Shown here piece after piece: positions 1 through 64,000 of a stretch of DNA of 64,000 nt. The notes below the pieces were generated by a model, which was given only the letters and a program-made list of their open reading frames with translations, was not told the origin of the DNA and did no database searches. Made by a program: the position numbers and the translations under genes. Position 1 is the stretch's first letter. Each line of letters starts with the position of its first letter. Source of the DNA: Rhizobiales bacterium CCH3-A5 (lineage in GTDB: Bacteria; Pseudomonadota; Alphaproteobacteria; Rhizobiales; Beijerinckiaceae); NCBI GenBank assembly GCA_001556025.1, contig LSIB01000163.1:1-64000 (forward strand). Direction: 5' to 3'.

Positions 1-20
1 TGTCCGCCCCCCACCCCCAA

Positions 21-43
21 CCCCTCCCCACGAGGGGGAGGGG
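21..43. repeat. GC-rich hairpin near the window edge
   Basis: CCCCTCCCC and GGGGGAGGGG face each other around an ACGA loop. Hairpins of this composition are common dispersed elements in alphaproteobacterial genomes and may end transcription of a gene lying left of the window. No T-run follows, so terminator function is only a guess. A similar hairpin occurs at 46893-46915. Confidence 0.45.
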
Positions 44-168
44 AGCGCGGCAGTCCCCTCCTCCAAATTAATCCATCGTCTCTTTGAACCTCTCCCGGAC
101 CCGCCGCGACCAAAGGTCATGGAGGGCGAATGGTTCGCTCCCGAACGGACCTCAAGGAGACTGAGATC

Positions 169-456
169 ATGACCGCTTCGTTCCGCAAGATCGCGCTGTC
201 CACGCTTGCCGCCCTCACCCTGGCCACCACGCTGGCCGCCACCGCCGCCGAAGCCCGTCCGCGCCATCGCGGCATGCACTGGGGCGTCGGCGCCGGCATC
301 GCCGCGCTCGCCGTCGGCGGCCTGATCGCTGCCGGCTCCCACGCTTACGCCGCCCCCGCCTATGGCTACGAGCCCGAGCGCCGCTGCGATCTGGTCGAGC
401 GCGTCAACCGCTATGGCGAGGTCGTCGGCTACCGCCGGGTCTGCTCGCTCTACTGA
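169..456 (+). CDS. Small exported glycine-zipper-like protein
   Basis: A 95-residue protein. ATG 169 is chosen because AAGGAGA lies 8 bases upstream; the in-frame ATG at 130 lacks such a site. Residues 1-29 look like a Sec signal peptide ending Ala-Glu-Ala. A glycine/alanine-rich hydrophobic stretch at residues 39-56 resembles a glycine zipper, and the C-terminus carries two cysteines (73 and 92) that could form a disulfide in the periplasm. Tiny proteins of this style are common and uncharacterised in Hyphomicrobiales. The function is unknown; an envelope location is inferred from the signal peptide only. Confidence 0.75.
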   Translation: MTASFRKIALSTLAALTLATTLAATAAEARPRHRGMHWGVGAGIAALAVGGLIAAGSHAYAAPAYGYEPERRCDLVERVNRYGEVVGYRRVCSLY

Positions 457-527
457 GCAGAATCGTCCTCAAGTCCGCACCGGCCTTGCGGTCCTTCCGC
501 ATGGCCGGTCGGCGTTTGAGATCATGC

Positions 528-1022
528 CTATCGGGGCAGGCTGTCTCGCGCAGACGCGAGCGTGAGGAACAGGCGGCCGTTCGTCAGCTCGATGAAGCCA
601 AATCTGCGGTAGAACGCGGCTGCTGCCGGATCGATGGGATCGGCAATGACGGCGTAGGCTGCAACCGACGCGGTATCGGCCTTTCGGATGGCGTCGAACA
701 ACAAAAGTTCGCCGACGCCCTGCCCGCGAAAAGCGAGGTCGCGGCCGAACCAGCCGAGTAGGATAGCGGGCACGGTGGGATAACGCGGCAGCTTCTTCGT
801 CAGGCTCGATGGCAGATCGCCAAGGCCGACTGAATGCGCGGACAGTGTATGAAAACCCGCCAATCTCCCGGTCGTCGCTTCGACCAGAACGTCACATGTC
901 ACATAGCGACGCCGGATGTCCTGCGTCACGCCCGTCTGGAAATAGCGATCTATGCGATCGTTTCCGCTCCGAAAAGCGCTGCGGTCATGCCGATCCAGCG
1001 GCTCGGACAGGAACTGCGTCAC
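528..1022 (-). CDS. GNAT-fold toxin of a TacAT-type toxin-antitoxin pair
   Basis: A 164-residue GNAT N-acetyltransferase. The acetyl-CoA pyrophosphate-binding loop RGQGVG is at residues 99-104, and the general-acid tyrosine is Y138 in FYRRFGF. The N-terminal FRSGNDRIDRYF segment resembles the start of TacT/AtaT-like toxins, which acetylate the aminoacyl group of charged tRNAs and so stop translation. The start codon overlaps the stop of the DUF1778 antitoxin gene by four bases (ATGA), implying translational coupling. Toxin activity is inferred from family and partner. The alternative is an ordinary acetyltransferase, which the antitoxin neighbour makes unlikely. Confidence 0.85.
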   Translation of the reverse strand: MTQFLSEPLDRHDRSAFRSGNDRIDRYFQTGVTQDIRRRYVTCDVLVEATTGRLAGFHTLSAHSVGLGDLPSSLTKKLPRYPTVPAILLGWFGRDLAFRGQGVGELLLFDAIRKADTASVAAYAVIADPIDPAAAAFYRRFGFIELTNGRLFLTLASARDSLPR

Positions 1023-1297
1023 CGCGCCTCGACATCTTTCGCCCAGCGCTGAGCGGCGCGACGCAGCGCATCATTGGGCGGCGGCGGGTCGATCAGCGCC
1101 TTGGCGAAGGCGATCTGGTCCTCGATCGACAGCTTGATGACATGCGCGTCCTCGATGGCGCGCTGGGCCGCCTCGCGCGCCGCGCTGACGACGAAGTCGG
1201 TCAGCGTGCGGCCCTGCAATTCGGCCGCATGCTTCAGCATGGCATGGAGCTCGGCCGGCAGGCGCGCTTCGAGCCGCGCGATCGTATCGGTCTTCAT
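1019..1297 (-). CDS. DUF1778 (TacA-like) ribbon-helix-helix antitoxin
   Basis: A 92-residue protein whose N-terminal half (residues 3-45) fits a ribbon-helix-helix DNA-binding fold. The rest, including RTLTDFVVSAAREAA and the ALIDPP segment, is typical of the toxin-binding tail of DUF1778 antitoxins. ATG 1297 is selected because a near-perfect Shine-Dalgarno, GGAGGTGATC, sits directly upstream (minus strand, 1301-1310). The longer frame running back into the aminotransferase gene is rejected. The protein should neutralise the GNAT toxin and repress its own promoter at the 29-bp palindrome 1315-1343. It lies 65 bp downstream of the aminotransferase gene in the same direction. Confidence 0.88.
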   Translation of the reverse strand: MKTDTIARLEARLPAELHAMLKHAAELQGRTLTDFVVSAAREAAQRAIEDAHVIKLSIEDQIAFAKALIDPPPPNDALRRAAQRWAKDVEAR

Positions 1298-1314
1298 GGC
1301 GATCACCTCCCCGC

Positions 1315-1343
1315 GATCCATACGGCAAATTGCCGTATGGATC
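1315..1343 (-). promoter_or_regulatory. Promoter and palindromic operator of the TacAT pair
   Basis: Two perfect 14-base arms (GATCCATACGGCAA and its complement) surround one central base. On the minus strand a TTGATC -35-like hexamer (1340-1345) and a TATGGA -10-like hexamer (1317-1322) are exactly 17 bases apart, so the palindrome fills the whole spacer. This is the expected geometry for an autorepressing ribbon-helix-helix antitoxin. The hexamers match the sigma-70 consensus only moderately; promoter activity is inference, the palindrome is seen directly. Confidence 0.75.
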
Positions 1344-1362
1344 AAGTCCGGCGATATGCGTC

Positions 1363-2814
1363 TCAGCCCTTCGCGACCGCGACCTTGCGCAGGTAGTCGG
1401 TGACGATCCGCGTGATGCCGCGTCCGAGCAGGTCGTCGAAGGCGTCGATGAAGCGGTCGCAATCCTCGCGCGTCGCGATCAGCGGCGGTTCCAGCCGGAT
1501 GACGTTGCGGTTGTACTCGGTAAAGGCGACGAGCACGTCGTAGTCCTTCAGGAGCAGCGCGCCGACAAAGCCGCAAAGCGAGCCCTTCAGCTTGTCGTCG
1601 AGCAGCGCGACCATGTGCTTGAGGCCGAACGGCATCGTCTCGCTGATGTCGTTGAACTCGATGCCGATCATCAGGCCGCGCCCGCGGATTTCCTTGAGCA
1701 GGCTCGGATATTTCGCGCGCAGGCCGTTCAGCCGCTCGATCAGGTAGTCGCCCTGGCGCTGCGCGTTGCCCATGAGGTCTTCCTCATAGAGCACGTTCAG
1801 CCCCTCGATCGCCGAGATGCAGGCCTCGCCCATGCCGCCGAAGGTGGCCTGGGCGTGGATCAGCGCCGTCTTGGGCTTGCCATAGGCCTTCATGTAGATT
1901 TCGCGGCGCGCGATCATCGCGCCGACAGCGGCCTTGGAGCCGCCGAGCGCCTTGGCCAGCGCGGTCACGTCCGGCACGACATTGTCACGCTCGAAGGCGA
2001 AGAACTGGCCGGTCCGGCCGAGCCCGCACTGCACCTCGTCGGCGACCCAGAGCACGCCGTGCTTGTCGCAAAGCGCGCGCAGGTCGCGCCAGAAGCCGGG
2101 CGGCGCCTCGACGATGCCGCCGCCGCCCTGCACGGTCTCCATCACGACGATACCGATCGATTTGTCGGCTTCCAGCGCGGCGCGAACCGCGTTGATGTCG
2201 CCGAACGGCACCTTGACCCGGTTCTCGACCAGCTTGAACTGTGACTGGTAGAGGATCGAATCCGTGACCGAGAGCACGCCCTTGGTCTTGCCGTGGAACG
2301 AGTTCGCCGCGTGCAGGATTTTCGAGCGCTCCGGCCCCTGCGCCTGTTCGGCGACCTTCAGCGCCGCTTCCATCGCCTCAGAACCGGTCGAGCCCAGGAA
2401 CACCATGTCGAGGTCGCCGGGCGCGATCGCGGCCAGGTTCGCCGCCAGCGCCGAGGCGTATTGCGACATGAACGCCATGCAGATCTCGTGGCGGCTCTCG
2501 TCCTGGAATTTTTTGCGCGCCGCGACGATGCGCGGATGGTTGTGGCCGAAGGCGACCGAGCAGAAGCCGCCGAAGAAATCGAGGATCTTGCGGCCGTCCT
2601 TGGTGATGTAGTGCATGCCCTCGGCGCGATCGACGAGGATCTTGTCGAAGCCGAGCAGCTTCAGGAAATGCACCTGGCCGGGGTTGATGTGGTTGGTGAA
2701 GAGCTCCTTCACCGTTCCGACGTCGAGGTTCTTGGCGTCCTCGACGCTGTAGAGCTTCGGGCGGGCCGGCAGGTCGCTGGCGGCGTCTTCGGTCTTGAAT
2801 GCGGGCATGCTCAT
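1363..2814 (-). CDS. Class III PLP-dependent aminotransferase
   Basis: A 483-residue fold-type I aminotransferase of the ornithine/acetylornithine/putrescine group. Visible hallmarks are the phosphate-binding GSTGSEAMEAA (141-151), FHGKT (173-177), the pyridine-N-binding aspartate in ADEVQ (D259) and the Schiff-base lysine in LAKALGG (K288). The start overlaps the stop of the epimerase gene (ATGA), so the two are co-translated. The substrate is not fixed by sequence. The neighbourhood (epimerase plus small SMR-type permease) suggests amination of a sugar or polyol-type cell-surface precursor rather than arginine metabolism. A hopanoid side-chain aminotransferase (HpnO-like) is one alternative. 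Confidence 0.88.
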   Translation of the reverse strand: MSMPAFKTEDAASDLPARPKLYSVEDAKNLDVGTVKELFTNHINPGQVHFLKLLGFDKILVDRAEGMHYITKDGRKILDFFGGFCSVAFGHNHPRIVAARKKFQDESRHEICMAFMSQYASALAANLAAIAPGDLDMVFLGSTGSEAMEAALKVAEQAQGPERSKILHAANSFHGKTKGVLSVTDSILYQSQFKLVENRVKVPFGDINAVRAALEADKSIGIVVMETVQGGGGIVEAPPGFWRDLRALCDKHGVLWVADEVQCGLGRTGQFFAFERDNVVPDVTALAKALGGSKAAVGAMIARREIYMKAYGKPKTALIHAQATFGGMGEACISAIEGLNVLYEEDLMGNAQRQGDYLIERLNGLRAKYPSLLKEIRGRGLMIGIEFNDISETMPFGLKHMVALLDDKLKGSLCGFVGALLLKDYDVLVAFTEYNRNVIRLEPPLIATREDCDRFIDAFDDLLGRGITRIVTDYLRKVAVAKG

Positions 2815-3815
2815 GCTGCGAGCCTCCTCGGGGCCTGGTTTTTGGCGTCTTTGCTCTTGCGGTATTCGGTGTAGGCGGCGAGCAGCATGTCCTCGTCGCG
2901 GTGCAGCGGCTTCCAGCCGAGTTCGCGCTTGGCTTTGCTCGTGTCGAGAATGCAGATCTCGTCGGCAATCATGTACTGCTCGGGGTCCATGATCGGCAGG
3001 TTGATCGCGTCGAGCGTGTTCAGCGTCAGCTTGACCAGCGAGGCCGGCGTCGGCAGCAGGATCGACTTCGAGCCGGCATGGCGGATGAGGTCGCCGAGCA
3101 GCTTCTTGACCGGCGGCGGATCGTCCGAACCGAGATTATAGGCGCTGTTGGGGAAGCCCGCCTTCCAGGCCGCCACGCAGGCGCTGGCGCAGTCGAACAC
3201 CGAGATGAACTGATAGGGGTTCTTGCCCGAGCCGATCATCGGCACCGGCAGGTTCATGTCGATCAGCGTGAACAGCTTGACCAAGATGCCGAGCCGGCCC
3301 GGCCCGATGATCAGGCGCGGCCGGAAGATCGGAATCTGGAAACCCTTGTCGCGATAGGTCTGGGCCAGCGTCTCGGTGGCGAGCTTGCTCTCGCCATACT
3401 CGCCGAGCGGATGGGCCGGGTGGGTCTCGTCCTGCGGAACGGTGACCGAATGGCCGTAGATCATGTCCGTGGTGAAGTGGACCAGTTTGTTGGCGCCGGC
3501 CTTCTCCATCCAGCTCAGGATATTCTGCGTGCCGTGATAGTTCACCGGCCAGAAGAAGTCGTGGCGTTCCTTCCGCGTCACGATCGGCGACAGCATCTTG
3601 GCCGAGAGATTGTAGACGAGATCGTCCTGGTGCAGCGGAATGGCCGCGACGCTTTCGGCGTTGGTCACGTCGATGCGCTGGAACGGCACATGCGCGTAAT
3701 GCGCGTGGTCGCTCTTGACGATGTCGGCGACCAGCACCTCCTCGCCCATGGCGAGAAGATCAGCCGCCAGATGCGAGCCGACGAAACCGTCGCCGCCGAT
3801 GATGATGTGCTTCAT
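2811..3815 (-). CDS. NAD-dependent epimerase/dehydratase (extended SDR)
   Basis: A 334-residue extended short-chain dehydrogenase. The Rossmann motif GGDGFVGSH is at residues 7-15, and the catalytic YxxxK appears as Y140-G-E-S-K144. FRPRLIIGPG and the ISVFD segment are typical of nucleotide-sugar epimerases and dehydratases. It should act in the cytoplasm on an NDP-sugar or related polyol, but the exact substrate cannot be read. It is preceded by a 38-codon ORF and a small drug/metabolite-type permease and followed with a 4-base overlap by the aminotransferase, all on the minus strand. Confidence 0.87.
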   Translation of the reverse strand: MKHIIIGGDGFVGSHLAADLLAMGEEVLVADIVKSDHAHYAHVPFQRIDVTNAESVAAIPLHQDDLVYNLSAKMLSPIVTRKERHDFFWPVNYHGTQNILSWMEKAGANKLVHFTTDMIYGHSVTVPQDETHPAHPLGEYGESKLATETLAQTYRDKGFQIPIFRPRLIIGPGRLGILVKLFTLIDMNLPVPMIGSGKNPYQFISVFDCASACVAAWKAGFPNSAYNLGSDDPPPVKKLLGDLIRHAGSKSILLPTPASLVKLTLNTLDAINLPIMDPEQYMIADEICILDTSKAKRELGWKPLHRDEDMLLAAYTEYRKSKDAKNQAPRRLAA

Positions 3816-3847
3816 GGGTGTCGATACCGCTGGGTTCGAGGGCAGGG

Positions 3848-3964
3848 TCAGCGCGGAGCGCCGGGGTGATGGGGATGCCGGCGCGTCGGGACCGGAACGG
3901 GCTTGAGCGCGGGGGGCTGGAGCAGCACGCCCAGACGCAGGAAAAGGCGGACGATGAGGTCCAT
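3848..3964 (-). CDS. Possible 38-residue small protein
   Basis: A short frame beginning ATG 3964 with AGAGGA about 6 bases upstream, located between the small permease gene (13 bp away) and the epimerase gene (32 bp away). The N-terminus is hydrophobic and basic (MDLIVRLFLRLGVLLQ), followed by a proline/arginine/histidine-rich tail, so it could be an amphipathic membrane peptide. No family is recognised. Placement in a tight operon and a fair ribosome binding site are the only support; it could equally be untranslated spacer. Confidence 0.4.
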   Translation of the reverse strand: MDLIVRLFLRLGVLLQPPALKPVPVPTRRHPHHPGAPR

Positions 3965-3977
3965 GGGATGTCCTCTT

Positions 3978-4346
3978 TCAGCTTTGCGCGATGAAGATGG
4001 TGCCCAGCATGATCAGCCCGATGCCGGCGATGCGGGCGGGGCTCAGATCTTCCTGGAAGACGAAATAGGCGTAGACCGCGACCACGACGTAGGCGAGGCT
4101 CAGGAACGGGTAGGCGTAGCTGATCTGCACCTTCGACAGCACGATCAGATGCGACGCCATGCTGACGACGAAGGTGCAGAGCCCCGCGAAGACGAACGGA
4201 TTGAAGACGACGCGGAACACCGTCCAGATCAGCCCATCGCCGCCGACATCGAGATTGCCGACGCCGGTCATGCCGCGCTTCAGCATGAGCTGGGCGGCCG
4301 CGTTGGTCAGCACCGTGAAGAGGATCAGCGGTATATAGGCGTTCAT
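3978..4346 (-). CDS. Small SMR/EamA-type (DMT superfamily) membrane protein
   Basis: A 122-residue protein with four predicted membrane helices (about 4-22, 49-69, 79-98 and 104-121). It has the NAAAQLMLKRG start, the SYAYPFLSL stretch and the GIGLIMLGTIFI final helix of small multidrug/ArnE-ArnF-like carriers. These work as dimers to export cations or flip undecaprenyl-linked sugars. ATG 4346 is used because the longer frame upstream has no family character. As first gene of the operon with the epimerase and aminotransferase, it may translocate an amino-sugar lipid precursor; this is inferred from context. Confidence 0.8.
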   Translation of the reverse strand: MNAYIPLILFTVLTNAAAQLMLKRGMTGVGNLDVGGDGLIWTVFRVVFNPFVFAGLCTFVVSMASHLIVLSKVQISYAYPFLSLAYVVVAVYAYFVFQEDLSPARIAGIGLIMLGTIFIAQS

Positions 4347-4690
4347 CGCGAGGTCTTGGTCCAGGTTGCAGCGGGACCTTGAATGACTCGGGAATTGCTT
4401 CGATTGCCTTACGCTGCGTCCGTTATCGCCGCGTAACCTTAAGGCTCTCCTGCGATGATCGCGGAGCCGCAGGCCCTTCTCGCGGGCTTGAACCACCGCG
4501 CCCGTTCCGCAGCCGGCCGCAATCGGAACGTGCATTGCCTCCTCCAGCCATGTTGCGGTCGGATGCTCTCTGGTCTCGCGCGACGCGAGGCTTCGCCGAC
4601 TGCTGTGATCTATCGCGCCGCCCGCATTGCCGCCCCGGCGCGCTTCGCTTAAAGCTAACGAATGTTTAACGCCTGCACCCAAAAGCCGTG
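4347..4690. other. Intergenic region between divergent genes
   Basis: This 344-base stretch separates the small permease operon (minus) from the pentapeptide gene (plus) and must hold both promoters. No convincing gene is seen. A CTAA-N7-TTAAC sequence (4655-4670), one mismatch from the CtrA box TTAA-N7-TTAAC, lies 20 bases before the pentapeptide start. Nothing else stands out. Confidence 0.5.
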
Positions 4691-5584
4691 ATGGCGGAGC
4701 CGTTCCCGACGGCAGGGCCGCTCACTGCCGCGCTGCTGCGCCTGAACCCATGGGCGAGGTCGCAGCCGCACGCGCTCGGGCCCGCCCGACGCGCCGCCGC
4801 GCTGGCGCGCATGGCTGCCGGGACGTCCGGCTGGAACGCCTGGGCCGAAGCGATGCTGCGCCTTCACGCGCGTCTCGATGACGACCCTTCGGCTCTCGCA
4901 GTCTGGCGCGTCCTCGCCGAGGTCGATTTCACCGACGAAGCCTTTCCCGATGTCGTCGACATGGCGGGCTGCATCTTCCCCGGCGATGCCCGCTTCGACG
5001 GCGCGGCCTTCTCCGGCGATGTCTGGTTCAACATGGCGCAGTTTCGCGGCAAGGCGAGCTTCCGTCAGGCGCGCTTTGGCGGCGACGCCAGTTTCGACCG
5101 CTGCCGCTTGATGGGCGACGCCGATTTCGGCGAGGCGCATTTTGCGCGCGGCGCGGAGTTCAGGGCGCTCGAGACGTGCGGCGCGCTGGATTTCGTCGAG
5201 GCCGATTTCGACGGCGACGCCTGGTTTCGCGGCTCCCGTTTCGGCGGAGCGGTGCGGTTTTCCGGCGCATGCTTCTCGGGCGAAGCCGGTTTTGGAGCCT
5301 GCTCCTATGCCGGACCGGCCGATTTCGAGGGCGCGCGCTTCGAGGACAATGCCGGCTTCGACGGCGCCGACTTCACGCAGGCGGCGCGCTTCAGCGATGC
5401 GCGCTTTGCCCGCAGCGCCTGGTTCAGCGGCGCGCGGTTCCGTGACGGCGCGGCCTTCGAGCGCGCGCGCTTCATCGGCCGGCGGCATTTCGACGACATC
5501 GCCCTGACAGGCCAGCCGCTGCCGCTCTCGCAGCAGCTTGCGGCGCGGCTTGGCGTGACTTTGCGGGACGCCGTTTCCGCCTGA
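4691..5584 (+). CDS. Pentapeptide-repeat-like protein
   Basis: A 297-residue protein; an in-frame GTG lies immediately before this ATG, so the start is uncertain by one codon. From about residue 75 to 275 it is a run of five-residue repeats with phenylalanine at the stacked position and A-x-F-x-G spacing, matching the Pentapeptide_3 type that forms a right-handed quadrilateral beta-helix. The first 70 residues are helical and not repetitive. Relatives include DNA-mimic proteins, but most have no known role. There is no signal peptide, so a cytoplasmic location is likely. The stop codon abuts the stop of the convergent esterase gene with no spacer. Confidence 0.83.
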   Translation: MAEPFPTAGPLTAALLRLNPWARSQPHALGPARRAAALARMAAGTSGWNAWAEAMLRLHARLDDDPSALAVWRVLAEVDFTDEAFPDVVDMAGCIFPGDARFDGAAFSGDVWFNMAQFRGKASFRQARFGGDASFDRCRLMGDADFGEAHFARGAEFRALETCGALDFVEADFDGDAWFRGSRFGGAVRFSGACFSGEAGFGACSYAGPADFEGARFEDNAGFDGADFTQAARFSDARFARSAWFSGARFRDGAAFERARFIGRRHFDDIALTGQPLPLSQQLAARLGVTLRDAVSA

Positions 5585-6463
5585 TCAGCCGCCGGCAAAG
5601 CGCACGATATCGTCCAGCGCCGGCGCATTGCCACGAAAGCTCTTGCCCAGCGCAAGCAGGATGCCGGGGTGGCCGACGCCGGCATAGGTCTTGACCTCGA
5701 CCGTCGCGCCGGCGGCCTTCAGCTTGCGCCCGAGCGCGTAGGTGTTGCGCGGAAAGACGGTGGTGTCGGCGTCGCCGGTCGCTATGAAGACGCGCGGCGC
5801 GCCGGCGCGGGCGAAATTGACCGGTTGGGTCTCGGAGAGTTTTGGCGTCTGGCCGAAGGCCGCCTTCGTGCGGTCGTCGTCGAGCGGCAGGAAGTCATAA
5901 GGGCCGGCCAGCCCCGAAACGCTCTTTACCAACCCCGCCCTGACGCCGGCGCGCGCGCCGTAGCGCCGGTCGAGCGCGATCATCATGGCGTTGTAGGCTC
6001 CCGCCGAATGGCCGCTGAGATGGACGCGTCCGACGTCGCCGCCCTGCCTGGCGATGTTGTCCTGCACCCAGCGCAGCGCCTGCGCGCAGTCGTGCAGGAA
6101 ATCGGGGAAACGCACCTGCGGCACCAGCCGGTAGTCCGGCACCACCGTGACGAAGCCGCGCGAGGCGAAGGCATGGCCGACGAATGAGTAATCGCTCTTC
6201 GAGCCGTCGTTCCAACCGCCGCCATAGATGAACATCATCACCGGCGAGGAGGCGGTCGCACCGTCTGGCACATAGATGTCGAGCTTCTGGCGCGGATCGT
6301 CGCCATAGGCGATGTCGTGGGCCGCCTGCCGCGAACCGCCGTCGCTCGGCAGCAGCGTGTTGATCGCCGAGAGCGGCGAACAGGCGGCAAGCGCCGTCGC
6401 GGACGCGGCTCCGACGAGGAGCGAGCGGCGGCTGACGGACGGCAGACAGGCTTGAGGGGGCAT
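5585..6463 (-). CDS. Alpha/beta-hydrolase, lipoprotein esterase-like
   Basis: A 292-residue alpha/beta-hydrolase of the BD-FAE/carboxylesterase group. It has an N-terminal RR-containing signal peptide ending in a lipobox LAAC (C28), an oxyanion loop YGGGW (80-84) and the nucleophile elbow GHSAG with S153. The downstream acid/base pair is probably the Asp in GDADTT and the His in GVGHPG. It should be an envelope-anchored serine esterase or lipase; the substrate is unknown. It is transcribed alone and is tail-to-tail with the pentapeptide gene. Confidence 0.83.
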   Translation of the reverse strand: MPPQACLPSVSRRSLLVGAASATALAACSPLSAINTLLPSDGGSRQAAHDIAYGDDPRQKLDIYVPDGATASSPVMMFIYGGGWNDGSKSDYSFVGHAFASRGFVTVVPDYRLVPQVRFPDFLHDCAQALRWVQDNIARQGGDVGRVHLSGHSAGAYNAMMIALDRRYGARAGVRAGLVKSVSGLAGPYDFLPLDDDRTKAAFGQTPKLSETQPVNFARAGAPRVFIATGDADTTVFPRNTYALGRKLKAAGATVEVKTYAGVGHPGILLALGKSFRGNAPALDDIVRFAGG

Positions 6464-6564
6464 AGGGCTCCGGGCTCGGCGCGGGGCTAAACAGTGTCGC
6501 GCCGGTACGACTACGCAGATGAGCGGCGAAAGGTTGCAAACGCAAATGACGGAAACGGCGTTCG

Positions 6565-7497
6565 TCAGCGCGCCTCTCTCGCCCTGATCCGCTCGCGATG
6601 GGCGGTGTAGAGCCCCGACCCCGCGATGATCACCGCGCCGACCAGCGTCCAGAGGTCAGGCAGGGCGGCGAACAGGAAGAAGCCGAAGACCGAGACCCAG
6701 AGCAGTTGGGCATAGGAGAAGGGCGCGAGCAGCGAGGCGTCGGCATGGCGGAAGGCCAGGATCACCAACCAGTGGCCGATCGTCGAAGCGACGCCGATGA
6801 AGATTCCGAGCAGCACGCTCTGAAAGGTCAGCGGCTGCCAGGCGAAGGGCAGCAGCAGGCTGACCACGCCGAGCCCGATCATCGCCGACCAGGCGAGCGT
6901 CGTCAGCGGGCTCTCGGTCGTGCTCATCTGGCGGGTGACGATCAGTGCGAACGCCCAGGTCAGCGCCGAGGCGACCGGCAGCAGCGAGGCGAGCTGGAAC
7001 CCCGATCCGCCGGGACGCACCACGATCAGTACGCCGACGAGCCCGACGGTCGTCGCCGTCCAGCGCCGCCAGCCGACCTTTTCGCCCAAAAGCGGGATCG
7101 ACAGCGCGGTGACGAAGAGCGGCGTGACGAAGCTCGTCGCGGTCGCATCCGCGATCGGCAGGTATTTCAGCGAGAGCACGAAGACGATCGAGGACGCCGC
7201 GACCGCAAAGCCGCGCAGAAGCTGCAGCTTGGGCCGCTGCGTGCGCAGCCGTACCCGCCCGCCGCCGCGCCAGGCGAGACTGAGCATAATGACGGTGAAG
7301 GCGCAGTAGCGCAGCCAGGTGATCTGCAGCGCCGGCAGGCTGGCGGCGAGGTATTTCGAGACGACGTCCGCGCCCGACAGAAAAATGGTGGAGAGCAGGA
7401 TCAGCCCGATGCCGCGCAGGCCGGCGTCGCGCCGCAGCGGCGCGGCCTCATTGCGCGCGGCCACGATCGGCGGTTCGGGGAGAGGGGCGTTTGGCAA
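6565..7497 (-). CDS. DMT-family (EamA) transporter
   Basis: A 310-residue membrane protein with ten predicted helices arranged as two EamA domains (about 28-160 and 173-300). The first domain contains the typical LLRGFAVAASSIVFVLSLKYLPIADA segment split across helices 3-4. Substrates of EamA proteins (amino acids, metabolites, drugs) cannot be told from sequence. The 24-residue N-terminal extension is proline/alanine-rich. It stands alone between the esterase and the asd terminator. Confidence 0.82.
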   Translation of the reverse strand: MPNAPLPEPPIVAARNEAAPLRRDAGLRGIGLILLSTIFLSGADVVSKYLAASLPALQITWLRYCAFTVIMLSLAWRGGGRVRLRTQRPKLQLLRGFAVAASSIVFVLSLKYLPIADATATSFVTPLFVTALSIPLLGEKVGWRRWTATTVGLVGVLIVVRPGGSGFQLASLLPVASALTWAFALIVTRQMSTTESPLTTLAWSAMIGLGVVSLLLPFAWQPLTFQSVLLGIFIGVASTIGHWLVILAFRHADASLLAPFSYAQLLWVSVFGFFLFAALPDLWTLVGAVIIAGSGLYTAHRERIRAREAR

Positions 7498-7592
7498 GGG
7501 CTCGCTGCGCTGGATGTCGCGCGAGACTAATCGATTTGAACGGCAAAGCGTCGCGCAAAGATGGCACGGCGTCCATGCGGAGCCGACCCTAC

Positions 7593-7618
7593 GAAAAAGG
7601 CGGGCCTTTCGCCCGCCT
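7593..7618 (-). terminator. Intrinsic terminator of asd
   Basis: On the minus strand an 8-bp stem (AGGCGGGC paired with GCCCGCCT, loop of 5) is followed by five T residues, 27 bases after the asd stop codon. Stem strength and T-run make this the clearest Rho-independent terminator in the window. Confidence 0.8.
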
Positions 7619-7644
7619 CGTGTCGTCTGCTCCGAATGCCGGCG

Positions 7645-8679
7645 TTACGCCGCCTTCTGCCGCGGCTGGATCAGCTTGCGGTTCACCAGCACTTCCGCGA
7701 TCTGGACGGCGTTCAGCGCCGCGCCCTTGCGGAGGTTGTCGGAGACGCACCAGAAGGCCAGCCCGTTCTCGACCGTATTGTCCTCGCGAATGCGCGAGAT
7801 GTAAGTCGCGTCCTCGCCGGCCGCCTCATGGGGCGTGATGTAGCCGCCGGGCTCGTGCTTGTCGATCACGAGGATGCCCGGCGCAACACGCAGCACCTCG
7901 CGCGCCTCGTCGGCCGTGATCGGCTTCTCGCACTCGATGTTGACGCTCTCGGAATGGCCGATGAAGACCGGCACGCGCACGCAGGTCGCGGTCAGCTTGA
8001 TGGTCTTGTCGAGGATCTTCTTGGTCTCCGCCATCATCTTCCACTCTTCCTTGGTGAAGCCGTCCTCCATGAAGACGTCGATCTGCGGGATGAGGTTGAA
8101 GGAGATGCGCTTGGGGAACTTCTTGGTGACGACCTCGCCGGCCGAGAACACGGCGCGCGTCTGGTTGAAGAGCTCGTCCATGCCCTCCTTGCCGGCGCCG
8201 GAGACCGACTGGTAGGTCGAGACGACGACGCGCTTGATGCCGAAACGGTCATGCAGCGGCTTCAGCGCCACGACGAGCTGCGCGGTCGAGCAGTTCGGAT
8301 TGGCGATGATGTTCATCTTCGAGAAACCCGCCGCCGCCGCCGCGTTCACCTCGGGCACGATCAGCGGCACGTCGGGGTGCATGCGCCAGGCCGAGGAGTT
8401 GTCGATGACGACGCAGCCCTTGGCCCCGATCTTCGGGGACCATTCCTTCGAGACCTCGCCGCCGGCGGACATCAGGCAGATATCGGTGTCGGAAAAGTCG
8501 TAATGCTCCAGCGCCTTGCACTTCAGCGTCCTGTCGCCGAAGGAGACTTCCGTGCCGATCGAGCGCGAGGAGGCGAGCGCCACCACCTCCGAGACCGGAA
8601 AGGCGCGCTCGGCTAGGATGTCGAACATCTCGCGGCCCACATTGCCCGTGGCGCCGACGACAGCGACCTTGAAGCTCAT
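7645..8679 (-). CDS. asd: Aspartate-semialdehyde dehydrogenase
   Basis: A 344-residue enzyme that reduces L-aspartyl-4-phosphate to L-aspartate-4-semialdehyde with NADPH. This is the branch point to lysine/diaminopimelate, threonine and methionine. The dinucleotide motif GATGNVG (9-15), the SAGGEVS and NSSAWRM segments and the catalytic cysteine C130 in NPNCST are all present, and the active-site histidine lies in the GHSESVN segment. Full length for the family. It is monocistronic with its own terminator (7593-7618) and a 455-bp upstream gap. Confidence 0.97.
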   Translation of the reverse strand: MSFKVAVVGATGNVGREMFDILAERAFPVSEVVALASSRSIGTEVSFGDRTLKCKALEHYDFSDTDICLMSAGGEVSKEWSPKIGAKGCVVIDNSSAWRMHPDVPLIVPEVNAAAAAGFSKMNIIANPNCSTAQLVVALKPLHDRFGIKRVVVSTYQSVSGAGKEGMDELFNQTRAVFSAGEVVTKKFPKRISFNLIPQIDVFMEDGFTKEEWKMMAETKKILDKTIKLTATCVRVPVFIGHSESVNIECEKPITADEAREVLRVAPGILVIDKHEPGGYITPHEAAGEDATYISRIREDNTVENGLAFWCVSDNLRKGAALNAVQIAEVLVNRKLIQPRQKAA

Positions 8680-9134
8680 TGTCTTGATCCTTTTTGGAAA
8701 AGTCTTGTCAGGCCCGTCTCCCGGAGCGCCGGACGCCTGCCTTCGCGGCGGAGTCCGGCTTCATGTCCCCGCCGGGGGGAGATGACCCGGAGACGAGGCG
8801 ACGCGTCAGAACGGCCGGCGGGTCGTGCCAGTCGCCGTTTTGGTCGTGCGTTTCGTCGTCGAGCGGAGGGTCAAGAGGGCCGTTTCCACCGGGCTGGTGA
8901 CGCAGGGCGTCGATCGACGCTCTCAAAACACGCTAAGGGCCGAAAAGTCAATCGCCGCCCCGTCGCGATGGCGGCTTTGCGATCCGTTAACCGCGCCTCT
9001 TGACCCGCCATTCACGCTGATCGCAGATCGCCCGCCGGCGGTAACGCGGCTGTGAGGACCGCGACCCGATCCTGCCGCCCGGGTGAGGTCCGCCGCGCAG
9101 CCTTCTGGCTTCGTCGGCCAGTCGGGTTGGCGTC
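8680..9134. other. Intergenic region upstream of asd
   Basis: A 455-base gap between the divergent asd gene and the hypothetical gene at 9135. It must contain the asd promoter. Short frames here are arginine- and proline-rich and have no ribosome binding sites or recognisable domains, so no gene is called. No convincing palindrome or repeat was found. Confidence 0.5.
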
Positions 9135-10244
9135 GTGCCGGGTCAGTTGTCTTCCATCATTCCCGACAGCCTGCGCCGGCGGGCCAGTCAGTGGTCACTG
9201 CCGTCATGGGCCGAGTTGCGGCGGATTGCCCTGCCCGGCCTGCAGCCGAGATCGGCCATTGATACGGCATCGGCTCCGGCGCGGCCCCGGCTCGCCATGG
9301 TCGCCGGCGGGCTGATCGCCTTCGCGGACGCGGTCGAGGCCGGAACCCGGTTTCTCATCCGACTGTCGCGCCCGCTCATCCGCCATCGCGGCCTCGGGCT
9401 CACCGGCGGCCTGCTCTGGCGCGGGCTCGCCGCCGTCACCGGCATCGGCCTCGCCACCGCATTGGTCAGCGGCCTCTCGGCGACGACCGACCAGCCGAGC
9501 CTGTCCAGCCTGACGTTGGCGCAGCCCCAGGCGCAGGATGGCCGCCAGATCCGCGACCAGGTGCGCGACGTCCGGCAGGATCCGCGCGGCTTCAGGATCG
9601 CCAGCGAGGACTGGGTCAGGATCGCCCGGCCGATCGCGATGTTCGGGCTGGAATCGCCCGAGCTCGACCGCCAGACGCCGGCCTATGAATCGCGCCGCAC
9701 GCAGGACGGCGCGCGCCGCGAGGATACGCTGGTCTATGGCGTCTTCGCCGAGCCGCGCGCCCATCTCCTGCTGCGCCTCTCGCTCGACCAGAACCAGGAC
9801 CAGCTCTCGCAGCCCTTCGTCATCGCGATGGTGCGCGACGCCGCCGCGCGCGGCATGTCGGTCCAGCGCAGCGGCGCAGCCGTGCCGCTGCAGACCCGCT
9901 TCGGCCGCGTCGAGACCGCCGATGTGACGCTGAGCGACGGCGAGACCAGCCGGGCCTGCATCGCCTTCCGCCGCGAGGCCGGCGACCTGCCGCTCGGCTT
10001 CGGCGGCTGGTGGTGCGGCGGCGCCGGCCGACCCGCCGACCGGCAGCAGCTCGCCTGCATGCTCGACCGGCTCGACCTGCTCTCGGCCGCCGACGACAGG
10101 GCGTTGCGGGCCGCCTTCGCCCGCACGGAACTGGCGCGCCAGCCGGCTTGCGTCCCGCCCCGGCTTTCGGCATCGGGCCGCAAGGCCTCCTGGCTCGACG
10201 CCGACGGGCACGCGCCGGTGCTGAAGACCGCGGCGAAGCGCTGA
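9135..10244 (+). CDS. Hypothetical membrane-anchored protein
   Basis: A 369-residue protein with no recognised family. The start is a GTG; an in-frame ATG at 9297 would remove 54 residues. A hydrophobic stretch around residues 93-115 could be a single membrane anchor, followed by a glutamine-rich linker (about 125-150) and a globular domain of about 200 residues. That domain has four cysteines clustered in its C-terminal third (segments ACIAF, WWCGG, LACML, PACVP), suggesting disulfides outside the cytoplasm. Codon use matches neighbours, so it is probably real. No function is proposed. Confidence 0.65.
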   Translation: MPGQLSSIIPDSLRRRASQWSLPSWAELRRIALPGLQPRSAIDTASAPARPRLAMVAGGLIAFADAVEAGTRFLIRLSRPLIRHRGLGLTGGLLWRGLAAVTGIGLATALVSGLSATTDQPSLSSLTLAQPQAQDGRQIRDQVRDVRQDPRGFRIASEDWVRIARPIAMFGLESPELDRQTPAYESRRTQDGARREDTLVYGVFAEPRAHLLLRLSLDQNQDQLSQPFVIAMVRDAAARGMSVQRSGAAVPLQTRFGRVETADVTLSDGETSRACIAFRREAGDLPLGFGGWWCGGAGRPADRQQLACMLDRLDLLSAADDRALRAAFARTELARQPACVPPRLSASGRKASWLDADGHAPVLKTAAKR

Positions 10245-10380
10245 GCCGCGAAACGTGCCGATACTCACTTTACCGTGCATTGCCTCTGGCGGGTTCGAAC
10301 AAAACCGTTAACTACGGCGTAGTAGATTGCACCATCGCCGCTCGCGTCTTTCGCCTCGCCGTTCATCAGGAGACCTCGTC

Positions 10381-10689
10381 ATGCGTTCGTTCCCGCGTTT
10401 CGCCGCCGCCCTCGGCCTTTCGCTCGTGGCGCTGACAGTGGCGACCTCGATCGCGGAGGCGCAGAATCGCCGTGGTCCGCTGCGCGTCACCGTGCAGAAG
10501 CGCAGCTATTTCGACGCCGGCAACGTCGTCGCCGTTGGCTCGATGGACTCTTATGCCCGCCAGCATATGACGACCTCTTCGCCGGTCTACAGCAGCACGG
10601 CGTCCTGGTATGGCGAAGGCACGCTGCCCTCCGCCATCGGCTCGGGCCGCAACCCCTTCGCCAACACGTTCTCGACGCCGCGCTTCTGA
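10381..10689 (+). CDS. Small exported hypothetical protein
   Basis: A 102-residue protein. ATG 10381 follows an AGGAGA site by 7 bases and gives a clear Sec signal peptide (MRSFPRFAAALGLSLVALTV, cleavage after AEA near residue 27). The longer upstream frame is arginine-rich and not signal-like. The mature part contains a tyrosine/serine/glycine-rich tail, SSTASWYGEG, resembling the short region after which RlpA-like proteins begin, but it is too short to be RlpA. The function is unknown; a periplasmic location is inferred. Confidence 0.72.
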   Translation: MRSFPRFAAALGLSLVALTVATSIAEAQNRRGPLRVTVQKRSYFDAGNVVAVGSMDSYARQHMTTSSPVYSSTASWYGEGTLPSAIGSGRNPFANTFSTPRF

Positions 10690-10704
10690 GGCGCATGCCA
10701 CTGC

Positions 10705-10797
10705 CGTCATGCTCGCCCTTGTGGCGAGCATCCACGTCTTGGACGTGGAGCGCGACGGGGCAAGACCTAGATGGTCGGGACAAGCCCGACCATAACG
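10705..10797. repeat. Composite palindromic intergenic repeat
   Basis: Three consecutive perfect hairpins lie between convergent genes: 10709-10731 (9-bp arms), 10732-10748 (7-bp arms CCACGTC/GACGTGG) and 10771-10793 (9-bp arms ATGGTCGGG/CCCGACCAT). The outer CGTCAT and ATAACG ends are roughly inverted. Elements of this architecture are scattered in Hyphomicrobiales genomes. Here it could also act as a bidirectional transcription barrier. Confidence 0.7.
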
Positions 10798-10803
10798 GGC
10801 AAC

Positions 10804-13197
10804 TCAGGGCAACGCCTTGAGGTAGCGCACCGGCCTCCCCGGCCCTGCCGCCTGCGCCGCATGCGCGATCGCATTCGCGTCGATGCCGAAATGGCGGTAG
10901 AGATCGGCCGTCGTGCCGGTCTGGCCGAAATGCTCGACGCCGAGCGCCTTCTGCTTCTGGCCATGGACGCTGCCGAGCCAGGCCAGCGTCGCCGGGTGCC
11001 CATCCAGCACCGAGACGATGCCGCAATCGCGCGACAGCCCGCCGAGCAGCCGCTCGACATGGCTGGTCGCCGCATGGTGGCCGCGCTGGCGCGCCCGCTC
11101 GGCCGCCTGCCAGCCGGCGTTGAGCCGATCGGCCGAGGTGATCGCCAGCAGCCCGACATCGCGCCGGTCCTCGGCCAGCAGGCCGACGGCCTTGATCGCC
11201 TCGGCCGCGACCGCGCCCGTATAGGCGACGACGACCGAGGCGTTGGGGCCGGGCTTCCTGAGCCAGTAGGCCCCGTCGATGATGTCGCGTTCAAGCTCCG
11301 GCGTCATCGCCCGCTGCGGCTGTTCGAGCTGCAGCGTCGAGAGCCTGAGATAGACCGAGCCGCCGGTCTCGTCGCGCAGCCAGGTCCGCTCGTCGGGATC
11401 GCCCTCGCCGTCTTTCTGAAGGTAGTCGAAGGACCAGCGCATCATCGCCGCGAGTTCGTCGACGAAAGCCGGCTCGAAGGCGCAAAGCCCGTCCTGCGAC
11501 ATGCCGATCAGCGGCGTCGCTATCGACTGATGCGCGCCACCCTCGGGCGCGAGCGTGACGCCCGACGGTGTCGCCACCACCATGAAGCGGGCGTCCTGAT
11601 AACAGGCATAGTTCAGCGCGTCCAAGCCCCGCGAGATGAAGGGGTCGTAGAGCGTGCCGATCGGGATCAGCCGCTCGGCGAAGATCGAATGGGAGAGGCC
11701 GAGCGCCGAGAGATTGATGAACAGGTTCATCTCTGCGATGCCGAGTTCGATGTGCTGGCCCTTGGGCGAGAACTCCCATTTCTGCATCGAGGGAATGCGC
11801 TCGTCCTTGAAGGTGTCGGCCATCGACGCCTTGGCGAACAGCCCGCGCCGGTTAACCCACGGCCCGAGATTGGTCGAGACGGTGACGTCCGGAGCCGTGG
11901 TGACGATGCGGTCGGCGAGCGGCCCGCCCTTCTTCGCCAGTTCGTCGAGCACCTTGCCGAAACCCATCTGCGTCGACATCACAGGCTGGATGCCAGCCTC
12001 CAGCGTCTCGGGCACCGGCAGTTTCGGGGCGCGTCTGCGACGGCGACCCTCGGCGAAGAACGGCACGGCCTTCAGGAAGTCCCGGATTTCGCCCTCGGGC
12101 AGCGACAGCCCTTCGAACAGGTCCCATTCATGGCCGGGCCTGACGCCGTTGGCGCTCCGGAAGCCCGCCATCTGCTCCTTCGTCATCAGCCCGGCATGGT
12201 TGTCCTTGTGGCCGGCGAGCGGCAGGCCGAAACCCTTGACGGTGTAGGCGAGGAAGCAGACGGGCCGGTCGTGGTCGATGGCCTCGAAGGCCTCCAGGAT
12301 CGAGGGCAGATCATGCCCGCCGAGATTGCACATCAGCTTGGAGAGCTCGGCGTCGGAGCGGGCCTCGATCAGCTTCGTCACCGGGCCCTGATCGCCGAGA
12401 TCGTCCATCAGGCGCTTGCGCCAGGCCGCCCCGCCCTGGAAGGTCAGCGCCGAATAGAGCTGGTTCGGGCAGGAATCGATCCAGGCCTTCAGACGTTCGC
12501 CGCCCTTTTCCTTGAAGGCGGCCTGCTGCAGCGAGCCGTATTTCAGCGTGACGACGTCCCAGCCGAAATTCCGGAACATCTGCTCGAAACGGTCGTAGAG
12601 CCCCTCGCGGATCACCGCGTCGAGCGACTGGCGGTTGTAGTCGATGATCCACCAGGTGTTGCGCAGGCCGTGCTTCCAGCCCTCCATCAGGGCCTCGAAG
12701 ATGTTGCCCTCGTCGAGCTCGGCGTCGCCGATCAGCGCGACCATCCGACCCTCGGGCCGGTCCGTTCCCCAGCCATGGCCGCGAAGATAATCCTGCGTCA
12801 GCGATGAGAACAGCGTCTGCGCGACGCCCAGGCCCACGGAGCCGGTCGAGAAATCGACGTCGTCGATGTCCTTGGTGCGGGAAGGGTAGCTCTGCGCGCC
12901 CTTGTAGCCCCGGAAATTCTCCAGCTTCTCGCGCGTCTGCAGCCCCATCAGATAGTTGATGGCATGAAAAATCGGCGAGGCGTGCGGCTTCACCGCCACG
13001 CGGTCCTCGGGTTTGAGCACCGCCATGTAGAGTGCCGTCATGATCGTCGCGAGCGAGGCCGAGGAGGCCTGATGCCCGCCGACCTTCATGCCGTCCTCGC
13101 TCTCGCGCAGATGATTGGCGTTGTGGATCGTCCAGGAGGCGAGCCAGAGGATCTTCTTCTCGAGTTCGGCGAGGATGGGCAGGCGGGGGTCTGACAT
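10804..13197 (-). CDS. Homodimeric 2-oxoacid dehydrogenase E1 / transketolase-like (AceE-like)
   Basis: A 797-residue thiamine-diphosphate enzyme. The N-terminal third has the KVGGHQASSAS and TGSVGLG segments of AceE-type pyruvate dehydrogenases. The ThDP/Mg motif appears as GDAELDEGN and continues to the IIDYNRQSLDAV segment. The C-terminal half carries the pyrimidine-binding GIAEMN region (the activating Glu) and a transketolase C domain. ATG 13197 is used because the 21 preceding residues are not conserved in character. It should decarboxylate pyruvate or a related 2-oxoacid, but no E2 or E3 genes are adjacent. It is divergent from an Lrp regulator, the likely controller. Confidence 0.85.
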   Translation of the reverse strand: MSDPRLPILAELEKKILWLASWTIHNANHLRESEDGMKVGGHQASSASLATIMTALYMAVLKPEDRVAVKPHASPIFHAINYLMGLQTREKLENFRGYKGAQSYPSRTKDIDDVDFSTGSVGLGVAQTLFSSLTQDYLRGHGWGTDRPEGRMVALIGDAELDEGNIFEALMEGWKHGLRNTWWIIDYNRQSLDAVIREGLYDRFEQMFRNFGWDVVTLKYGSLQQAAFKEKGGERLKAWIDSCPNQLYSALTFQGGAAWRKRLMDDLGDQGPVTKLIEARSDAELSKLMCNLGGHDLPSILEAFEAIDHDRPVCFLAYTVKGFGLPLAGHKDNHAGLMTKEQMAGFRSANGVRPGHEWDLFEGLSLPEGEIRDFLKAVPFFAEGRRRRRAPKLPVPETLEAGIQPVMSTQMGFGKVLDELAKKGGPLADRIVTTAPDVTVSTNLGPWVNRRGLFAKASMADTFKDERIPSMQKWEFSPKGQHIELGIAEMNLFINLSALGLSHSIFAERLIPIGTLYDPFISRGLDALNYACYQDARFMVVATPSGVTLAPEGGAHQSIATPLIGMSQDGLCAFEPAFVDELAAMMRWSFDYLQKDGEGDPDERTWLRDETGGSVYLRLSTLQLEQPQRAMTPELERDIIDGAYWLRKPGPNASVVVAYTGAVAAEAIKAVGLLAEDRRDVGLLAITSADRLNAGWQAAERARQRGHHAATSHVERLLGGLSRDCGIVSVLDGHPATLAWLGSVHGQKQKALGVEHFGQTGTTADLYRHFGIDANAIAHAAQAAGPGRPVRYLKALP

Positions 13198-13249
13198 GGA
13201 GGCGCTCCGGCAAGAGCGGCGATCATGCACGGTTCCGGCGGCGATGGCA

Positions 13250-13283
13250 GCCAATCTCATGGCGCATCGCTTCCCAGATTGGC
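13250..13283. promoter_or_regulatory. Inverted repeat in the AceE-like/Lrp divergent promoter
   Basis: GCCAATCT (13250-13257) and AGATTGGC (13276-13283) form a perfect 8-bp inverted repeat with an 18-base spacer. It lies in the 122-bp gap between the divergent dehydrogenase and Lrp genes. Lrp/AsnC proteins often bind imperfect palindromes in such gaps, so this is a candidate operator. Confidence 0.45.
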
Positions 13284-13319
13284 GGTTTCCGCTAATCTGA
13301 CGACCGAAAGCGAGCAGAG

Positions 13320-13802
13320 ATGCCAGAACATAGACTCGACGAGATCGACCGGCGCATCCTGCAGACCCTGCAGGCGGACGGGCGCATCAGCAACCAGGAC
13401 CTCGCCGACAGGGTGGGCTTGTCGCCCAGCCCCTGTGCGCGCCGGGTCCGGCTGCTGGAGGAGGCCGGCGTGATCAAGGGCTATGTGGCGGTGATCGACC
13501 AGGACAAAATCGGTCTGCCGGTCAGCGTCTTCGCCTCGATCAAGCTGGAGCGCCAGCGCGAGGAGGAACTCGACCGTTTCGCGGCGGCCGTGATGCGCTG
13601 GCCCGAGGTCGCTGACTGCCATTTGATGACCGGCCCGCGCGACTACCTGCTGCGGATCATCGTCAGCGATCTCGCCGCCTATGAGCGCTTCCTCAAGGAC
13701 AAGCTGACGCGGCTCGACAACGTGGCGTCGATCGAATCGAGCTTTGCGCTCGGGCAGGTGAAGCGCTCGGTGTCGGTTCCGGTCGACAGCGGACGCGGAT
13801 AG
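13320..13802 (+). CDS. Lrp/AsnC-family transcriptional regulator
   Basis: A 160-residue regulator. The N-terminal winged HTH (about 5-65; LDEIDRRILQTLQADGR start, CARRVRLLEEAGVIKGY recognition/wing) is followed by the RAM/AsnC ligand-binding domain (about 70-150), which has MTGPRDYLLRIIV, the usual conserved core. Such proteins sense amino acids and work as octamers. Its gene is head-to-head with the AceE-like dehydrogenase, so it probably controls that gene, as the BkdR or Lrp pairs do elsewhere. Confidence 0.93.
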   Translation: MPEHRLDEIDRRILQTLQADGRISNQDLADRVGLSPSPCARRVRLLEEAGVIKGYVAVIDQDKIGLPVSVFASIKLERQREEELDRFAAAVMRWPEVADCHLMTGPRDYLLRIIVSDLAAYERFLKDKLTRLDNVASIESSFALGQVKRSVSVPVDSGRG

Positions 13803-13817
13803 GCGGGCGGGCCCGCC
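13802..13817. terminator. Short GC hairpin between convergent genes
   Basis: GGCGGGC and GCCCGCC are separated by two bases directly after the Lrp stop and just before the stop of the convergent methyltransferase-like gene. The position suits a bidirectional terminator but there is no T-run and the loop is tight. Confidence 0.35.
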
Positions 13818-13826
13818 GCAAAGAAC

Positions 13827-14678
13827 TTAGGACCCGACGCGGGTCGCGCTCCAGGGCTGCTCGCTCCCGCCCGCCGCGCTGCGTCCTTCGATCCGCGCGC
13901 CGTCGACGCGGCCGGTATAGCGCCTGTCGCCGGCCGTGAAGCCGATCTCGGCCCCCGTCATCCTGGCGTCCGTGATCGGCAGGGCCTTTCCGCCAACCGT
14001 CAGGCTGCCCGAGAGCATCTGGAAGCTCTGCTTCAGCGTCAGATCGCCGTCGCGCAGACGCCAGACGCCCTCGACCTTGGCCGGGACGATCCAGCTATGC
14101 GCGCGGCAGAAGTTTACGCAGGAGCCGCCGGCGTCGATCGTCTGGTCAGGGGTCCAGTCCTCCATCGTGAACGAGTTCGACACGATGCGCGTGCCGGGCT
14201 TCATGTTCAGGATGGTGGGGCGAAGCCTCATGTTGAGTTCGGGGAGCAGGAACAGCGTCAGCACCGTCGCATCCGAGAAATCGCTCTCGAAGATGTCCGC
14301 CTTGACGAATTTAGCCTTGTCGCTGACGCCCTCCCGCTCAGCCGCGCGCTGCGACAAGGCGACGAGATCGGCGTTGTATTCGATGCCGAGCGAACGAGCC
14401 CCGCGCTTGGCTGCGGTGATGACGGTGCGCCCGTCACCGGAGCCGAGATCGATATGGTAGTCCTGCGCGGTCAGGCCCGCCATGTCGAGCATGCGGTCGA
14501 CGAGGGCCTGCTGCGTCGGAACCCAGACGACATCCTTGCCGGCCTGGCCGGATTTTGGCTCGTAGACGGTCGCGGCCGGCGCGCTTTGGGCCGGGGCGGC
14601 GGCGGGCTGCGCGGCAGCGGCGGTCAGGCAGATGATCGATGCGGCGCAACTCAGCGCGAAGGTGCGAACAAGGCTCAT
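13827..14678 (-). CDS. Exported protein with a class I SAM-methyltransferase-like domain
   Basis: A 283-residue protein. ATG 14678 has an AGAGAGGAAAG site upstream and gives a textbook Sec signal peptide (residues 1-23, ending Ala-Ala-Ala). An Ala/Pro linker follows, then a Rossmann-like domain with motif I DLGSGDG (77-83), an acidic end of strand 2 in GIEYNADL, and an FVKADIFE segment. SAM is not normally present in the periplasm, so either the substrate/cofactor differs or the N-terminus is a membrane anchor facing in. The C-terminal 100 residues are beta-rich. It lies 65 bp downstream of the APC permease in the same direction. Confidence 0.8.
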   Translation of the reverse strand: MSLVRTFALSCAASIICLTAAAAQPAAAPAQSAPAATVYEPKSGQAGKDVVWVPTQQALVDRMLDMAGLTAQDYHIDLGSGDGRTVITAAKRGARSLGIEYNADLVALSQRAAEREGVSDKAKFVKADIFESDFSDATVLTLFLLPELNMRLRPTILNMKPGTRIVSNSFTMEDWTPDQTIDAGGSCVNFCRAHSWIVPAKVEGVWRLRDGDLTLKQSFQMLSGSLTVGGKALPITDARMTGAEIGFTAGDRRYTGRVDGARIEGRSAAGGSEQPWSATRVGS

Positions 14679-14743
14679 GGCGTCTTTCCTCTCTGGAATG
14701 GTGTCAGGCAGGGAATGGCGGGATAAAGCCACCGCCGGAGCGG

Positions 14744-16123
14744 TCATTCCGCCGGCAGCGGGCCGGCCGGCAGGGCGCCGACAACCGGCGGCGTCAACAC
14801 GGGCTCGCGCCGGATGAAGAGCAGGAGGGGCACGCCGGCGGCCACAACAGCCAGCCCGACGAGCGCGCCGACGCCGGTATAGGCGAGGCTCGAATAGAGC
14901 ATGTAGACGCAGGTGGCGCAGAACAGGAGCGGCGTGAGCGGATAGAGCGGCACGCGGAACGGCAACGTCCGGCCGGGCTCCCTGCGCCGCAGGATGATCA
15001 GCGAGAGACCGACCAACAGCAGGAAGCTCCAGAACACCGGGGCGGTGTAGTCGACCATCGCCTGGAAGCCGTCGCGGCTCGCGGCGCCGAGGCCGACGAG
15101 ACCCAGTGCGACGACGCCTTGCAGGATCAGCCCGTTGGCCGGAGCCCGGCCGCGATCATTCCATTCGGCGACGCGCGGCAGCAGCGTGAGGTCCCGCGCC
15201 ATCGCATAATACACGCGCGCGCCTGTGAAGATCGTCGCGTTGAGCGTCGTGATGGCGGCGAAGATCACGGCGAGGCTGACGATCGCCGCGCCACGATCGC
15301 CGGCCACCGCGCGCATCATGTCGGCGGCGACCGCGTCCGACTCGCGCAGGCCCTCCAGTCCAAGGATAGACAGCATGGCGAGGTTCGCAAACACGTACAG
15401 CGCCACCAGGATCGCAGTGCCGATCAGCAGCACCCGCCCGATGTTACGCGGCGCATCCCTGAGTTCGCCGGAGAGATAGGCCGCCTCGTTCCACCCGCCA
15501 TAGGTCAGCAGGACCATGATCATCGCCAGGCCCAGCGCCGGCGCGGCGGCGCCGGCCGTCGCGCCGGCTGCGGCCGGCTGCGGGTCGGCTCCGCCGATGA
15601 GACCAAACACGATGATGCCGCCGATCGCGGTCAATTCGACGAAGGTCATAACGATCTGCAGGTTTTTGCTCTGCGTCGTGCCCAGCACGTTGATAGCGGT
15701 CAGCAGGACGATGGCGGACGCGGCATAGATCGCGGTTCCGAAGGGACCCAGCGGGACGAGCTGCGACGCGTAATCCCCGAAGACGAAAGCGACGGCGGCG
15801 ATCGCCCCGGTCTGGATCACCGAACCGCGCGCCCAGCCGAACAAGACCGCGACCGGCCGGCCATAAGCGCGCGCCAGGAAATGATATTCGCCGCCGGCAT
15901 GGGGATGCGCCGAGGCGAGTTCGGCGTAGCAAAGCGCGCCGATGAGCGTGACCAGGCCGCCGGCGACCCAGACGGCGATGAAGGTGAATTCGCTCCCGAC
16001 ATTGGCTGCGACCAGCGCCGGCGTCTTGAAGATGCCGATTCCGACAACAATGCCGACCATGATCGCAACAGCGTCGAAGACAGACAGCGTCGCCTTCGGC
16101 TCAGCTCGATCGTTAGTCGGCAT
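14744..16123 (-). CDS. APC-superfamily amino acid permease
   Basis: A 459-residue membrane protein with about 12 helices. ATG 16123, preceded by GGGAGA, is used instead of an upstream frame extension. The first helix has the unwound VGIVVGIGIF motif that contacts the amino-acid backbone in APC carriers, and the ELASAHPHAGGEYHFL segment matches the conserved loop after helix 2. It probably imports or exchanges an amino acid across the inner membrane. The exported methyltransferase-like gene follows at 65 bp and may be co-transcribed. Confidence 0.88.
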   Translation of the reverse strand: MPTNDRAEPKATLSVFDAVAIMVGIVVGIGIFKTPALVAANVGSEFTFIAVWVAGGLVTLIGALCYAELASAHPHAGGEYHFLARAYGRPVAVLFGWARGSVIQTGAIAAVAFVFGDYASQLVPLGPFGTAIYAASAIVLLTAINVLGTTQSKNLQIVMTFVELTAIGGIIVFGLIGGADPQPAAAGATAGAAAPALGLAMIMVLLTYGGWNEAAYLSGELRDAPRNIGRVLLIGTAILVALYVFANLAMLSILGLEGLRESDAVAADMMRAVAGDRGAAIVSLAVIFAAITTLNATIFTGARVYYAMARDLTLLPRVAEWNDRGRAPANGLILQGVVALGLVGLGAASRDGFQAMVDYTAPVFWSFLLLVGLSLIILRRREPGRTLPFRVPLYPLTPLLFCATCVYMLYSSLAYTGVGALVGLAVVAAGVPLLLFIRREPVLTPPVVGALPAGPLPAE

Positions 16124-16277
16124 ATGGGCGTCTCCCTGATCAGTGCTATAGTCTAGGAGAACGTCTGAATGCGGCGACAACCTGTCACTCATCGGTCAGG
16201 AAGTTGATATCACCTGCTGTGATCTGCCAAAAAAGCAAATTCTACTTCACGGAATCGTGATCCCAATCCGGCGGTCT

Positions 16278-17054
16278 TTATTGGACTTTCGTCCCCGGCA
16301 GGAACGCCGCCCGCCCATCGCCGCCGCGCACCACATCGACCGGCGCGCGATACAGATCCTCAAGCCGTTCCTGCGTGAGCAGCGCCGCGCTCTCCCCTGT
16401 CGCGATCGCCATGCCGTCGCGCAGCAGCATCACCCGGTCGGCATGAGCCAGCGCCTGATTGGGGTCATGCGTGGTGAAGAGCACGCCGAGTCCTTCGCCG
16501 GCGAGCCGCCTGACCTCGCCCATGACCTTGCCCTGATTGCCGAAATCGAGGCTCGCGGTCGGCTCGTCGAGGATGACGAAGGCGGGTTCCTGCGCGAGCG
16601 CCCGGGCGATCAGCGCAAGCTGGCGCTCGCCGCCGGAGATTTCCGTATAGGGCCGCTGCGCCAGCGCGCCGATGCCGAGCCGCTCGATCATGGCGGCCGC
16701 CACCTCGTGGTCGCGCCGCGACGGTTTTCCGAACAGCCCGCCATGGCTGGTGCGGCCCATCAGCACCACCTCCAGCACGGTGAAGGCGAAGATGCCGGCA
16801 TGGGCCTGCGGCACATAGCCGAGTTTTCTGGCGCGCTCGCGCAGCGAAAAGGACGCGAGCGGCCGGCCATCCAGCGTGAGTCGTCCGCCATGCGGCGCCA
16901 GCAGGCCGAGAAGCGTCTTCAGCAACGTCGTCTTGCCGTGGCCGTTGGGGCCGAGCAGCGCCAGCACCTCGCCGCTCTTCAGGTCGAGCCCGATCTCGCG
17001 TCCGATGGTGCGCTGCGGGTAGCCATAGGCCAGGTCGGACGCATGCAGGCTCAC
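16278..17054 (-). CDS. ABC transporter ATPase, FecE/BtuD type
   Basis: A 258-residue ATPase. The start is a GTG overlapping the permease stop (GTGA), which fixes it; the longer open frame reading through the permease gene is spurious. Walker A is GPNGHGKT (35-42, His in place of the usual Ala). The signature appears as ISGGERQL and Walker B as VILDEPTASLD, with the H-loop in TTHDPNQA. It energises the FecCD-type permease encoded upstream. The substrate is likely a metal chelate or, from neighbours, molybdate/tungstate as for MolBC of Haemophilus influenzae. Confidence 0.92.
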   Translation of the reverse strand: MSLHASDLAYGYPQRTIGREIGLDLKSGEVLALLGPNGHGKTTLLKTLLGLLAPHGGRLTLDGRPLASFSLRERARKLGYVPQAHAGIFAFTVLEVVLMGRTSHGGLFGKPSRRDHEVAAAMIERLGIGALAQRPYTEISGGERQLALIARALAQEPAFVILDEPTASLDFGNQGKVMGEVRRLAGEGLGVLFTTHDPNQALAHADRVMLLRDGMAIATGESAALLTQERLEDLYRAPVDVVRGGDGRAAFLPGTKVQ

Positions 17055-18067
17055 GACCAGCCTCCGCGCGCCGAGGCCAGCAGCCAGATGAAGAAGGGCG
17101 TGCCGATCACGGCGGTCAGGATGCCGAGCGGCGTCTCGACCGGGGCTGCCGTGCGCGCCAGCGTGTCGATCAAGAGGAGGTAGCCGCCGCCGAGGATCGC
17201 GGCCGTCGGCACGAGCCTGCCGAAATCCGGCCCGACGAGGAAGCGCGCCAGATGCGGCACGACGAGCCCGACCCAGCCGATGATGCCGGCCGCCGCCACG
17301 CTCGCCGACGTCACCAGCGTGGCCGCCGCGACGATAGCGACGCGCAGCGGCCCGGTGGCGAGGCCGAGCGCGCGCGCCTCCTCCTCGGGCAGCGACATCG
17401 CGTTCATGCGCCAGCGCAAGGCGAGCAGCACGGCTGTGCCACCAAGCACAGGGCCAAGCAGCGGGATCAGGTCCGGCTTGCCCGTGCCCGCCAGGCTGCC
17501 CAGCAGCCAGAAGGTCATGGCCGGCAGCTGGTTGTAGGGATCGGCCCAGTATTTCACGAGGCCGATGCCCGCGCCCAGCAACGAGCCGACGACGACGCCG
17601 GTCAACACCAGCACCAGCACCGGGTCGCCGCGCCGGATCGTCGAGCCGATGGCGTAGACCGCCCCGACCGCCACGAGCCCGCCGACGAATGCGGAAAACT
17701 GGATCGCGAACAGGCCGAGCGAAGAGTAGATGCCGACGACTGCCCCCAGAGCCGCCCCTGACGACGCGCCGAGAATGTCGGGCGAGACCAGCGGGTTGCG
17801 GAACAGGCCCTGAAAGGCCGCGCCCGCGACCGCCAGCGCCGCCCCACAGAGCAGCGCCGCGACGATGCGCGGCCCCCTTATGTTCCAGATCACGGCCTCG
17901 ATCTGCGGCGACAGGCCCGAGGGCTGGAAGGTCAGCGTCGCCCAAAGCAGGCGCGCGAGATCGGATGGGCTGACGGGAAAGCGCCCGAGCCCGAAGGCGA
18001 GCAGGATCGCGGCAGCGAGCAGCGCGAGCGCGATGGCGTTGCCGCGCAGGGTAGAGGGCGCCGTCAC
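17051..18067 (-). CDS. FecCD-family ABC transporter permease
   Basis: A 338-residue permease with about ten membrane helices. It has the family segments AFQGLFRNPLVSPDILG, LTGVVVGSL and GIIGWVGLVVPHLAR, the last forming the contact with the ATPase. It belongs to type II importers (BtuC fold), which take up iron-siderophores, haem, cobalamin or, in the MolB branch, molybdate and tungstate. It is coupled by a 4-base overlap to its ATPase gene and lies 130 bp after its binding-protein gene, the gap being filled by a palindromic repeat. Confidence 0.92.
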   Translation of the reverse strand: MTAPSTLRGNAIALALLAAAILLAFGLGRFPVSPSDLARLLWATLTFQPSGLSPQIEAVIWNIRGPRIVAALLCGAALAVAGAAFQGLFRNPLVSPDILGASSGAALGAVVGIYSSLGLFAIQFSAFVGGLVAVGAVYAIGSTIRRGDPVLVLVLTGVVVGSLLGAGIGLVKYWADPYNQLPAMTFWLLGSLAGTGKPDLIPLLGPVLGGTAVLLALRWRMNAMSLPEEEARALGLATGPLRVAIVAAATLVTSASVAAAGIIGWVGLVVPHLARFLVGPDFGRLVPTAAILGGGYLLLIDTLARTAAPVETPLGILTAVIGTPFFIWLLASARGGWS

Positions 18068-18095
18068 GGCGAATTCTGCGAGGAAAGGCCTGTCT

Positions 18096-18171
18096 CGTCA
18101 TTGCGAGCGCAGCGAAGCAATCGAGGAGCCAGCGCAAGACGCTGGGTTGCTTCGCTGCGCTTGCAATGACG
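18096..18171. repeat. REP-like nested palindrome inside an ABC operon
   Basis: Two 25-base arms (18096-18120 and 18147-18171) match at 24 of 25 positions when inverted. The loop holds a second perfect stem, CCAGCG/CGCTGG (18129-18134 and 18140-18145). The arms have the TCATTGCGAGCGCAGCGAAG core that recurs as a dispersed repeat in Bradyrhizobium-like genomes. It sits between the binding-protein and permease genes, where it could stabilise or attenuate the polycistronic mRNA. Confidence 0.82.
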
Positions 18172-18197
18172 GTGAGCGGTCGTCTGGTCCATCGCGC

Positions 18198-19229
18198 TCA
18201 CCCCCGTCCCGACAGCACGGCGTCAAGCTGCGCCTCGCTTGGCTTGACCTGATAGAACAGCGTGTGGAACTCGCGCGCGATCGTGCGGATGTCCTCAGGG
18301 AACTGCGCCGGGTAGAGCAGTTTCGCCAGCCACCAGAGCCCGGCCATGCGGTTGACCGAGGGCGGGAAATCGACCCAGCCGAAGGGCAGTTTCGGCGAGA
18401 GATGCACCCGCCCCGCCTTCACGGCGCGGATGCCCGCCCAGGCGGGATCGCGGCGCACGCTGTCGGAAAAACTCAGGTCGATGGTGACGATCACTTCGGG
18501 GTCCCAGGCCAGAACCTGTTCGAGCGAGACCTGCGCCAGACCGCTGCCGGGCTGCGTCGCCGCGACATTGCGCGCGCCCAGAAAGCTCAGCGTCTCGACA
18601 TTGATCGAGCCGCCAAGCCCCGTCTCGAGCCCACGCGGCCCACGCGCGTAATAGACCGACGGCCGCTCGCCGGCGGGGATCGCCGCGATGCGCCCTCTGA
18701 TGGTCGCCGCGGCGGTCTCGCACCAGCGCGCCAGCGTCTCGGCCCGCTCCATGCGCCCGGTCAGACGGCCGAGGATGCGATAGCTCTGCGGAATCGCGTC
18801 GAAGCGGCCGTCGAGCAGGGCGTAGGGAATGCCGGTCTGGCCCTGCACGCGCTCGGCAAGCTCGACATAGGTGCGGCCCGTCGAGCCCGCATCGACGATG
18901 AGGTCCGGCTTCAGCGTCAGCACGGCTTCGAGATTGGCGCTGTTGCTGCGCCCGGTGATGCGGCCGATCTCCGGCCTGTCGCCGATGCCGGGAAGCAGAA
19001 AGGGCAGCTCTTCGGCGCGGTTGGCGCGCGGCCAGCCGAGCAGCAGGTCGGGCGCGAGCGTATAGAGCGTGATCGCGGCCGGCGGCCCGGCGGGGAAGAT
19101 GCGCTCGACCTTCGCAGGGACGGGCACGTCGCGGCCGGCCCCGTCCTTCACGGTCGCGGCGCGGGCGATATGGGGCGAGGCCAGCGTGGCGAGGCCGGCG
19201 AGCACAAGGCGGCGGTCAGGGTGCGGCAT
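18198..19229 (-). CDS. ABC transporter periplasmic binding protein, FecB/BtuF type
   Basis: A 343-residue class III binding protein with two Rossmann-like lobes. It has a signal peptide with a DRRLVLAG start (possibly Tat-assisted) and the KVERIFPAG and LKPDLIVDAG segments of the family. The C-terminal PPSVNRMAGLWWLAKLLYP motif is shared with the iron/MolA subgroup. ATG 19229 is preferred; a GTG 30 bases upstream is possible. The gene overlaps the end of trmO by 14 bases. The ligand is uncertain: siderophore-type iron or molybdate/tungstate, the latter favoured by the neighbours. Confidence 0.87.
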   Translation of the reverse strand: MPHPDRRLVLAGLATLASPHIARAATVKDGAGRDVPVPAKVERIFPAGPPAAITLYTLAPDLLLGWPRANRAEELPFLLPGIGDRPEIGRITGRSNSANLEAVLTLKPDLIVDAGSTGRTYVELAERVQGQTGIPYALLDGRFDAIPQSYRILGRLTGRMERAETLARWCETAAATIRGRIAAIPAGERPSVYYARGPRGLETGLGGSINVETLSFLGARNVAATQPGSGLAQVSLEQVLAWDPEVIVTIDLSFSDSVRRDPAWAGIRAVKAGRVHLSPKLPFGWVDFPPSVNRMAGLWWLAKLLYPAQFPEDIRTIAREFHTLFYQVKPSEAQLDAVLSGRG

Positions 19230-19698
19230 GGTGGTCCGCCATTCGCGGCCGGCTTTCACCGCACCGGTTCGGTTTGATGTCGACCAGCGGCGTGCCGTCG
19301 AGGCAGTCGAGCCCGCGCACCAGCAGCACGCCGTCCTCGACGCCGATCAGCGCGACCCGCGAGAGCGCGACCGGATTGGGCCGCACCGGCGAGCGCAAGG
19401 CAAACGTGCCGAGCGGCTGTCTACCGCGCGGCGTCTGGGTCAGCAGGTCGCGCCGCGCCTCGTGCATCCAGTAGAGCAGGTCGAGATGCGCGAAGCTTTC
19501 GATCCCCGCCAGAGCCCCGCGCCAATGCGGATCGACCTCGACGCGGCAGATCGGACCCGCCTCGGCATCGCCCTGACGCGGACAGTCGTCGCGGCTCCGG
19601 AACGGCGTGCGCAAGCGGCCGATGAAGACGAGATGCGCATCCTTTCGCTCCGGCAGGGGCGCGGAGGTCTCGCCGGGGCGCGTCGCCTGCCAGTCCAT
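19216..19698 (-). CDS. trmO: tRNA m6t6A37 methyltransferase (TrmO/TsaA family)
   Basis: A 160-residue TsaA-fold protein. It shows the family sequences FIGRLRTPF near the start, CRVEVDPHWRGALAG, LDLLYWMHEARRD and the hallmark RPNPVALSRV. TrmO uses SAM to methylate N6 of t6A at position 37 of threonine tRNAs reading ACY codons. ATG 19698 is chosen; the longer frame runs through the modA-like gene. TsaA-like genes often lie beside metal ABC transporters in alphaproteobacteria, as here, and a role beyond tRNA modification has not been shown. It is embedded in the uptake operon. Confidence 0.85.
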   Translation of the reverse strand: MDWQATRPGETSAPLPERKDAHLVFIGRLRTPFRSRDDCPRQGDAEAGPICRVEVDPHWRGALAGIESFAHLDLLYWMHEARRDLLTQTPRGRQPLGTFALRSPVRPNPVALSRVALIGVEDGVLLVRGLDCLDGTPLVDIKPNRCGESRPRMADHHAAP

Positions 19699-19718
19699 CG
19701 TCGCGATGCCTCCATGCC

Positions 19719-20516
19719 TCAGGGCGCGGCAAATCCGTACCGGCGCAGGATCGCTTGTCCTGCCGGACTTGCGATGAACATGGCGAGCCGCCCGGCATTT
19801 GGCGAGGCCCCGTTCACAAGCGTCAGACCGTATTCGGCCCCGACCACGAGCGCGGGCGGCAGCGCGACCTGCCTGAGCGTCGGCTCCTCCGTCGCAATGG
19901 GCCCGGCATTGGTGCAATAGGCGAGAAAAATGTCGGCCTGCCCGCTCGCCAGCACATGGCCGTAGAGATTGCGCCCTTCCGGCCCGCGCGGGCTGGTCGG
20001 TCCACCGGTGAGCTGCAGCGCCTTGGCTTCGAGCGCGGCCTGCGCGCCCGGCCGCAGCGCCTCGGCCCTGGCGAAGAGGTGCCAGGCATAATCGCCCGAG
20101 GGGTCGGCCTTCGGTGTCGAGGTGCCGAGCCTGATCGCCGGATCGAGCATCCTTTCGAGCAGCGTTTCCGTCGTCGCCGCGACCTCCGGCCGGGTGAAGG
20201 CGCACAGCGCGTTACGAGCGAAACTCGCCACCGGCCCGGCCCGGCCGGCCTTCGCCAGAGCCTCGGGGTTGCCGCGATCGGCCGAGGCGAAGACCTCGGC
20301 CGGCTCGCCTTTCTCGATCCGCTCGCGCAGCAGGCCGGATGCGCCGAAAATCGCGCGCACCGGCACCCTGGTCTCGTCGCTGAAGGCGTTCGCGACGTCG
20401 GTGAGCGCGGCGCGCAGGCTGCCGGCCGCATGAAGCAGGACCGGCGGCTGCTGTGCGGAGGCTGTCGAAAGCGAGGCCATCAGCAGGATGGCCCCGGCGA
20501 TGAGCCGCTTGCGCAT
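19719..20516 (-). CDS. ModA-like substrate-binding protein, orphan
   Basis: A 265-residue periplasmic binding protein with a Sec signal peptide (about 1-21). It has the ModA-type start LLHAAGSLRAALTDVANAF, the IFGASGLLRERIEKGEPAEVFASAD stretch split across the oxyanion site, and a C-terminal SPAGQAILRRYGF. ModA proteins bind molybdate or tungstate through serine hydroxyls and backbone amides. No modB or modC is adjacent. It lies 4 bases after tupA and 20 before trmO, so it may feed either the Tup permease or the FecCD-type importer. Confidence 0.85.
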   Translation of the reverse strand: MRKRLIAGAILLMASLSTASAQQPPVLLHAAGSLRAALTDVANAFSDETRVPVRAIFGASGLLRERIEKGEPAEVFASADRGNPEALAKAGRAGPVASFARNALCAFTRPEVAATTETLLERMLDPAIRLGTSTPKADPSGDYAWHLFARAEALRPGAQAALEAKALQLTGGPTSPRGPEGRNLYGHVLASGQADIFLAYCTNAGPIATEEPTLRQVALPPALVVGAEYGLTLVNGASPNAGRLAMFIASPAGQAILRRYGFAAP

Positions 20517-20520
20517 AAGA

Positions 20521-21399
20521 TCACGCGCCCGCCTGCGTCGCGTTCGGGAAGAACAGCTGCTGGCCGTCGATCTTGTAGTCGGCGATCGCCTTCTGGCCTT
20601 CCGGGCCGGTCAGCCAGGTCACGAAGGCCTGCCCGTCCTCGGTCTTCACATGCGGATGCTTGGCCGGGTTCACCGCCATCACGCCATACTGGTTGAACAG
20701 CCTGCGGTCGCCTTCCACCGCGATGCCGAGATCGCCCCGGTTCTTGAACGAGATCCAGGTGCCGCGATCGGCCAGCACATAGGCGGACATCCCGCCGGCC
20801 GTGTTGAGCGCGGCGCCCATGCCCTGGCCGATCTCGCGATACCAGCTCCCCTTCTTGGCGTCGAGATCGACGCCCGCGACCTTCCAGAGGTTGAGTTCGG
20901 CCGCATGCGTGCCCGACTTGTCGCCCCGCGAGACGAAGGCCGCGCCCTTTTCCTGAATCTTCAGCAACGCGGCGGCGATGTCCTTCGTGCCGGCGATGCC
21001 GGCCGGATCGCTCTTGGGGCCGATCAGGACGAAGTCGTTGTACATCACGGCCTTGCGCTCGAGCCCGAACCCGTCGGCCACGAACTTCTCCTCCTGCGCC
21101 TTGGCATGGACGAAGACGACATCGGCGTCGCCGCGCCGGCCGGTGTCGAGCGCCTGCCCGGTGCCCTGCGAGACGACGCGGACCTCGATGCCGGTCTTGG
21201 CCTTGAACAGCGGCAGGATATGGCCGAACAGGCCGGAATCCTGCGTCGAGGTCGTCGAGGACACGGTGATGAAACGCGTGCCGGCCGCGGCGGGCAAAGT
21301 CGCCGCCGGCGGCGTCGCGGTGGTGGTCTGGGCGAGAGCGGAGCCGGCGAAGGCAGCCGCGAAACCGGCGGACAGAAGAAGGCGCTTGCTCAGTGTCAT
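20521..21399 (-). CDS. tupA: Tungstate ABC transporter binding protein TupA
   Basis: A 292-residue binding protein with a Sec signal peptide (1-23) and an Ala/Pro/Thr linker. The TupA signature TTSTQDSG at residues 49-56 supplies oxyanion ligands. Further family segments are SQGTGQALDTGRRGDADVV, SRGDKSGTH and a C-terminal PEGQKAIADYKIDGQ. It captures tungstate with high selectivity and delivers it to TupBC. It follows tupC by 37 bp and precedes the ModA-like gene by 4 bp. Confidence 0.93.
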   Translation of the reverse strand: MTLSKRLLLSAGFAAAFAGSALAQTTTATPPAATLPAAAGTRFITVSSTTSTQDSGLFGHILPLFKAKTGIEVRVVSQGTGQALDTGRRGDADVVFVHAKAQEEKFVADGFGLERKAVMYNDFVLIGPKSDPAGIAGTKDIAAALLKIQEKGAAFVSRGDKSGTHAAELNLWKVAGVDLDAKKGSWYREIGQGMGAALNTAGGMSAYVLADRGTWISFKNRGDLGIAVEGDRRLFNQYGVMAVNPAKHPHVKTEDGQAFVTWLTGPEGQKAIADYKIDGQQLFFPNATQAGA

Positions 21400-21436
21400 G
21401 GTCGTTTCCTTGGTGGGGTTCTTGGGTTGAAGGGGG

Positions 21437-22180
21437 TCACCAGATCAAGTCTCCGGCGAGGAAGGCGCGGGCCTCGGCCGATGCCGGTCCGGCGAAAAAG
21501 CTCTGGGCGTCGGCGTCCTCGACCAGCCGGCCGCGATGCAGGAACAGCACCCGGTCGGCCAGCCGCCTCGCCTGGCCAAGATCATGGGTCGACATCATCA
21601 CCGTGATGCCCTCGGCGACGAGGCCTGCCAGCAGCTCCTCGATCTGGCGCGTCGCGGCGGGATCGAGCTGCGAGGTCGGCTCGTCGAGGAAGAGCAGTTC
21701 GGGCCTGAGCGACCAAGCGCGCGCGATGGCGAGCCGCTGCTGCTCGCCGCCCGAGAGCAGCCGCGCCGGCTGGTCGGCATGTCCGCCTAGCCCGAAGCGG
21801 CTCAGCGCCTCGGCCGTGCGCCGGCCGCGCTCGCTGCGCCCGATCCCGGCGGCGGCCAGAGCGTGCGCGACATTGGCGGCGACCGAGCGGCGCAGCATGA
21901 TTGGCTTCTGAAAGACCATGGCGTGACGCTTGGCAGCACCGGGCTGCGCCGCCCAGCGGATCGCGCCTGCGCTCGGCTTGAGCAGCCCGTGGCAAAGCCG
22001 CAGCGTCAGCGATTTTCCGGCGCCGTTGGGGCCGAGCAGCACAGTCAGCCCGCCTGCCGGCACGGTGAAGCGCGCGCCATCGACGAGACGCCGCCCGCCG
22101 GCCTCGAAGCTGGCGTCGTCGATCGTCAGCGGCAGGATCGAGGTCACGTCACGCATGGCGTTCACAGGTTTGGGGCTCAT
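21437..22180 (-). CDS. tupC: Tungstate ABC transporter ATPase TupC
   Basis: A 247-residue ATPase: Walker A GPNGAGKS, signature LSGGEQQR, Walker B LLFLDEPTSQLD and switch histidine in STHDLGQA. The Q-loop is VFQKPIMLRRS. Its start overlaps the tupB stop (ATGA), so ATG 22180 is secure. It couples ATP hydrolysis to tungstate import through TupB. Short for an ABC ATPase, with no TOBE domain, as in other TupC proteins. Confidence 0.92.
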   Translation of the reverse strand: MSPKPVNAMRDVTSILPLTIDDASFEAGGRRLVDGARFTVPAGGLTVLLGPNGAGKSLTLRLCHGLLKPSAGAIRWAAQPGAAKRHAMVFQKPIMLRRSVAANVAHALAAAGIGRSERGRRTAEALSRFGLGGHADQPARLLSGGEQQRLAIARAWSLRPELLFLDEPTSQLDPAATRQIEELLAGLVAEGITVMMSTHDLGQARRLADRVLFLHRGRLVEDADAQSFFAGPASAEARAFLAGDLIW

Positions 22181-22878
22181 CCGGCATAGCGCGCCCCGAT
22201 GCGGCTCGCGCCGAAGGCGACGGCGTTGATGGCGAGCGTCAGCGTGATCAGGACGAGGCCTAAGCCCAGCGCCAGAGGCAGATCGCCCTTGGATGTCTCC
22301 AGCGTGATCGTCGTCGTCATGGTACGGGTGTAGCCCGCGATGTTGCCGCCGACGATCAGCACCGCCCCGACCTCGGCGCTCGCCCGGCCGAAACCGGCGA
22401 GCAGCGCGGTCGCCAGCGCGAAGCGGCCGTCGAACAGCAGCGTCGGAATGGCGCGCATCCCCTCCAGCCCGACTGAACGGAGATGGTCGCGATATTCGCC
22501 CCAGAGATCCTCGACAGTCTGGCGCGTCAGCGCGATCACGATCGGCAGCACCAGCAGCACCTGCGCCACGATCATCGCGGTGGGCGTGAACAGCAGCCCG
22601 AGCGAACCGAGCGGGCCCGAACGCGACAGCATCAGGAACACGATCAGCCCCGCCACTACGGGCGGAAGCCCCATCAGCGCATTGAGGATCACGATGACGA
22701 CCGAGCGCCCGCGAAACCGCGCCAGCGCAAGCGCCGCCCCGAGCGGAAGGCCGATCAGCCCGGCGATCAGCACCGCCGTCAGCGTCACGCTCAGCGACAG
22801 GGAGACGATCGCCAGGAAGGCGGGATCGAGCCCCACCACCAGCGCGAAGGCCGCCTGAAAGATCGCCGTCAAATCCAC
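22177..22878 (-). CDS. tupB: Tungstate ABC transporter permease TupB
   Basis: A 233-residue inner-membrane permease with about five helices and a MetI-like fold. The EAA-type loop reads GLEGMRAIPTLLFDGRFALATALLAGFGRASAEVGA in sequence. The start is taken at GTG 22878 because TupB proteins usually begin with a DLxxxFxxAFxLxxxxDP pattern. Another GTG 39 bases upstream is possible. First gene of the uptake operon, divergent from its presumed regulator with about 106 bp between. Confidence 0.9.
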   Translation of the reverse strand: MDLTAIFQAAFALVVGLDPAFLAIVSLSLSVTLTAVLIAGLIGLPLGAALALARFRGRSVVIVILNALMGLPPVVAGLIVFLMLSRSGPLGSLGLLFTPTAMIVAQVLLVLPIVIALTRQTVEDLWGEYRDHLRSVGLEGMRAIPTLLFDGRFALATALLAGFGRASAEVGAVLIVGGNIAGYTRTMTTTITLETSKGDLPLALGLGLVLITLTLAINAVAFGASRIGARYAG

Positions 22879-22984
22879 GATTTGCCCTGTTTGCCGCAGC
22901 CTACATCCTGCAAACACTTGCGATTGCTACAGTTCAATTCGACCAATTGCCAATCATGGAGTAAGAACATTCAGGCGCAGACTG

Positions 22985-23875
22985 ATGCAGGATCAAACCT
23001 ATCTGACCACCGAGGAAGCCGCCGCCTATCTGCGGCTGAAGGAGCGCAAGCTCTATGATCTGGTTGCGAGGAACGCCGTGCCCTGCACCAAAATCAGCGG
23101 CAAATGGCTGTTCCCACGCGTCGCGCTGGACCGCTGGCTGGAGGCCGGCCTCGCCTGGCCGGAGGGTCTGAAACCGGCGAGCCCGCCGCCGATCATCGGC
23201 GGCAGCCAGGATTCGCTGCTGGAGGTCGCGGTGCGCGATTCCGGCTGCGGGCTGGCGCTGCTGGCGGAAGGCTCCCAAGCCGGGCTCGACCGGCTGCTGC
23301 GCGGCGAGGTGGCGATCGCGGCGATCCATCTCCATGCGACGCCCGACGACGACGCGGCCAATCTGGCGGCGGTCAGCGCGCAGGCCTCGCTGCATGATGC
23401 GGTGGTCATCGGCTTCGCCCGGCGCGAGCAGGGCCTGCTGGTCGCGCCCGGCAATCCGCTGGGGCTGACCGGCATCGCCTCGGCCGTCGAACGCCGCGCC
23501 CGCTTCGCCCGCCGCCAGCAGGGCGCGGGCGCGCAACTGCTGCTGTCTAGCCTGCTGGAGCGCGAGGCCGTCCCGCTCGCCGACATGATCGTCGCCGAGG
23601 GCGTCTGCGCCACGGGGCAGGATCTGGCGCTGGCGGTGCGCACCGGCCGGGCCGATTGCGGCATCGCCTCGCGCGCCATCGCGACCGCGTTCGGCCTCGA
23701 ATTCCTGCCGCTGGTCTGGGAGCATGTCGATCTGGCGATGCGGCGGAGGAGCTATTTCGAGCCCGGCACGCAGGCACTGCTCGATTGGATGCGCGGCCCG
23801 CAGATGGCGACGCGGGCGCGCGAGCTCGGCGGCTACGATCTGGCGGCGAGCGGAGCGGTCAGGCTCAATCGGTGA
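22985..23875 (+). CDS. Excisionase-type HTH regulator with periplasmic-binding-like domain
   Basis: A 296-residue cytoplasmic regulator. Residues 5-52 form an HTH_17/MerR-like winged helix (LTTEEAAAYLRLKERKLYDLV). Residues about 70-290 resemble the PBP-like domain (PF12727 type) related to ModA, with GCGLALLAEGSQAGLDRLLRGEVAIAAIH and GRADCGIASRAIA. There is no signal peptide, so the binding fold is used as a ligand sensor. Regulators of this design are found beside molybdate/tungstate transporters, and it is head-to-head with tupB. It very likely senses the oxyanion and controls the 6.6-kb operon. Confidence 0.86.
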   Translation: MQDQTYLTTEEAAAYLRLKERKLYDLVARNAVPCTKISGKWLFPRVALDRWLEAGLAWPEGLKPASPPPIIGGSQDSLLEVAVRDSGCGLALLAEGSQAGLDRLLRGEVAIAAIHLHATPDDDAANLAAVSAQASLHDAVVIGFARREQGLLVAPGNPLGLTGIASAVERRARFARRQQGAGAQLLLSSLLEREAVPLADMIVAEGVCATGQDLALAVRTGRADCGIASRAIATAFGLEFLPLVWEHVDLAMRRRSYFEPGTQALLDWMRGPQMATRARELGGYDLAASGAVRLNR

Positions 23876-23925
23876 TAGAAGTGACTTTGCGCCGGCCAGA
23901 GAGCGAACGCCTCCGTCATGTTCGC

Positions 23926-25062
23926 TCAGGTCAGCGCTCCACGCGCGGCGATCGGCCAGAGCGCCTCGACATGGGCGTCCGCCGTATGCAGCCCGCGCAC
24001 GCAGACATACCAGTCGTGCAGGTTCACCGTCGGGTCGCAATGGCCGGGCACGAGCAGGATGCGGTCGCCGCGATGGGGCACCGCGATCGGGTCGCCCGTC
24101 AGGACGCCGTGCTCGTCGGACGGCTTCGAATAGACCAGTCCCTCGCGCCGGAACGGCACGGGCAGCCCTGAATCGATCGCGGCCGCCTTGTGGCCGGCGT
24201 CGACCACCGCGCGGTCGGGCGTAGGCTTGCTCATCACGCCCGCCAGCACGAAGAGCGCGTGTTCGAAATTGCGGAACGGCTCGCCATTGGCCTGCCGGTT
24301 GCGGGCGTAGTCGGCGTCCATGAAGATGTAGGAGCCGGCCTGGATCTCGTTCCACAGCCCGGAGCCCGTCTCGATCTCGTAGGTGCCGGTGCCGGCCCCG
24401 CCGATGGTGGCGCAGGAAAGGCCTGCCTGCGTCAGCCGCTCGACCGTATTGCGCACCGACACGCCCGCTCGCTCGATTGCCTCGCTGCGCTCGTCGATCG
24501 AGCGCATATGCTGGGCCGTGCCGTGATAGGCCTGCAGGCCGCCAAAGCGCAGCGTGTTCGAGCGCGCCACGGCTTCCGCGATGCGCACTGCCGCCTCGCC
24601 CGGCGCGACGCCGCAACGCCGCCCGCCGACATCGATCTCGACGAGAATATCGAGCACAACGTCATGGCGCGCCGCCGCGTCGGCCGCCTCGCGCACGCCG
24701 TCGAGATGATCGACGCAGAGGCTGATCTTCGCCTGCCTTGCAAGCTGCGCCAGCCGGTCGAGCTTGGCGGCGCCCGCGACCTCATTGGAGACCAGCACGT
24801 CATGGACGCCGCCCGCCACCAGGATCTCGGCCTCCGAGACCTTCTGCACGCATTGCCCGACCGCGCCATGGGCGATCTGGCGCAAGGCGATCTCCGGGCT
24901 CTTATGCGTCTTGGCGTGCGGGCGCAGGCGCACGCCATGGCCTTGCGTATAGGCGGCCATGGTCACGAGATTGCGCTCGAAGGCATCGAGATCGAGCACG
25001 AGGGCGGGCGTATCGATCTCTTTGAAGCTCTGGCCGGCCTGGGCCGGCGGGGGCAATGGCAT
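23926..25062 (-). CDS. D-threonine aldolase / D-serine dehydratase-like PLP enzyme
   Basis: A 378-residue fold-type III (alanine-racemase-like) enzyme. The PLP lysine lies in LRPHAKTHK, a motif shared by D-threonine aldolase, D-serine dehydratase (DSD1) and D-threo-3-hydroxyaspartate dehydratase. The GGAGTGTYE segment binds the cofactor phosphate. The C-terminal GHCDPTVNLHD motif contains the His and Cys that hold a divalent metal. ATG 25062 is used; 50 upstream in-frame residues lack family character. The substrate could be a D-beta-hydroxy amino acid. Transcribed alone, divergent from the ABC exporter. Confidence 0.9.
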   Translation of the reverse strand: MPLPPPAQAGQSFKEIDTPALVLDLDAFERNLVTMAAYTQGHGVRLRPHAKTHKSPEIALRQIAHGAVGQCVQKVSEAEILVAGGVHDVLVSNEVAGAAKLDRLAQLARQAKISLCVDHLDGVREAADAAARHDVVLDILVEIDVGGRRCGVAPGEAAVRIAEAVARSNTLRFGGLQAYHGTAQHMRSIDERSEAIERAGVSVRNTVERLTQAGLSCATIGGAGTGTYEIETGSGLWNEIQAGSYIFMDADYARNRQANGEPFRNFEHALFVLAGVMSKPTPDRAVVDAGHKAAAIDSGLPVPFRREGLVYSKPSDEHGVLTGDPIAVPHRGDRILLVPGHCDPTVNLHDWYVCVRGLHTADAHVEALWPIAARGALT

Positions 25063-25192
25063 GCTGTCGCGCTTTCTGGACTGGTCGTGCTGGATTCGGT
25101 TTCGCGCGGCATGGGACGCCAGCTTCATGGCCGGGGCAAGACCCTGTTTCACCCGGTAGCGCTCCTCCACGCACCATGATAACCCCCCGCCC

Positions 25193-27013
25193 ATGAAGAT
25201 CGGCCGCGTCACCGACGATACATTCGCGTTGTTCGCCCGCGTCTGGCGGGAGCAGGCCAGGGCCTATCTGCCGCAGATGGCGATGATCATGGGGCTCGTC
25301 GTGGTCATCGCCGCGACGACGAGCTTCTATCCGCTGCTGATCAAGGCGGCGTTCGACGCCTTCGCCGATCCGCTGACGGCCGAGGCGACCGGCTTCGTGC
25401 GGCGCATGGAGCGGCTGGTCTCGAAATCGATCGGAATCGAGATCGGTGTGGTCAACGCGGTCGCGGTCGTCGTCGTCATCGTCACGGCGATCAAGGGCTT
25501 TTCGCTGCTGACCCAGACCGTGATGACCAACAGCGTCGTCAGCCGGATCGAAGCCGACATGCAGACGCAGCTCTACGCCCATCTGATCGACGCCGACCTC
25601 GCCCAGCTCCAGCGCGAGAACCCGGCCTCCCTCACCCAACGCTTCACCACCGATTTTACTTTCGTCAAGGAGGCGCTGACGCGGCTGATCAACATCGCCG
25701 TGCGCGACGTGCTCACCGCCATCGCGCTGGTCGGGGCCATGCTCTGGATCGACTGGCAGATGACGCTGGTCGTGCTGCTGATCGCTCCCATCGTCGCCCG
25801 CCCGATCGGCAGGATCGGCAAGAAGCTGCGCCGTATGGCGCTGTCGCAGCAGGAGCAGACCGGCGTGATGGCGAGCCTCGTCACCGAGAGCCTGCAGGGC
25901 GCACGCGCCGCCAAGACCGATTCGCTCGAGCCCTATCTCAAGGTCCGCGCGGCCAACGCGTTCGAGGGAATCCGCACGCTCAAGATGAAGGCCGCCAATG
26001 CACGCGGCCGGCTCGATCCGCTGCTGGAGGTCGCCGGCGGCATGGCGGTCGCCGGCGTGCTGGCAGCCATCGGCGTGCGCATCACGTCCGGCGGTTCGAC
26101 GGTCGGCGATTTCACCGGCTATGTCTCGGCGCTGCTGCTTGCGGCACAGCCGATGCGCTCGCTCGGCAATCTCAACGCCATCGTCCAGGAGGCCGGCGCG
26201 TCGCTGAAGCGCTATTATGCGCTGATCGACGAGAAGCCGCTGGTGACGCAGGCCCCGGACGCGAAGACGCTGGCGGTCGGCGCCGGCGAGGTCGCCTTCC
26301 GCTCGCTGCGCTTCCGCTACCGCGACGACCAGCGCGCGCTCGAAGGCATCGATCTCGTGGCGCAGGGCGGCAAGACCACCGCATTGGTCGGCCGCTCGGG
26401 CTCCGGCAAGTCGACGCTGCTCGCACTGGTGCCGCGCCTCTACGACCCAAGCGAGGGCCGCGTCGAGATCGACGGACAGGATATCCGCGACGTCACCCTG
26501 ACCTCGCTGCGCGCCCGGATCGGCGTGGTCAGTCAGGATGTCGTGCTCTTCGACGACACGGTGCGCGCCAACATCGCCTTCGGCCGCCCCGACGCCAGCG
26601 AGGACGAGATCGTCGCTGCCGCCGAGGCCGCGGCCGCGCATGATTTCATCATGGCGATGCCCGAGGGCTATGACAGCCAGGTCGGCGAGCGCGGCTCAAA
26701 GCTGTCGGGCGGCGAGCGCCAGCGCATCGCCATCGCCCGCGCCATCCTGAAGGACGTCCCGATCCTGCTGCTCGACGAGGCGACGAGCGCGCTCGACACG
26801 CAGTCCGAGCGCCTCGTCCAGCAGGCGCTGGCCCGGCTGATGGAGAACCGCACCACGCTGGTCATCGCGCACAGGCTCTCGACCGTGCGCGAGGCCGACC
26901 TGATCGTGGTGATGGACGAGGGCAGAATCGTCGAGACCGGCAGCCACGACGCGCTTCTGGCCCGCGACGGGGCCTATGCGCGGCTCTACCGGCTGCAGTT
27001 CGTGGAGAGTTGA
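25193..27013 (+). CDS. ABC exporter, fused membrane-ATPase half-transporter (MsbA-like)
   Basis: A 606-residue half-transporter: six membrane helices (about 25-330) followed by an ATPase domain (about 360-600). The ATPase has Walker A GRSGSGKST, Q-loop VSQDVVLFDD, signature LSGGERQR, Walker B ILLLDEATSALD and H-loop AHRLST. It works as a homodimer. MsbA itself flips lipid A, but lipid, peptide or drug exporters share this architecture, so the substrate is open. It is divergent from the D-amino-acid enzyme with 130 bp between. Confidence 0.93.
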   Translation: MKIGRVTDDTFALFARVWREQARAYLPQMAMIMGLVVVIAATTSFYPLLIKAAFDAFADPLTAEATGFVRRMERLVSKSIGIEIGVVNAVAVVVVIVTAIKGFSLLTQTVMTNSVVSRIEADMQTQLYAHLIDADLAQLQRENPASLTQRFTTDFTFVKEALTRLINIAVRDVLTAIALVGAMLWIDWQMTLVVLLIAPIVARPIGRIGKKLRRMALSQQEQTGVMASLVTESLQGARAAKTDSLEPYLKVRAANAFEGIRTLKMKAANARGRLDPLLEVAGGMAVAGVLAAIGVRITSGGSTVGDFTGYVSALLLAAQPMRSLGNLNAIVQEAGASLKRYYALIDEKPLVTQAPDAKTLAVGAGEVAFRSLRFRYRDDQRALEGIDLVAQGGKTTALVGRSGSGKSTLLALVPRLYDPSEGRVEIDGQDIRDVTLTSLRARIGVVSQDVVLFDDTVRANIAFGRPDASEDEIVAAAEAAAAHDFIMAMPEGYDSQVGERGSKLSGGERQRIAIARAILKDVPILLLDEATSALDTQSERLVQQALARLMENRTTLVIAHRLSTVREADLIVVMDEGRIVETGSHDALLARDGAYARLYRLQFVES

Positions 27014-27054
27014 GGCCGCACTGGCCTATCCGTCATCGCGACGGCCGAGAGAGT

Positions 27055-27627
27055 CTACGGCTCCCGCGCCAGCGCATCCGCAGCCGCCGGGAAACCCCGG
27101 AACGAGAACGGCAGCGCCAAGGGCCGGTTGGCGGCGTCGATGAACCGCAGTTGCCCGCCTTCGCCATGCGCCCGCCAGCGCCGGAGCAGATCCTCGCTCA
27201 TCGCAATCTCGGCGAAGCAGCCGCCGGGGATGCAGCGCTGATAGGGCGCAAGCACGCCCTCGTCCTTCTCGCCGAGCGCGAGCCGGACGCCGGCATTGGG
27301 CCCGAAGGCGATGTTGGGCGCGACCTGCACCACGACCTTCAGCGGTTCGGCCTTGACCGGCCGGCCGAGCGCGATCAGCGCGACCGGGCCCTGCTGACCC
27401 TGCACCTGCAGCGTCTGGACGATCTCGCAGATGCGCGTACCGACGCCCTGCTGGCAGCGATGCACCCAGTCGCCATAGCTGGCGGTGGTGTTGTCGGGCT
27501 GCGAGACCCCGCCTGCCGGTGCGGCCGGAGGCGCGGCGGGAGCGGCCGGGCGTTGCGGCTGAGCTTGCGCCAGAGCGGAGCCCGCGCCGCTGAGCGCGAC
27601 GAGAAATGTGAGTGAAACGAGCTTCAT
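27055..27627 (-). CDS. Invasion-associated locus B (IalB) family protein
   Basis: A 190-residue exported protein: Sec signal peptide (1-20), a Gln/Pro/Ala-rich linker (21-42) and one IalB domain. The domain has YGDWVHRCQQ, the ALIALGRPVKAEPLKVVVQVAPNI segment split over two strands, and paired cysteines in CQQGVGTRIC and RCIPGGC. IalB of Bartonella affects erythrocyte invasion, but this family is widespread in free-living Hyphomicrobiales with no known biochemical activity. It lies 118 bp downstream of obgE on the same strand. Confidence 0.88.
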   Translation of the reverse strand: MKLVSLTFLVALSGAGSALAQAQPQRPAAPAAPPAAPAGGVSQPDNTTASYGDWVHRCQQGVGTRICEIVQTLQVQGQQGPVALIALGRPVKAEPLKVVVQVAPNIAFGPNAGVRLALGEKDEGVLAPYQRCIPGGCFAEIAMSEDLLRRWRAHGEGGQLRFIDAANRPLALPFSFRGFPAAADALAREP

Positions 27628-27745
27628 GGCGCGTGGCGTCCAGCAGGAGAAATGCGACGCGCACTTGACGCGACGGAAGGGGACGACGCAAGGCCTGCGG
27701 CCCGAATGCGAACGGCCATCCATCACTTTGTAATGATTAAGGTTA

Positions 27746-28795
<1,050 letters not shown>

Positions 28796-28863
28796 TCAGT
28801 AGGGGCTTAGGCGAGCAAGGGCAATGCGCGCCTCGTCCTTCCCCCTCCGGCGCGAAGCGAACC

Positions 28864-29727
28864 TCACGCCGCGAGCCTCGTCCCGGCCATCTCGGCGCGC
28901 AGCGCCGCGGCGAAGCGGCGCGCGGCGAGGCCGGGCTGGGGGCCGAGGATCAGCCCGACCGACAGCTCGAACAGCGGCGGCAGGCCGTCGCCCTCGCCGA
29001 GCCGGCGCAGCCCGGCGGGGACGGCGCTTTCGGTGATCGCGCTGACGCAAAGTCCTGCTTCCACGGCCGAGAGCACGCCGGCCATATGCGAGGAGGAGAA
29101 GACGATGCGATGCGCCCTGGCGGCGCGCTTAAGCGTGGCCAGGATGCGCGGCCGCGCCCGGCAGCCCTCGGCGAAGAGCGCCAGCGGCAGCGTCTCCTGC
29201 AGCTCGGGCCGATGTCCGCGCCCGGCCACCCAGACCAGCGGCTCGCGCCGCAGCATTTCGCCGACCGGGCGGTCGGGGTCCTGCGTCACCACCGCGAGGT
29301 CGTAGTCGCCGGCTGCGATCATGGGCTCGATGCGCTTCGACAGATCGCAGTTGAGCTCCAGCTCGACCTTGGGATGCTCGGCCGAGAAGCGCGCGATCAG
29401 CGGCCGCAGATAGGCGTCGACGTAATCGTCCGGGATGCCGATGCGCAGCCGACCCGTGGCGGCGTCGCCGGCGAGGTCGGCCAGCGCCTCGCGCTCGATC
29501 GCGAGCAGCCGGCGCGCATGGGCGATCAGGCGCTCGCCCGCATCGGTCGGCGTCACGCCCCGGCGCGAGCGCTCCAGCAGCCGCCGCCCGACCGCGCTCT
29601 CCAGATCCTGGATGCGCACCGAGATCGCCGACTGGGTGCGGCCGAGCCTGACGCCCGCTGCCGTGAAGCCGCCGGTCTCGGCCACCGCGACGAGCATGTC
29701 GAGCGCCGCGAGGTCGAAATGGGACAT
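28864..29727 (-). CDS. LysR-family transcriptional regulator
   Basis: A 287-residue regulator. The N-terminal winged HTH spans about 3-62 (FDLAALDMLVAVAETGGFTAAG, then GRTQSAISVRIQDLE), followed by a two-lobed effector domain (about 90-285) starting GRLRIGIPDDYVDAYL. It is divergent from an EamA-type permease across a 167-bp region with repeated TCAGAATNAT motifs, so it probably controls that transporter gene and itself. The effector is unknown. Confidence 0.93.
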   Translation of the reverse strand: MSHFDLAALDMLVAVAETGGFTAAGVRLGRTQSAISVRIQDLESAVGRRLLERSRRGVTPTDAGERLIAHARRLLAIEREALADLAGDAATGRLRIGIPDDYVDAYLRPLIARFSAEHPKVELELNCDLSKRIEPMIAAGDYDLAVVTQDPDRPVGEMLRREPLVWVAGRGHRPELQETLPLALFAEGCRARPRILATLKRAARAHRIVFSSSHMAGVLSAVEAGLCVSAITESAVPAGLRRLGEGDGLPPLFELSVGLILGPQPGLAARRFAAALRAEMAGTRLAA

Positions 29728-29734
29728 GGCCGCT

Positions 29735-29783
29735 CCATCGGATTTCAGAATGATTAAATCAGAATAATCCGTTTTTCCGATGG
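29735..29783. promoter_or_regulatory. LysR/EamA divergent operator region
   Basis: A perfect 8-bp inverted repeat CCATCGGA/TCCGATGG (29735-29742 and 29776-29783) encloses two direct copies of TCAGAATNAT at 29745-29754 and 29759-29768, 14 bases apart. The block is clearly AT-richer than its surroundings and lies directly upstream of the LysR start, which suits a LysR binding site. Confidence 0.55.
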
Positions 29784-29811
29784 ATGGAAGCGACCTAGAA
29801 GCAGAGCAGAA

Positions 29812-29873
29812 CCCTCAGCCCTCGTCCTTCGAGACGCCGCGTTACGCGGTTCCCCAGGATGAGGGCTGGAGGG
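29812..29873. repeat. Imperfect palindromic dispersed repeat
   Basis: CCTCAGCCCTCGTCCT on the left is mirrored by AGGATGAGGGCTGGAGG on the right with a looser middle around GCCGCG/CGCGGT. The outer arms match the well-known CCCTCATCCTGAGGAG-type repeats of alphaproteobacteria. It lies between the LysR operator and the EamA start. Confidence 0.6.
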
Positions 29874-29894
29874 CGCCAGACCCGGAACTCCGCC

Positions 29895-30806
29895 ATGACC
29901 ACCGCCGCCATCGACCTGCACCGGCCCGCCGCGCCCGCGCTCGCCATGTTCCTCGCTCTGCTCGCGGGCGCGACCTGCATCGGCTTTTCGGGCGTGTTCG
30001 TGCGCTTCGCCGATGTCGGCCCGGCGGCGGCCGGCTTCTGGCGCATGGCCTTCGCGCTGCCGCTGCTGGCGGCCTGGACGGCCGCCGAACGCCGCAGACC
30101 GTCAGTCGGCGCGGCGCGCGGGACGGCCTTCTGGCCGATCGCGCTCGCCGGCCTCGCCTTCGCCGTCGACGTGGTGCTCTACAACGCGGCGCTCGGCCAT
30201 ACCACGATCGCCAACGCCTCGCTGCTCGGCAATCTCTCGCCGGTCGCCGTCGTGCTCGGCGGCTGGCTGCTGCTGGGCGAACGGCCGAGCCGGCGCGTGC
30301 TTGGCGCGCTGGCGCTCGCGCTCGGCGGCGCGCTGATGCTGGTCGCGCCAAAGCTCGCCAGCGCGTCCGGCCCGGCTCTCACGGGCGGGGCGCTCGGCGA
30401 CATGCTCGCGGTCGGCGCGGCTTTCGCCTACGCCGCCTACATCATCGCCATCCGCCGCGCCCGCAACAGCGCCGAGGCCGGCCGCATCGGCTTGATCTCG
30501 AGCGCGCTCTGCGGCGCGTTCTGCCTCGCTGCCGCGCTGGCGCTCGGCGAAACCCTGCTGCCGGCGAGCCCTGCCGGCTGGCTCGCGGTGATCGCGCTCG
30601 GGGTGATCTCGCATGCGCTCGGCCAGGGGCTGATCACGCTCTCGCTCGGCAGCTATGGCGCGGGCGCCGCCTCGCTGGTGATGGTCTGGCCGGCGCTGGT
30701 CAGCGTGCTCGCCGCCTGGGCGATCTTCGGCGAGCAGCCGGGTCCGGCGCAGGCGTTCGGCGGCGTTGCGATCCTGGCTGCGGTGCTGCTGGTGCGGCGG
30801 GGCTGA
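29895..30806 (+). CDS. DMT-family (EamA) transporter
   Basis: A 303-residue membrane protein with ten predicted helices in two EamA repeats; the first has SGVFVRFADVGPAAAGFWRM and GHTTIANASLLGNLSPV. ATG 29895 is preferred over an upstream in-frame ATG because the extra 12 residues are not conserved in character. Likely an inner-membrane exporter of amino acids or metabolites. The divergent LysR regulator suggests inducible expression. Confidence 0.87.
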   Translation: MTTAAIDLHRPAAPALAMFLALLAGATCIGFSGVFVRFADVGPAAAGFWRMAFALPLLAAWTAAERRRPSVGAARGTAFWPIALAGLAFAVDVVLYNAALGHTTIANASLLGNLSPVAVVLGGWLLLGERPSRRVLGALALALGGALMLVAPKLASASGPALTGGALGDMLAVGAAFAYAAYIIAIRRARNSAEAGRIGLISSALCGAFCLAAALALGETLLPASPAGWLAVIALGVISHALGQGLITLSLGSYGAGAASLVMVWPALVSVLAAWAIFGEQPGPAQAFGGVAILAAVLLVRRG

Positions 30807-31297
30807 GCCCAGCACGGCATGGGCGCGTCCACCCTCTCTCGCCCGGAGGCGAGACAGGCTTCAATCCCCATGGGCACAGCCTCGCCCTGGATCCCCGCCT
30901 CCCGACACCTATGCCATAACCCTGCCGTTCCACCCGGCCAGGGGCTCTCGCGAGGCGTCGTGCGGGCGGGCGGAATGGCGGTGTCCATGGTCGCGGCCGT
31001 TGCGGGCCGCAGCGTCATGGAGGCGTCGATCGTCGGCCGCGCCGAATTCTGGCAGGCGCGGGTCCATGCCGGACTCCCATCGACGGTCGGCTCCTACGAG
31101 AGAACCGCGCGCGGAGTCGGCGGCGGCTGGTCACGGCCGCAATCGACATCGACATCGACATCGACATCGGCGCGCGGCCAAAGCCCCGCCGCCACCGGCT
31201 CCGCGCACCCCCTGCGGGTTGTGGAAGACGAGACACCCCGCGGCGCGAGCCGACCGGGGCTTTGGTTGCGAGACCTGCGCCAGATGCGCGGCTCGCC
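30807..31297. other. Gene-poor region with a hexanucleotide repeat
   Basis: A 491-base gap between the EamA gene and the convergent ankyrin gene. Open frames here are proline/arginine-rich, lack ribosome binding sites and overlap the ankyrin gene, so no gene is called. The only structure is a short tandem repeat at 31142-31169. Confidence 0.5.
31142..31169. repeat. ATCGAC tandem repeat
   Basis: Four full copies of ATCGAC followed by a partial copy (ATCG). Being non-coding by this reading, it may simply reflect replication slippage. Confidence 0.8.
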
Positions 31298-31978
31298 TCA
31301 CTCGGTCCGGTCGAGGATGCGCACCATCTGCTCGAACCCGCGCTGGCGCGCCATCTGGATCGGCGTCACGCCGTTGCGGTCGCCGAGGTCGCGCCGTGCG
31401 CCGGCGGCGACCAGATGCCGCGCGGTTCGCTGATGCCTGACGCCGCCATCGCCGAGGATGACGGCCTCGATCAAGGCGGTCCAGGACAGGTTGTTGACAT
31501 GGTCGAGCGGCGCGCCGGCCTCGATCAGCACCCTGACGACCTCGTCATGGCCGAGATGGGCGGCGGCGATCAGGGCGGTGCCGGCATAGGGGCTCGTGAC
31601 CGCCTTCGCATCGCCGCCGAGCGCCAGCGCGACCCGCATCGTCTCGACATCGTCGGCGACGGCCGCGATCGTGACAGTGTCATAGCGCTGCGCGTCGAGC
31701 GCGCGCGGATCGGCGCCCAGCCTGACCAGCGCGCGCATGGCCTCGCGCTGCCGGGCATGGGCCGCGATATGCAGCGCGGTGCGGCCCTGGCCGTCACGCT
31801 CATCCATCGGCGCGCCCGCTGCCGCCAGCCTCTCGATGGCGGCGACGTCGCCGGCATGGGCTGCGGCCTGGAGGCCGCGATAGCCGGCGGTTTCCGTGGG
31901 CGATGGCGGGATTTGCGCCGGAGCCGGCGAGGCCCAGAGCGCGGCGGCAAGGCCGATGGCGAGGATGGCGGCAATCAT
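31298..31978 (-). CDS. Exported ankyrin-repeat protein
   Basis: A 226-residue protein. ATG 31978 follows GGAGGAGAGG and starts a Sec signal peptide (1-22, ending ALWASPAPA). Four to five ankyrin repeats follow, recognisable by GRTALHIAAHA, GTALIAAAHLGH, WTALIEAVILG and GVTPIQMARQRG. Ankyrin proteins bind partners; periplasmic ones such as AnkB in Pseudomonas protect catalase, but no such partner gene is adjacent. The role is unknown. Confidence 0.86.
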   Translation of the reverse strand: MIAAILAIGLAAALWASPAPAQIPPSPTETAGYRGLQAAAHAGDVAAIERLAAAGAPMDERDGQGRTALHIAAHARQREAMRALVRLGADPRALDAQRYDTVTIAAVADDVETMRVALALGGDAKAVTSPYAGTALIAAAHLGHDEVVRVLIEAGAPLDHVNNLSWTALIEAVILGDGGVRHQRTARHLVAAGARRDLGDRNGVTPIQMARQRGFEQMVRILDRTE

Positions 31979-32137
31979 GATGTCCTCTCCTCCGGCATGC
32001 CCGGCAGTGCCAGGCGCAACGACATTGCCGACAGGCGCGGCGCTCAAATCTCAAGCTGTTCTACCACCTTATGTCGCCGGCACATCGACAAAGCCGTGGC
32101 CGCAGAGCGTCTCCTGCGACACTGCGGACCACAGTTC

Positions 32138-32153
32138 TAAACCCGTCGTTAAC
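32138..32153 (+). promoter_or_regulatory. CtrA-box-like sequence upstream of motA
   Basis: TAAA-N7-TTAAC, one base from the consensus TTAA-N7-TTAAC bound by the cell-cycle regulator CtrA, ends 76 bases before the motA start. CtrA controls motility genes in many alphaproteobacteria. Short motif, so chance occurrence is possible. Confidence 0.35.
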
Positions 32154-32229
32154 CTCGATCGGGCATGTCCTAGGACCAGTAGCGGCTTCGCGCGGGCTGT
32201 GCCTGCTGCGGCCCGAGGGTGACAAATCC

Positions 32230-33093
32230 ATGCGGATGATCGTCGGCACAATCATCGTCTTTCTCTGCGTCTTCGGCGGCTACGCGGCGATGGGTGGCAA
32301 ACTCGGCGTCCTCTGGCAGCCATGGGAGTACGTCATCATCCTCGGCGCGGCGATTGGCGCCTTCGTCATCGGCAATCCTGCGCCGGTGCTCAAGGCCGTG
32401 CCCTCCATGTTCGGCACGATCCTGAAAGGCCCCAAATACACGCAGCAATGCTATGTCGAACTGCTGGGGATGCAGTATTCCCTCTACAAGCTCGCGAAGC
32501 AGAAGGGCATGCTCGCGATCGAGCCTCACATCGAAAATCCGAGCGAATCGACGCTGTTCAACGCCTTCCCGACCTTTGCCGCGAACCATCACGCGGTCGA
32601 GTTCGTCTGCGACTACATGCGCATGGTGACGCTGGGCGCCAACAACGTCCACGAGATCGACGCTCTCATGGATGAGGAACTGGAGACCCACCATCAGGAG
32701 CAGGAGCGTATCGTTTCGGCTATGCAGTCGCTCGCCGACGGCACACCGGCGCTCGGCATCGTCGCCGCCGTGCTCGGCGTGATCAAGACAATGGGAGCGA
32801 TCAAGGAGCCGCCGGAGGTGCTGGGTCATCTGATCGGCGGCGCGCTCGTCGGCACCTTTTTCGGCGTCTTCGTCGCCTACGGCCTGTTCGGGCCGATGGC
32901 GCAGTCGCTCAAGGGCACTTTTGAGGCCGAATCCAAATATTACCTGTCTCTCAAGGCAGGCCTTCTGGCCTTTATCAGCGGCCAGCCGCCGGTGATGGCC
33001 GCCGAGTTCGCCCGCAAGGCTCTGATGAGCGACGTCCGCCCGACATTCAGCGAAGTGGAAGCGGCCACCGCCGCCTTGCCCGCCACCGTCTGA
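32230..33093 (+). CDS. motA: Flagellar motor stator protein MotA
   Basis: A 287-residue inner-membrane protein of the proton-driven stator. It has four membrane helices (1-22, 34-52, about 170-190 and 200-222) and a large cytoplasmic loop (about 60-165). That loop carries the charged residues that touch FliG and ends in the DGTPALGIVAAVLGVIKTM segment. ATG 32230 follows GAGGGTGAC. It is followed by motB after 22 bp. No other flagellar gene is in the window, so this stator pair is separated from a main flagellar cluster. Confidence 0.95.
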   Translation: MRMIVGTIIVFLCVFGGYAAMGGKLGVLWQPWEYVIILGAAIGAFVIGNPAPVLKAVPSMFGTILKGPKYTQQCYVELLGMQYSLYKLAKQKGMLAIEPHIENPSESTLFNAFPTFAANHHAVEFVCDYMRMVTLGANNVHEIDALMDEELETHHQEQERIVSAMQSLADGTPALGIVAAVLGVIKTMGAIKEPPEVLGHLIGGALVGTFFGVFVAYGLFGPMAQSLKGTFEAESKYYLSLKAGLLAFISGQPPVMAAEFARKALMSDVRPTFSEVEAATAALPATV

Positions 33094-33115
33094 CCCAATC
33101 TCCCGTGGAGACCCG

Positions 33116-33988
33116 ATGACCAAGCCCGTCCAGCCGATCATCATCAAGAAGGTCAAGAAGGCCGGTCATGCGCATCATGGCGGAGCCTGGAAGATCGCCT
33201 ATGCGGACTTCGTGACCGCCATGATGGCGTTCTTCCTTCTCATGTGGCTGATCAGCATGACGACGCAGGAGCAGAAAATCGGTCTGGCGGAATACTTCGC
33301 GCCGGCAGCTCTGAGCCTCAGCAACAGCGGCGCTGGCGGCATCCTGATGGGCACCGCCATCGACAGTTCGGGCAGCAAGTCGTCGGCGCCCCACGATCCG
33401 GCGACGAGCACCGCCGGGCCGGAGGGAGGAGAGCGCCGGACCACCCAGGGCCGCGCCAGCGACCTGGAGGCCAGCCGCCCATCCGCCGGCGCGCAGTCCC
33501 ACCACAGCGCCATCGCCAGCCTCCGGCAGGCGCTCCAGGAAAAGCCTGAAATCGCCGATCTGTCGCGCAACATCGTGTTCGAGCCGACAAAGGATGGGTT
33601 GAACGTCTCCCTCGTGGACGAGGACGGCCGCTCCATGTTCGCCGAGGGCTCGGTGCAGCCCCGCGAGCGCACCCGTCTCGTGCTGGAGGCGATCGCGCCG
33701 ACCCTGCGCCGGCTGCCGAACCGCCTGTCCATCACCGGGCACACGGCCGCGACGCGCCCGGGCTCGGCGCGCACCGTCGATTCCTGGAGCCTCACCGCCG
33801 GGCGCTCGCTCGCCGTACGCGAGATCCTGTCGGGCGCCGGCGTTCCCAATGACCGCTTCGCATCGGTGGTGGGACGCGCCGACACCGAGCCGGTCTTCCC
33901 CGACAATCCCTACACGGCGCCGAACCGACGGGTGACGATCACGCTGCTCAACGAGGCGCCGCCGCTGCCCCCGAACGTCCTTCGCTGA
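33116..33988 (+). CDS. motB: Flagellar motor stator protein MotB
   Basis: A 290-residue stator subunit. A single membrane helix (about 28-48) contains the proton-carrying aspartate D31 in AYADFVTAMMAFF. A variable Ser/Gly/Ala-rich linker follows, then an OmpA-like peptidoglycan-binding domain (about 175-285) with SITGHTA, TAGRSLAVRE and PNRRVTITL. It anchors MotA rings to the cell wall. The gene is 22 bp downstream of motA and ends convergent with the RND pump gene. Confidence 0.95.
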   Translation: MTKPVQPIIIKKVKKAGHAHHGGAWKIAYADFVTAMMAFFLLMWLISMTTQEQKIGLAEYFAPAALSLSNSGAGGILMGTAIDSSGSKSSAPHDPATSTAGPEGGERRTTQGRASDLEASRPSAGAQSHHSAIASLRQALQEKPEIADLSRNIVFEPTKDGLNVSLVDEDGRSMFAEGSVQPRERTRLVLEAIAPTLRRLPNRLSITGHTAATRPGSARTVDSWSLTAGRSLAVREILSGAGVPNDRFASVVGRADTEPVFPDNPYTAPNRRVTITLLNEAPPLPPNVLR

Positions 33989-34054
33989 CGGGCAACCCCG
34001 CCTCGGCATCCGACTGGGATCGAACGGAGGTCGCTCAAGGCCGGCGGCAGCCTC

Positions 34055-37000
34055 TCACTCCGCCGCCAGTCTCGGCGGCGGCAGCGGCAGCTTCATCTGC
34101 CCCGCCTCGCGCGCAACCTCGGACCGTCCGGGCGTGTGCTCGTCGATGTGCTCCCACAGGCTCTCATCCTCGGGCTTGCTGAAGAAGCGCCCGAACATCC
34201 AGCTCACCAGCCGCTGCAGATCGTCCATCACCGTGTAGAAGCTCGGCACGAAGACGAGGCTGAGCACGGTCGAGACGATCAGCCCGCCTATCACCGCGAT
34301 CGCCATGGGAGAGCGGAACTCGCCGCCGTCGCCGACGCCGTAAGCGGAAGGCGCCATGCCGGCCGCCATGGCGATGGTGGTCATCACGATGGGCCGCGCC
34401 CGCTTGCGGCCGGCCTCGATCAGCGCGGTGAAGCGGTCCTTGCCGCGCGCCTCTTCCTCGACCGCGAAATCGACCAGCATGATCGCGTTCTTGGTGACGA
34501 TGCCCATCAGCATCAGAAGCCCGATATAGACCGGCATCGAGACCGGCTTGTCGGCCGCCAGCAGGGCGATGACGACGCCACCAAAAGAGAGCGGCAGCGA
34601 GAGCAGGATCGTGATCGGCTGGAAGACCGATCCGAAGAGCAGGATCAGCACCGCCAGCACCAGCATCAGCCCGGTGCCCATGGCGGTGATGAAGCCCTGC
34701 ACCACCTCGCCCTGAATCTCCGCGTCACCGGTCGCGGCGATGCGCACGCCCTCGGGCAGGCCGACCTCCTCGACGATCTTGTTGAAGGTCTCCTGCGCCG
34801 TGCCGAGTTCGAAGCCGCGCCGCAGATCCGCGCCGATCTGCGCGCGCCTCGTGCGGTCGTAGCGGTCGATCGAGGACGGCCCCTCGCCGAAGCCGATATC
34901 GGCCACCGCCGTCAGCGGCACGGAGACGCCGCTCGCGTTGGTGACGCGCAGCGCCGCGACATTGCGGATGTCGGTGCGCGCCGCCTCGTCGAGCTGCACG
35001 CGGATCGGCACCAGCCGGTCGCCGGCGTTGAACTTGGCGAGGTTCGCGCCGACATCGCCGATGGTGGCGACACGCACAGCCTCGGAAATCGCCTCGGGCG
35101 TGACGCCGAGACTGGCGGCCTCCTCCAGCTTGGGCGTGACGCGCAGTTCCGGCCGCGAGAGCGAGCCCGAGGTCGCGACGTTGAGATAGCCCTCGACCTT
35201 GCGCATCCGGCTCTCGATGCGCGCCACCGCCTCGTCCAGCGCGGCCCCGTCCTTGGAGAGGATCGAGAAGGCCATCTCGCGCTCGCCGCGCTCGTTGACA
35301 TACCAGGCGCGGACATCGGGCACGCTCGCGAGTTTTTGCGCGATCACCGCCTTGAGGTCCTTCTGGCGCTCCTTGCGCTCGCTCTTCGGCAAGAGCTTGA
35401 TCGTGACCGAGGCGCGGCGGACCTCGCGCGTGCCCGTCGGCGAGGAGCCGCCGAGCACGAAGACCTGCGTCACCTGCGGAATCTCGCGCAGCGCATCGAC
35501 GATCCTGTCGGTGGTGACGCGCGTGTCCTCCAGCGTCGAACCCGGCGGCAGTTCGATCGAGGCGACGACGCGGCCGGTGTCCTCGTCGGGAATGAAGCCG
35601 GTCGGCAGCAGCGCGGTCGCCTGGATCGAGCCGTAGAGAAAGCCGAAGCCGATCAGCAGCGTGACATAGGCCATGTTGAGCGGCAGCTTGCGCCAGCGCC
35701 CCGTGCCGTCGAGACGCGGCATGAACGGGATACGCAGGCGTGCCAGCGAACCCTTGAGCAGGCCGACATAAGCGCCCATCACGAACCCGTCCTTGGGGTC
35801 CTGGTGCTTCACCGGCTTCATCAGATAGGCCGCCATCATCGGCGTGATCAGGCGCGCCACCAAGAGCGAGAACAGCACCGCGACCGCGACCGTGAGGCCG
35901 AACTGGCGGAAATACTGCCCCGCCACGCCGCTCATGAACGAAACCGGCGCGAAGATCGCCACGATCGTCAGCGTGATCGCGATGACGGCGAGCCCGATCT
36001 CGTCGGCGGCCTCCATCGCGGCGCGATAGGGCGATTTGCCCATCCGCATGTGCCGGACGATGTTCTCGATTTCGACGATGGCGTCGTCGACGAGGATGCC
36101 GGTGACCAGCGTGATGCCGAGCAGGCTGACGAGATTGAGCGAGAAGCCCATCAGTTCCATCGCCCAGAAGGTCGGGATCGCCGAAAGCGGCAGCGCGATC
36201 GCGGTGATGAGCGTGGCGCGCCAGTTCTTCAGGAACAGGAAGACGACGAGCACGGCGAGCCCCGCGCCCTCCAGCAGCGTCGTCATCGCCGCCTTGTAGT
36301 TGCCGTAGGTATAGGCGACCGCGTCGTCGATCGGCTTGAGCACGACGTCCGGGTAGCGCTTGTTCAGCTCGGAGACGCGGGCGGCGACCACCTCCTTGAC
36401 CGACAATTCGCTTGAGCCCTTGGAGCGGAACACGGCGAAGGTGACGACGGGCGACTTGTCGAGCCGGCCGAAGGAGCGTGGTTCGGAGTTCGAATCCTCG
36501 ACGCGGCCGAGCTCCTTCAGGCGGACCTCGCGCCCGCCTGTCAGCGCGATCTTGGTGTCGGCGAGTTCCGCCACCGTGCGAGCGCCGGCCAGCGTCCGGA
36601 TCGCCTGCTCCTGCCCGCCGATCTCGCCGCGGCCGCCGGCAAGATCGACATTGGTGGCCCGGATCTGGCGGTTGACCTCGCCCGCCGTGATGCCGAGCGC
36701 CAGCAGCCGGTCAGGATCGAGCGAGATCCGGATCTCGCGATCGACACCGCCATAGCGGTCGATCCGGCCGACGCCCTTCAGCCCCTGCAATTCGCGCGCG
36801 ACGATGTCGTCGACATGCCAGGAGAGCTGCTCCAGCGTCATGCCCGGCGACGCCGCGCCATAGGTCATGATCGACTGGCCCTCGACATCGATGCGCTGGA
36901 TGATCGGCTCGTCGATGGTGCGCGGCAGATCGGCCCTGATCTTGGCGATGGCGTCCTTGACGTCGTTGACGGCGCGGTCGGTGTTGATCTCGAGCCGGAA

Positions 37001-37288
37001 CTCGATGACCGTCTGCGACTGCCCGTCGGTCAGGGTCGAGATCACGTGCTTGACGCCGGTGATGTTGGCGACCGCATCCTCGACGCGCTTTGAGATCTGG
37101 CTTTCGAGTTCGGCCGGGGCCGCGCCAGACTGCGTCACCGTGACCGAAACCAGCGGCACGTCGATGTTCGGAAAACGCGTCACTGGCAGCTTCGAGAACG
37201 AGAGCAGGCCGAGCACGCAGAGCACGACGAAGAGCAGGATCGCGGGAACGGGCTTCCGGATCGACCAGGCGGAGAAGTTGAAGTTCAC
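34055..37288 (-). CDS. RND efflux pump inner-membrane subunit (AcrB/MexF-like)
   Basis: A 1077-residue HAE1-type RND protein with twelve membrane helices and two large periplasmic loops. The proton-relay aspartate pair appears in GILVDDAIVEIENI (helix 4). It starts with the typical MNFNFSAWSIRKPVPAILLF. It exports drugs, dyes or detergents as a trimer with a periplasmic adaptor and an outer-membrane channel. The adaptor gene lies 13 bp upstream and TetR before that. No TolC-like channel gene is adjacent, so a shared TolC is assumed. Confidence 0.95.
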   Translation of the reverse strand: MNFNFSAWSIRKPVPAILLFVVLCVLGLLSFSKLPVTRFPNIDVPLVSVTVTQSGAAPAELESQISKRVEDAVANITGVKHVISTLTDGQSQTVIEFRLEINTDRAVNDVKDAIAKIRADLPRTIDEPIIQRIDVEGQSIMTYGAASPGMTLEQLSWHVDDIVARELQGLKGVGRIDRYGGVDREIRISLDPDRLLALGITAGEVNRQIRATNVDLAGGRGEIGGQEQAIRTLAGARTVAELADTKIALTGGREVRLKELGRVEDSNSEPRSFGRLDKSPVVTFAVFRSKGSSELSVKEVVAARVSELNKRYPDVVLKPIDDAVAYTYGNYKAAMTTLLEGAGLAVLVVFLFLKNWRATLITAIALPLSAIPTFWAMELMGFSLNLVSLLGITLVTGILVDDAIVEIENIVRHMRMGKSPYRAAMEAADEIGLAVIAITLTIVAIFAPVSFMSGVAGQYFRQFGLTVAVAVLFSLLVARLITPMMAAYLMKPVKHQDPKDGFVMGAYVGLLKGSLARLRIPFMPRLDGTGRWRKLPLNMAYVTLLIGFGFLYGSIQATALLPTGFIPDEDTGRVVASIELPPGSTLEDTRVTTDRIVDALREIPQVTQVFVLGGSSPTGTREVRRASVTIKLLPKSERKERQKDLKAVIAQKLASVPDVRAWYVNERGEREMAFSILSKDGAALDEAVARIESRMRKVEGYLNVATSGSLSRPELRVTPKLEEAASLGVTPEAISEAVRVATIGDVGANLAKFNAGDRLVPIRVQLDEAARTDIRNVAALRVTNASGVSVPLTAVADIGFGEGPSSIDRYDRTRRAQIGADLRRGFELGTAQETFNKIVEEVGLPEGVRIAATGDAEIQGEVVQGFITAMGTGLMLVLAVLILLFGSVFQPITILLSLPLSFGGVVIALLAADKPVSMPVYIGLLMLMGIVTKNAIMLVDFAVEEEARGKDRFTALIEAGRKRARPIVMTTIAMAAGMAPSAYGVGDGGEFRSPMAIAVIGGLIVSTVLSLVFVPSFYTVMDDLQRLVSWMFGRFFSKPEDESLWEHIDEHTPGRSEVAREAGQMKLPLPPPRLAAE

Positions 37289-37301
37289 GGGCTCGGCTCC
37301 G

Positions 37302-38489
37302 TCACTGCGTCGCGATCGGCGTGATCATGTCGCCGTCGCGCACGAAGGTGCCGGCTCGCGCCACCACGGTCTCGCCGTCGCTGACGCCGGAGACGATTTC
37401 GGCCCGGCCGTCGCCGGCCAGCCCAAGCTGCACCTGCTTTGTCGTGACCTTGCCGTCCTTCACGCTCTGCACGGTCGGCCCCGAGCGCGCATAGGTGATC
37501 GCCGAGAGCGGCAGCGTCACCGCGCTCTTGCGCCCGGTCTCGATGACGCCGCGCGCAAACGCGCCGACGGAGACAGGCTGGTCGCCCTTCAGCGACACCC
37601 GCAGCCGCCCGAGCCGGGAGGCCCTGTCCACCTCGGGAGAAATCAGCCGGATCGACCCTGCGAGCGGCACGGTGCTTCCGGCCTGCAGCACGCTGACGCG
37701 CTGGCCGGTCTTCAGCCCCGGCAACTCGACTTCGGCGACCTCGGCTTCCAGCTCGATCGCGCCGTCGGCGATGATCCGGAAGAGCGGCTCGGCGGCGGCC
37801 ATCGCGGCCGTCGCGCCGAGTTTCGCGTTGCGGCGGCTGATCGTGCCTGCGGCCGGCGCCTTGATCTCGGTCCGCGCGAGCCTGACCGCGATGTCGCGCC
37901 CCTGCGCCTGCGCCAAAGCGAGATCGGCATTGGCGATCGCCAGCGCCTGCCGGGAGGAGTTGAGCTTGGCCTCGGCCGCGCGGGCGGCCGCGTCGCGCTG
38001 GTCGAAGGTTTCGTTGGAGACGTTGCCGCTGGCGCGAAGCTGCTTGGTGCGGTCGAAATTGTTGTTGGCGGCGACGAGATTGGCCTGCGCCTCGGTGATC
38101 TGGGCGTTGGACTGGGCGATCACCGCCTCGGCGCGGGCGATCTGGGCGTCGTTTTGCGCCTTCTGCACGTCGAGCGTGGTGCGCGAGAGCCGCGCCAGCA
38201 CCTGCCCGGCCGTGACCTTGTCACCCTCCTCGGCCAGAAGCTCGACGATCTGCAGCCCGTCGACCTCCGGCGAGACCAGCACCTCGTCGCGCGCCACCAT
38301 CGAACCGGAGACCACGACGCTTTGAACGATTTCGGTCGTCTTCGCCGTGGTCACCGTCACGGAGGGGCCGGCCGCGGGGGCGGCCTGGCCCGCAGCAGCA
38401 GCAGGGGCGGTCGTCTGCGCCTGAACGCCGGCGGCCGGCAGGAGCGCGGCGGCGAGCAGGGCTGCGCGAAGGATGGCGGGGGGCGTCAT
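37302..38489 (-). CDS. RND efflux periplasmic adaptor subunit
   Basis: A 395-residue membrane-fusion protein. It has a signal peptide (1-24), Ala/Pro linker, a lipoyl half-motif around SPEVDGLQIVELLAEEGDKV, a long coiled-coil hairpin (about 105-205) and a second lipoyl half with IKAPAAGTISRRNAKLG. Beta-barrel and membrane-proximal domains finish the chain. ATG 38489 overlaps the TetR stop by four bases, so the start is secure and the adaptor is coupled to its regulator. It bridges the RND trimer to the outer-membrane channel. Confidence 0.93.
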   Translation of the reverse strand: MTPPAILRAALLAAALLPAAGVQAQTTAPAAAAGQAAPAAGPSVTVTTAKTTEIVQSVVVSGSMVARDEVLVSPEVDGLQIVELLAEEGDKVTAGQVLARLSRTTLDVQKAQNDAQIARAEAVIAQSNAQITEAQANLVAANNNFDRTKQLRASGNVSNETFDQRDAAARAAEAKLNSSRQALAIANADLALAQAQGRDIAVRLARTEIKAPAAGTISRRNAKLGATAAMAAAEPLFRIIADGAIELEAEVAEVELPGLKTGQRVSVLQAGSTVPLAGSIRLISPEVDRASRLGRLRVSLKGDQPVSVGAFARGVIETGRKSAVTLPLSAITYARSGPTVQSVKDGKVTTKQVQLGLAGDGRAEIVSGVSDGETVVARAGTFVRDGDMITPIATQ

Positions 38490-39121
38490 GATGGGGACCT
38501 GTCGGAGGGAAGCACGAGCACCTGCGCGAGGCCGCGCATCGCCGTGAAGAGCGTTTCCGCCGCCATGGCGGCGTCGAAGGACGGATCGGTGGCACGGCGG
38601 CAGAAGAATCCGTCCGCCATCATGAAGACGGCCTGCAGGAAACGGGCGTCGTCGAGATCGGCCGGCAGCTCGCCGCTGGCCTTGGCCCCGGCGATCGCCT
38701 GGGCGAGGCCGCCCAGCACCGTGCCGTCGATCGCGGCGCACATTTTCGCCATGGCGGGGTTGCGCGCGGCCTCGGCCCATATTTGCAGGCAGATGACCGC
38801 CTTTTCGCGCGGCTCCTCGACGAGGTGGCGACGGCCGAGCGCCTCGAGCTGGTCGAGCACTTTGCCCTGCGCGGGATCGAGACCGGCAAAATCCTCGGCG
38901 ATCTGGCTGCGGTCGCGCTCGGCCATGCCGGCGATGATGGCGTCCTTGGAGGCGAAGTAGCGGTAGAGGTTTCCCGGGCTCATGCCCGCCTCCGCCGCGA
39001 CATCGTTCATCGTCGCGACATGGAAGCCGGCGCGCGCGAAGACGCGCTCTGCCGCATCGAGGATGCGGGTCTGGCGCTGCGAGGGCGCGCTGTCTTGCAT
39101 CGTGGCGAGATGAGGCGACAA
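38486..39121 (-). CDS. TetR-family repressor of the RND operon
   Basis: A 211-residue regulator (or 204 if it starts at the internal Met 8). The HTH spans about 16-62 with RILDAAERVFARAGFHVATM and GMSPGNLYRYFASKDAII; the rest is the helical ligand-binding/dimerisation domain. First gene of the operon with the adaptor and pump. A perfect 24-bp palindrome at 39135-39158, 14 bases upstream of the start, is the probable autorepression site. Confidence 0.93.
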   Translation of the reverse strand: MSPHLATMQDSAPSQRQTRILDAAERVFARAGFHVATMNDVAAEAGMSPGNLYRYFASKDAIIAGMAERDRSQIAEDFAGLDPAQGKVLDQLEALGRRHLVEEPREKAVICLQIWAEAARNPAMAKMCAAIDGTVLGGLAQAIAGAKASGELPADLDDARFLQAVFMMADGFFCRRATDPSFDAAMAAETLFTAMRGLAQVLVLPSDRSPS

Positions 39122-39134
39122 ATCTGAAATCCAG

Positions 39135-39158
39135 ATGAGAATGAACGTTCATTCTCAT
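39135..39158. promoter_or_regulatory. TetR operator palindrome
   Basis: Two perfect 12-base arms, ATGAGAATGAAC and its complement, with no spacer. The core GAATGAACGTTCATTC is the AT-rich type of site typical of TetR repressors controlling RND pumps. Its position just before the regulator gene implies control of the whole operon. Confidence 0.85.
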
Positions 39159-39367
39159 GTCGCAAGACTGGCCTCGCGTCAAGCGCGGGATTGTTTCCGG
39201 CAATGTCGGACGCCCGAGCGGTCAAGCTCTGAAACCATTCGACCATGCGATTTCGGCACCCGCGCCATGCGTGCGTGGCGCATAAATTGCTTGCGGGAGC
39301 CACATGCCGCTCGCATTCTGAAGTCATACGTCTTCCCGACACCGCCGGATGATGTGCCGGCCGGCGG

Positions 39368-40198
39368 ATGAACCCGAAGCCCGTGATGAACGACCAGACC
39401 TTTCGCTTCCCCAACGCCCGCAAGATCGGCGCTCGCAGGATCGGCGACCCGCCCCTGACCCGCCCGAAGCCTGCCCCGCTCAAGCCCGTCCTGCTCGTGC
39501 TGCATCAGGAGCATTCGACGCCCGGCCGCATCGGTCGGCTGCTCCAGGCGCGCGGCCATGCGCTCGACATCCGAAAGCCGCGCTTCGGCGACCCGTTGCC
39601 GGAGACGATGCGGGAGCATGCCGGTGCGGTGATCTTCGGCGGACCGATGGGGGCCAACGACCCCGACGATTTCGTCAGGACCGAGATCGACTGGATCGGC
39701 ACCTGCCTGAAGGAGGACGCGCCCTTTCTCGGCATCTGCCTCGGCGCGCAGATGATGGCGAAGCATCTTGGCGCGCGCGTCTATACTCATGGCGAGGGCC
39801 GCGCCGAGGTCGGCTATTATCGCCTCGACCAGACGGATGCGGGCAGCACCCATGCCGCCGAGGCCGGCTTCGCCTGGCCGGGCACCGTCTATCAATGGCA
39901 TCGCGACGGCTTCGACTGCCCGTCGGGCGCGGAATGTCTGGCGACGGGCGACGATTTCCCGGTGCAGGCGATCCGGGCCGGCAGCAAGGTCTACGGCATC
40001 CAGTTCCATCCCGAGGTGACGCCGGCGATGATGTGCCGCTGGTCGATCCGCGGCCATGAGCGCACTCTGATGCCGGGCGCGCAGTTGCGCCATCTCCATC
40101 TCGAAGGCTGGTATCGCTACGACCCCGCCATCCGGATCTGGCTCGACCGATTCCTCGACCACTGGCTGAAAGTCCCTGCCACGGCTGAGCCTGCGTGA
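39368..40198 (+). CDS. Class I glutamine amidotransferase
   Basis: A 276-residue GATase1-fold protein resembling GMP-synthase-like amidotransferases without a synthetase domain. The nucleophile is the cysteine of LGICLGAQ, and the catalytic His/Glu pair is in QFHPEVTP. Residues 1-38 are a basic, Pro-rich extension; ATG 39386 is an alternative start. Stand-alone members include gamma-glutamyl hydrolases such as PuuD and GATase modules of unknown partners. It overlaps the downstream amino-acid oxidase gene (GTGA), suggesting joint action on an amine or amino acid. Confidence 0.85.
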   Translation: MNPKPVMNDQTFRFPNARKIGARRIGDPPLTRPKPAPLKPVLLVLHQEHSTPGRIGRLLQARGHALDIRKPRFGDPLPETMREHAGAVIFGGPMGANDPDDFVRTEIDWIGTCLKEDAPFLGICLGAQMMAKHLGARVYTHGEGRAEVGYYRLDQTDAGSTHAAEAGFAWPGTVYQWHRDGFDCPSGAECLATGDDFPVQAIRAGSKVYGIQFHPEVTPAMMCRWSIRGHERTLMPGAQLRHLHLEGWYRYDPAIRIWLDRFLDHWLKVPATAEPA

Positions 40199-41436
40199 GC
40201 CGCACGGCGATCGTCCTCGGCGCCGGCATGGTCGGCGTCTCCTGCGCACTCTCGCTCCAGAAGCGCGGCTTCGCAGTCACGCTGATCGACCGCAGGGAGC
40301 CAGGCTCCGAGACCTCCTACGGCAATGCCGGCGTGATCAGCCGCGCCTCGATCCTGCCGCTGAACAACCCCTCGCTTTGGAAAAGCTTGCCGGGCTATCT
40401 CCGCAACGACCACCCCGCGATTCGCTATCGCTGGGGCCATCTGCTGAAAAATCCGGGCTGGATCCTGCGCTTCCTCGCCGAGGCGCGTCCGTCGCGGCTG
40501 CCGCACCGGATCGCGGCGCTCGACAGCCTGACCTCGCAGGCGCTGCCGCTCCACAAGGCGCTGATGAACGAGGCCGGGGTGAGCCACCGCCTGCGCGAGA
40601 CCGGGTCGCTCAAGCTCTGGCGCAGCGAAGCCGGGCCGGACAAGGCGCTGACGGAAAAGCTCTGGTTCGAGGACCATGGCGTGCGCTGCGAGGTGTTCGA
40701 CCGGCAGGGCCTGTCGGCGCTGGAGCCGGACCTCAACCCGATCTTTTCAGCCGGCCTCCTGCAGATGGATTCAGGCTCGGTCGACTGGCCGCAGGCGATC
40801 GTGCAGGCCTATGCGGCGCTGTTTTCCGCGCGTGGGGGACAGGTGGTGACGGCGGCCATCGAGGCGCTTGCGAAGACGGCCGATGGCTGGAGCGTCAGGA
40901 CGGATGGCGGCGTCCGGAACGCCGAGATCGCGGTCGTGGCGCTCGGCCCATGGAGCGCCGATGTCCTGAAGCCGCTCGGTCTCGGCGTCCCGCTGAATGC
41001 CGAGCGCGGCTATCACCGGCATTACCGCGCGCAGGCCGGGCGAAAGCTCTCGCGTCCGTTCCTCGATGTCGAGGCGGCCTACATGCTGGCCCCAATGGAA
41101 CAGGGTTTTCGCCTGACCTCGGGCGTCGAGCTTGCCCATCGCGACGCGCCAGACGACCACGCCCAGATCGACGAGGCGCTGCCGCGCGCGAAAGAGGCTT
41201 TTGCGCTCACGGAGTCGGCGGAGACCACGACCTGGCGCGGCTCACGCCCGACCCTGCCGGATTCACTGCCGATGATCGGCGAAGCGCCATGCAATCCCGG
41301 CCTCTGGCTCGCCTTCGGCAACCAGCATATCGGCTTCTCGACCGGGCCGGTGACTGGGGAGATTCTGGCGGCGCTGGTGGCGGGCGAGGCGCCGATCGCG
41401 AACCCGACGCCGTTCAGGCCGGAGCGGTATCTATAG
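40195..41436 (+). CDS. FAD-dependent D-amino-acid dehydrogenase-like oxidoreductase
   Basis: A 413-residue DAO-fold flavoprotein. The dinucleotide motif GAGMVGVSCA is near the N-terminus, followed by the DadA-type ETSYGNAGVIS; the C-terminal flavin contact is GNQHIGFSTGP. Members oxidise D-amino acids or secondary amines and pass electrons to the quinone pool. The GTG start overlaps the amidotransferase stop by four bases. DadA itself acts on D-alanine; here the substrate is not determined and no alanine racemase gene is adjacent. Confidence 0.87.
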   Translation: MSRTAIVLGAGMVGVSCALSLQKRGFAVTLIDRREPGSETSYGNAGVISRASILPLNNPSLWKSLPGYLRNDHPAIRYRWGHLLKNPGWILRFLAEARPSRLPHRIAALDSLTSQALPLHKALMNEAGVSHRLRETGSLKLWRSEAGPDKALTEKLWFEDHGVRCEVFDRQGLSALEPDLNPIFSAGLLQMDSGSVDWPQAIVQAYAALFSARGGQVVTAAIEALAKTADGWSVRTDGGVRNAEIAVVALGPWSADVLKPLGLGVPLNAERGYHRHYRAQAGRKLSRPFLDVEAAYMLAPMEQGFRLTSGVELAHRDAPDDHAQIDEALPRAKEAFALTESAETTTWRGSRPTLPDSLPMIGEAPCNPGLWLAFGNQHIGFSTGPVTGEILAALVAGEAPIANPTPFRPERYL

Positions 41437-41460
41437 CAATGCCATGCTGCCGTCTGAGCG

Positions 41461-41587
41461 AGCGCGAATGCGCTGGTGTGAGGCGGCTGGCGTGGCGGTT
41501 GAGAACCGGAGCGGAGCGGACATCAGTCCGTGAGCACCGGACGCGCAGACCGTCGCGTCAGACGGCCGCGCCAGTAGCATTCGCGCT
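41461..41587. repeat. Long inverted-repeat element after sdhB
   Basis: AGCGCGAATGC (41461-41471) is repeated inverted at 41577-41587, with further partly matched inner segments, for example CGGACATCAGTCCG at the centre. It fills the gap between the convergent oxidoreductase and sdhB genes and may act as a dispersed repeat or bidirectional terminator. Confidence 0.5.
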
Positions 41588-41590
41588 GCC

Positions 41591-42376
41591 TCAAACCTGC
41601 CGCGCCACCATCATCTTCTTCACCTCGGCGATGGCCTTGGCCGGATTCAGCCCCTTCGGACAGGCATTGGCGCAGTTCATGATCGTGTGGCAGCGATACA
41701 GCCGGAACGGGTCTTCGAGATTGTCGAGCCGCTCGCCCGTCGCCTCGTCGCGCGAATCGATCAGCCAGCGATAGGCCTGCAGTAGCGAGGCCGGGCCGAG
41801 ATAGCGGTCGCCGTTCCACCAGTAGCTCGGGCAGGAGGTGGTGCAGCAGGCGCACAGGATGCACTCGTAGAGCCCGTCGAGCTTTTCACGGTCCTCTTTC
41901 CCCTGCGCCCATTCCTTCTCGGGCGAGGGCGTCGTCGTCTTGAGCCACGGCTCGATCGAGGCGTGCTGCGCGTAGAACTGCGTCAGGTCCGGGACGAGGT
42001 CCTTGATCACCGGCATATGCGGCAGCGGGTAGATCGCGACCTTGCCCTTCGACCCGCATTCGTCGATGCCGGTGGTGCAGGCGAGCCCGTTCTTGCCGTC
42101 CATGTTCATGGCGCAGGAGCCGCAGATGCCCTCGCGGCAGGAGCGGCGGAAGGTCAGCGTCGGGTCGATCTTGGATTTGATCCAGATCAGCGCGTCGAGA
42201 ACCATCGGCCCGCAATCCTCGCGGTCGACGAAATAGGTGTCGGTGCGGGGATTGGCGCTGTCGTCGGGGTTCCAGCGATAGACCTTGAACTCGGTCAGCC
42301 TGGCCGCCCCGGCGGGCTTGGGCCAGGTCTTGCCCTCGGTCAGGCGGGAGTTCTGGGGGAGATTGAATTCGGCCAT
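41591..42376 (-). CDS. sdhB: Succinate dehydrogenase iron-sulfur subunit
   Basis: A 261-residue subunit of respiratory complex II that passes electrons from the flavin to ubiquinone. The [2Fe-2S] ligands are in CREGICGSC with the later GLAC cysteine. The [4Fe-4S] and [3Fe-4S] ligands are in [17 protein letters not shown] and [17 protein letters not shown]. The protein is full length. Last gene of the sdh operon; unusually, a vapD gene separates it from sdhA (3 bp before the sdhB start). Confidence 0.97.
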
Positions 42377-42379
42377 GGT

Positions 42380-42679
42380 CTAGTCGTCGTCCTCGTCGTC
42401 GAGAGCGCTCATAAGATCGTTATTTTCCTCAATCCTGAGCATGCGGATGTCGCGGACCGAGGGCGTAAACCAAGAGTATTTCTTTGCCAGTTTCTGAACG
42501 ACCGTAACGCAGCGCACCGCATCGACCGTATCATCGCCGAAATAGGTGCTACCTTGCTTCCACTCAAAGCCTCGTGACGTCAGATAGCCGCGAACATCGG
42601 TATAAGCGTTGCGCCAAGACTGGTTTGGGTAGAGCTGTTCGAGCGTCTGCGTATCGAAATCGAAAACGATCGCGTACAT
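42380..42679 (-). CDS. vapD: VapD-family endoribonuclease inside the sdh operon
   Basis: A 99-residue Cas2-like ferredoxin-fold protein. The MYAIVFDFDT start with the catalytic-type D7, GFEWKQGSTYF (36-46, including S44) and SVRDIRMLRIEENNDLM match VapD of Haemophilus influenzae and Helicobacter pylori, which are purine-specific or mRNA-cleaving RNases. The tail is acidic (DDEDDD). ATG 42679 has a GAGGTGGGGGG site. No VapX-type antitoxin is visible in the 62 bp between sdhA and vapD. Location between sdhA and sdhB is exceptional and suggests insertion of a TA-like gene that now shares the sdh transcript. Confidence 0.87.
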   Translation of the reverse strand: MYAIVFDFDTQTLEQLYPNQSWRNAYTDVRGYLTSRGFEWKQGSTYFGDDTVDAVRCVTVVQKLAKKYSWFTPSVRDIRMLRIEENNDLMSALDDEDDD

Positions 42680-42741
42680 GCGCCCCCCACCTCTTCTGTT
42701 GTGACCAATGGTTGCGAGAGGCCGCATAGGCCTGTCTCCCC

Positions 42742-44574
42742 TCAATACACCCGCGCCTTGGGCTTGATGTACTCGATGTCGTTCGACAGCGTGTAAGTAT
42801 GGACCGGCCGGTCATCCAGCGTCACCGTGCGCTTCTCGTCGTCGACCCAGGCGAGCGTGTGCTTCATCCAGTTCTTGTCGTCGCGGTCGGGATAGTCCTC
42901 GCGGGCATGCGCGCCGCGGCTTTCGGGTCGGTTCAGGCCTGAATCCATGGTGACGACCGCCTGCGTGATCAGGTTGTCGAACTCCAGCGTCTCGATCAAG
43001 TCGGAGTTCCAGACCAGCGAACGATCGGTCGTGCCGATGTCCTCGATCCCGGCCCAGACCTGGTGGATCAGCCTGTGGCCCTCTTCCAGAGTCTCGCCGG
43101 TGCGGTAGACGGCGCAATTGTCCTGCATCGTCTTCTGCATGCGTCCGCGCAGTTCCGCCGTCGGGGTTGAGCCCGAGGCGTTGCGGAATTTGTCGAGGCG
43201 GGTCAGCGCAAGGTCAGCCGAGGTCTTCGGCAACTCGGGCTGCTTCTCACCCGGCGTCACGATCTCGGCGCAGCGCAGGCCGGCCGCGCGGCCGAAGACG
43301 ACGAGGTCGATCAGCGAGTTCGAGCCCAGCCGGTTCGCGCCATGCACGGAGACGCAGGCCGCCTCGCCGATCGCCATCAGGCCCGGCACCACGGTGTCGG
43401 CATTGCCGTCGACCTTGGTCAGCACCTCGCCATGAAAATTCGTCGGGATGCCGCCCATGTTGTAATGCACGGTCGGCAGCACCGGGATCGGCTCGCGGGT
43501 CACATCGACGCCTGCAAAAATCTTGGCGCTCTCCGAGATGCCCGGCAGGCGCTCATGCAGGATCTTGGGGTCGAGATGGTCGAGATGCAGGTAGATGTGG
43601 TCCTTGTTCTTGCCGACGCCGCGTCCGCCCCGGATTTCCATCGTCATCGAGCGTGAGACGACGTCGCGCGATGCGAGGTCCTTGGCGCTAGGCGCATAGC
43701 GCTCCATGAAGCGCTCGCCCTCGGAATTGGTGAGATAGCCGCCCTCGCCGCGCGCACCCTCGGTGATCAGGCAGCCCGCGCCATAGATCCCGGTCGGGTG
43801 GAACTGAACGAACTCCATGTCCTGCAAGGGAAGGCCGGCGCGCAGCACCATGGCGTTGCCGTCGCCGGTGCAGGTATGGGCCGAGGTCGCCGAGAAATAG
43901 GCGCGGCCATAGCCGCCGGTCGCCATGATCGCCATTTTCGAGCGGAAGCGGTGGATCGTGCCGTCGTCGAGCTTGAGCGCGATCACGCCCCGGCAGGCGC
44001 CGTCCTCGTCCATGATCAGGTCGATGGCGAAATACTCGATGAAGAACTCGGTGTTGTAGCGCAGCGCCTGACCGTAGAGCGTGTGCAGCATGGCGTGGCC
44101 GGTGCGGTCGGCCGCCGCGCAGGTGCGCTGGGCCGGCGGGCCTTCGCCGAACTCCGTGGTCATGCCACCGAACGGCCGCTGGTAGATTTTTCCCGCTTCC
44201 GTGCGCGAAAAGGGCACGCCCCAATGCTCGAGCTCGTAGACGGCGGCCGGAGCGTTGCGCACCAGATACTCGATCGCGTCCTGATCGCCGAGCCAGTCCG
44301 ACCCCTTGACGGTGTCGTACATGTGCCACTGCCAGGTGTCCTTGCCCATATTGCCGAGCGAGGCGGCCACGCCCCCTTGCGCCGCGACCGTGTGCGAGCG
44401 CGTCGGGAACACTTTCGTGATGCAGGCGGTCTTCAGGCCGGCCTGCGAGCAGCCGACGGTGGCGCGCAGCCCAGCGCCGCCCGCGCCCACCACGACGACG
44501 TCGAAGGTGTGGTCGGTGATCGGATAGGCCGGGCCGGCATAGGTCGCGGTCGAACGGGCTCTGGTGATCGCCAT
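42742..44574 (-). CDS. sdhA: Succinate dehydrogenase flavoprotein subunit
   Basis: A 610-residue subunit that oxidises succinate to fumarate. The FAD motif is [11 protein letters not shown]. The covalent flavin attachment histidine is H61 in [11 protein letters not shown], and the active-site HPTGIYGAG and [13 protein letters not shown] segments are present. ATG 44574 is used, 4 bases after the sdhD stop. Followed by vapD after 62 bp instead of directly by sdhB. Confidence 0.97.
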
Positions 44575-44578
44575 CGGA

Positions 44579-44971
44579 TCAGCCTCCAAACGAGAGCTTC
44601 AGGAGCGCGAAGACGCAGGCCGCGCCAATCGCGATCGCGAAGAAGGTATTGGCCATCACGGCGGCGATCTTGAGGCCCTCGCCATGGACATAGTCCTCGA
44701 TGATGACCTGCATGCCGAGCCGCATATGGACCACGCCAGATACGGTGAAGAGCAGCATCAGGATCGCCACCAGCGGGTGCGACAGAACAGCCACCGCCGC
44801 GGGATATGGCTTGCCGACGAGCGAAATCACCACGCCGAGAAATACGACCGTCAGGATCACGTTGGCGACCGCCGTGACGCGCTGCAGCCAGAAATGGCCG
44901 GTGCCGGACTTCGCCGAACCGAGCCCGCGAACGCGCCCGAGCGGGGTGCGCATCGATGAGTTGGAGTGCAT
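44579..44971 (-). CDS. sdhD: Succinate dehydrogenase membrane anchor subunit
   Basis: A 130-residue anchor with three membrane helices (about 29-53, 62-82 and 102-125). The family [21 protein letters not shown] start is split by the first helix, and the helix-2 histidine segment is [21 protein letters not shown] 44971 has GAGGAG at good spacing. It binds ubiquinone and heme b together with SdhC. The gene lies 11 bp after sdhC. Confidence 0.93.
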
Positions 44972-44982
44972 CTGTCGGCTCC

Positions 44983-45378
44983 TCAGCGCAGGGCCAGAGC
45001 CACGATCCAGACCAGGATCGTGAGCCCGCCGGAGACGAAGACGCTGTACTTTGCCAGGTTCATCCGGGTCTGCGGATCATAGCCATGGCCCATGTCCCAG
45101 ACGAAATGGCGCAGACCCCCCACCATGTGGTGAAGCAGCGCGAAGGAATAGCCAAACAGCACGAGCCGCCCGAGGATCGAGCCCGCGACCCACTGCGCCG
45201 TCTCGTAGGCGGCAGGGCCGGACGCGGCCGCGACCAGCCAGCCCGCGATCAGGACGGTGCCGACATAAAGCGCAGAGCCGGTGACGCGATGGGCGATCGA
45301 CATCGCCATGGTCCAGGACCAGCGATAGATCTGCAGATGCGGCGACAGCGGACGCGCCGCCTGTTTGACCTCGGCCAC
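44983..45378 (-). CDS. sdhC: Succinate dehydrogenase cytochrome b556 subunit
   Basis: A 131-residue membrane subunit. The start is placed at GTG 45378, preceded by GGAG, because SdhC proteins typically begin with RPLSPHLQIYR shortly after the start. A TTG 51 bases upstream is a weaker option. Signature segments are SIAHRVTGSALYVG and ALLHHMVGGLRHFVWD (heme-ligand and quinone-site histidines). First gene of sdhCDA-vapD-sdhB; the promoter should lie in the 300-bp gap before tctC-like. Confidence 0.94.
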   Translation of the reverse strand: MAEVKQAARPLSPHLQIYRWSWTMAMSIAHRVTGSALYVGTVLIAGWLVAAASGPAAYETAQWVAGSILGRLVLFGYSFALLHHMVGGLRHFVWDMGHGYDPQTRMNLAKYSVFVSGGLTILVWIVALALR

Positions 45379-45677
45379 TCTGATCGTCTCCGGCAGCAGG
45401 TTCGCAAAGCGAACGGAAGAACCCCTCAAGGACCCTCAGAACCCTTTGGGATCATTCTAGGGTGCTTGGCTCTGTAGCGAAACCGCCCCCATGCCGCAAT
45501 GCGACACGATATTGGCGAGTTACAGACTATCAGATCTGTCATCGCATCGCGCCATTGTCCAGACGCCGACGGGATAGCCCTTATCACTTTGCCTTATTCG
45601 CATTGCCGAAGCGTTCCCGCTAGCGTCGGCCCCACAAGATGCCGCGACAGGAACGTGGCCGCATGGGAGGATAACCG

Positions 45678-46670
45678 ATGAAGACGATGACAAAGCTCGC
45701 CGTTGCGGGTATCGCGGCACTGGCGATCGCCGCTGCGGAAACCACGGCGGCGCTGGCACAGGCCTTCCCGACCAAGCCTGTGACCATGCTGATCCCGTTC
45801 GCGGCGGGCGGGCCGACCGATGTCGTCGGGCGGCTCGTCGGCGAGCACATGGCCCGCACGCTGGGCCAGCCCGTCATCATCGAGAACGCGGTCGGCGCGG
45901 CGGGCACGCTCGCGGGCCAGCGGCTGATGGGCGCGGCGCCCGACGGGCACACGATCCTGATCGGCCATACCGGCACGCATGCGGCGGCCGTCTCGCTCAA
46001 TCCCAACCTGAAATACAAGCCGGTCGAGGACTTTGCGCCGGTCGGGTTGGTCAACACCAACCCGATCTTCCTGACGGTGAAGAAGACCCATCCGAGCCAG
46101 ACGCTCGCCGAGTTCGTGACCTGGCTCAAGGCCAACGAGAAGACCGCGACCAACGCCCATGCCGGCATCGGCTCGGTCAGCCATACCACCTGCCTGCTCT
46201 TCAACACCGTGCTCGGCGTCAAGCCCAACGGCGTGCCCTATCGCGGCACCGGCCCGGCCATGACCGACCTCGTTGCCGGCCAGATCGACTATCTCTGCGA
46301 CCAGGCGGTCAATGTCGCGCCGCAGGAGCGCGCCGGCACGATCCGGACGCTCGCGGTCGCTTCGGATGCGCGCGCGAGCTTTCTGCCGAACGTGCCGACC
46401 AGCACCGAGGGCGGCGTGCCGGGCTTCAAGGTCGAGGTCTGGAACGCGATGTTCGCGCCCAAGGACACGCCGCCCGCCGTGGTGGCGAAGCTGAACGGGG
46501 CGCTGAAGGCCGCTCTGGCGGATGCCGGCGTCAAGGGCAAGCTGCAGGAACTCGGGGCCGACGTGCCCGTGCCGGCGCTGCTGGAGCCGGCCGGCCTGCG
46601 CGGCTTCATCGGATCCGAGATCGAGAAATGGGCCCCGATCATCAAGGCGAGCGGGGTCAGGATCGAGTAG
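45678..46670 (+). CDS. Tripartite tricarboxylate transporter binding protein (TctC/Bug family), orphan
   Basis: A 330-residue periplasmic binding protein with a Sec signal peptide (about 1-28). The Bug fold is shown by FPTKPVTMLIPFAAGGPTD split across the first strand and helix, GAAGTLAGQ and VPYRGTGPAMTDLVAGQID. Bug proteins bind carboxylates or amides for TctAB permeases, but tctA and tctB are absent here. Such orphan Bug genes are common in Hyphomicrobiales and Burkholderiales. A GGAGG lies 5 bases before ATG 45678. Confidence 0.92.
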   Translation: MKTMTKLAVAGIAALAIAAAETTAALAQAFPTKPVTMLIPFAAGGPTDVVGRLVGEHMARTLGQPVIIENAVGAAGTLAGQRLMGAAPDGHTILIGHTGTHAAAVSLNPNLKYKPVEDFAPVGLVNTNPIFLTVKKTHPSQTLAEFVTWLKANEKTATNAHAGIGSVSHTTCLLFNTVLGVKPNGVPYRGTGPAMTDLVAGQIDYLCDQAVNVAPQERAGTIRTLAVASDARASFLPNVPTSTEGGVPGFKVEVWNAMFAPKDTPPAVVAKLNGALKAALADAGVKGKLQELGADVPVPALLEPAGLRGFIGSEIEKWAPIIKASGVRIE

Positions 46671-46755
46671 GCGGGCGCCAAAGCCTTGGGCTGAAAGGCG
46701 CTGAGAACCCGCTCCAGCCCAGGTCGGATGTTTCCGGCCTGAGCCACTTTAGCTG

Positions 46756-46781
46756 CCAATCTCGGGCAAGCCCGAGATTGG
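46756..46781. terminator. Strong hairpin downstream of the tctC-like gene
   Basis: CCAATCTCGGG and CCCGAGATTGG form a perfect 11-bp stem with a CAAG loop 85 bases after the stop codon. A second hairpin, TTAAGGGG/CCCCTTAA, follows at 46797-46816. Neither has a T-run; together they separate convergent transcription units. Confidence 0.5.
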
Positions 46782-46796
46782 TGGGACAGGGCAGGG

Positions 46797-46816
46797 TTAA
46801 GGGGTCGGCCCCTTAA
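46797..46816. repeat. TTAAGGGG/CCCCTTAA hairpin
   Basis: A perfect 8-bp stem with a TCGG tetraloop between the tctC-like and cynF genes. Its AAGGGG arm helps make a TTAAGGGG-TCGG-CCCC sequence partly repeated at 46871-46885. Probably part of a dispersed repeat cluster. Confidence 0.5.
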
Positions 46817-46867
46817 CGCCGCTGCCGTGACCTGATCGGTGTGGCGGTTAGGGTTTCGGCTCGCTGA

Positions 46868-48814
46868 TCAAAGGGCCGACCCCTCACCCCTGCCCCTCTC
46901 CCTCCGGGAGAGGGGTTCCCCGCGTGAAATTCCCAGCGCCTTGATCCGTGACGCCAGCGTCGTCGGCCTCACGCCCAGAATCTCCGCAGCACCGCCCGGC
47001 CCGCTGACCTTGCCGGCGGCCGCCGCGAGCGCCGCCTCGATGCTGGCCCTGTCGCGCTCGCGCCTCGCCGCTTCCGTCAGAATGCCGGCACGGACAGGCT
47101 CCTCGCGGGCCTGCAAGGACGGCCTCGCGCGCGCGCTCTCCGGCAGGTCGATGAACAGCCTGCCCTGCCGCGCCAGGATCGCGGCGCGTTCGATGACGTT
47201 CTGCAGCTCGCGGACGTTTCCGGGCCAGTCATAGGCGGTGAGCCGTGCCATGTCGCCCTCGCTCAGCGTCAGCCCCTCGACCTTGAGTTTACGCTGCGCG
47301 CCTTTCAGAAAATGCAGCGCCAGAGCGGGGATGTCGTCGCGCCGTTCGCGCAGCGGCACGGACAGGATCGGGAAGACGTCGAGCCGGAAATAGAGGTCCT
47401 CGCGGAAGCGGCCCTCGCGCACCTCGCGGCGCAGATCGCGGTTGGTGGCTGCGATGAGGCGGACATCGACCTTGCGGGTGCGTTCCTCGCCGACACGCTG
47501 GAACTCGCCCTCCTGCAGCACCCGCAGCAGCTTGCCTTGCAGTTCGAGCGGAATCTCGCCGACCTCGTCGAGGAAGAGCGTGCCGCCATCGGCGAGCTCG
47601 AAGCGGCCGATCCGGTCGCGGAGCGCGCCGGTGAACGCGCCCCGGACATGGCCGAAGAACTCGCTCTCGAAAAGTTCGCGCGGGATCGCGGCGCAATTGA
47701 CCCGGATCAGCGGCCGCGCCCGGCGTTCGCTCGCCTCGTGGATCGCGCCCGCGATAAGCTCCTTGCCGGTGCCGGATTCGCCGGTGACGAGCACGGCGGC
47801 GTCGGTCCTGGCGACCAGCTCGACCTGGCTGAGGATTTTCCGGATCGCGGCTGAGTCGCCGATCACGCCGCGATGGTTGCGCTCGATCGCCATCTCTTCC
47901 TGGAGATAGGCGTTCTCGAGCTGGAGACGCTGGCGCAGACTGTCGACCTCGGCCAGCGCCGCACGCAGCCTCTCGTCGGCCTCATGGCGCTGGCTCACGT
48001 CGCGGAAGACGATGACGGCTCCCGCCAGCCGGCCGCGATCGCGGATCGGCGTCGAGGTGTATTCTACCCAGAAGCCCGAGCCGTCCTTGCGGAAGAATTT
48101 CTCGTTTTCGACATGGTGGACCGCGCCATCGCGGAAGGCGGCATAGATCGGGCATTCCTGCTGAGGATAGGCGCTGCCGTCCGGGCGGTGGTGATGGACG
48201 CTCGCATGCATGTCGCTGCCGACCAGTTCACCCGCCGCCCAGCCCAGCATCGCCTCGGCGGCGGGGTTGACGAAGGTGGTCTTGCCCTCGGCGTTGACGC
48301 CGAAGATGCCCTCGCCGGCGGCGCGCAGGATGAGCTGGTTGCCGCGTTCGATATCCTGGAAAAGCCGCTCGCTGCGCAGCCATTCGGTCAGGCCGCCGCG
48401 CTGATAGGCTTGCGCCTCGGCATCGAGCTCGCGCTTGTGGCGGGCGTCGAGATCGTAGAGCGTCAGCAGCATCAGGAGCGCGGGCTCGCGCGAGAGCACG
48501 ACGCCGGCGCATTCCAGATGCAGGGCGCGGCCCGATGGATGGGCCGGCGTCAGCCCCCGCGTCCACCATGCCCCTTTGGCTAGCACCGCGTCGGTGAAGA
48601 CGGTGAGTTCCGCCATCTGGTCTGGAAACAACGCAAACACGCCCGAGCCGCAGAGCGCCGGCAGTTCGGCCTCCAGCAGCGCGCCTGCCGCATGATTGGC
48701 TCCCAGCACCGCGCCGGTGCGGATGTCGATCACCAGCATCGCGTCGGGCGCGGCGGCGAAGACCGGGTCGGGCGAGGTGGCGAGCAGGGCTGAAGTCCTA
48801 CGAAATTTCGTCAA
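46868..48814 (-). CDS. cynF: Sigma-54-dependent activator of the cyanate operon (CynF-like)
   Basis: A 648-residue NtrC-family enhancer-binding protein. Two PAS domains (about 15-125 and 150-275), a coiled coil (276-312), an AAA+ domain with Walker A GESGTGKE (345-352), the sigma-54 contact loop GAFTGA (392-397) and a Fis-type HTH (about 595-632). There is no response-regulator receiver, so the PAS domains probably sense the signal. The start is a TTG inside operator site 1 and is uncertain; the next Met is residue 26. The last 17 residues are encoded by a repeat hairpin. Divergent from cynABDS. Pseudomonas pseudoalcaligenes has a comparable cynFABDS cluster. Confidence 0.9.
   Translation of the reverse strand: MTKFRRTSALLATSPDPVFAAAPDAMLVIDIRTGAVLGANHAAGALLEAELPALCGSGVFALFPDQMAELTVFTDAVLAKGAWWTRGLTPAHPSGRALHLECAGVVLSREPALLMLLTLYDLDARHKRELDAEAQAYQRGGLTEWLRSERLFQDIERGNQLILRAAGEGIFGVNAEGKTTFVNPAAEAMLGWAAGELVGSDMHASVHHHRPDGSAYPQQECPIYAAFRDGAVHHVENEKFFRKDGSGFWVEYTSTPIRDRGRLAGAVIVFRDVSQRHEADERLRAALAEVDSLRQRLQLENAYLQEEMAIERNHRGVIGDSAAIRKILSQVELVARTDAAVLVTGESGTGKELIAGAIHEASERRARPLIRVNCAAIPRELFESEFFGHVRGAFTGALRDRIGRFELADGGTLFLDEVGEIPLELQGKLLRVLQEGEFQRVGEERTRKVDVRLIAATNRDLRREVREGRFREDLYFRLDVFPILSVPLRERRDDIPALALHFLKGAQRKLKVEGLTLSEGDMARLTAYDWPGNVRELQNVIERAAILARQGRLFIDLPESARARPSLQAREEPVRAGILTEAARRERDRASIEAALAAAAGKVSGPGGAAEILGVRPTTLASRIKALGISRGEPLSRRERGRGEGSAL
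46893..46915. repeat. Hairpin repeat encoding the end of cynF
   Basis: CCCCTCTCCC and GGGAGAGGGG pair perfectly over 10 bp with a TCC loop. The element lies inside the 3' end of cynF and accounts for its basic EPLSRRERGRGEG tail, showing a dispersed repeat read as protein. A related hairpin is at 21-43. Confidence 0.7.
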
Positions 48815-48851
48815 CGAACTACGATTTTTCGTGATTTACGAGATTTCGTCA
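48798..48851. promoter_or_regulatory. Three palindromic enhancer sites for the cyn activator
   Basis: Three copies of a 16-base motif YTACGANWTTTCGTSA: 48798-48813 (core ACGAAATTTCGT), 48819-48834 (core ACGATTTTTCGT) and 48836-48851 (core ACGAGATTTCGT). They lie 55-108 bases upstream of the -24 element at 48906, the usual distance for a sigma-54 activator. Site 1 overlaps the proposed cynF start, suggesting autoregulation. Site 2 departs from perfect symmetry. Confidence 0.85.
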
Positions 48852-48905
48852 ATCGGCGATCGCTCACAAGCCTTTGATTCTTCGCAGATGCGAGACTGCG
48901 ACGGT

Positions 48906-48921
48906 TTGGCCCGGGGCTTGC
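48906..48921 (+). promoter_or_regulatory. Sigma-54 (-24/-12) promoter of cynABDS
   Basis: TGGCCCGGGGCTTGCT fits TGGCACG-N4-TTGCW with a single mismatch (C for A) and exact GG-to-GC spacing. It lies 55 bases before the cynA start and downstream of three activator palindromes, which is the geometry of a sigma-54 promoter. No competing sigma-70 promoter is obvious. Confidence 0.85.
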
Positions 48922-48976
48922 TACCGACGAATCGAGTTTCCGCCGCCCGATCGATCAGCCCGGAGGACAAAAGCCC

Positions 48977-50353
48977 ATGGCCCTGTTCAAGAACCCCTTC
49001 GACGCCAATCGCCGCATGACCCGCGGCTGCGACTGCGGACGGCACGAAAGCCAGAGCGAGCACGAGCGCGCCATTCATGCCGAGGCCGTGAACGCCGCGG
49101 CTTCCGACGAGGGTCGTTACCGCCGCGTGGTCGAGAACGCCGTGATGCGGGCGCTGTTCCCGCAAGACGAGGCGCGCCGCCTCTTCCTGAAGAGCGCCGG
49201 CGCCGCGACCGCGCTCGCCGCGATCTCCTCGCTCTTCCCGATCGGGCTCGCGACCGAGGTCTTCGCCCAGGCGGTTCCCGAGAAGAAGGACCTTAAGGTC
49301 GGCTTCATCCCGATCACCTGCGCGACGCCGATCATCATGGCCGCGCCGCTCGGCTTCTATTCCAAGCACGGCCTCAACGTCGAGGTGATCAAGACCGCCG
49401 GCTGGGCCGTGGTTCGCGACAAGACGATCAACAAGGAATACGACGCCGCCCACATGCTCTCGCCGATGCCGCTGGCCATTTCGATGGGCGTCGGCTCGAA
49501 CCCGATTCCGTATACGATGCCGGCGGTCGAGAACATCAACGGCCAGGCGATCACCCTGGCGACAAAGCACAAGGACCGGCGCGATCCGAAGTCGTGGAAG
49601 GGCTTCAAATTCGCCGTTCCCTTCGACTATTCGATGCACAACTACCTGCTGCGCTACTATCTCGCGGAAAACGGCATCGACCCCGATAGCGACGTGCAGA
49701 TCCGCTCGGTGCCGCCTCCGGAGATGGTCGCCAATCTGCGTGCCGACAACATCGACGGCTTTCTCGCGCCCGATCCGGTCAACCAGCGCGCAGTCTTCGA
49801 CGGTGTCGGCTTCATCCACATCCTGTCGAAGGAAATCTGGGACGGACACCCGTGCTGCGCCTTCGCGGCATCGCGCGAATTCGTGACGCAAACGCCCAAC
49901 ACCTACGCCGCTCTGCTCAAGGCGATCATCGACGCGACCGCCTTCGCCACGAAGGCGGAGAACCGCAAGCAGATCGCGGAGGCGATCGCGCCGGCGAACT
50001 ACCTCAACCAGCCGGTGACCGTGGTCGAGCAGGTGCTGACCGGCACCTATGCCGACGGTCTCGGCAACATCAAGCGCGACCCCAAGCGCATCGATTTCGA
50101 CCCCTTCCCCTGGGAGGCTTTTGCGATCTGGATCCTGACGCAGATGAAGCGCTGGGGTCAGGTCAAGGGCGACATCGACTACAAGACCGTCGCCAATCAG
50201 GTCTTTCTCGAGACCGACACGGCGCGGCTGATGAAGGAGGTTGGCCTCACTCCGCCAACCAGCGGCTCCAAGACCATCGTCGTCATGGGCAAGACCTTCG
50301 ATTCGACGAAGCCCGAAGATTACATCAAGAGCTTCGCGATCAAGCGGACCTGA
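48977..50353 (+). CDS. cynA: Cyanate ABC transporter binding protein (NrtA/CmpA family)
   Basis: A 458-residue binding protein with GGAGGAC before ATG 48977. Residues 67-98 form a Tat-type signal (ARRLFLKSAG, cleavage after FAQA), but it is preceded by a 66-residue N-terminal region with CDCGRHESQSEH, which is unusual for an export signal. The mature domain has KVGFIPITCATPI and PYTMPAVENINGQAI, as in nitrate/bicarbonate/cyanate binding proteins. Linkage to cynS identifies cyanate as the likely ligand. First gene of the operon. Confidence 0.9.
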   Translation: MALFKNPFDANRRMTRGCDCGRHESQSEHERAIHAEAVNAAASDEGRYRRVVENAVMRALFPQDEARRLFLKSAGAATALAAISSLFPIGLATEVFAQAVPEKKDLKVGFIPITCATPIIMAAPLGFYSKHGLNVEVIKTAGWAVVRDKTINKEYDAAHMLSPMPLAISMGVGSNPIPYTMPAVENINGQAITLATKHKDRRDPKSWKGFKFAVPFDYSMHNYLLRYYLAENGIDPDSDVQIRSVPPPEMVANLRADNIDGFLAPDPVNQRAVFDGVGFIHILSKEIWDGHPCCAFAASREFVTQTPNTYAALLKAIIDATAFATKAENRKQIAEAIAPANYLNQPVTVVEQVLTGTYADGLGNIKRDPKRIDFDPFPWEAFAIWILTQMKRWGQVKGDIDYKTVANQVFLETDTARLMKEVGLTPPTSGSKTIVVMGKTFDSTKPEDYIKSFAIKRT

Positions 50354-50358
50354 CGCCG

Positions 50359-51204
50359 GTGACCGCCTCGCTCAACCTCCGCGCGATCGTCCTGTCGCTC
50401 GCCATCCTGTTCGTTTTCCTGTCTGGCTGGCACATCGCCGTCCAGTCAGGGGGCGGGGGGCCGGCCGCCAACATCGACCCGGAATACGCCAAGCTGCTTG
50501 GCCAGCAGGTCACGCAGGGCAAATCGGCGATGCCCGGCCCGCTCGATGTCGGCAAGACGCTATGGGGTCACCTCGCCAACCCGTTCTACGACAAGGGCCC
50601 CAACGACAAGGGGCTCGGGGTCCAGCTCGCCTATTCGCTCGGCCGCGTGCTGCTCGGCTATCTCCTCGCCGTACTGGTCGCGATCCCGCTCGGCTTCCTG
50701 ATCGGCATGTCGCCGCTGATCTCGAAGGCGCTCGATCCGTTCATCCAGGTGCTCAAGCCGATCTCGCCCTTGGCGTGGATGCCGCTGGCGCTCTACACGA
50801 TCAAGGACTCGGGCATCTCGGCGATCTTCGTGATCTTCATCTGCTCGGTCTGGCCGATGCTGCTGAACACCGCCTTCGGCGTCTCTGCCGTCCGAAAGGA
50901 ATGGCTCAACGTCGCTCGCACGCTGGAGGTCGGCCCGATCAGGCGCGCCTTCACCATCATCCTGCCCGCCGCAGCCCCGACGATCCTGACCGGCATGCGG
51001 ATTTCCATCGGCATTGCCTGGCTCGTCATCGTCGCGGCCGAAATGCTCGTGGGCGGCACAGGCATCGGCTACTTCGTCTGGAACGAGTGGAACAACCTCT
51101 CGATCACCAATGTCATCGTCGCGATCTTCGTGATCGGCGTGATGGGGATGATTCTCGACCAGACGCTGGCGCGCTTCCAGCGCGCCGTCACCTATCCGGA
51201 TTGA
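50359..51204 (+). CDS. cynB: Cyanate ABC transporter permease
   Basis: A 281-residue permease of the NrtB/SsuC type with six to seven helices. The start is taken at GTG 50359, 5 bases after the cynA stop, because the first helix (LNLRAIVLSLAILFVFLSGW) begins right after. The EAA loop is in LEVGPIRRAFTIILPAAAPTI, which docks the ATPase. It should move cyanate across the inner membrane together with CynD. Confidence 0.91.
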   Translation: MTASLNLRAIVLSLAILFVFLSGWHIAVQSGGGGPAANIDPEYAKLLGQQVTQGKSAMPGPLDVGKTLWGHLANPFYDKGPNDKGLGVQLAYSLGRVLLGYLLAVLVAIPLGFLIGMSPLISKALDPFIQVLKPISPLAWMPLALYTIKDSGISAIFVIFICSVWPMLLNTAFGVSAVRKEWLNVARTLEVGPIRRAFTIILPAAAPTILTGMRISIGIAWLVIVAAEMLVGGTGIGYFVWNEWNNLSITNVIVAIFVIGVMGMILDQTLARFQRAVTYPD

Positions 51205-51209
51205 GCACG

Positions 51210-52103
51210 ATGACGACCCAAAGCGACAAATTCGTCTCGATTGAGGGCATCGCGCGGCGCTATCCGAAAGCCGGCGGCGGCACGACGACGGTGTTCGAAG
51301 ACCTCTGGTTCTCGATGAGGAAGGGCGAGTTCGCCTGCATCATCGGCCATTCCGGCTGCGGCAAGACGACCGTGCTGAACATCCTGAACGGGTTGGATGC
51401 GCCGGATAATGGCGCGGCCATCGTCGACGGCCGCGCGATCGAGGGCCCCTCGCTCGACCGCGCCGTGATCTTCCAAGGCCACTCCCTGCTGCCCTGGCGC
51501 ACCGTGCTCGGCAACGTCTCCTATGCCGTCGCCGCCCGGCATCGCGACTGGCCGAAGGCGAAGGTCACCGCTCATGCCATGGCATTCATCGAGAAGGTCG
51601 GGCTGAAGGGCTCGGAGCTGAAGAAGCCTTCGGAGTTGTCGGGCGGCATGAAGCAGCGCGTCGGCATCGCGCGCGCGCTCTCGATCGAGCCGAAAATGAT
51701 GCTGATGGACGAGCCCTTTTCGGCGCTCGACGCGCTGACGCGCGGCACGCTGCAGGACGAGGTCCGCCGCATCTGCCTGGAGACCGGCCAGACCGCCTTC
51801 ATGATCACCCATGATGTCGACGAGGCGATCTATCTCGCCGACCGCATCGTGCTGATGACCAACGGACCGCAGGCGATGATCGCCGAGATCGTCGAGAACC
51901 CGCTGCCGCGCGACCGCAAGCGCACCGAGGTGCACCACCACCCGGATTACTACGCGATCCGCAACCACCTGATCGACTTTCTCGTGGTCCGCTCCAAGAC
52001 CTTCAAGGACGCTGTGCCCGACGGCTACGACCGCCGCCATCCGCCGGTGGTGCGGCCGGGCGCGGATGATTCCGGGCCCAATGCCGGCCGCCAGGCTGCG
52101 TGA
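51210..52103 (+). CDS. cynD: Cyanate ABC transporter ATPase
   Basis: A 297-residue ATPase of the NrtD/SsuB type: Walker A GHSGCGKTT, signature LSGGMKQR, Walker B MLMDEPFSALD, H-loop MITHDVDEA. The C-terminal 50 residues form the extension with DRKRTEVHHHPDYYAIRN typical of nitrate/cyanate ATPases. It lies 5 bp after cynB and 48 bp before cynS. Confidence 0.92.
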   Translation: MTTQSDKFVSIEGIARRYPKAGGGTTTVFEDLWFSMRKGEFACIIGHSGCGKTTVLNILNGLDAPDNGAAIVDGRAIEGPSLDRAVIFQGHSLLPWRTVLGNVSYAVAARHRDWPKAKVTAHAMAFIEKVGLKGSELKKPSELSGGMKQRVGIARALSIEPKMMLMDEPFSALDALTRGTLQDEVRRICLETGQTAFMITHDVDEAIYLADRIVLMTNGPQAMIAEIVENPLPRDRKRTEVHHHPDYYAIRNHLIDFLVVRSKTFKDAVPDGYDRRHPPVVRPGADDSGPNAGRQAA

Positions 52104-52151
52104 CCACTCGTCATCTCGAACTGCAGAAAATCCGTCTCAAGGAGGACGACC

Positions 52152-52640
52152 ATGAAGCGCGAAGAACTCACCGAGAAGATCCTCGACATCAAGCGCGAGA
52201 AGGACTGGAGCTGGAAGCACATCACCTCTGAGATCGGTGGCATGTCCGAGGTGCTGATCGTCGGCGCGCTGCTGGGCCAGATGAAGCTGCCCAAGCCCTT
52301 GGCTAAGGCCGCCGCCGAGCTCTTTGGCCTGAGCCCGGTCGAGGAGCGCATGCTCAACGAGGTGCCCTATCGCGGCACGGGTACGCCGATGCCGCCGACC
52401 GACCCGCTGATCTACCGCTTCTACGAGATGGTGATGGTCAACGGCCCCGCGTGGAAGGCGCTGATCGAGGAGGAGTTCGGCGATGGCATCATGTCGGCGA
52501 TCGACTTCAACGTCGCCTTCGAGCGCGAGCCCAACCCGAAGGGCGACCGGGTGCGCGTCTCGATGTCGGGCAAGTTCCTGCCCTACAAGTATTACGGCAA
52601 CGAGCAGGGCATCCCGGACTATGGCTTCAAGGAGGCGTGA
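52152..52640 (+). CDS. cynS: Cyanate hydratase (cyanase)
   Basis: A 162-residue cyanase that converts cyanate plus bicarbonate to ammonia and two CO2, allowing cyanate to serve as a nitrogen source and detoxifying it. The catalytic residues R89, E92 and S115 (R96, E99, S122 in E. coli) are all present in LIYRFYEMVMVNG and GIMSAIDF. The N-terminal helical domain is HTH-like. AAGGAGG lies 8 bases before ATG 52152. The family forms a decamer. Confidence 0.97.
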   Translation: MKREELTEKILDIKREKDWSWKHITSEIGGMSEVLIVGALLGQMKLPKPLAKAAAELFGLSPVEERMLNEVPYRGTGTPMPPTDPLIYRFYEMVMVNGPAWKALIEEEFGDGIMSAIDFNVAFEREPNPKGDRVRVSMSGKFLPYKYYGNEQGIPDYGFKEA

Positions 52641-52643
52641 GGT

Positions 52644-53942
52644 TCAATCCTCCCGGCCATTGCCCCGCCTGATGCGCCTGACGGCCGCCCAGACGCCGAG
52701 CAGCGCCACCGGCACGAACAGCGCGGTCGCGACGCCGGGTTCCAGCTTGAGCCAGCCCCAGTCCTTCGCGCCCTTGGCGATGTAGCCGAACAGGCTGACG
52801 ACATAGTAGCCGATTGCCGCGACCGAGAGGCCCTCGACGGTCTGCTGCAGGCGCAGTTGCAGGCGCGTGCGGTCGTTCATCGCCGCCAGCAGGTCGCGAT
52901 TCTGCTGTTCGAGCGCGACGTCGACGCGGGTGCGCAGCAGGTTCGCCGCGCGCGCCAGCTTGGTCGAGAGATCGGCCTGCCGCTCCTGCAGCATCTGGCA
53001 GGTGCGCATCGCCGGGGCCATCCGCCGGCCGAGAAAAGCCGCGATGGTCGGCCAGCCGTCATGCGCCTGCTCGCCGATCGCAAGCAGGCGCTGCTGCACG
53101 ATGGTGTCATAGGCGCGGCTCGCCCCGAAGCGGTAATTGGAGGAAGCGGCCTCGGATTCGAGCCTGGCGGCGAGCGCGGTCATCTCGTCGAGCAGGGCAT
53201 GGTCGGCCGCCAGCCCGTTGGTCGCGGTCATGGTGCCCGCAATCCGGACCAGCGTCTCCTCGGTGCGGCGCACCGAGGGCGCGATGCGCTGCGATTCCGG
53301 CAGGCCGAGCAGCGCCAGCGTCCGGTAGGTCTCGATCTCGAGGAGGCGCTGCACCAGAGCGCCGGCGCGAGGCGGCGTCAACGCGCGGTCGAGAACGAGA
53401 ATGCGCACGAAGCCGTCGGTGCCGGCCCGGAAATCCGTGGCAGCGATCGCAGCCCCGCCATCGACCAGCGCGGCGGCGAGGCTCGAGGCGTCGAAGATCG
53501 CGTCGAGCGCGCCGATGCCGGCCTCGGGCATGAGATGCAGATCGACCGAGACCAGATGCGGGCCGGGCTGCGGCAGCGCGCGCATGCCATGCGGCAATAG
53601 GCCGGTCGCGGGCAGGAACGGCGTGGGCTGGCTGGCCGGCAACTCCCAGCTATAGGTGGTGAACTCGCTATGCTGCTCCCAGCGCAGGCTGGCCTCGGCG
53701 AAGCGCGCGCGGTGATGCTTGGCGCCCTCCTGCGGGGCCGGCACGCCGCGCTCGCTGCAGAACCGCATCAGCGCGGCGCGGTCCGCCACCGCCTGGGCCG
53801 AATCGGTCAGGAAGGCGAAATGCAGCAGCCGTCGCGGCGTCTCGACCGGGGCGAAGGGGCGGGCATGGACCTCGCTGAGGATCATGCCGCGCTCGGGATG
53901 GGGAACGAGCCCCGCCGCCTCGGCCTCGCCGTTCTGGATCAT
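52644..53942 (-). CDS. DUF3422-family membrane protein
   Basis: A 432-residue protein of unknown function. The N-terminus has the DUF3422 hallmark HPERGMILSEVHARPF. A soluble region (about 40-360) includes a predicted coiled coil (about 330-370, RQADLSTKLARAANLLRTRV split), and the C-terminus has two membrane helices (about 370-415). ATG 53942 is selected because that places the hallmark at residue 15 as usual; an ATG 108 bases upstream is possible. It may span the membrane with the large domain inside. Convergent with cynS, stops 3 bp apart. Confidence 0.85.
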   Translation of the reverse strand: MIQNGEAEAAGLVPHPERGMILSEVHARPFAPVETPRRLLHFAFLTDSAQAVADRAALMRFCSERGVPAPQEGAKHHRARFAEASLRWEQHSEFTTYSWELPASQPTPFLPATGLLPHGMRALPQPGPHLVSVDLHLMPEAGIGALDAIFDASSLAAALVDGGAAIAATDFRAGTDGFVRILVLDRALTPPRAGALVQRLLEIETYRTLALLGLPESQRIAPSVRRTEETLVRIAGTMTATNGLAADHALLDEMTALAARLESEAASSNYRFGASRAYDTIVQQRLLAIGEQAHDGWPTIAAFLGRRMAPAMRTCQMLQERQADLSTKLARAANLLRTRVDVALEQQNRDLLAAMNDRTRLQLRLQQTVEGLSVAAIGYYVVSLFGYIAKGAKDWGWLKLEPGVATALFVPVALLGVWAAVRRIRRGNGRED

Positions 53943-54348
53943 GCCGCTGCCCACCCCGTCCCCGCCGGTCTTCGAGCCGGTGCCTGGCGAACAATGACGG
54001 AAACCTGTTTCGACGGCCAGAGACCCGCAATGTCGCATGGCGTCGGTCATATCGCAGCCCCCGCATTAGCCCCTTGGGGCGCTCACGAAAGGACACGATC
54101 CGGACACAACATTGGCAAGCGCGGCCCCATTCGCGCCACAGGGCGGACAGATCGACGTCCCATCTCGCCGCTGTGATCGGGAACGCGGCGGTTCCTAACG
54201 CTTCGTTAACTACGCTGGAGCAACCTTCATTTCACGGAACCGCATCCGGATCTCGGCATCCCGATATGCGCGCGGCGCCGTGAGATCGCAGCGATCCTCG
54301 GGAGATCCGCAGCGACTTCTCGTGAGCCATCCCGAACTGGACCCGGAT
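53943..54348. other. Divergent promoter region
   Basis: A 406-base region between the DUF3422 gene and the flippase-like gene. It contains a CtrA-box-like CTAA-N7-TTAAC at 54195-54210 and possible GTG starts of the flippase-like frame at 54280 and 54321. No separate gene is supported. Confidence 0.45.
54195..54210 (+). promoter_or_regulatory. CtrA-box-like sequence
   Basis: CTAA-N7-TTAAC, a single mismatch from TTAA-N7-TTAAC, upstream of the flippase-like gene. The same variant is found at 4655-4670 before the pentapeptide gene. Confidence 0.3.
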
Positions 54349-55743
54349 ATGACGGCGCAACTCACTCTCTCACGGGCGGCCTTCGGGGCCGGCGCGCCTG
54401 CCGCGCTACCGCCTGTCGAGAAGGCCGGCGCGGACAGGTCCGGCGCTCCGGCGCATGCAGCCGAGGACATCCCCGCCGAGCCATCGCCGGCCGCCCGCGC
54501 CGGGCTCACGGCTGGGCTGATGCTGGCCCTGCGCTTCGTCCAGGCGCGTTTCCTGTCGGTCTGGGGCTTGCTCGCCGCCGCCGCCTTGTGCCCGGCGCAG
54601 GTCTTCGCCGATTTCGCGCTGTTCTCGGCCCTCGCCAATTTCGTCGCGATCGCGGCGCTTTTGCGTTTTGAGGCCGTGTTCTTCCAGAACAGCGACCGTG
54701 AACGGCTCGGGCGGGCATTCAGGCTCGCGCTCGCCTCCGGCTTTGCCTTCATCTGCGTGCTGACGCTCGTCGTCTTCGCCGCCGTGACGGCGAACTGGAT
54801 CGTCGCGGCTTTCGGCGCACTCTTTTTGGTCTCGCTGACCGGCCGGGCCGTGATCCGGCTGCTGACGTCGGAGGCGACGGCCGAAGGCGACTTTGCCACG
54901 ATCGGCAACAGCAACATCGTCCAGGCGCTGGTGCAGCCTGGCATGATGATCGCGCTGATCTGGCCGCTCGGCGCGACCTCGCTGGCGCTCTTTGCGGCCG
55001 ACGCCATCGGCCATGTCGTCGCCGCCGCCTATCTGGTCTGGCGCCGGCGCGAGGCGCTCGTCCGGCTGGTGCGCCCCGCCGCATGGTCGCGCCCGGAGCT
55101 GCGCGAATCGGCCGCCCGCTGGCGCGCCGCGCCGCGCTTCCTGTTGCCCTCGGCGCTGCTTTCCTTCGGTTTCATGATCATCCCGCTGCTGGCCTTGCCG
55201 ATGACCAGCAACGCCTTGCTCGCCGCCCATGTCGCGCTCGCCATGCGCCTGCTCGAAGTGCCGACGCAGATGTTCGCCGCCGTCTCGGTGCCGCTGGTGC
55301 TCTCGAGCCTGCGGGCCCGCGCGGGCCATGGCCGGCAGCAATGGGCCCGCTTCGTGACTTTGTGCCTGTTTGTTGCCGCCGCCGGACTGTTCGCTGCCAT
55401 CGCCTTCGTCGCGATGGGCGCGGACGTCATGCTCGACGGCACGCAATGGGAGGGCATCGGCCAGGTCGTCGCGATCATGGCGCTGTTCTATGGCGGCATC
55501 GCTCTCGTCGCGCCGCTGCACGAAATGGCTGCGCTCTCGCGCCATCCGCGCCGCCAGGTCGCGACCAATGCGCTGGCGCTGATTGCGGCCGGCAGCGTCA
55601 TGCTCTGGTTCGGCACGCTCTCGCTGGCGCTACTCTGCGCCATCGGCGTCGTCTCGCTCGGCCGGATGGTCGCCCATGTGCAGTTCGCCTGGACGCGGCT
55701 CGGCATCGACGCGATCGGACCCGCGCCAGCGCTGCGGAGCTGA
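54349..55743 (+). CDS. Polysaccharide/lipid flippase-like membrane protein (MOP superfamily)
   Basis: A 464-residue multi-pass protein (487 if started at GTG 54280) with about twelve membrane helices from residue 50 on and a Pro/Ala-rich N-terminal tail. The RFEAVFFQNSDRERLGRAFRLA segment and its position after helix 3 resemble Wzx/oligosaccharide flippase proteins. It probably flips a lipid-linked glycan, although no glycosyltransferase genes are nearby. Start choice is uncertain because no strong ribosome binding site is visible. Confidence 0.68.
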   Translation: MTAQLTLSRAAFGAGAPAALPPVEKAGADRSGAPAHAAEDIPAEPSPAARAGLTAGLMLALRFVQARFLSVWGLLAAAALCPAQVFADFALFSALANFVAIAALLRFEAVFFQNSDRERLGRAFRLALASGFAFICVLTLVVFAAVTANWIVAAFGALFLVSLTGRAVIRLLTSEATAEGDFATIGNSNIVQALVQPGMMIALIWPLGATSLALFAADAIGHVVAAAYLVWRRREALVRLVRPAAWSRPELRESAARWRAAPRFLLPSALLSFGFMIIPLLALPMTSNALLAAHVALAMRLLEVPTQMFAAVSVPLVLSSLRARAGHGRQQWARFVTLCLFVAAAGLFAAIAFVAMGADVMLDGTQWEGIGQVVAIMALFYGGIALVAPLHEMAALSRHPRRQVATNALALIAAGSVMLWFGTLSLALLCAIGVVSLGRMVAHVQFAWTRLGIDAIGPAPALRS

Positions 55744-55746
55744 GCC

Positions 55747-56586
55747 CTATTCGCGCGCGATGATCCTGTCCGCGAGCAGCGAGGACAGGAAACCCGGCTT
55801 GAACTCGCGCTCCAGCCGTTCGGGATCATAATCGGTCGCGACCCAGTCGAGAAACGGCTTGCCGTTCCCTTCGCGGCGATAGGCCTCGAAGAAGGCGTCG
55901 AGGATGCCGGTCTTGGCGAAGCGGAAATGGCCGTAGCGCAGCGAAAGCTGCCTCATAGCCTCGTCGAGCGGCCGGTTCTCATGGATCAGCAGATAGAGCG
56001 CGGCGAAAAAGCCGGCCCGATCCGCGCCCGATTTGCAGTGAACCAGCGCGGGCTCCTGCAACGAGGCGAAGAACGCCTTGGCCCCGAGAATGGTCTCGCG
56101 CTCGGGCGCGCCGCGCGAGCGCAGCACGAACTCGACCAGCATGATCCCATGGCGTTCACAGGCCTCGCGCTGGAGCGGCCAGGCGCCATGCTCGCGCCCG
56201 CCGCGCAGGTTGACGATGGTCTTGACGCCCCGGCGCGCGAAGGCCGCGATCTGGTTCGGGGCGGGCTGCGCCGCCCGCCACAGGGCAGGGGTGACGCGAT
56301 GGGCGTTGAGATAGACCATGCGGAAGACGCCATGGTCGACCAGCAGCATGTTGGCCCAGGCGCGCAGGCGGTCGAGACCGCCATCGAGCGGCCGGTCCCA
56401 GCGCGCGATGCGGGCCATGCGCCTTGCATAGCGTTCCTCGTCGGGGCGCAGGCGGTTCAGCACGGGCCAAATCCGCGGGCAGGACGGGCGAAGCGGTTCA
56501 TGGTGAGCGCGATAGCAGCGCGCGCGGCGGCGCGCAAATTCGGGGCCGGTCAGGCAGAAGGTCGGGCTTGGCCTTTTGCCGGCCAT
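55747..56586 (-). CDS. Cysteine-dependent (dual-specificity/tyrosine) phosphatase-like protein
   Basis: A 279-residue protein with the CX5R phosphatase loop HCKSGADR (C184, R190) and upstream ITVNLRGG-like segment VKTIVNLRGG, as in plant- and bacterial-type DSP/Siw14-like phosphatases. The protein lacks a signal peptide. Substrates may be phosphoproteins, inositol phosphates or polyphosphate-type compounds. The N-terminal 56 residues are arginine-rich and may not all be translated; Met 57 is an alternative start. Convergent with the flippase-like gene (3 bp between stops). Confidence 0.78.
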   Translation of the reverse strand: MAGKRPSPTFCLTGPEFARRRARCYRAHHEPLRPSCPRIWPVLNRLRPDEERYARRMARIARWDRPLDGGLDRLRAWANMLLVDHGVFRMVYLNAHRVTPALWRAAQPAPNQIAAFARRGVKTIVNLRGGREHGAWPLQREACERHGIMLVEFVLRSRGAPERETILGAKAFFASLQEPALVHCKSGADRAGFFAALYLLIHENRPLDEAMRQLSLRYGHFRFAKTGILDAFFEAYRREGNGKPFLDWVATDYDPERLEREFKPGFLSSLLADRIIARE

Positions 56587-56635
56587 CGCGCATAAGGCGC
56601 GCCGGAATTCCGCAATTTTCGACAGGTCTTAACCC

Positions 56636-57172
56636 ATGCGCCTCGACGCCATCTCCATCGGCAAGAACCCGCCCGACGAAGTCAATGTCGTGATCGAAGT
56701 CGCCATCGGCGGCGAACCGATCAAATACGAGATGGACAAGGAGGCCGGCACGCTCTTCGTCGACCGCTTCCTCTACACGCCGATGCGCTATCCGGGGAAT
56801 TACGGCTTCATCCCGCACACGCTCTCGGAAGACGGCGACCCCTGCGACGTGCTCGTCGCCAACACGCGCCCGCTGATTCCGGGATCCTATATCGCGGTCA
56901 GGCCGATCGGCGTGATGATGATGCAGGACGAGGGCGGCGGCGACGAGAAGATCATCGCCGTGCCGGTGCCCAAGCTGACCAAGCGCTATGAGAACGTCCA
57001 CAACTACACCGACCTGCCGAAGATCACGCTCGACCAGATCCAGCACTTCTTCGAGCACTACAAGGATCTGGAACCCGGCAAATGGGTCAAGCTGCTGGGC
57101 TGGGGCGACGCAGCCAAGGCGAGGCAGCTCATCGTCGAGGCGATGGACCGGGCCAAGGCCGCCAAGGGCTGA
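56636..57172 (+). CDS. ppa: Inorganic pyrophosphatase
   Basis: A 178-residue family I soluble pyrophosphatase. It has the metal-binding [10 protein letters not shown] motif, the preceding YEMDKEAG and the [10 protein letters not shown] active-site loop. It hydrolyses PPi to drive biosynthesis and normally forms a hexamer. Full length for bacteria. The start is ATG 56636 in a short 49-bp gap from the divergent phosphatase gene. Confidence 0.97.
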
Positions 57173-57233
57173 CGCCCCCGTGGCCGGCCGGGGGGAGAGG
57201 CATCAGAGCCTCGCCCCTCCCGCCGGACAGGTC

Positions 57234-58136
57234 TCACGCCTTCGCGGCGCTGGCGGCAGCGTCGATATTGGCGACCAACTCCGTATCGAGCCCGAGCGAG
57301 GCCGACAGTCCGGCCAGGAAATCCTTCTCGGCCGGCGTGTCCGGATTGATGGCGATGCGCGCCGCCGTATAGATCTGCGCCGCCAGTTCCGGCGTCGCCG
57401 CCGCCTCGACCAGCACATCGACCGTGGCCGGGTTCGCCATCTCGTTGCCGAGCCATTCATTGGCCTCGGGATCGAAACCCGCCTCGCGCAGGCCGCCGAG
57501 AATGGCCAAGCGCTCCGCGTCGTCGATCGACCCGTCGGCCGCCGCCGCCGCGATCATCGCGCGGATGAAGACCAGCGCCGAGGCTTCGCTGGCGGCTTCA
57601 GGCTCGAAGCCGCTGCCGGCGGGCGCGGGCAGCACAGGGTCCTGCGGCGCATCGAGCAGCGGCTTGCCGGCCTGGTGGTTCTGATAGGCCTTGTAGGCCA
57701 GCCCGCCGATCAGCGCGAGGCCGCCCATCTGCACGGCGGACCCTGCGAGGCTGCGCCCGGCCTTGGTGCCGAAGACGAGCGCGCCCAGCCCGCCGAGCAC
57801 GGCGGTCGCCATGGCCGGGTTCTTGTCGAACATGCCCTTCGCCTGGGCGAGCACATCCTGCACATTGCGCCCGCCGGTGACCTGGCCCAGCGCATCGCCC
57901 GCCTTCTGCTGCACGCCGGTCTGGCGCGCCGCGTCGCCGACGCCCTGCGTCGCCTGGCCGAGGATCTGCCCGGCCATGCCGACGAGCCCGCCGGCGCCGC
58001 CGCCGCGCTGGAACTGCTCGGCCAGGCCGCCCAACGTGCCGGCGAGCCCGCCGGCCTTGCCCGGCGCTGCCCCACCTTGTCCCGCCTGGCTGCCGGCGCT
58101 GATCAGCGCGTCGAGAAGCGACTTGGCGTTGAACAT
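57234..58136 (-). CDS. DUF533/TerB-like inner membrane protein
   Basis: A 300-residue protein with GGAGGAG before ATG 58136. Residues 1-125 are Gly/Ala/Gln-rich and low in complexity. One hydrophobic stretch (about 135-160) is followed by a TerB-like acidic helical domain (about 180-295) with AMIAAAAADGSIDDAER, the typical metal-binding-type motif. This matches YebE/DUF533 proteins. The function is unknown; some relatives respond to envelope stress. Confidence 0.85.
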   Translation of the reverse strand: MFNAKSLLDALISAGSQAGQGGAAPGKAGGLAGTLGGLAEQFQRGGGAGGLVGMAGQILGQATQGVGDAARQTGVQQKAGDALGQVTGGRNVQDVLAQAKGMFDKNPAMATAVLGGLGALVFGTKAGRSLAGSAVQMGGLALIGGLAYKAYQNHQAGKPLLDAPQDPVLPAPAGSGFEPEAASEASALVFIRAMIAAAAADGSIDDAERLAILGGLREAGFDPEANEWLGNEMANPATVDVLVEAAATPELAAQIYTAARIAINPDTPAEKDFLAGLSASLGLDTELVANIDAAASAAKA

Positions 58137-58235
58137 CGAAAAACTCCTCCAGAGGCACATTTTATCGGTCGGAGCCTGCACCTAAGCACCGTCTGGCGCA
58201 ATCGCTAGCCGTCTCGTGCAAAGGACCTGTGACTT

Positions 58236-58715
58236 TCAGCCCATCGCCAGCGGCAGCAGCCCCGGCTCCTTCAGCGTCTCCAGCGCGATCTCGGACCGGA
58301 CGCGGGCGACGCTCTCATGCGGCATCAGGATTTCGTTGACGAAGCGCGAGAGATCCTTGAGGTCGCCGACCGCGACCTTGAGCAGATAATCGGCTTCGCC
58401 CGTGAGCGCATGCGCCTCGAGGATGGCCGGCGTCAGCCGCACGAGATCGCGGAACCGGCGGGCATTGTCGCGCGAATGCGTATCGAGCGCGACATGGATG
58501 AAGACCGTGACGCCAAGGCCGACGGCCGACGGCTCGATCAGCGCGCGATAGCCGCGGATCACGCCGTCCTGCTCCAGACGCTGCCGCCGCCGCGAGATCT
58601 GGCTCGCCGACAGGCCAACCTTGTCTGCCAGCGCGCCATTGGTCAGCGAGGCGTCCTGCTGCAGCGCATCGAGCAGACGCCAGTCGAAGCTGTCGAGATT
58701 GGCATGATTCTGCAC
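58236..58715 (-). CDS. Lrp/AsnC-family regulator divergent from hppD
   Basis: A 159-residue regulator: winged HTH (about 6-66; FDWRLLDALQQDASLTNGAL) and a RAM domain with LTGEADYLLKVAVGDL. Its gene is head-to-head with hppD across 123 bp, pointing to control of tyrosine breakdown in response to an aromatic amino acid. A 13-bp palindrome lies next to its start. Confidence 0.93.
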   Translation of the reverse strand: MQNHANLDSFDWRLLDALQQDASLTNGALADKVGLSASQISRRRQRLEQDGVIRGYRALIEPSAVGLGVTVFIHVALDTHSRDNARRFRDLVRLTPAILEAHALTGEADYLLKVAVGDLKDLSRFVNEILMPHESVARVRSEIALETLKEPGLLPLAMG

Positions 58716-58731
58716 GAAACCAACTCTTGAT

Positions 58732-58744
58732 GCACGTTCCGTGC
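58732..58744. promoter_or_regulatory. Palindrome in the Lrp/hppD intergenic region
   Basis: GCACG-TTC-CGTGC, a perfect 5-3-5 inverted repeat 16 bases from the Lrp start and 95 from the hppD start. A candidate operator for the divergent regulator. Confidence 0.45.
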
Positions 58745-58838
58745 GGATTTACCGGCAAGAGCCCCGATTTTGCAAGCTCCGTGTCCTGCCGATGCGCGAC
58801 CATGACGTCGACAGAACGATATTCGCGAGGAGCACGCC

Positions 58839-59966
58839 ATGGGTCCGTTTCCGTTCGACGCCGCGCCGCCCGCCATCTCCGACGCCAACCCAATGGGGAC
58901 CGACGGCTTCGAATTCGTGGAATACGCTCACCCAGAGCCCGAAAAACTCGGCGCGCTGTTCGAGCAGATGGGCTTTGCCCGCGTCGCGAAACACCGCTCA
59001 AAGAACGTGACGCTTTATCGCCAGGGCGACGTCAATTTTGTCGTCAACGCCGAGCCCGATTCCTTCGCGCAGGCCTTCGCCGCCGAGCACGGACCCTGCG
59101 CCTGCGCGATGGCGTTTCGCGTCGTCGATGCGCAGCACGCCTTCGAACGGGCGGTCTCACTCGGCGCCGAGCCCTATGAGAGCAAGGTCGGGCCCGGCGA
59201 GTTGTCGATTCCTGCGGTGAAGGGCATCGGCGGCTCGCTTCTCTATTTCGTCGACCGCTACGGAGCGAAGGGTTCGATCTGGGACGTCGATTTCGAGTGG
59301 CTGGGCGAGCGCGACCCCCATCCCGAGCAGGCCGGCATGCATTACCTCGACCACCTGACCCATAATGTCATGCGCGGGCGGATGGACCATTGGGCCGACT
59401 GGTACGGCAAGCTGTTCAACTTCCGCGAAATCCGCTTCTTCAACATCGAGGGCAAGCTGACCGGGCTGATCTCGCGGGCGCTGACCTCGCCCTGCGGCAA
59501 GATCCGCATCCCGATCAACGAGTCGCTCGACGACAAGAGCCAGATCGAGGAGTACCTGCGCCAGTACAAGGGCGAGGGCATCCAGCATGTCGCGCTGGGC
59601 GCGCGCGACATCTACGCCTCGGTCGAACGCCTGCGCGCCAACGGCCTGCCCTTCATGCCCGCCCCGCCTGCGACCTACTACGAAAAGGTCGATGCGCGCG
59701 TGCCGGGCCATGGCGAGCCGGTCGAACGCCTCAAGGCCAACGGAATCCTGATCGACGGCGAGGGCGCGGTCGCACTCGGCGCGAAGGAAGGCCGCATGAG
59801 CAAGGTGCTGCTGCAGATCTTCTCCGGCACCGTGCTGGGGCCGATCTTCTTCGAGTTCATCCAGCGCAAGGGCGATGACGGCTTCGGCGAGGGCAATTTC
59901 AGGGCGCTGTTTGAATCGATCGAGGAGGATCAGATCAGGCGCGGGGTGTTGACGGCGGCTGAGTAA
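58839..59966 (+). CDS. hppD: 4-hydroxyphenylpyruvate dioxygenase
   Basis: A 375-residue non-haem Fe(II) enzyme converting 4-hydroxyphenylpyruvate to homogentisate in tyrosine catabolism. Two vicinal-oxygen-chelate domains are visible. The iron ligands are in LDHLTHNV (His), GIQHVALGARD (His) and FFEFIQRKGD (Glu). C-terminal GFGEGNFRALFESIEEDQ is the conserved lid helix. AGGAG precedes ATG 58839. No homogentisate dioxygenase gene is in the window. Confidence 0.97.
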   Translation: MGPFPFDAAPPAISDANPMGTDGFEFVEYAHPEPEKLGALFEQMGFARVAKHRSKNVTLYRQGDVNFVVNAEPDSFAQAFAAEHGPCACAMAFRVVDAQHAFERAVSLGAEPYESKVGPGELSIPAVKGIGGSLLYFVDRYGAKGSIWDVDFEWLGERDPHPEQAGMHYLDHLTHNVMRGRMDHWADWYGKLFNFREIRFFNIEGKLTGLISRALTSPCGKIRIPINESLDDKSQIEEYLRQYKGEGIQHVALGARDIYASVERLRANGLPFMPAPPATYYEKVDARVPGHGEPVERLKANGILIDGEGAVALGAKEGRMSKVLLQIFSGTVLGPIFFEFIQRKGDDGFGEGNFRALFESIEEDQIRRGVLTAAE

Positions 59967-60062
59967 GGCGAACGGCCGCGGCGGGGTCGCCATCTATCGG
60001 CTCGGCCGGCTTTGCGCTCCGCGCGAAGTTGTCGTACCGTTAGATCGCGATGGAGGCGGGCC

Positions 60063-60539
60063 ATGCCGAAGCTCAAGCTCATCGACAGCGCAAGTTCCAT
60101 GCTGCCGATCATCTATCTGATCGACGAATCTGTCGGACGCGGCGGCGCAAACCGCCGAAAGGACGTTCTGCTCGTCCAGTTCTTCATCCGGTTGCTTCAG
60201 GATCAGCCGCAGAAGCTCGACGGCGAGCAGTACAACTTCATCCCCGGCGGAGGCCGGCAGCTCCGGATCGATGGAATCTGCGGCGAGCAGACCATCCGAC
60301 ATATCGCCTATTTCAAGAAGGAACACGACAAGACCAACGCCGCCGGTCAACGCATGCACCACGACGCCCGCGTCGACGCAATGAAGACGGGAAATCCCTA
60401 TGGCGCGCGCACCGGAAGCGTGCTGTCGATCCTGCGGCTGAACCAGGACGTGATCGCGTCGATCGGCGTCGAGCGCTTCCGCAGGCTTCACGCCGAGCGG
60501 CTGTTCCCGGCCGAACTCAGGGACGAGTTCTACATCTGA
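60063..60539 (+). CDS. Small protein with a peptidoglycan-binding-like segment
   Basis: A 158-residue protein. ATG 60063 is preceded by GGAGG. The LRIDGICGEQTIRHIAYFKKEH segment (about 75-96, here split by family pattern) resembles the xVDGxxGxxTxxAIxxFQ core of peptidoglycan-binding_1 domains. It has no signal peptide. The composition is less GC-biased than neighbours (more Lys, Ile and Asn), hinting at a different origin. No enzyme domain is seen. Function unknown. Confidence 0.68.
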   Translation: MPKLKLIDSASSMLPIIYLIDESVGRGGANRRKDVLLVQFFIRLLQDQPQKLDGEQYNFIPGGGRQLRIDGICGEQTIRHIAYFKKEHDKTNAAGQRMHHDARVDAMKTGNPYGARTGSVLSILRLNQDVIASIGVERFRRLHAERLFPAELRDEFYI

Positions 60540-60554
60540 TCGATTGGCGAAGCT

Positions 60555-61355
60555 TCACGGCAGCTTGCGCAACATCAGCGGGGCGCCAACCGCCGGGTCC
60601 TTGCGCCATTGCCCGTTCTCGAAGACCAGTTCGACATTATGGCCCTTGCGCGCGATCAGCGAGAGCCGGCCTGCCGCATAGCGCCAGCCGGCAGGATCGA
60701 AGATCGTCAGGCCGGTGTCGCCGCAATTGCCCTCGAAGGCGGCCGGCAGCCGTCCGGTCGAGGCCGGCGGGCCGGCGTTCAGCACGATCCGGCAGGCCTC
60801 GCGACCCGCCTGACGCATCATGCTGTAGCGGCCGGGCAGGCTTTCGGCCGATGGCGCGGAGGCCGGATCGACGGCGGTCGGGCGCTGGGCGGCCGTGGCC
60901 GCGAGTTCCGACGCGCTTGGCTGCGGTCTGGCGGCGGTGCGCGGATAACCCTTGGGGTCGATCCGGTAGCGCTCGCCATCGGCCGACCTGCCATCGAAAC
61001 CGCCCCCGGCTCCGGTCTCGCCGAAGACGAGCACGGGCTTGCCTTGCGCATCGTTGAGGCGCGGCTTGCCCTCGGCCGTGACGGCCCAGGACGCGACCGT
61101 GCTCAGGATCGGCAAGGCCCGCCGGCATGTCGCCGGAAAGCGCAACTGCCGGCCATGCGCCGCCTCCTCGACGCTGAGCGTGATCGTGCATCTGCGCGAC
61201 GCGCCGACCTTCTCGACATCCCATGCCCCGAGCAGGGGCGCGATTGCAGCGGGAGCCCTGTCGGCCCCGCGCGGCGGCAGCTGGGTTTGCGCGGCGGCTC
61301 CCGACGCGACGAGCGCGCCGGCGAGCACTGCAATGGTTTTCAAGCCTTGTTCCAT
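60555..61355 (-). CDS. Exported protein with tandem AprI/Inh-like domains
   Basis: A 266-residue protein: signal peptide (1-22, MEQGLKTIAVLAGALVASGA then AA), then two beta-barrel Inh-type domains at about 38-110 and 170-262. Each shows the LLGAWDVEK or LPGRYSMMRQ start and a CTITLS/CRIVLN cysteine strand paired with a later Cys. Inh proteins inhibit serralysin metalloproteases in the periplasm, but alphaproteobacterial forms are often without protease partners. Overlaps the end of the dehydrogenase gene by 16 bases. Confidence 0.78.
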   Translation of the reverse strand: MEQGLKTIAVLAGALVASGAAAQTQLPPRGADRAPAAIAPLLGAWDVEKVGASRRCTITLSVEEAAHGRQLRFPATCRRALPILSTVASWAVTAEGKPRLNDAQGKPVLVFGETGAGGGFDGRSADGERYRIDPKGYPRTAARPQPSASELAATAAQRPTAVDPASAPSAESLPGRYSMMRQAGREACRIVLNAGPPASTGRLPAAFEGNCGDTGLTIFDPAGWRYAAGRLSLIARKGHNVELVFENGQWRKDPAVGAPLMLRKLP

Positions 61356-62314
61356 GGCGTTTCCGGCACAGGGGTCAGCGGGCCCTTGCCATCGAACCAC
61401 GACGCCAGATTGTCGACCAGCAACTGGCCCATCTGCTCGCGGGTATGGACCGAGGCCGAGCCGACATGGGGCAGGAGCACGGCGTGTTCGATCGCGATCA
61501 GTTCGGCCGGCACGCGCGGCTCGTCCTCGAACACGTCGAGCCCGGCCGAGAGGATGGTCTTGTCCTGGAGCGCCTTGATCAGCGCCTGCTCGTCGATAAC
61601 CGTGCCGCGCCCGACATTGACGACGATGCCGTTGGGCCCGAGCGCCTTCAGCACTTCGGCATTGATCATGTGATGGGTCGAGGCGCCGCCGGGCGCGACC
61701 GAGACCAGCGTATCGACATCGGCCGCCATCTCGACCAGCGAGGGGTAGTAGCGATAAGCCACGTCCGCCTGGCGCGAGCGGCCGTGATAGGCGATCGGCA
61801 CGCCGAAGGCCTCCAGACGATGCGCCACGGCCTTGCCGATGCGGCCGAGGCCCACGATGCCGATCGAGCGCTTGCGCAGCGAGGTCGTCAGCGGATAGGC
61901 GGCCTTCAGCCACTTGCCCTCGCGCAGATAGCGGTCGACCTGCGGCAATTGCCGGATCGTCGAGATCAGCAGGCCGATGGCGAGATCGGCGACCTCGTCG
62001 GAGAGCACGTCTGGCGTGTTCGAGACGACGATGCCGCGCCGGCCGGCTTCCGCCGCGTCGACATTGTCGTAGCCGACGCCGAAATTGGCGACCATTTCGA
62101 GATTCGGCAGCGCGTCGAACAGCGCCCCGTCGATGCGGACGTGGCTGCCGCCGCCGGCGACGCCGCGCACGCGCGGGCCGACCTCGGCCAGCATCGCGGC
62201 TCGGTCCTCCGCCTTCCAGAGTTCGTGGACGGTGAAGCGCGCCTTCAACTGGTCGGCGGCATAGGCCATCAGCGGGCCGGTCATGATGATCTCAGTGGCG
62301 TTGGGCCGGGTCAT
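61340..62314 (-). CDS. D-2-hydroxyacid dehydrogenase (glyoxylate/hydroxypyruvate reductase-like)
   Basis: A 324-residue NAD(P)-dependent dehydrogenase of the GhrB type. It has the Rossmann motif GLGRIG, active-site Arg in NVGRGTVID, Glu in LDVFEDEP and His in LLPHVGSA. ATG 62314 has GGAAG 10 bases before it; ATG 62329 is an alternative. Reduces glyoxylate or hydroxypyruvate or a sugar acid. A GTATGACTTAATC motif shared with the GntR/ugpC gap lies 213 bases upstream, hinting at control by the GntR regulator. Confidence 0.92.
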   Translation of the reverse strand: MTRPNATEIIMTGPLMAYAADQLKARFTVHELWKAEDRAAMLAEVGPRVRGVAGGGSHVRIDGALFDALPNLEMVANFGVGYDNVDAAEAGRRGIVVSNTPDVLSDEVADLAIGLLISTIRQLPQVDRYLREGKWLKAAYPLTTSLRKRSIGIVGLGRIGKAVAHRLEAFGVPIAYHGRSRQADVAYRYYPSLVEMAADVDTLVSVAPGGASTHHMINAEVLKALGPNGIVVNVGRGTVIDEQALIKALQDKTILSAGLDVFEDEPRVPAELIAIEHAVLLPHVGSASVHTREQMGQLLVDNLASWFDGKGPLTPVPETPWNKA

Positions 62315-62526
62315 GGCATGCGCTTCCATTGTCTGGGGCTGGGTCTTCCGGGAGATGCACCGCGGACGGACGGTCCGCGGGGGAACGGGCCGGACCTTGA
62401 TTCCGGAAATCTGAATGGATTAAGTGACGGGGTCGAGACGCGGCGCAACCCCCAGGGCAGGTCGGCACCCGGTCTCATCTCTGCATATCGGATCGTCCTG
62501 GAGAAGGGCGCATCCGCGCATAAGTA

Positions 62527-62539
62527 GTATGACTTAATC
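62527..62539. promoter_or_regulatory. Candidate GntR operator copy 1
   Basis: GTATGACTTAATC, at the 3' end of the gntR gene and upstream of the dehydrogenase. It matches copy 2 (63389-63401) at 12 of 13 bases and lies within the short inverted repeat TAAGT-N6-ACTTA (62521-62536). Confidence 0.5.
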
Positions 62540-63299
62540 ATGCGATTTTGTGTGCTTGCGCGCCTGATACAGGCTCGATGAAGGTCAGCGTCGAGTTCAG
62601 GGCGTCGATGACCAGCGCCGTCATCCGCGACGCCGCGAGGTCGCCGTCGCGCTGGATGATCGCTTCCAGAACCCGCTCGTGATCGACCAGCGATTCGACG
62701 AAGTAATTGCGGTCGTCGGCGGCCTTCAGCAGCAGCGTCCACTGGATCGCTGCGGTCACCACGCTCGACAGGCATTGCAGGGCCGAGTTCTGGGCTGCCG
62801 CGAAGATCGCCTCGTGGAAAGCGAGATCCGCGCGGATCGTCGGCTCCGCGTAAGGCGCGGTCGCGGTCATGCCGCGAAAGGCCGCCTCGATGCGCGCGAG
62901 ATCGGCCGGCGTGCGCCGGATCGCGGCCAGCCTCGCCGCGCTCGGCTCGACGAAGCGGCGCAACTCGAACAGATCGCGCAGAAATTTCTCGTTGGGATCG
63001 GCCTGGAAATGCCAGGAGAGGACATCGGGATCGAGCAGGTTCCAGCGCTCGCGGACCGCGACCCTGGTTCCGCTCTTGGGCCGCGACTCGACCAGCCCCT
63101 TGGCGGTGAGCACCTTGACCGCCTCGCGATAGGCGGTGCGCGAGACCGAGATCTCAGAGCGCAGCGCATCCTCGTTCGGCAATAATTCGCCGGCGCGGTA
63201 GGTGCCGGAGATGATCGCGACCGCGAGCTTGCGCGCCACCTGCCCGAACAGGCGGTCAGGATTCAGCGTCGTCGGCCGCGAGAAATCGCGCACCCGCAT
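62538..63299 (-). CDS. GntR-family (FadR subfamily) regulator
   Basis: A 253-residue regulator. The winged HTH is at about 17-77 (LFGQVARKLAVAIISGTYRAGELLPNE then SVSRTAYREAVKVL), and an all-helical FCD effector domain is at about 98-235 with ELRRFVEPSAARLAA and a metal-binding FHEAI histidine. ATG 63299 is preferred. FCD regulators respond to sugar acids or other carboxylates; the neighbours (2-hydroxyacid dehydrogenase and sugar-type ABC ATPase) fit this. Confidence 0.93.
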   Translation of the reverse strand: MRVRDFSRPTTLNPDRLFGQVARKLAVAIISGTYRAGELLPNEDALRSEISVSRTAYREAVKVLTAKGLVESRPKSGTRVAVRERWNLLDPDVLSWHFQADPNEKFLRDLFELRRFVEPSAARLAAIRRTPADLARIEAAFRGMTATAPYAEPTIRADLAFHEAIFAAAQNSALQCLSSVVTAAIQWTLLLKAADDRNYFVESLVDHERVLEAIIQRDGDLAASRMTALVIDALNSTLTFIEPVSGAQAHKIA

Positions 63300-63388
63300 C
63301 CTTTTGGGCCCCTTCCTCCATCGCGCAGACCCACTGGGCGACGCCCCGTGAAACATGCCGGCCGGCGCTTGACACGCCTGTCGCTATG

Positions 63389-63401
63389 GTATGACTTTAT
63401 C
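63389..63401. promoter_or_regulatory. Candidate GntR operator copy 2
   Basis: GTATGACTTTATC lies between the gntR and ugpC starts, 15 bases after a TTGACA hexamer (63369-63374) that could be a -35 element. One base differs from copy 1. Position in a divergent promoter is typical of a repressor site. Confidence 0.55.
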
Positions 63402-63571
63402 GCAGATGGAGCCGGACGCAACAGGCCACGCCTTGCCTTGAGGCGAAGCCCTGGCCTTGCGCCCGCTTGCATCGATCGGTCACAAGAAACCGGTAAGGCC
63501 GCGATGCGGAGGGTTCTCCCGGAGAGCCGTTACCGCATCCTCGAGGAAGCGAAGACCAAAGGAAGGCTCCC

Positions 63572-64000
63572 ATGGCCTCAGTCCAGATTGCCGACGTTCG
63601 CAAGGCCTATGGCACGACGCAGGTCATCCACGGCGTCGACATCGATATTTCGGACGGCGAGTTCGTCATTCTGGTCGGCCCGTCGGGCTGCGGAAAATCG
63701 ACCCTGCTGCGCATGATCGCGGGGCTGGAGAACATCTCCGGCGGCGAGATCCGGATCGGCCCGCGCGTCGTCAACGACGTGCCGCCGAAAGAGCGCGACA
63801 TCGCGATGGTGTTCCAGAACTACGCGCTCTATCCGCACATGACGGTGGCCGACAACATGGCCTTCTCGATGAAGCTGCGGAAAGCGCCGAAGGCCGAGAT
63901 CGACGAGCGCGTCAGCAAGGCGGCCGGCATCCTCGGCCTCAACAACCTGCTCGACCGCTATCCGCGCCAGCTTTCGGGCGGCCAGCGCCAGCGCGTCGCC
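63572..64000 (+). CDS. ABC transporter ATPase, UgpC/MalK type (truncated by window end)
   Basis: The first 143 residues of a sugar-type ATPase. Present are Walker [10 protein letters not shown] (36-44), the Q-loop in [10 protein letters not shown] (81-90) and the signature LSGGQRQR (134-141). Walker B and the C-terminal OB-fold regulatory domain lie beyond the window. AAAGGAAGG precedes ATG 63572. Relatives energise import of glycerol-3-phosphate, maltose or polyols. Divergent GntR regulator and hydroxyacid dehydrogenase suggest a sugar or sugar-acid regulon. Confidence 0.93.

Follow-up and report, generated by a model that had tools for sequence, protein, structure and literature searches.

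The cynF-cynA region of the window

The window (the whole stretch of 64,000 nucleotides analysed here) carries the genes cynABDS and, divergent from them, the regulatory gene cynF. The 179-bp stretch at 48798-48976 between cynF and cynABDS contains three palindromes followed by a sigma-54 box. The features of the locus are as follows:

46868..48814, minus strand: cynF; PAS-A (residues ~17-121), PAS-B (~165-272), AAA+ domain with GAFTGA, Fis-type HTH; TTG start as listed
48798..48813, plus strand: site 1, palindrome CTACGAAATTTCGTCA, core 48800-48811; closest to cynF; conserved
48819..48834, plus strand: site 2, palindrome CTACGATTTTTCGTGA, core 48821-48832; 21 bp from site 1 (21-23 bp conserved)
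48836..48851, plus strand: site 3, palindrome TTACGAGATTTCGTCA, core 48838-48849; 17 bp from site 2 (17 bp conserved)
48824..48852, minus strand: sigma-70-like TTGACG-17-AAAAAT beneath sites 3 and 2, a possible promoter of cynF; unconserved among relatives
48867..48879, minus strand: IHF-consensus-like AATCAAAGGCTTG, between enhancer and promoter; the only exact WATCAANNNNTTR in the window
48907..48921, plus strand: sigma-54 -24/-12 box TGGCCCGGGGCTTGC, one mismatch to TGGCAC-N5-TTGC
48977..50353, plus strand: cynA, NMT1_2 substrate-binding protein of a cyanate/nitrate-type ABC transporter
50359..51204, plus strand: cynB, ntrB-type permease, above the cut-off; GTG start at 50359 inferred
51210..52103, plus strand: cynD, ntrCD-type ABC ATPase, 288.4 bits against a cut-off of 291.8
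52152..52640, plus strand: cynS, cyanase model, above the cut-off

Family models agreed with the cynABDS order that the sequence-only reading had placed downstream of the palindromes, matching NMT1_2, ntrB, ntrCD (slightly below its cut-off) and cyanase. The divergent PAS-AAA+ (GAFTGA)-Fis activator was also recovered, with matches to a sigma-54 activation domain and PAS, and with GAFTGA in the translation. The Fis-type HTH of CynF scored 19.5 with HTH_8 (cut-off 22) and was kept across the family alignment. PAS-B was a clear Pfam match (residues 160-273), and the N-terminal PAS scanned alone reached 22.3 bits against a Pfam cut-off of 22.6. Both PAS domains were modelled by AlphaFold2 (mean pLDDT of 79 for the whole protein and 87.6 for residues 1-155 alone), and the modelled N-terminal module matched the solved PAS domains of PpsR, FixL, NR(II) and NifL. 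Pfam and the AlphaFold2 model agree with the earlier view that CynF has two PAS domains rather than a receiver; neither the domain models nor the structure model contained the phospho-receiver domain of an NtrC-type response regulator. In addition, His203, His207 and Cys221 of PAS-B were invariant in 42 aligned CynF/NitA sequences and could possibly be a metal or ligand site of a pseudohalide sensor; the metal-site reading is not claimed here, the PDB relatives by sequence being generic PAS domains. A perfect CCCTCTCCC-N3-GGGAGAGGG inverted repeat at 46894-46914 coincides with the 3' end of cynF, coding there for some of the final, poorly modelled residues of the protein.

The three reported YTACGANWTTTCGTSA copies were exact matches at 48798, 48819 and 48836 on the plus strand, and the five further matches listed carry three mismatches each, two of the five being the same sites on the minus strand. 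The core ACGA-N4-TCGT occurs four times in the whole window, three of them inside 50 bp of the cynF-cynA gap; 0.79 were expected per window, and four were reached in 0 of 100 shuffles. The exact -24/-12 spacing described for TGGCCCGGGGCTTGC held, with the GG/GC spacing intact, and the position of this box predicts a cynA transcription start near 48933. Sigma-54 boxes with up to two mismatches numbered 43 in the window (63.8 expected) and are thus not rare by themselves; the box at 48907 is credible because of its position in relatives. For exact WATCAANNNNTTR, 0.24 copies were expected in the window and at least one copy was present in 21 of 100 shuffles.

Conservation of the array at cyn and nit1C loci

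A scan of public genome contigs with CynF found at least 587 relatives, and the 80 best of these (53-73% identity over the best segment) were taken together with the window. Every 4+4 dyad was counted de novo in these 81 upstream regions with the earlier motif unused. ACGA-N4-TCGT was the top dyad, present in 70 of the 81 regions, while in 20 single-base shuffles the leading dyad of each was present in only 7-10 of 81. The runner-up dyads, TCGT-N5-ACGA (52 regions) and TCGT-N9-ACGA (38 regions), correspond to adjacent sites spaced 17 and 21 bp apart. When triples were sought with up to three mismatches in the 24 core bases and with spacings of only 20-24 and 16-18 bp, they were found in 66 of the 81 regions (the best 80 of at least 587 plus the window), at 21+17 (42), 22+17 (15), 23+17 (5), 23+18 (3) and 22+18 (1) bp. 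All three 23+18 triples belong to NitA/nit1C loci, and the distance between sites 2 and 3 was 17 bp in 62 of the 63 other triples, the exception being L060 (22+18).

We also ran a free-geometry test, in which every spacing pair (12-32 bp each) was allowed and 122 upstream regions, from the named loci and two further samples, were reduced to 50 representatives with less than 80% CynF identity. At least 21 of the 24 core bases were reached in 37 of the 50 with spacings free, 36 of them with a single best geometry and one with a tie. The single best geometries at cyn loci were 22+17 (15), 21+17 (11), 23+17 (6) and, at L060, 22+18, and three nit1C loci gave 22+18; that is, 32 of 33 cyn loci with one winning geometry lay at 21-23+17 bp. 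Conservation of the motifs beside cynF orthologues, on which the sequence-only reading had staked its proposal, was borne out, and the palindromes are co-inherited with cynF.

A search by pattern only, for the exact 17-bp doublet, covered 385 alphaproteobacterial genomes (the class of a Bradyrhizobium). The doublet was present in four of them including the seed genome, at one place each, and the backwards control gave none; all four places sit between CynF- and CynA-coding DNA. With one mismatch allowed in 10 chosen genomes, six contained just a single match, at the position already known; the backwards control gave a match in one genome. Furthermore, a NitA query against 398 genomes of the phylum, some of which were also in the first relative set, found relatives in 21 including the seed, and 18 of the 21 had sites: the spacing was 17 bp in 16 and 18 bp in one nit1C locus, and L137 showed just the two outer sites, separated by 40 bp. 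Sites were absent at L144, L146 and L147 in this sample; of these, L146 and L147 are relatives with just one PAS domain and no array. CynB and CynD were present at 62 and 62 of 67 named CynA-bearing loci, with some contigs ending early. The array counts are not independent because the loci are related, and some genomes were sampled twice: L088/L134 and L066 (G003), L089 and L077 (G005), L117 and L127 (G436), and L101 and L131 (G371).

The other 13 of the 50 representatives had fewer than 21 of the 24 core bases in the free-geometry test. Their single best geometry was 22+17 or 23+17 at L036, L050, L056, L071 and L144, and 21 or 22+18 at L067 and L055. Among the 81 regions (best 80 of at least 587 plus the window), 15 lay beyond the three-mismatch limit, including L016 (no upstream DNA) and L057 (cut), which are not assessable. 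Nine of the 13 assessable exceptions keep 21-23+17 bp, with a score that no more than 11 of 1000 shuffles attained in one of two models, and a three-site array of this geometry was absent from the remaining four (L044, L055, L070 and L073). Three loci, L047, L064 and L106, have other letters, RYGC-N4-GCRY (e.g. ATGC-N4-GCAT), at 22-23+17 bp with all three sites kept; in these cases the array geometry appears to have outlasted the letters. The degenerate form RYGM-N4-KCRY was picked after these loci had been seen, and its scores, reached by 1, 0 and 0 of 1000 shuffles, are a guide and not a clean test. L064, L106 and L144 form one clade (99/93).

The genes facing cynF also varied. In seven distinct loci (L072 and L137 taken as one, giving seven rather than eight), cynF faces cynS and a formate/nitrite-channel (FNT) gene, not cynABD; these include L148:6723-8028, L149:2417-3735, L154:7279-8797, L155:6804-8145, L125, L126 and L142, with the FNT identity checked as PF01226 for two proteins and assigned by similarity for the others. 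Its place beside cynS and facing cynF makes FNT a candidate cyanate channel, and our literature search found no paper with the FNT phrase for the cynS-FNT pairing. In L002, L015, L017, L029 and L040 (Methylobacterium/Methylorubrum), cynF faces cynS directly, and the distance from the -24 box to cynS is 157-181 bp.

Full-length relatives numbered 27, in 24 of 298 Pseudomonadaceae genomes; 11 have cyn genes as neighbours and 16 have nitB and nitC. All three sites were present at 22-23+17 bp in nine of the 11 cyn loci, the others being L125 (outer two sites) and L106 (drifted letters). The third site was within one mismatch in six of the 16 nit1C loci, with a spacing of 22-23+18 bp; nine of the 16 had the first two sites only, 22-23 bp apart, and L120 had one site. 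NitA is like CynF in its two-PAS-AAA+-Fis layout (by alignment), palindrome, sigma-54 box and divergent gene, but differs in having 22-23+18 bp where a third site is visible and a box at 97-98 or about 106-108 bp from site 3 rather than 52-89 bp as at cyn loci. The nit1C regulators and L073 formed their own clade (100/100) in an unrooted tree. In L073:1-6000, from Pseudomonas gingeri, the NitA-clade regulator has two sites 41 bp apart, and no cyn or nitB/nitC genes were found in these 6000 positions. Three genomes (G598, G611 and G680) contain both regulators; in G598, the cyn array (L106) has drifted to ATGC-N4-GCAT and the nit1C array (L124) keeps ACGA-type sites, as if insulated.

Promoter phase and the proposed mechanism

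A -24/-12 box with up to two mismatches was present within 120 bp of site 3 in 65 of the 66 three-site regions (from the best 80 of at least 587 plus the window). The phase was assessed on 35 rule-chosen distances among the representatives, measured from the centre of site 3 to the -24 box. The distances at cyn loci were 52, 63-67, 72-78 and 85-89 bp, approximately one helical turn apart, and those at nit1C loci were 97-98 and 108 bp. Phasing reached an R of 0.73 at a period of 11.3 bp, a value reached by 0 of 3000 uniform and 0 of 3000 jittered sets; the set includes a nit1C locus at ~107 bp, and the probability is a guide only, as the loci are related. The best period (11.3-11.6 bp) exceeds 10.5 bp, although a period of 10.5 bp still gave R = 0.64. 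The same phasing was seen in a hand-assembled set of 38 distances that left out the nit1C loci at ~107 bp, and in 25 earlier representatives. The sigma-54 box previously proposed downstream of the palindromes recurs in relatives at a helically phased distance, and this phasing points to a need for the hexamer to be oriented towards the polymerase. Enhancers of bacterial enhancer-binding proteins (bEBPs) usually act through a loop, and IHF may help (PMC4987338, in part). An IHF-like word within one mismatch was present in 8 of 25 representatives against 1.21 expected, a hint that IHF may aid looping at the cynA promoter, and we keep it as a hint because only these 8 of the 25 lie within one mismatch.

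Based on the conserved sites, the three palindromes are very probably the CynF enhancers, and the 179-bp stretch is in all likelihood a complete CynF-dependent sigma-54 control region, with CynF binding and RpoN dependence as its predicted parts. CynF dimers would bind the TTACGA-N4-TCGTAA-type palindromes, centred at approximately -127, -106 and -89 relative to the predicted cynA start. By analogy with the three NorR enhancers, the 21-23+17 bp layout would join the three dimers into one AAA+ hexamer on a fixed DNA scaffold, an assembly that we consider reasonably likely. Cyanate, the presumed ligand, would be sensed by the PAS modules and release the ATPase, and the freed CynF would loop, perhaps aided by IHF, onto the sigma-54 RNA polymerase at the helically phased box and switch on cynABDS. 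The occupied array may then damp cynF expression.

One or two sites might be sufficient, however, with the third a redundant site that tunes affinity and no hexamer scaffold formed. L044 has only two perfect sites, the middle site is degraded in several loci where the outer distance of 38-40 bp is kept, and 10 of 16 nit1C loci have a third site with more than one mismatch, which means that this branch can do without a full set of good sites. At cyn loci, nevertheless, arrays of three with fixed spacing are the rule, and the letter-drifted L047, L064 and L106 keep all three; we regard such redundancy as rather unlikely. The palindromes might also serve another regulator (e.g. a cynF repressor or a nitrogen regulator), with CynF binding elsewhere, and the homologous operon is reported to be repressed by ammonium (PMC6627978, in part), so a second regulator could act here. 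Yet the sites stay with the CynF/NitA family although its targets differ (cynABDS, cynS with the FNT transporter, cynS alone and nit1C). The CynF HTH of the window reads PTTLASR, and loci with Tyr for Ala (PTTL-Y-SR) have more drifted operators, as direct recognition by this HTH would predict (Mann-Whitney p = 0.008, Fisher 0.08, 37 representatives, uncorrected for phylogeny and with partly shared ancestry); three loci with K/R-R-W after the recognition helix have RYGC-type sites. Service to another regulator is accordingly very unlikely in our estimate. About equally improbable is a sigma-70 promoter of cynF, overlapping the array with its -35 in site 3 and its -10 in site 2, as the source of the rigid 17 bp in place of protein geometry: TTGACG-17-AAAAAT falls exactly on sites 3 and 2 in the window, but the same offsets in 24 representatives averaged 2.75/6 for -35 and 2.08/6 for -10, the flanks of site 2 and site 1 read as -35 averaged 3.25 and 2.79, and such a promoter found no support as the general cause of the 17-bp rule, its hexamers being unconserved in these 24.

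With the sigma-70-like pair lying on sites 3 and 2 in the window, a loaded array of CynF dimers could switch cynF off, and occupancy of site 1 or of the array might plausibly repress cynF itself by steric feedback. TTG 48814 is the sole ATG, GTG or TTG upstream of the first PAS of CynF and overlaps site 1; no Shine-Dalgarno-like word precedes it, and residues 1-14 from this start had a pLDDT below 50 in the whole-protein model. An alternative start, CTG 48787, is preceded by AGGA, and the ATG of L001, L003, L004, L006, L036, L046 and L049 falls at the equivalent position. Among 38 listed loci, site 1 lies just upstream of the likely cynF start, not inside the gene, in several (e.g. L003, L010, L012, L026 and L037); in L042 and L052 it may overlap the start, as in the window.

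Relation to known systems and meaning

In CECT5344, a Pseudomonas (Ectopseudomonas) pseudoalcaligenes/oleovorans, cynF is required for the cyanate-induced, ammonium-repressed expression of cynABDS, and the locus, as here, has a divergent sigma-54 activator, the cynABDS order and a sigma-54 box before cynA (PMC6627978, in part). The window encodes an activator of this CynF type: a bEBP with GAFTGA and a Fis HTH and without a receiver, divergent from cynABDS, with a sigma-54 box upstream of cynA. The Pseudomonas relatives L065/L066 have three sites at 23+17 bp. The words palindrome, enhancer and intergenic are absent from the main text of PMC6627978, and the available portions of PMC11049912, PMC5333837 and PMC6368324 name no CynF or NitA operator. 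In the text of 5.39 million open papers, four literal forms of the palindrome matched only one paper, apparently on a Salmonella secretion system, and cyanate together with enhancer binding protein and inverted repeat gave no match. Both the control of cynABDS by CynF and the sigma-54 box have been published before; the conserved operator grammar was not found in print within these searches.

The nearest mechanism is that of NorR, which also has three enhancer sites: its three norVW enhancers are all needed and scaffold a hexamer (PMC2941729 and PMC4987338, both in part). NorR-like three sites at fixed spacing are present at the cynF locus, a likeness of mechanism and not of membership, and the best NCBIfam match of CynF was the NorR model, below its cut-off. 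NorR carries a non-heme iron GAF domain and uses a GT-N7-AC motif (PMC4987338, in part), whereas CynF has PAS domains and ACGA-N4-TCGT; the CynF locus is not a NorR member. FhlA, like CynF, is a ligand-controlled bEBP, and its enhancer CATTTCGTACGAAATG has the same TTTCG/CGAAA half-sites (PMC4987338, in part) but in the opposite order to the CynF sites.

CECT5344 has both the CynF and the NitA systems (PMC5333837, in part). Its cyanase reportedly responds to cyanide as well as cyanate (PMC6627978, in part), and CynABD, CynS and NitC are all increased in a cyanide-bearing residue (PMC5333837, in part). Operators common to CynF and NitA would explain the cyanide response, although the residue may itself contain cyanate. 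We tentatively suggest a spacing code for CynF and NitA, in which geometry (21-23+17 bp for cyanate, +18 bp for cyanide) and helical phase relative to the sigma-54 box would be held tighter by selection than letters because the DNA serves as the template of the hexamer. As the two regulators share one palindrome, cyanide/cyanate cross-talk might occur where both are present, with only the 1-bp step and the promoter distance as insulation; this reading is possible, though we would not call it probable.

The array gives the little-studied activator CynF a likely DNA address, from which its targets may be predicted in other genomes, and it would tie cyanate and cyanide assimilation to one operator family. 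Furthermore, enhancer geometry, helical phase and letters vary separately across these naturally occurring loci, and the templating of a bEBP hexamer by DNA thereby becomes directly testable.
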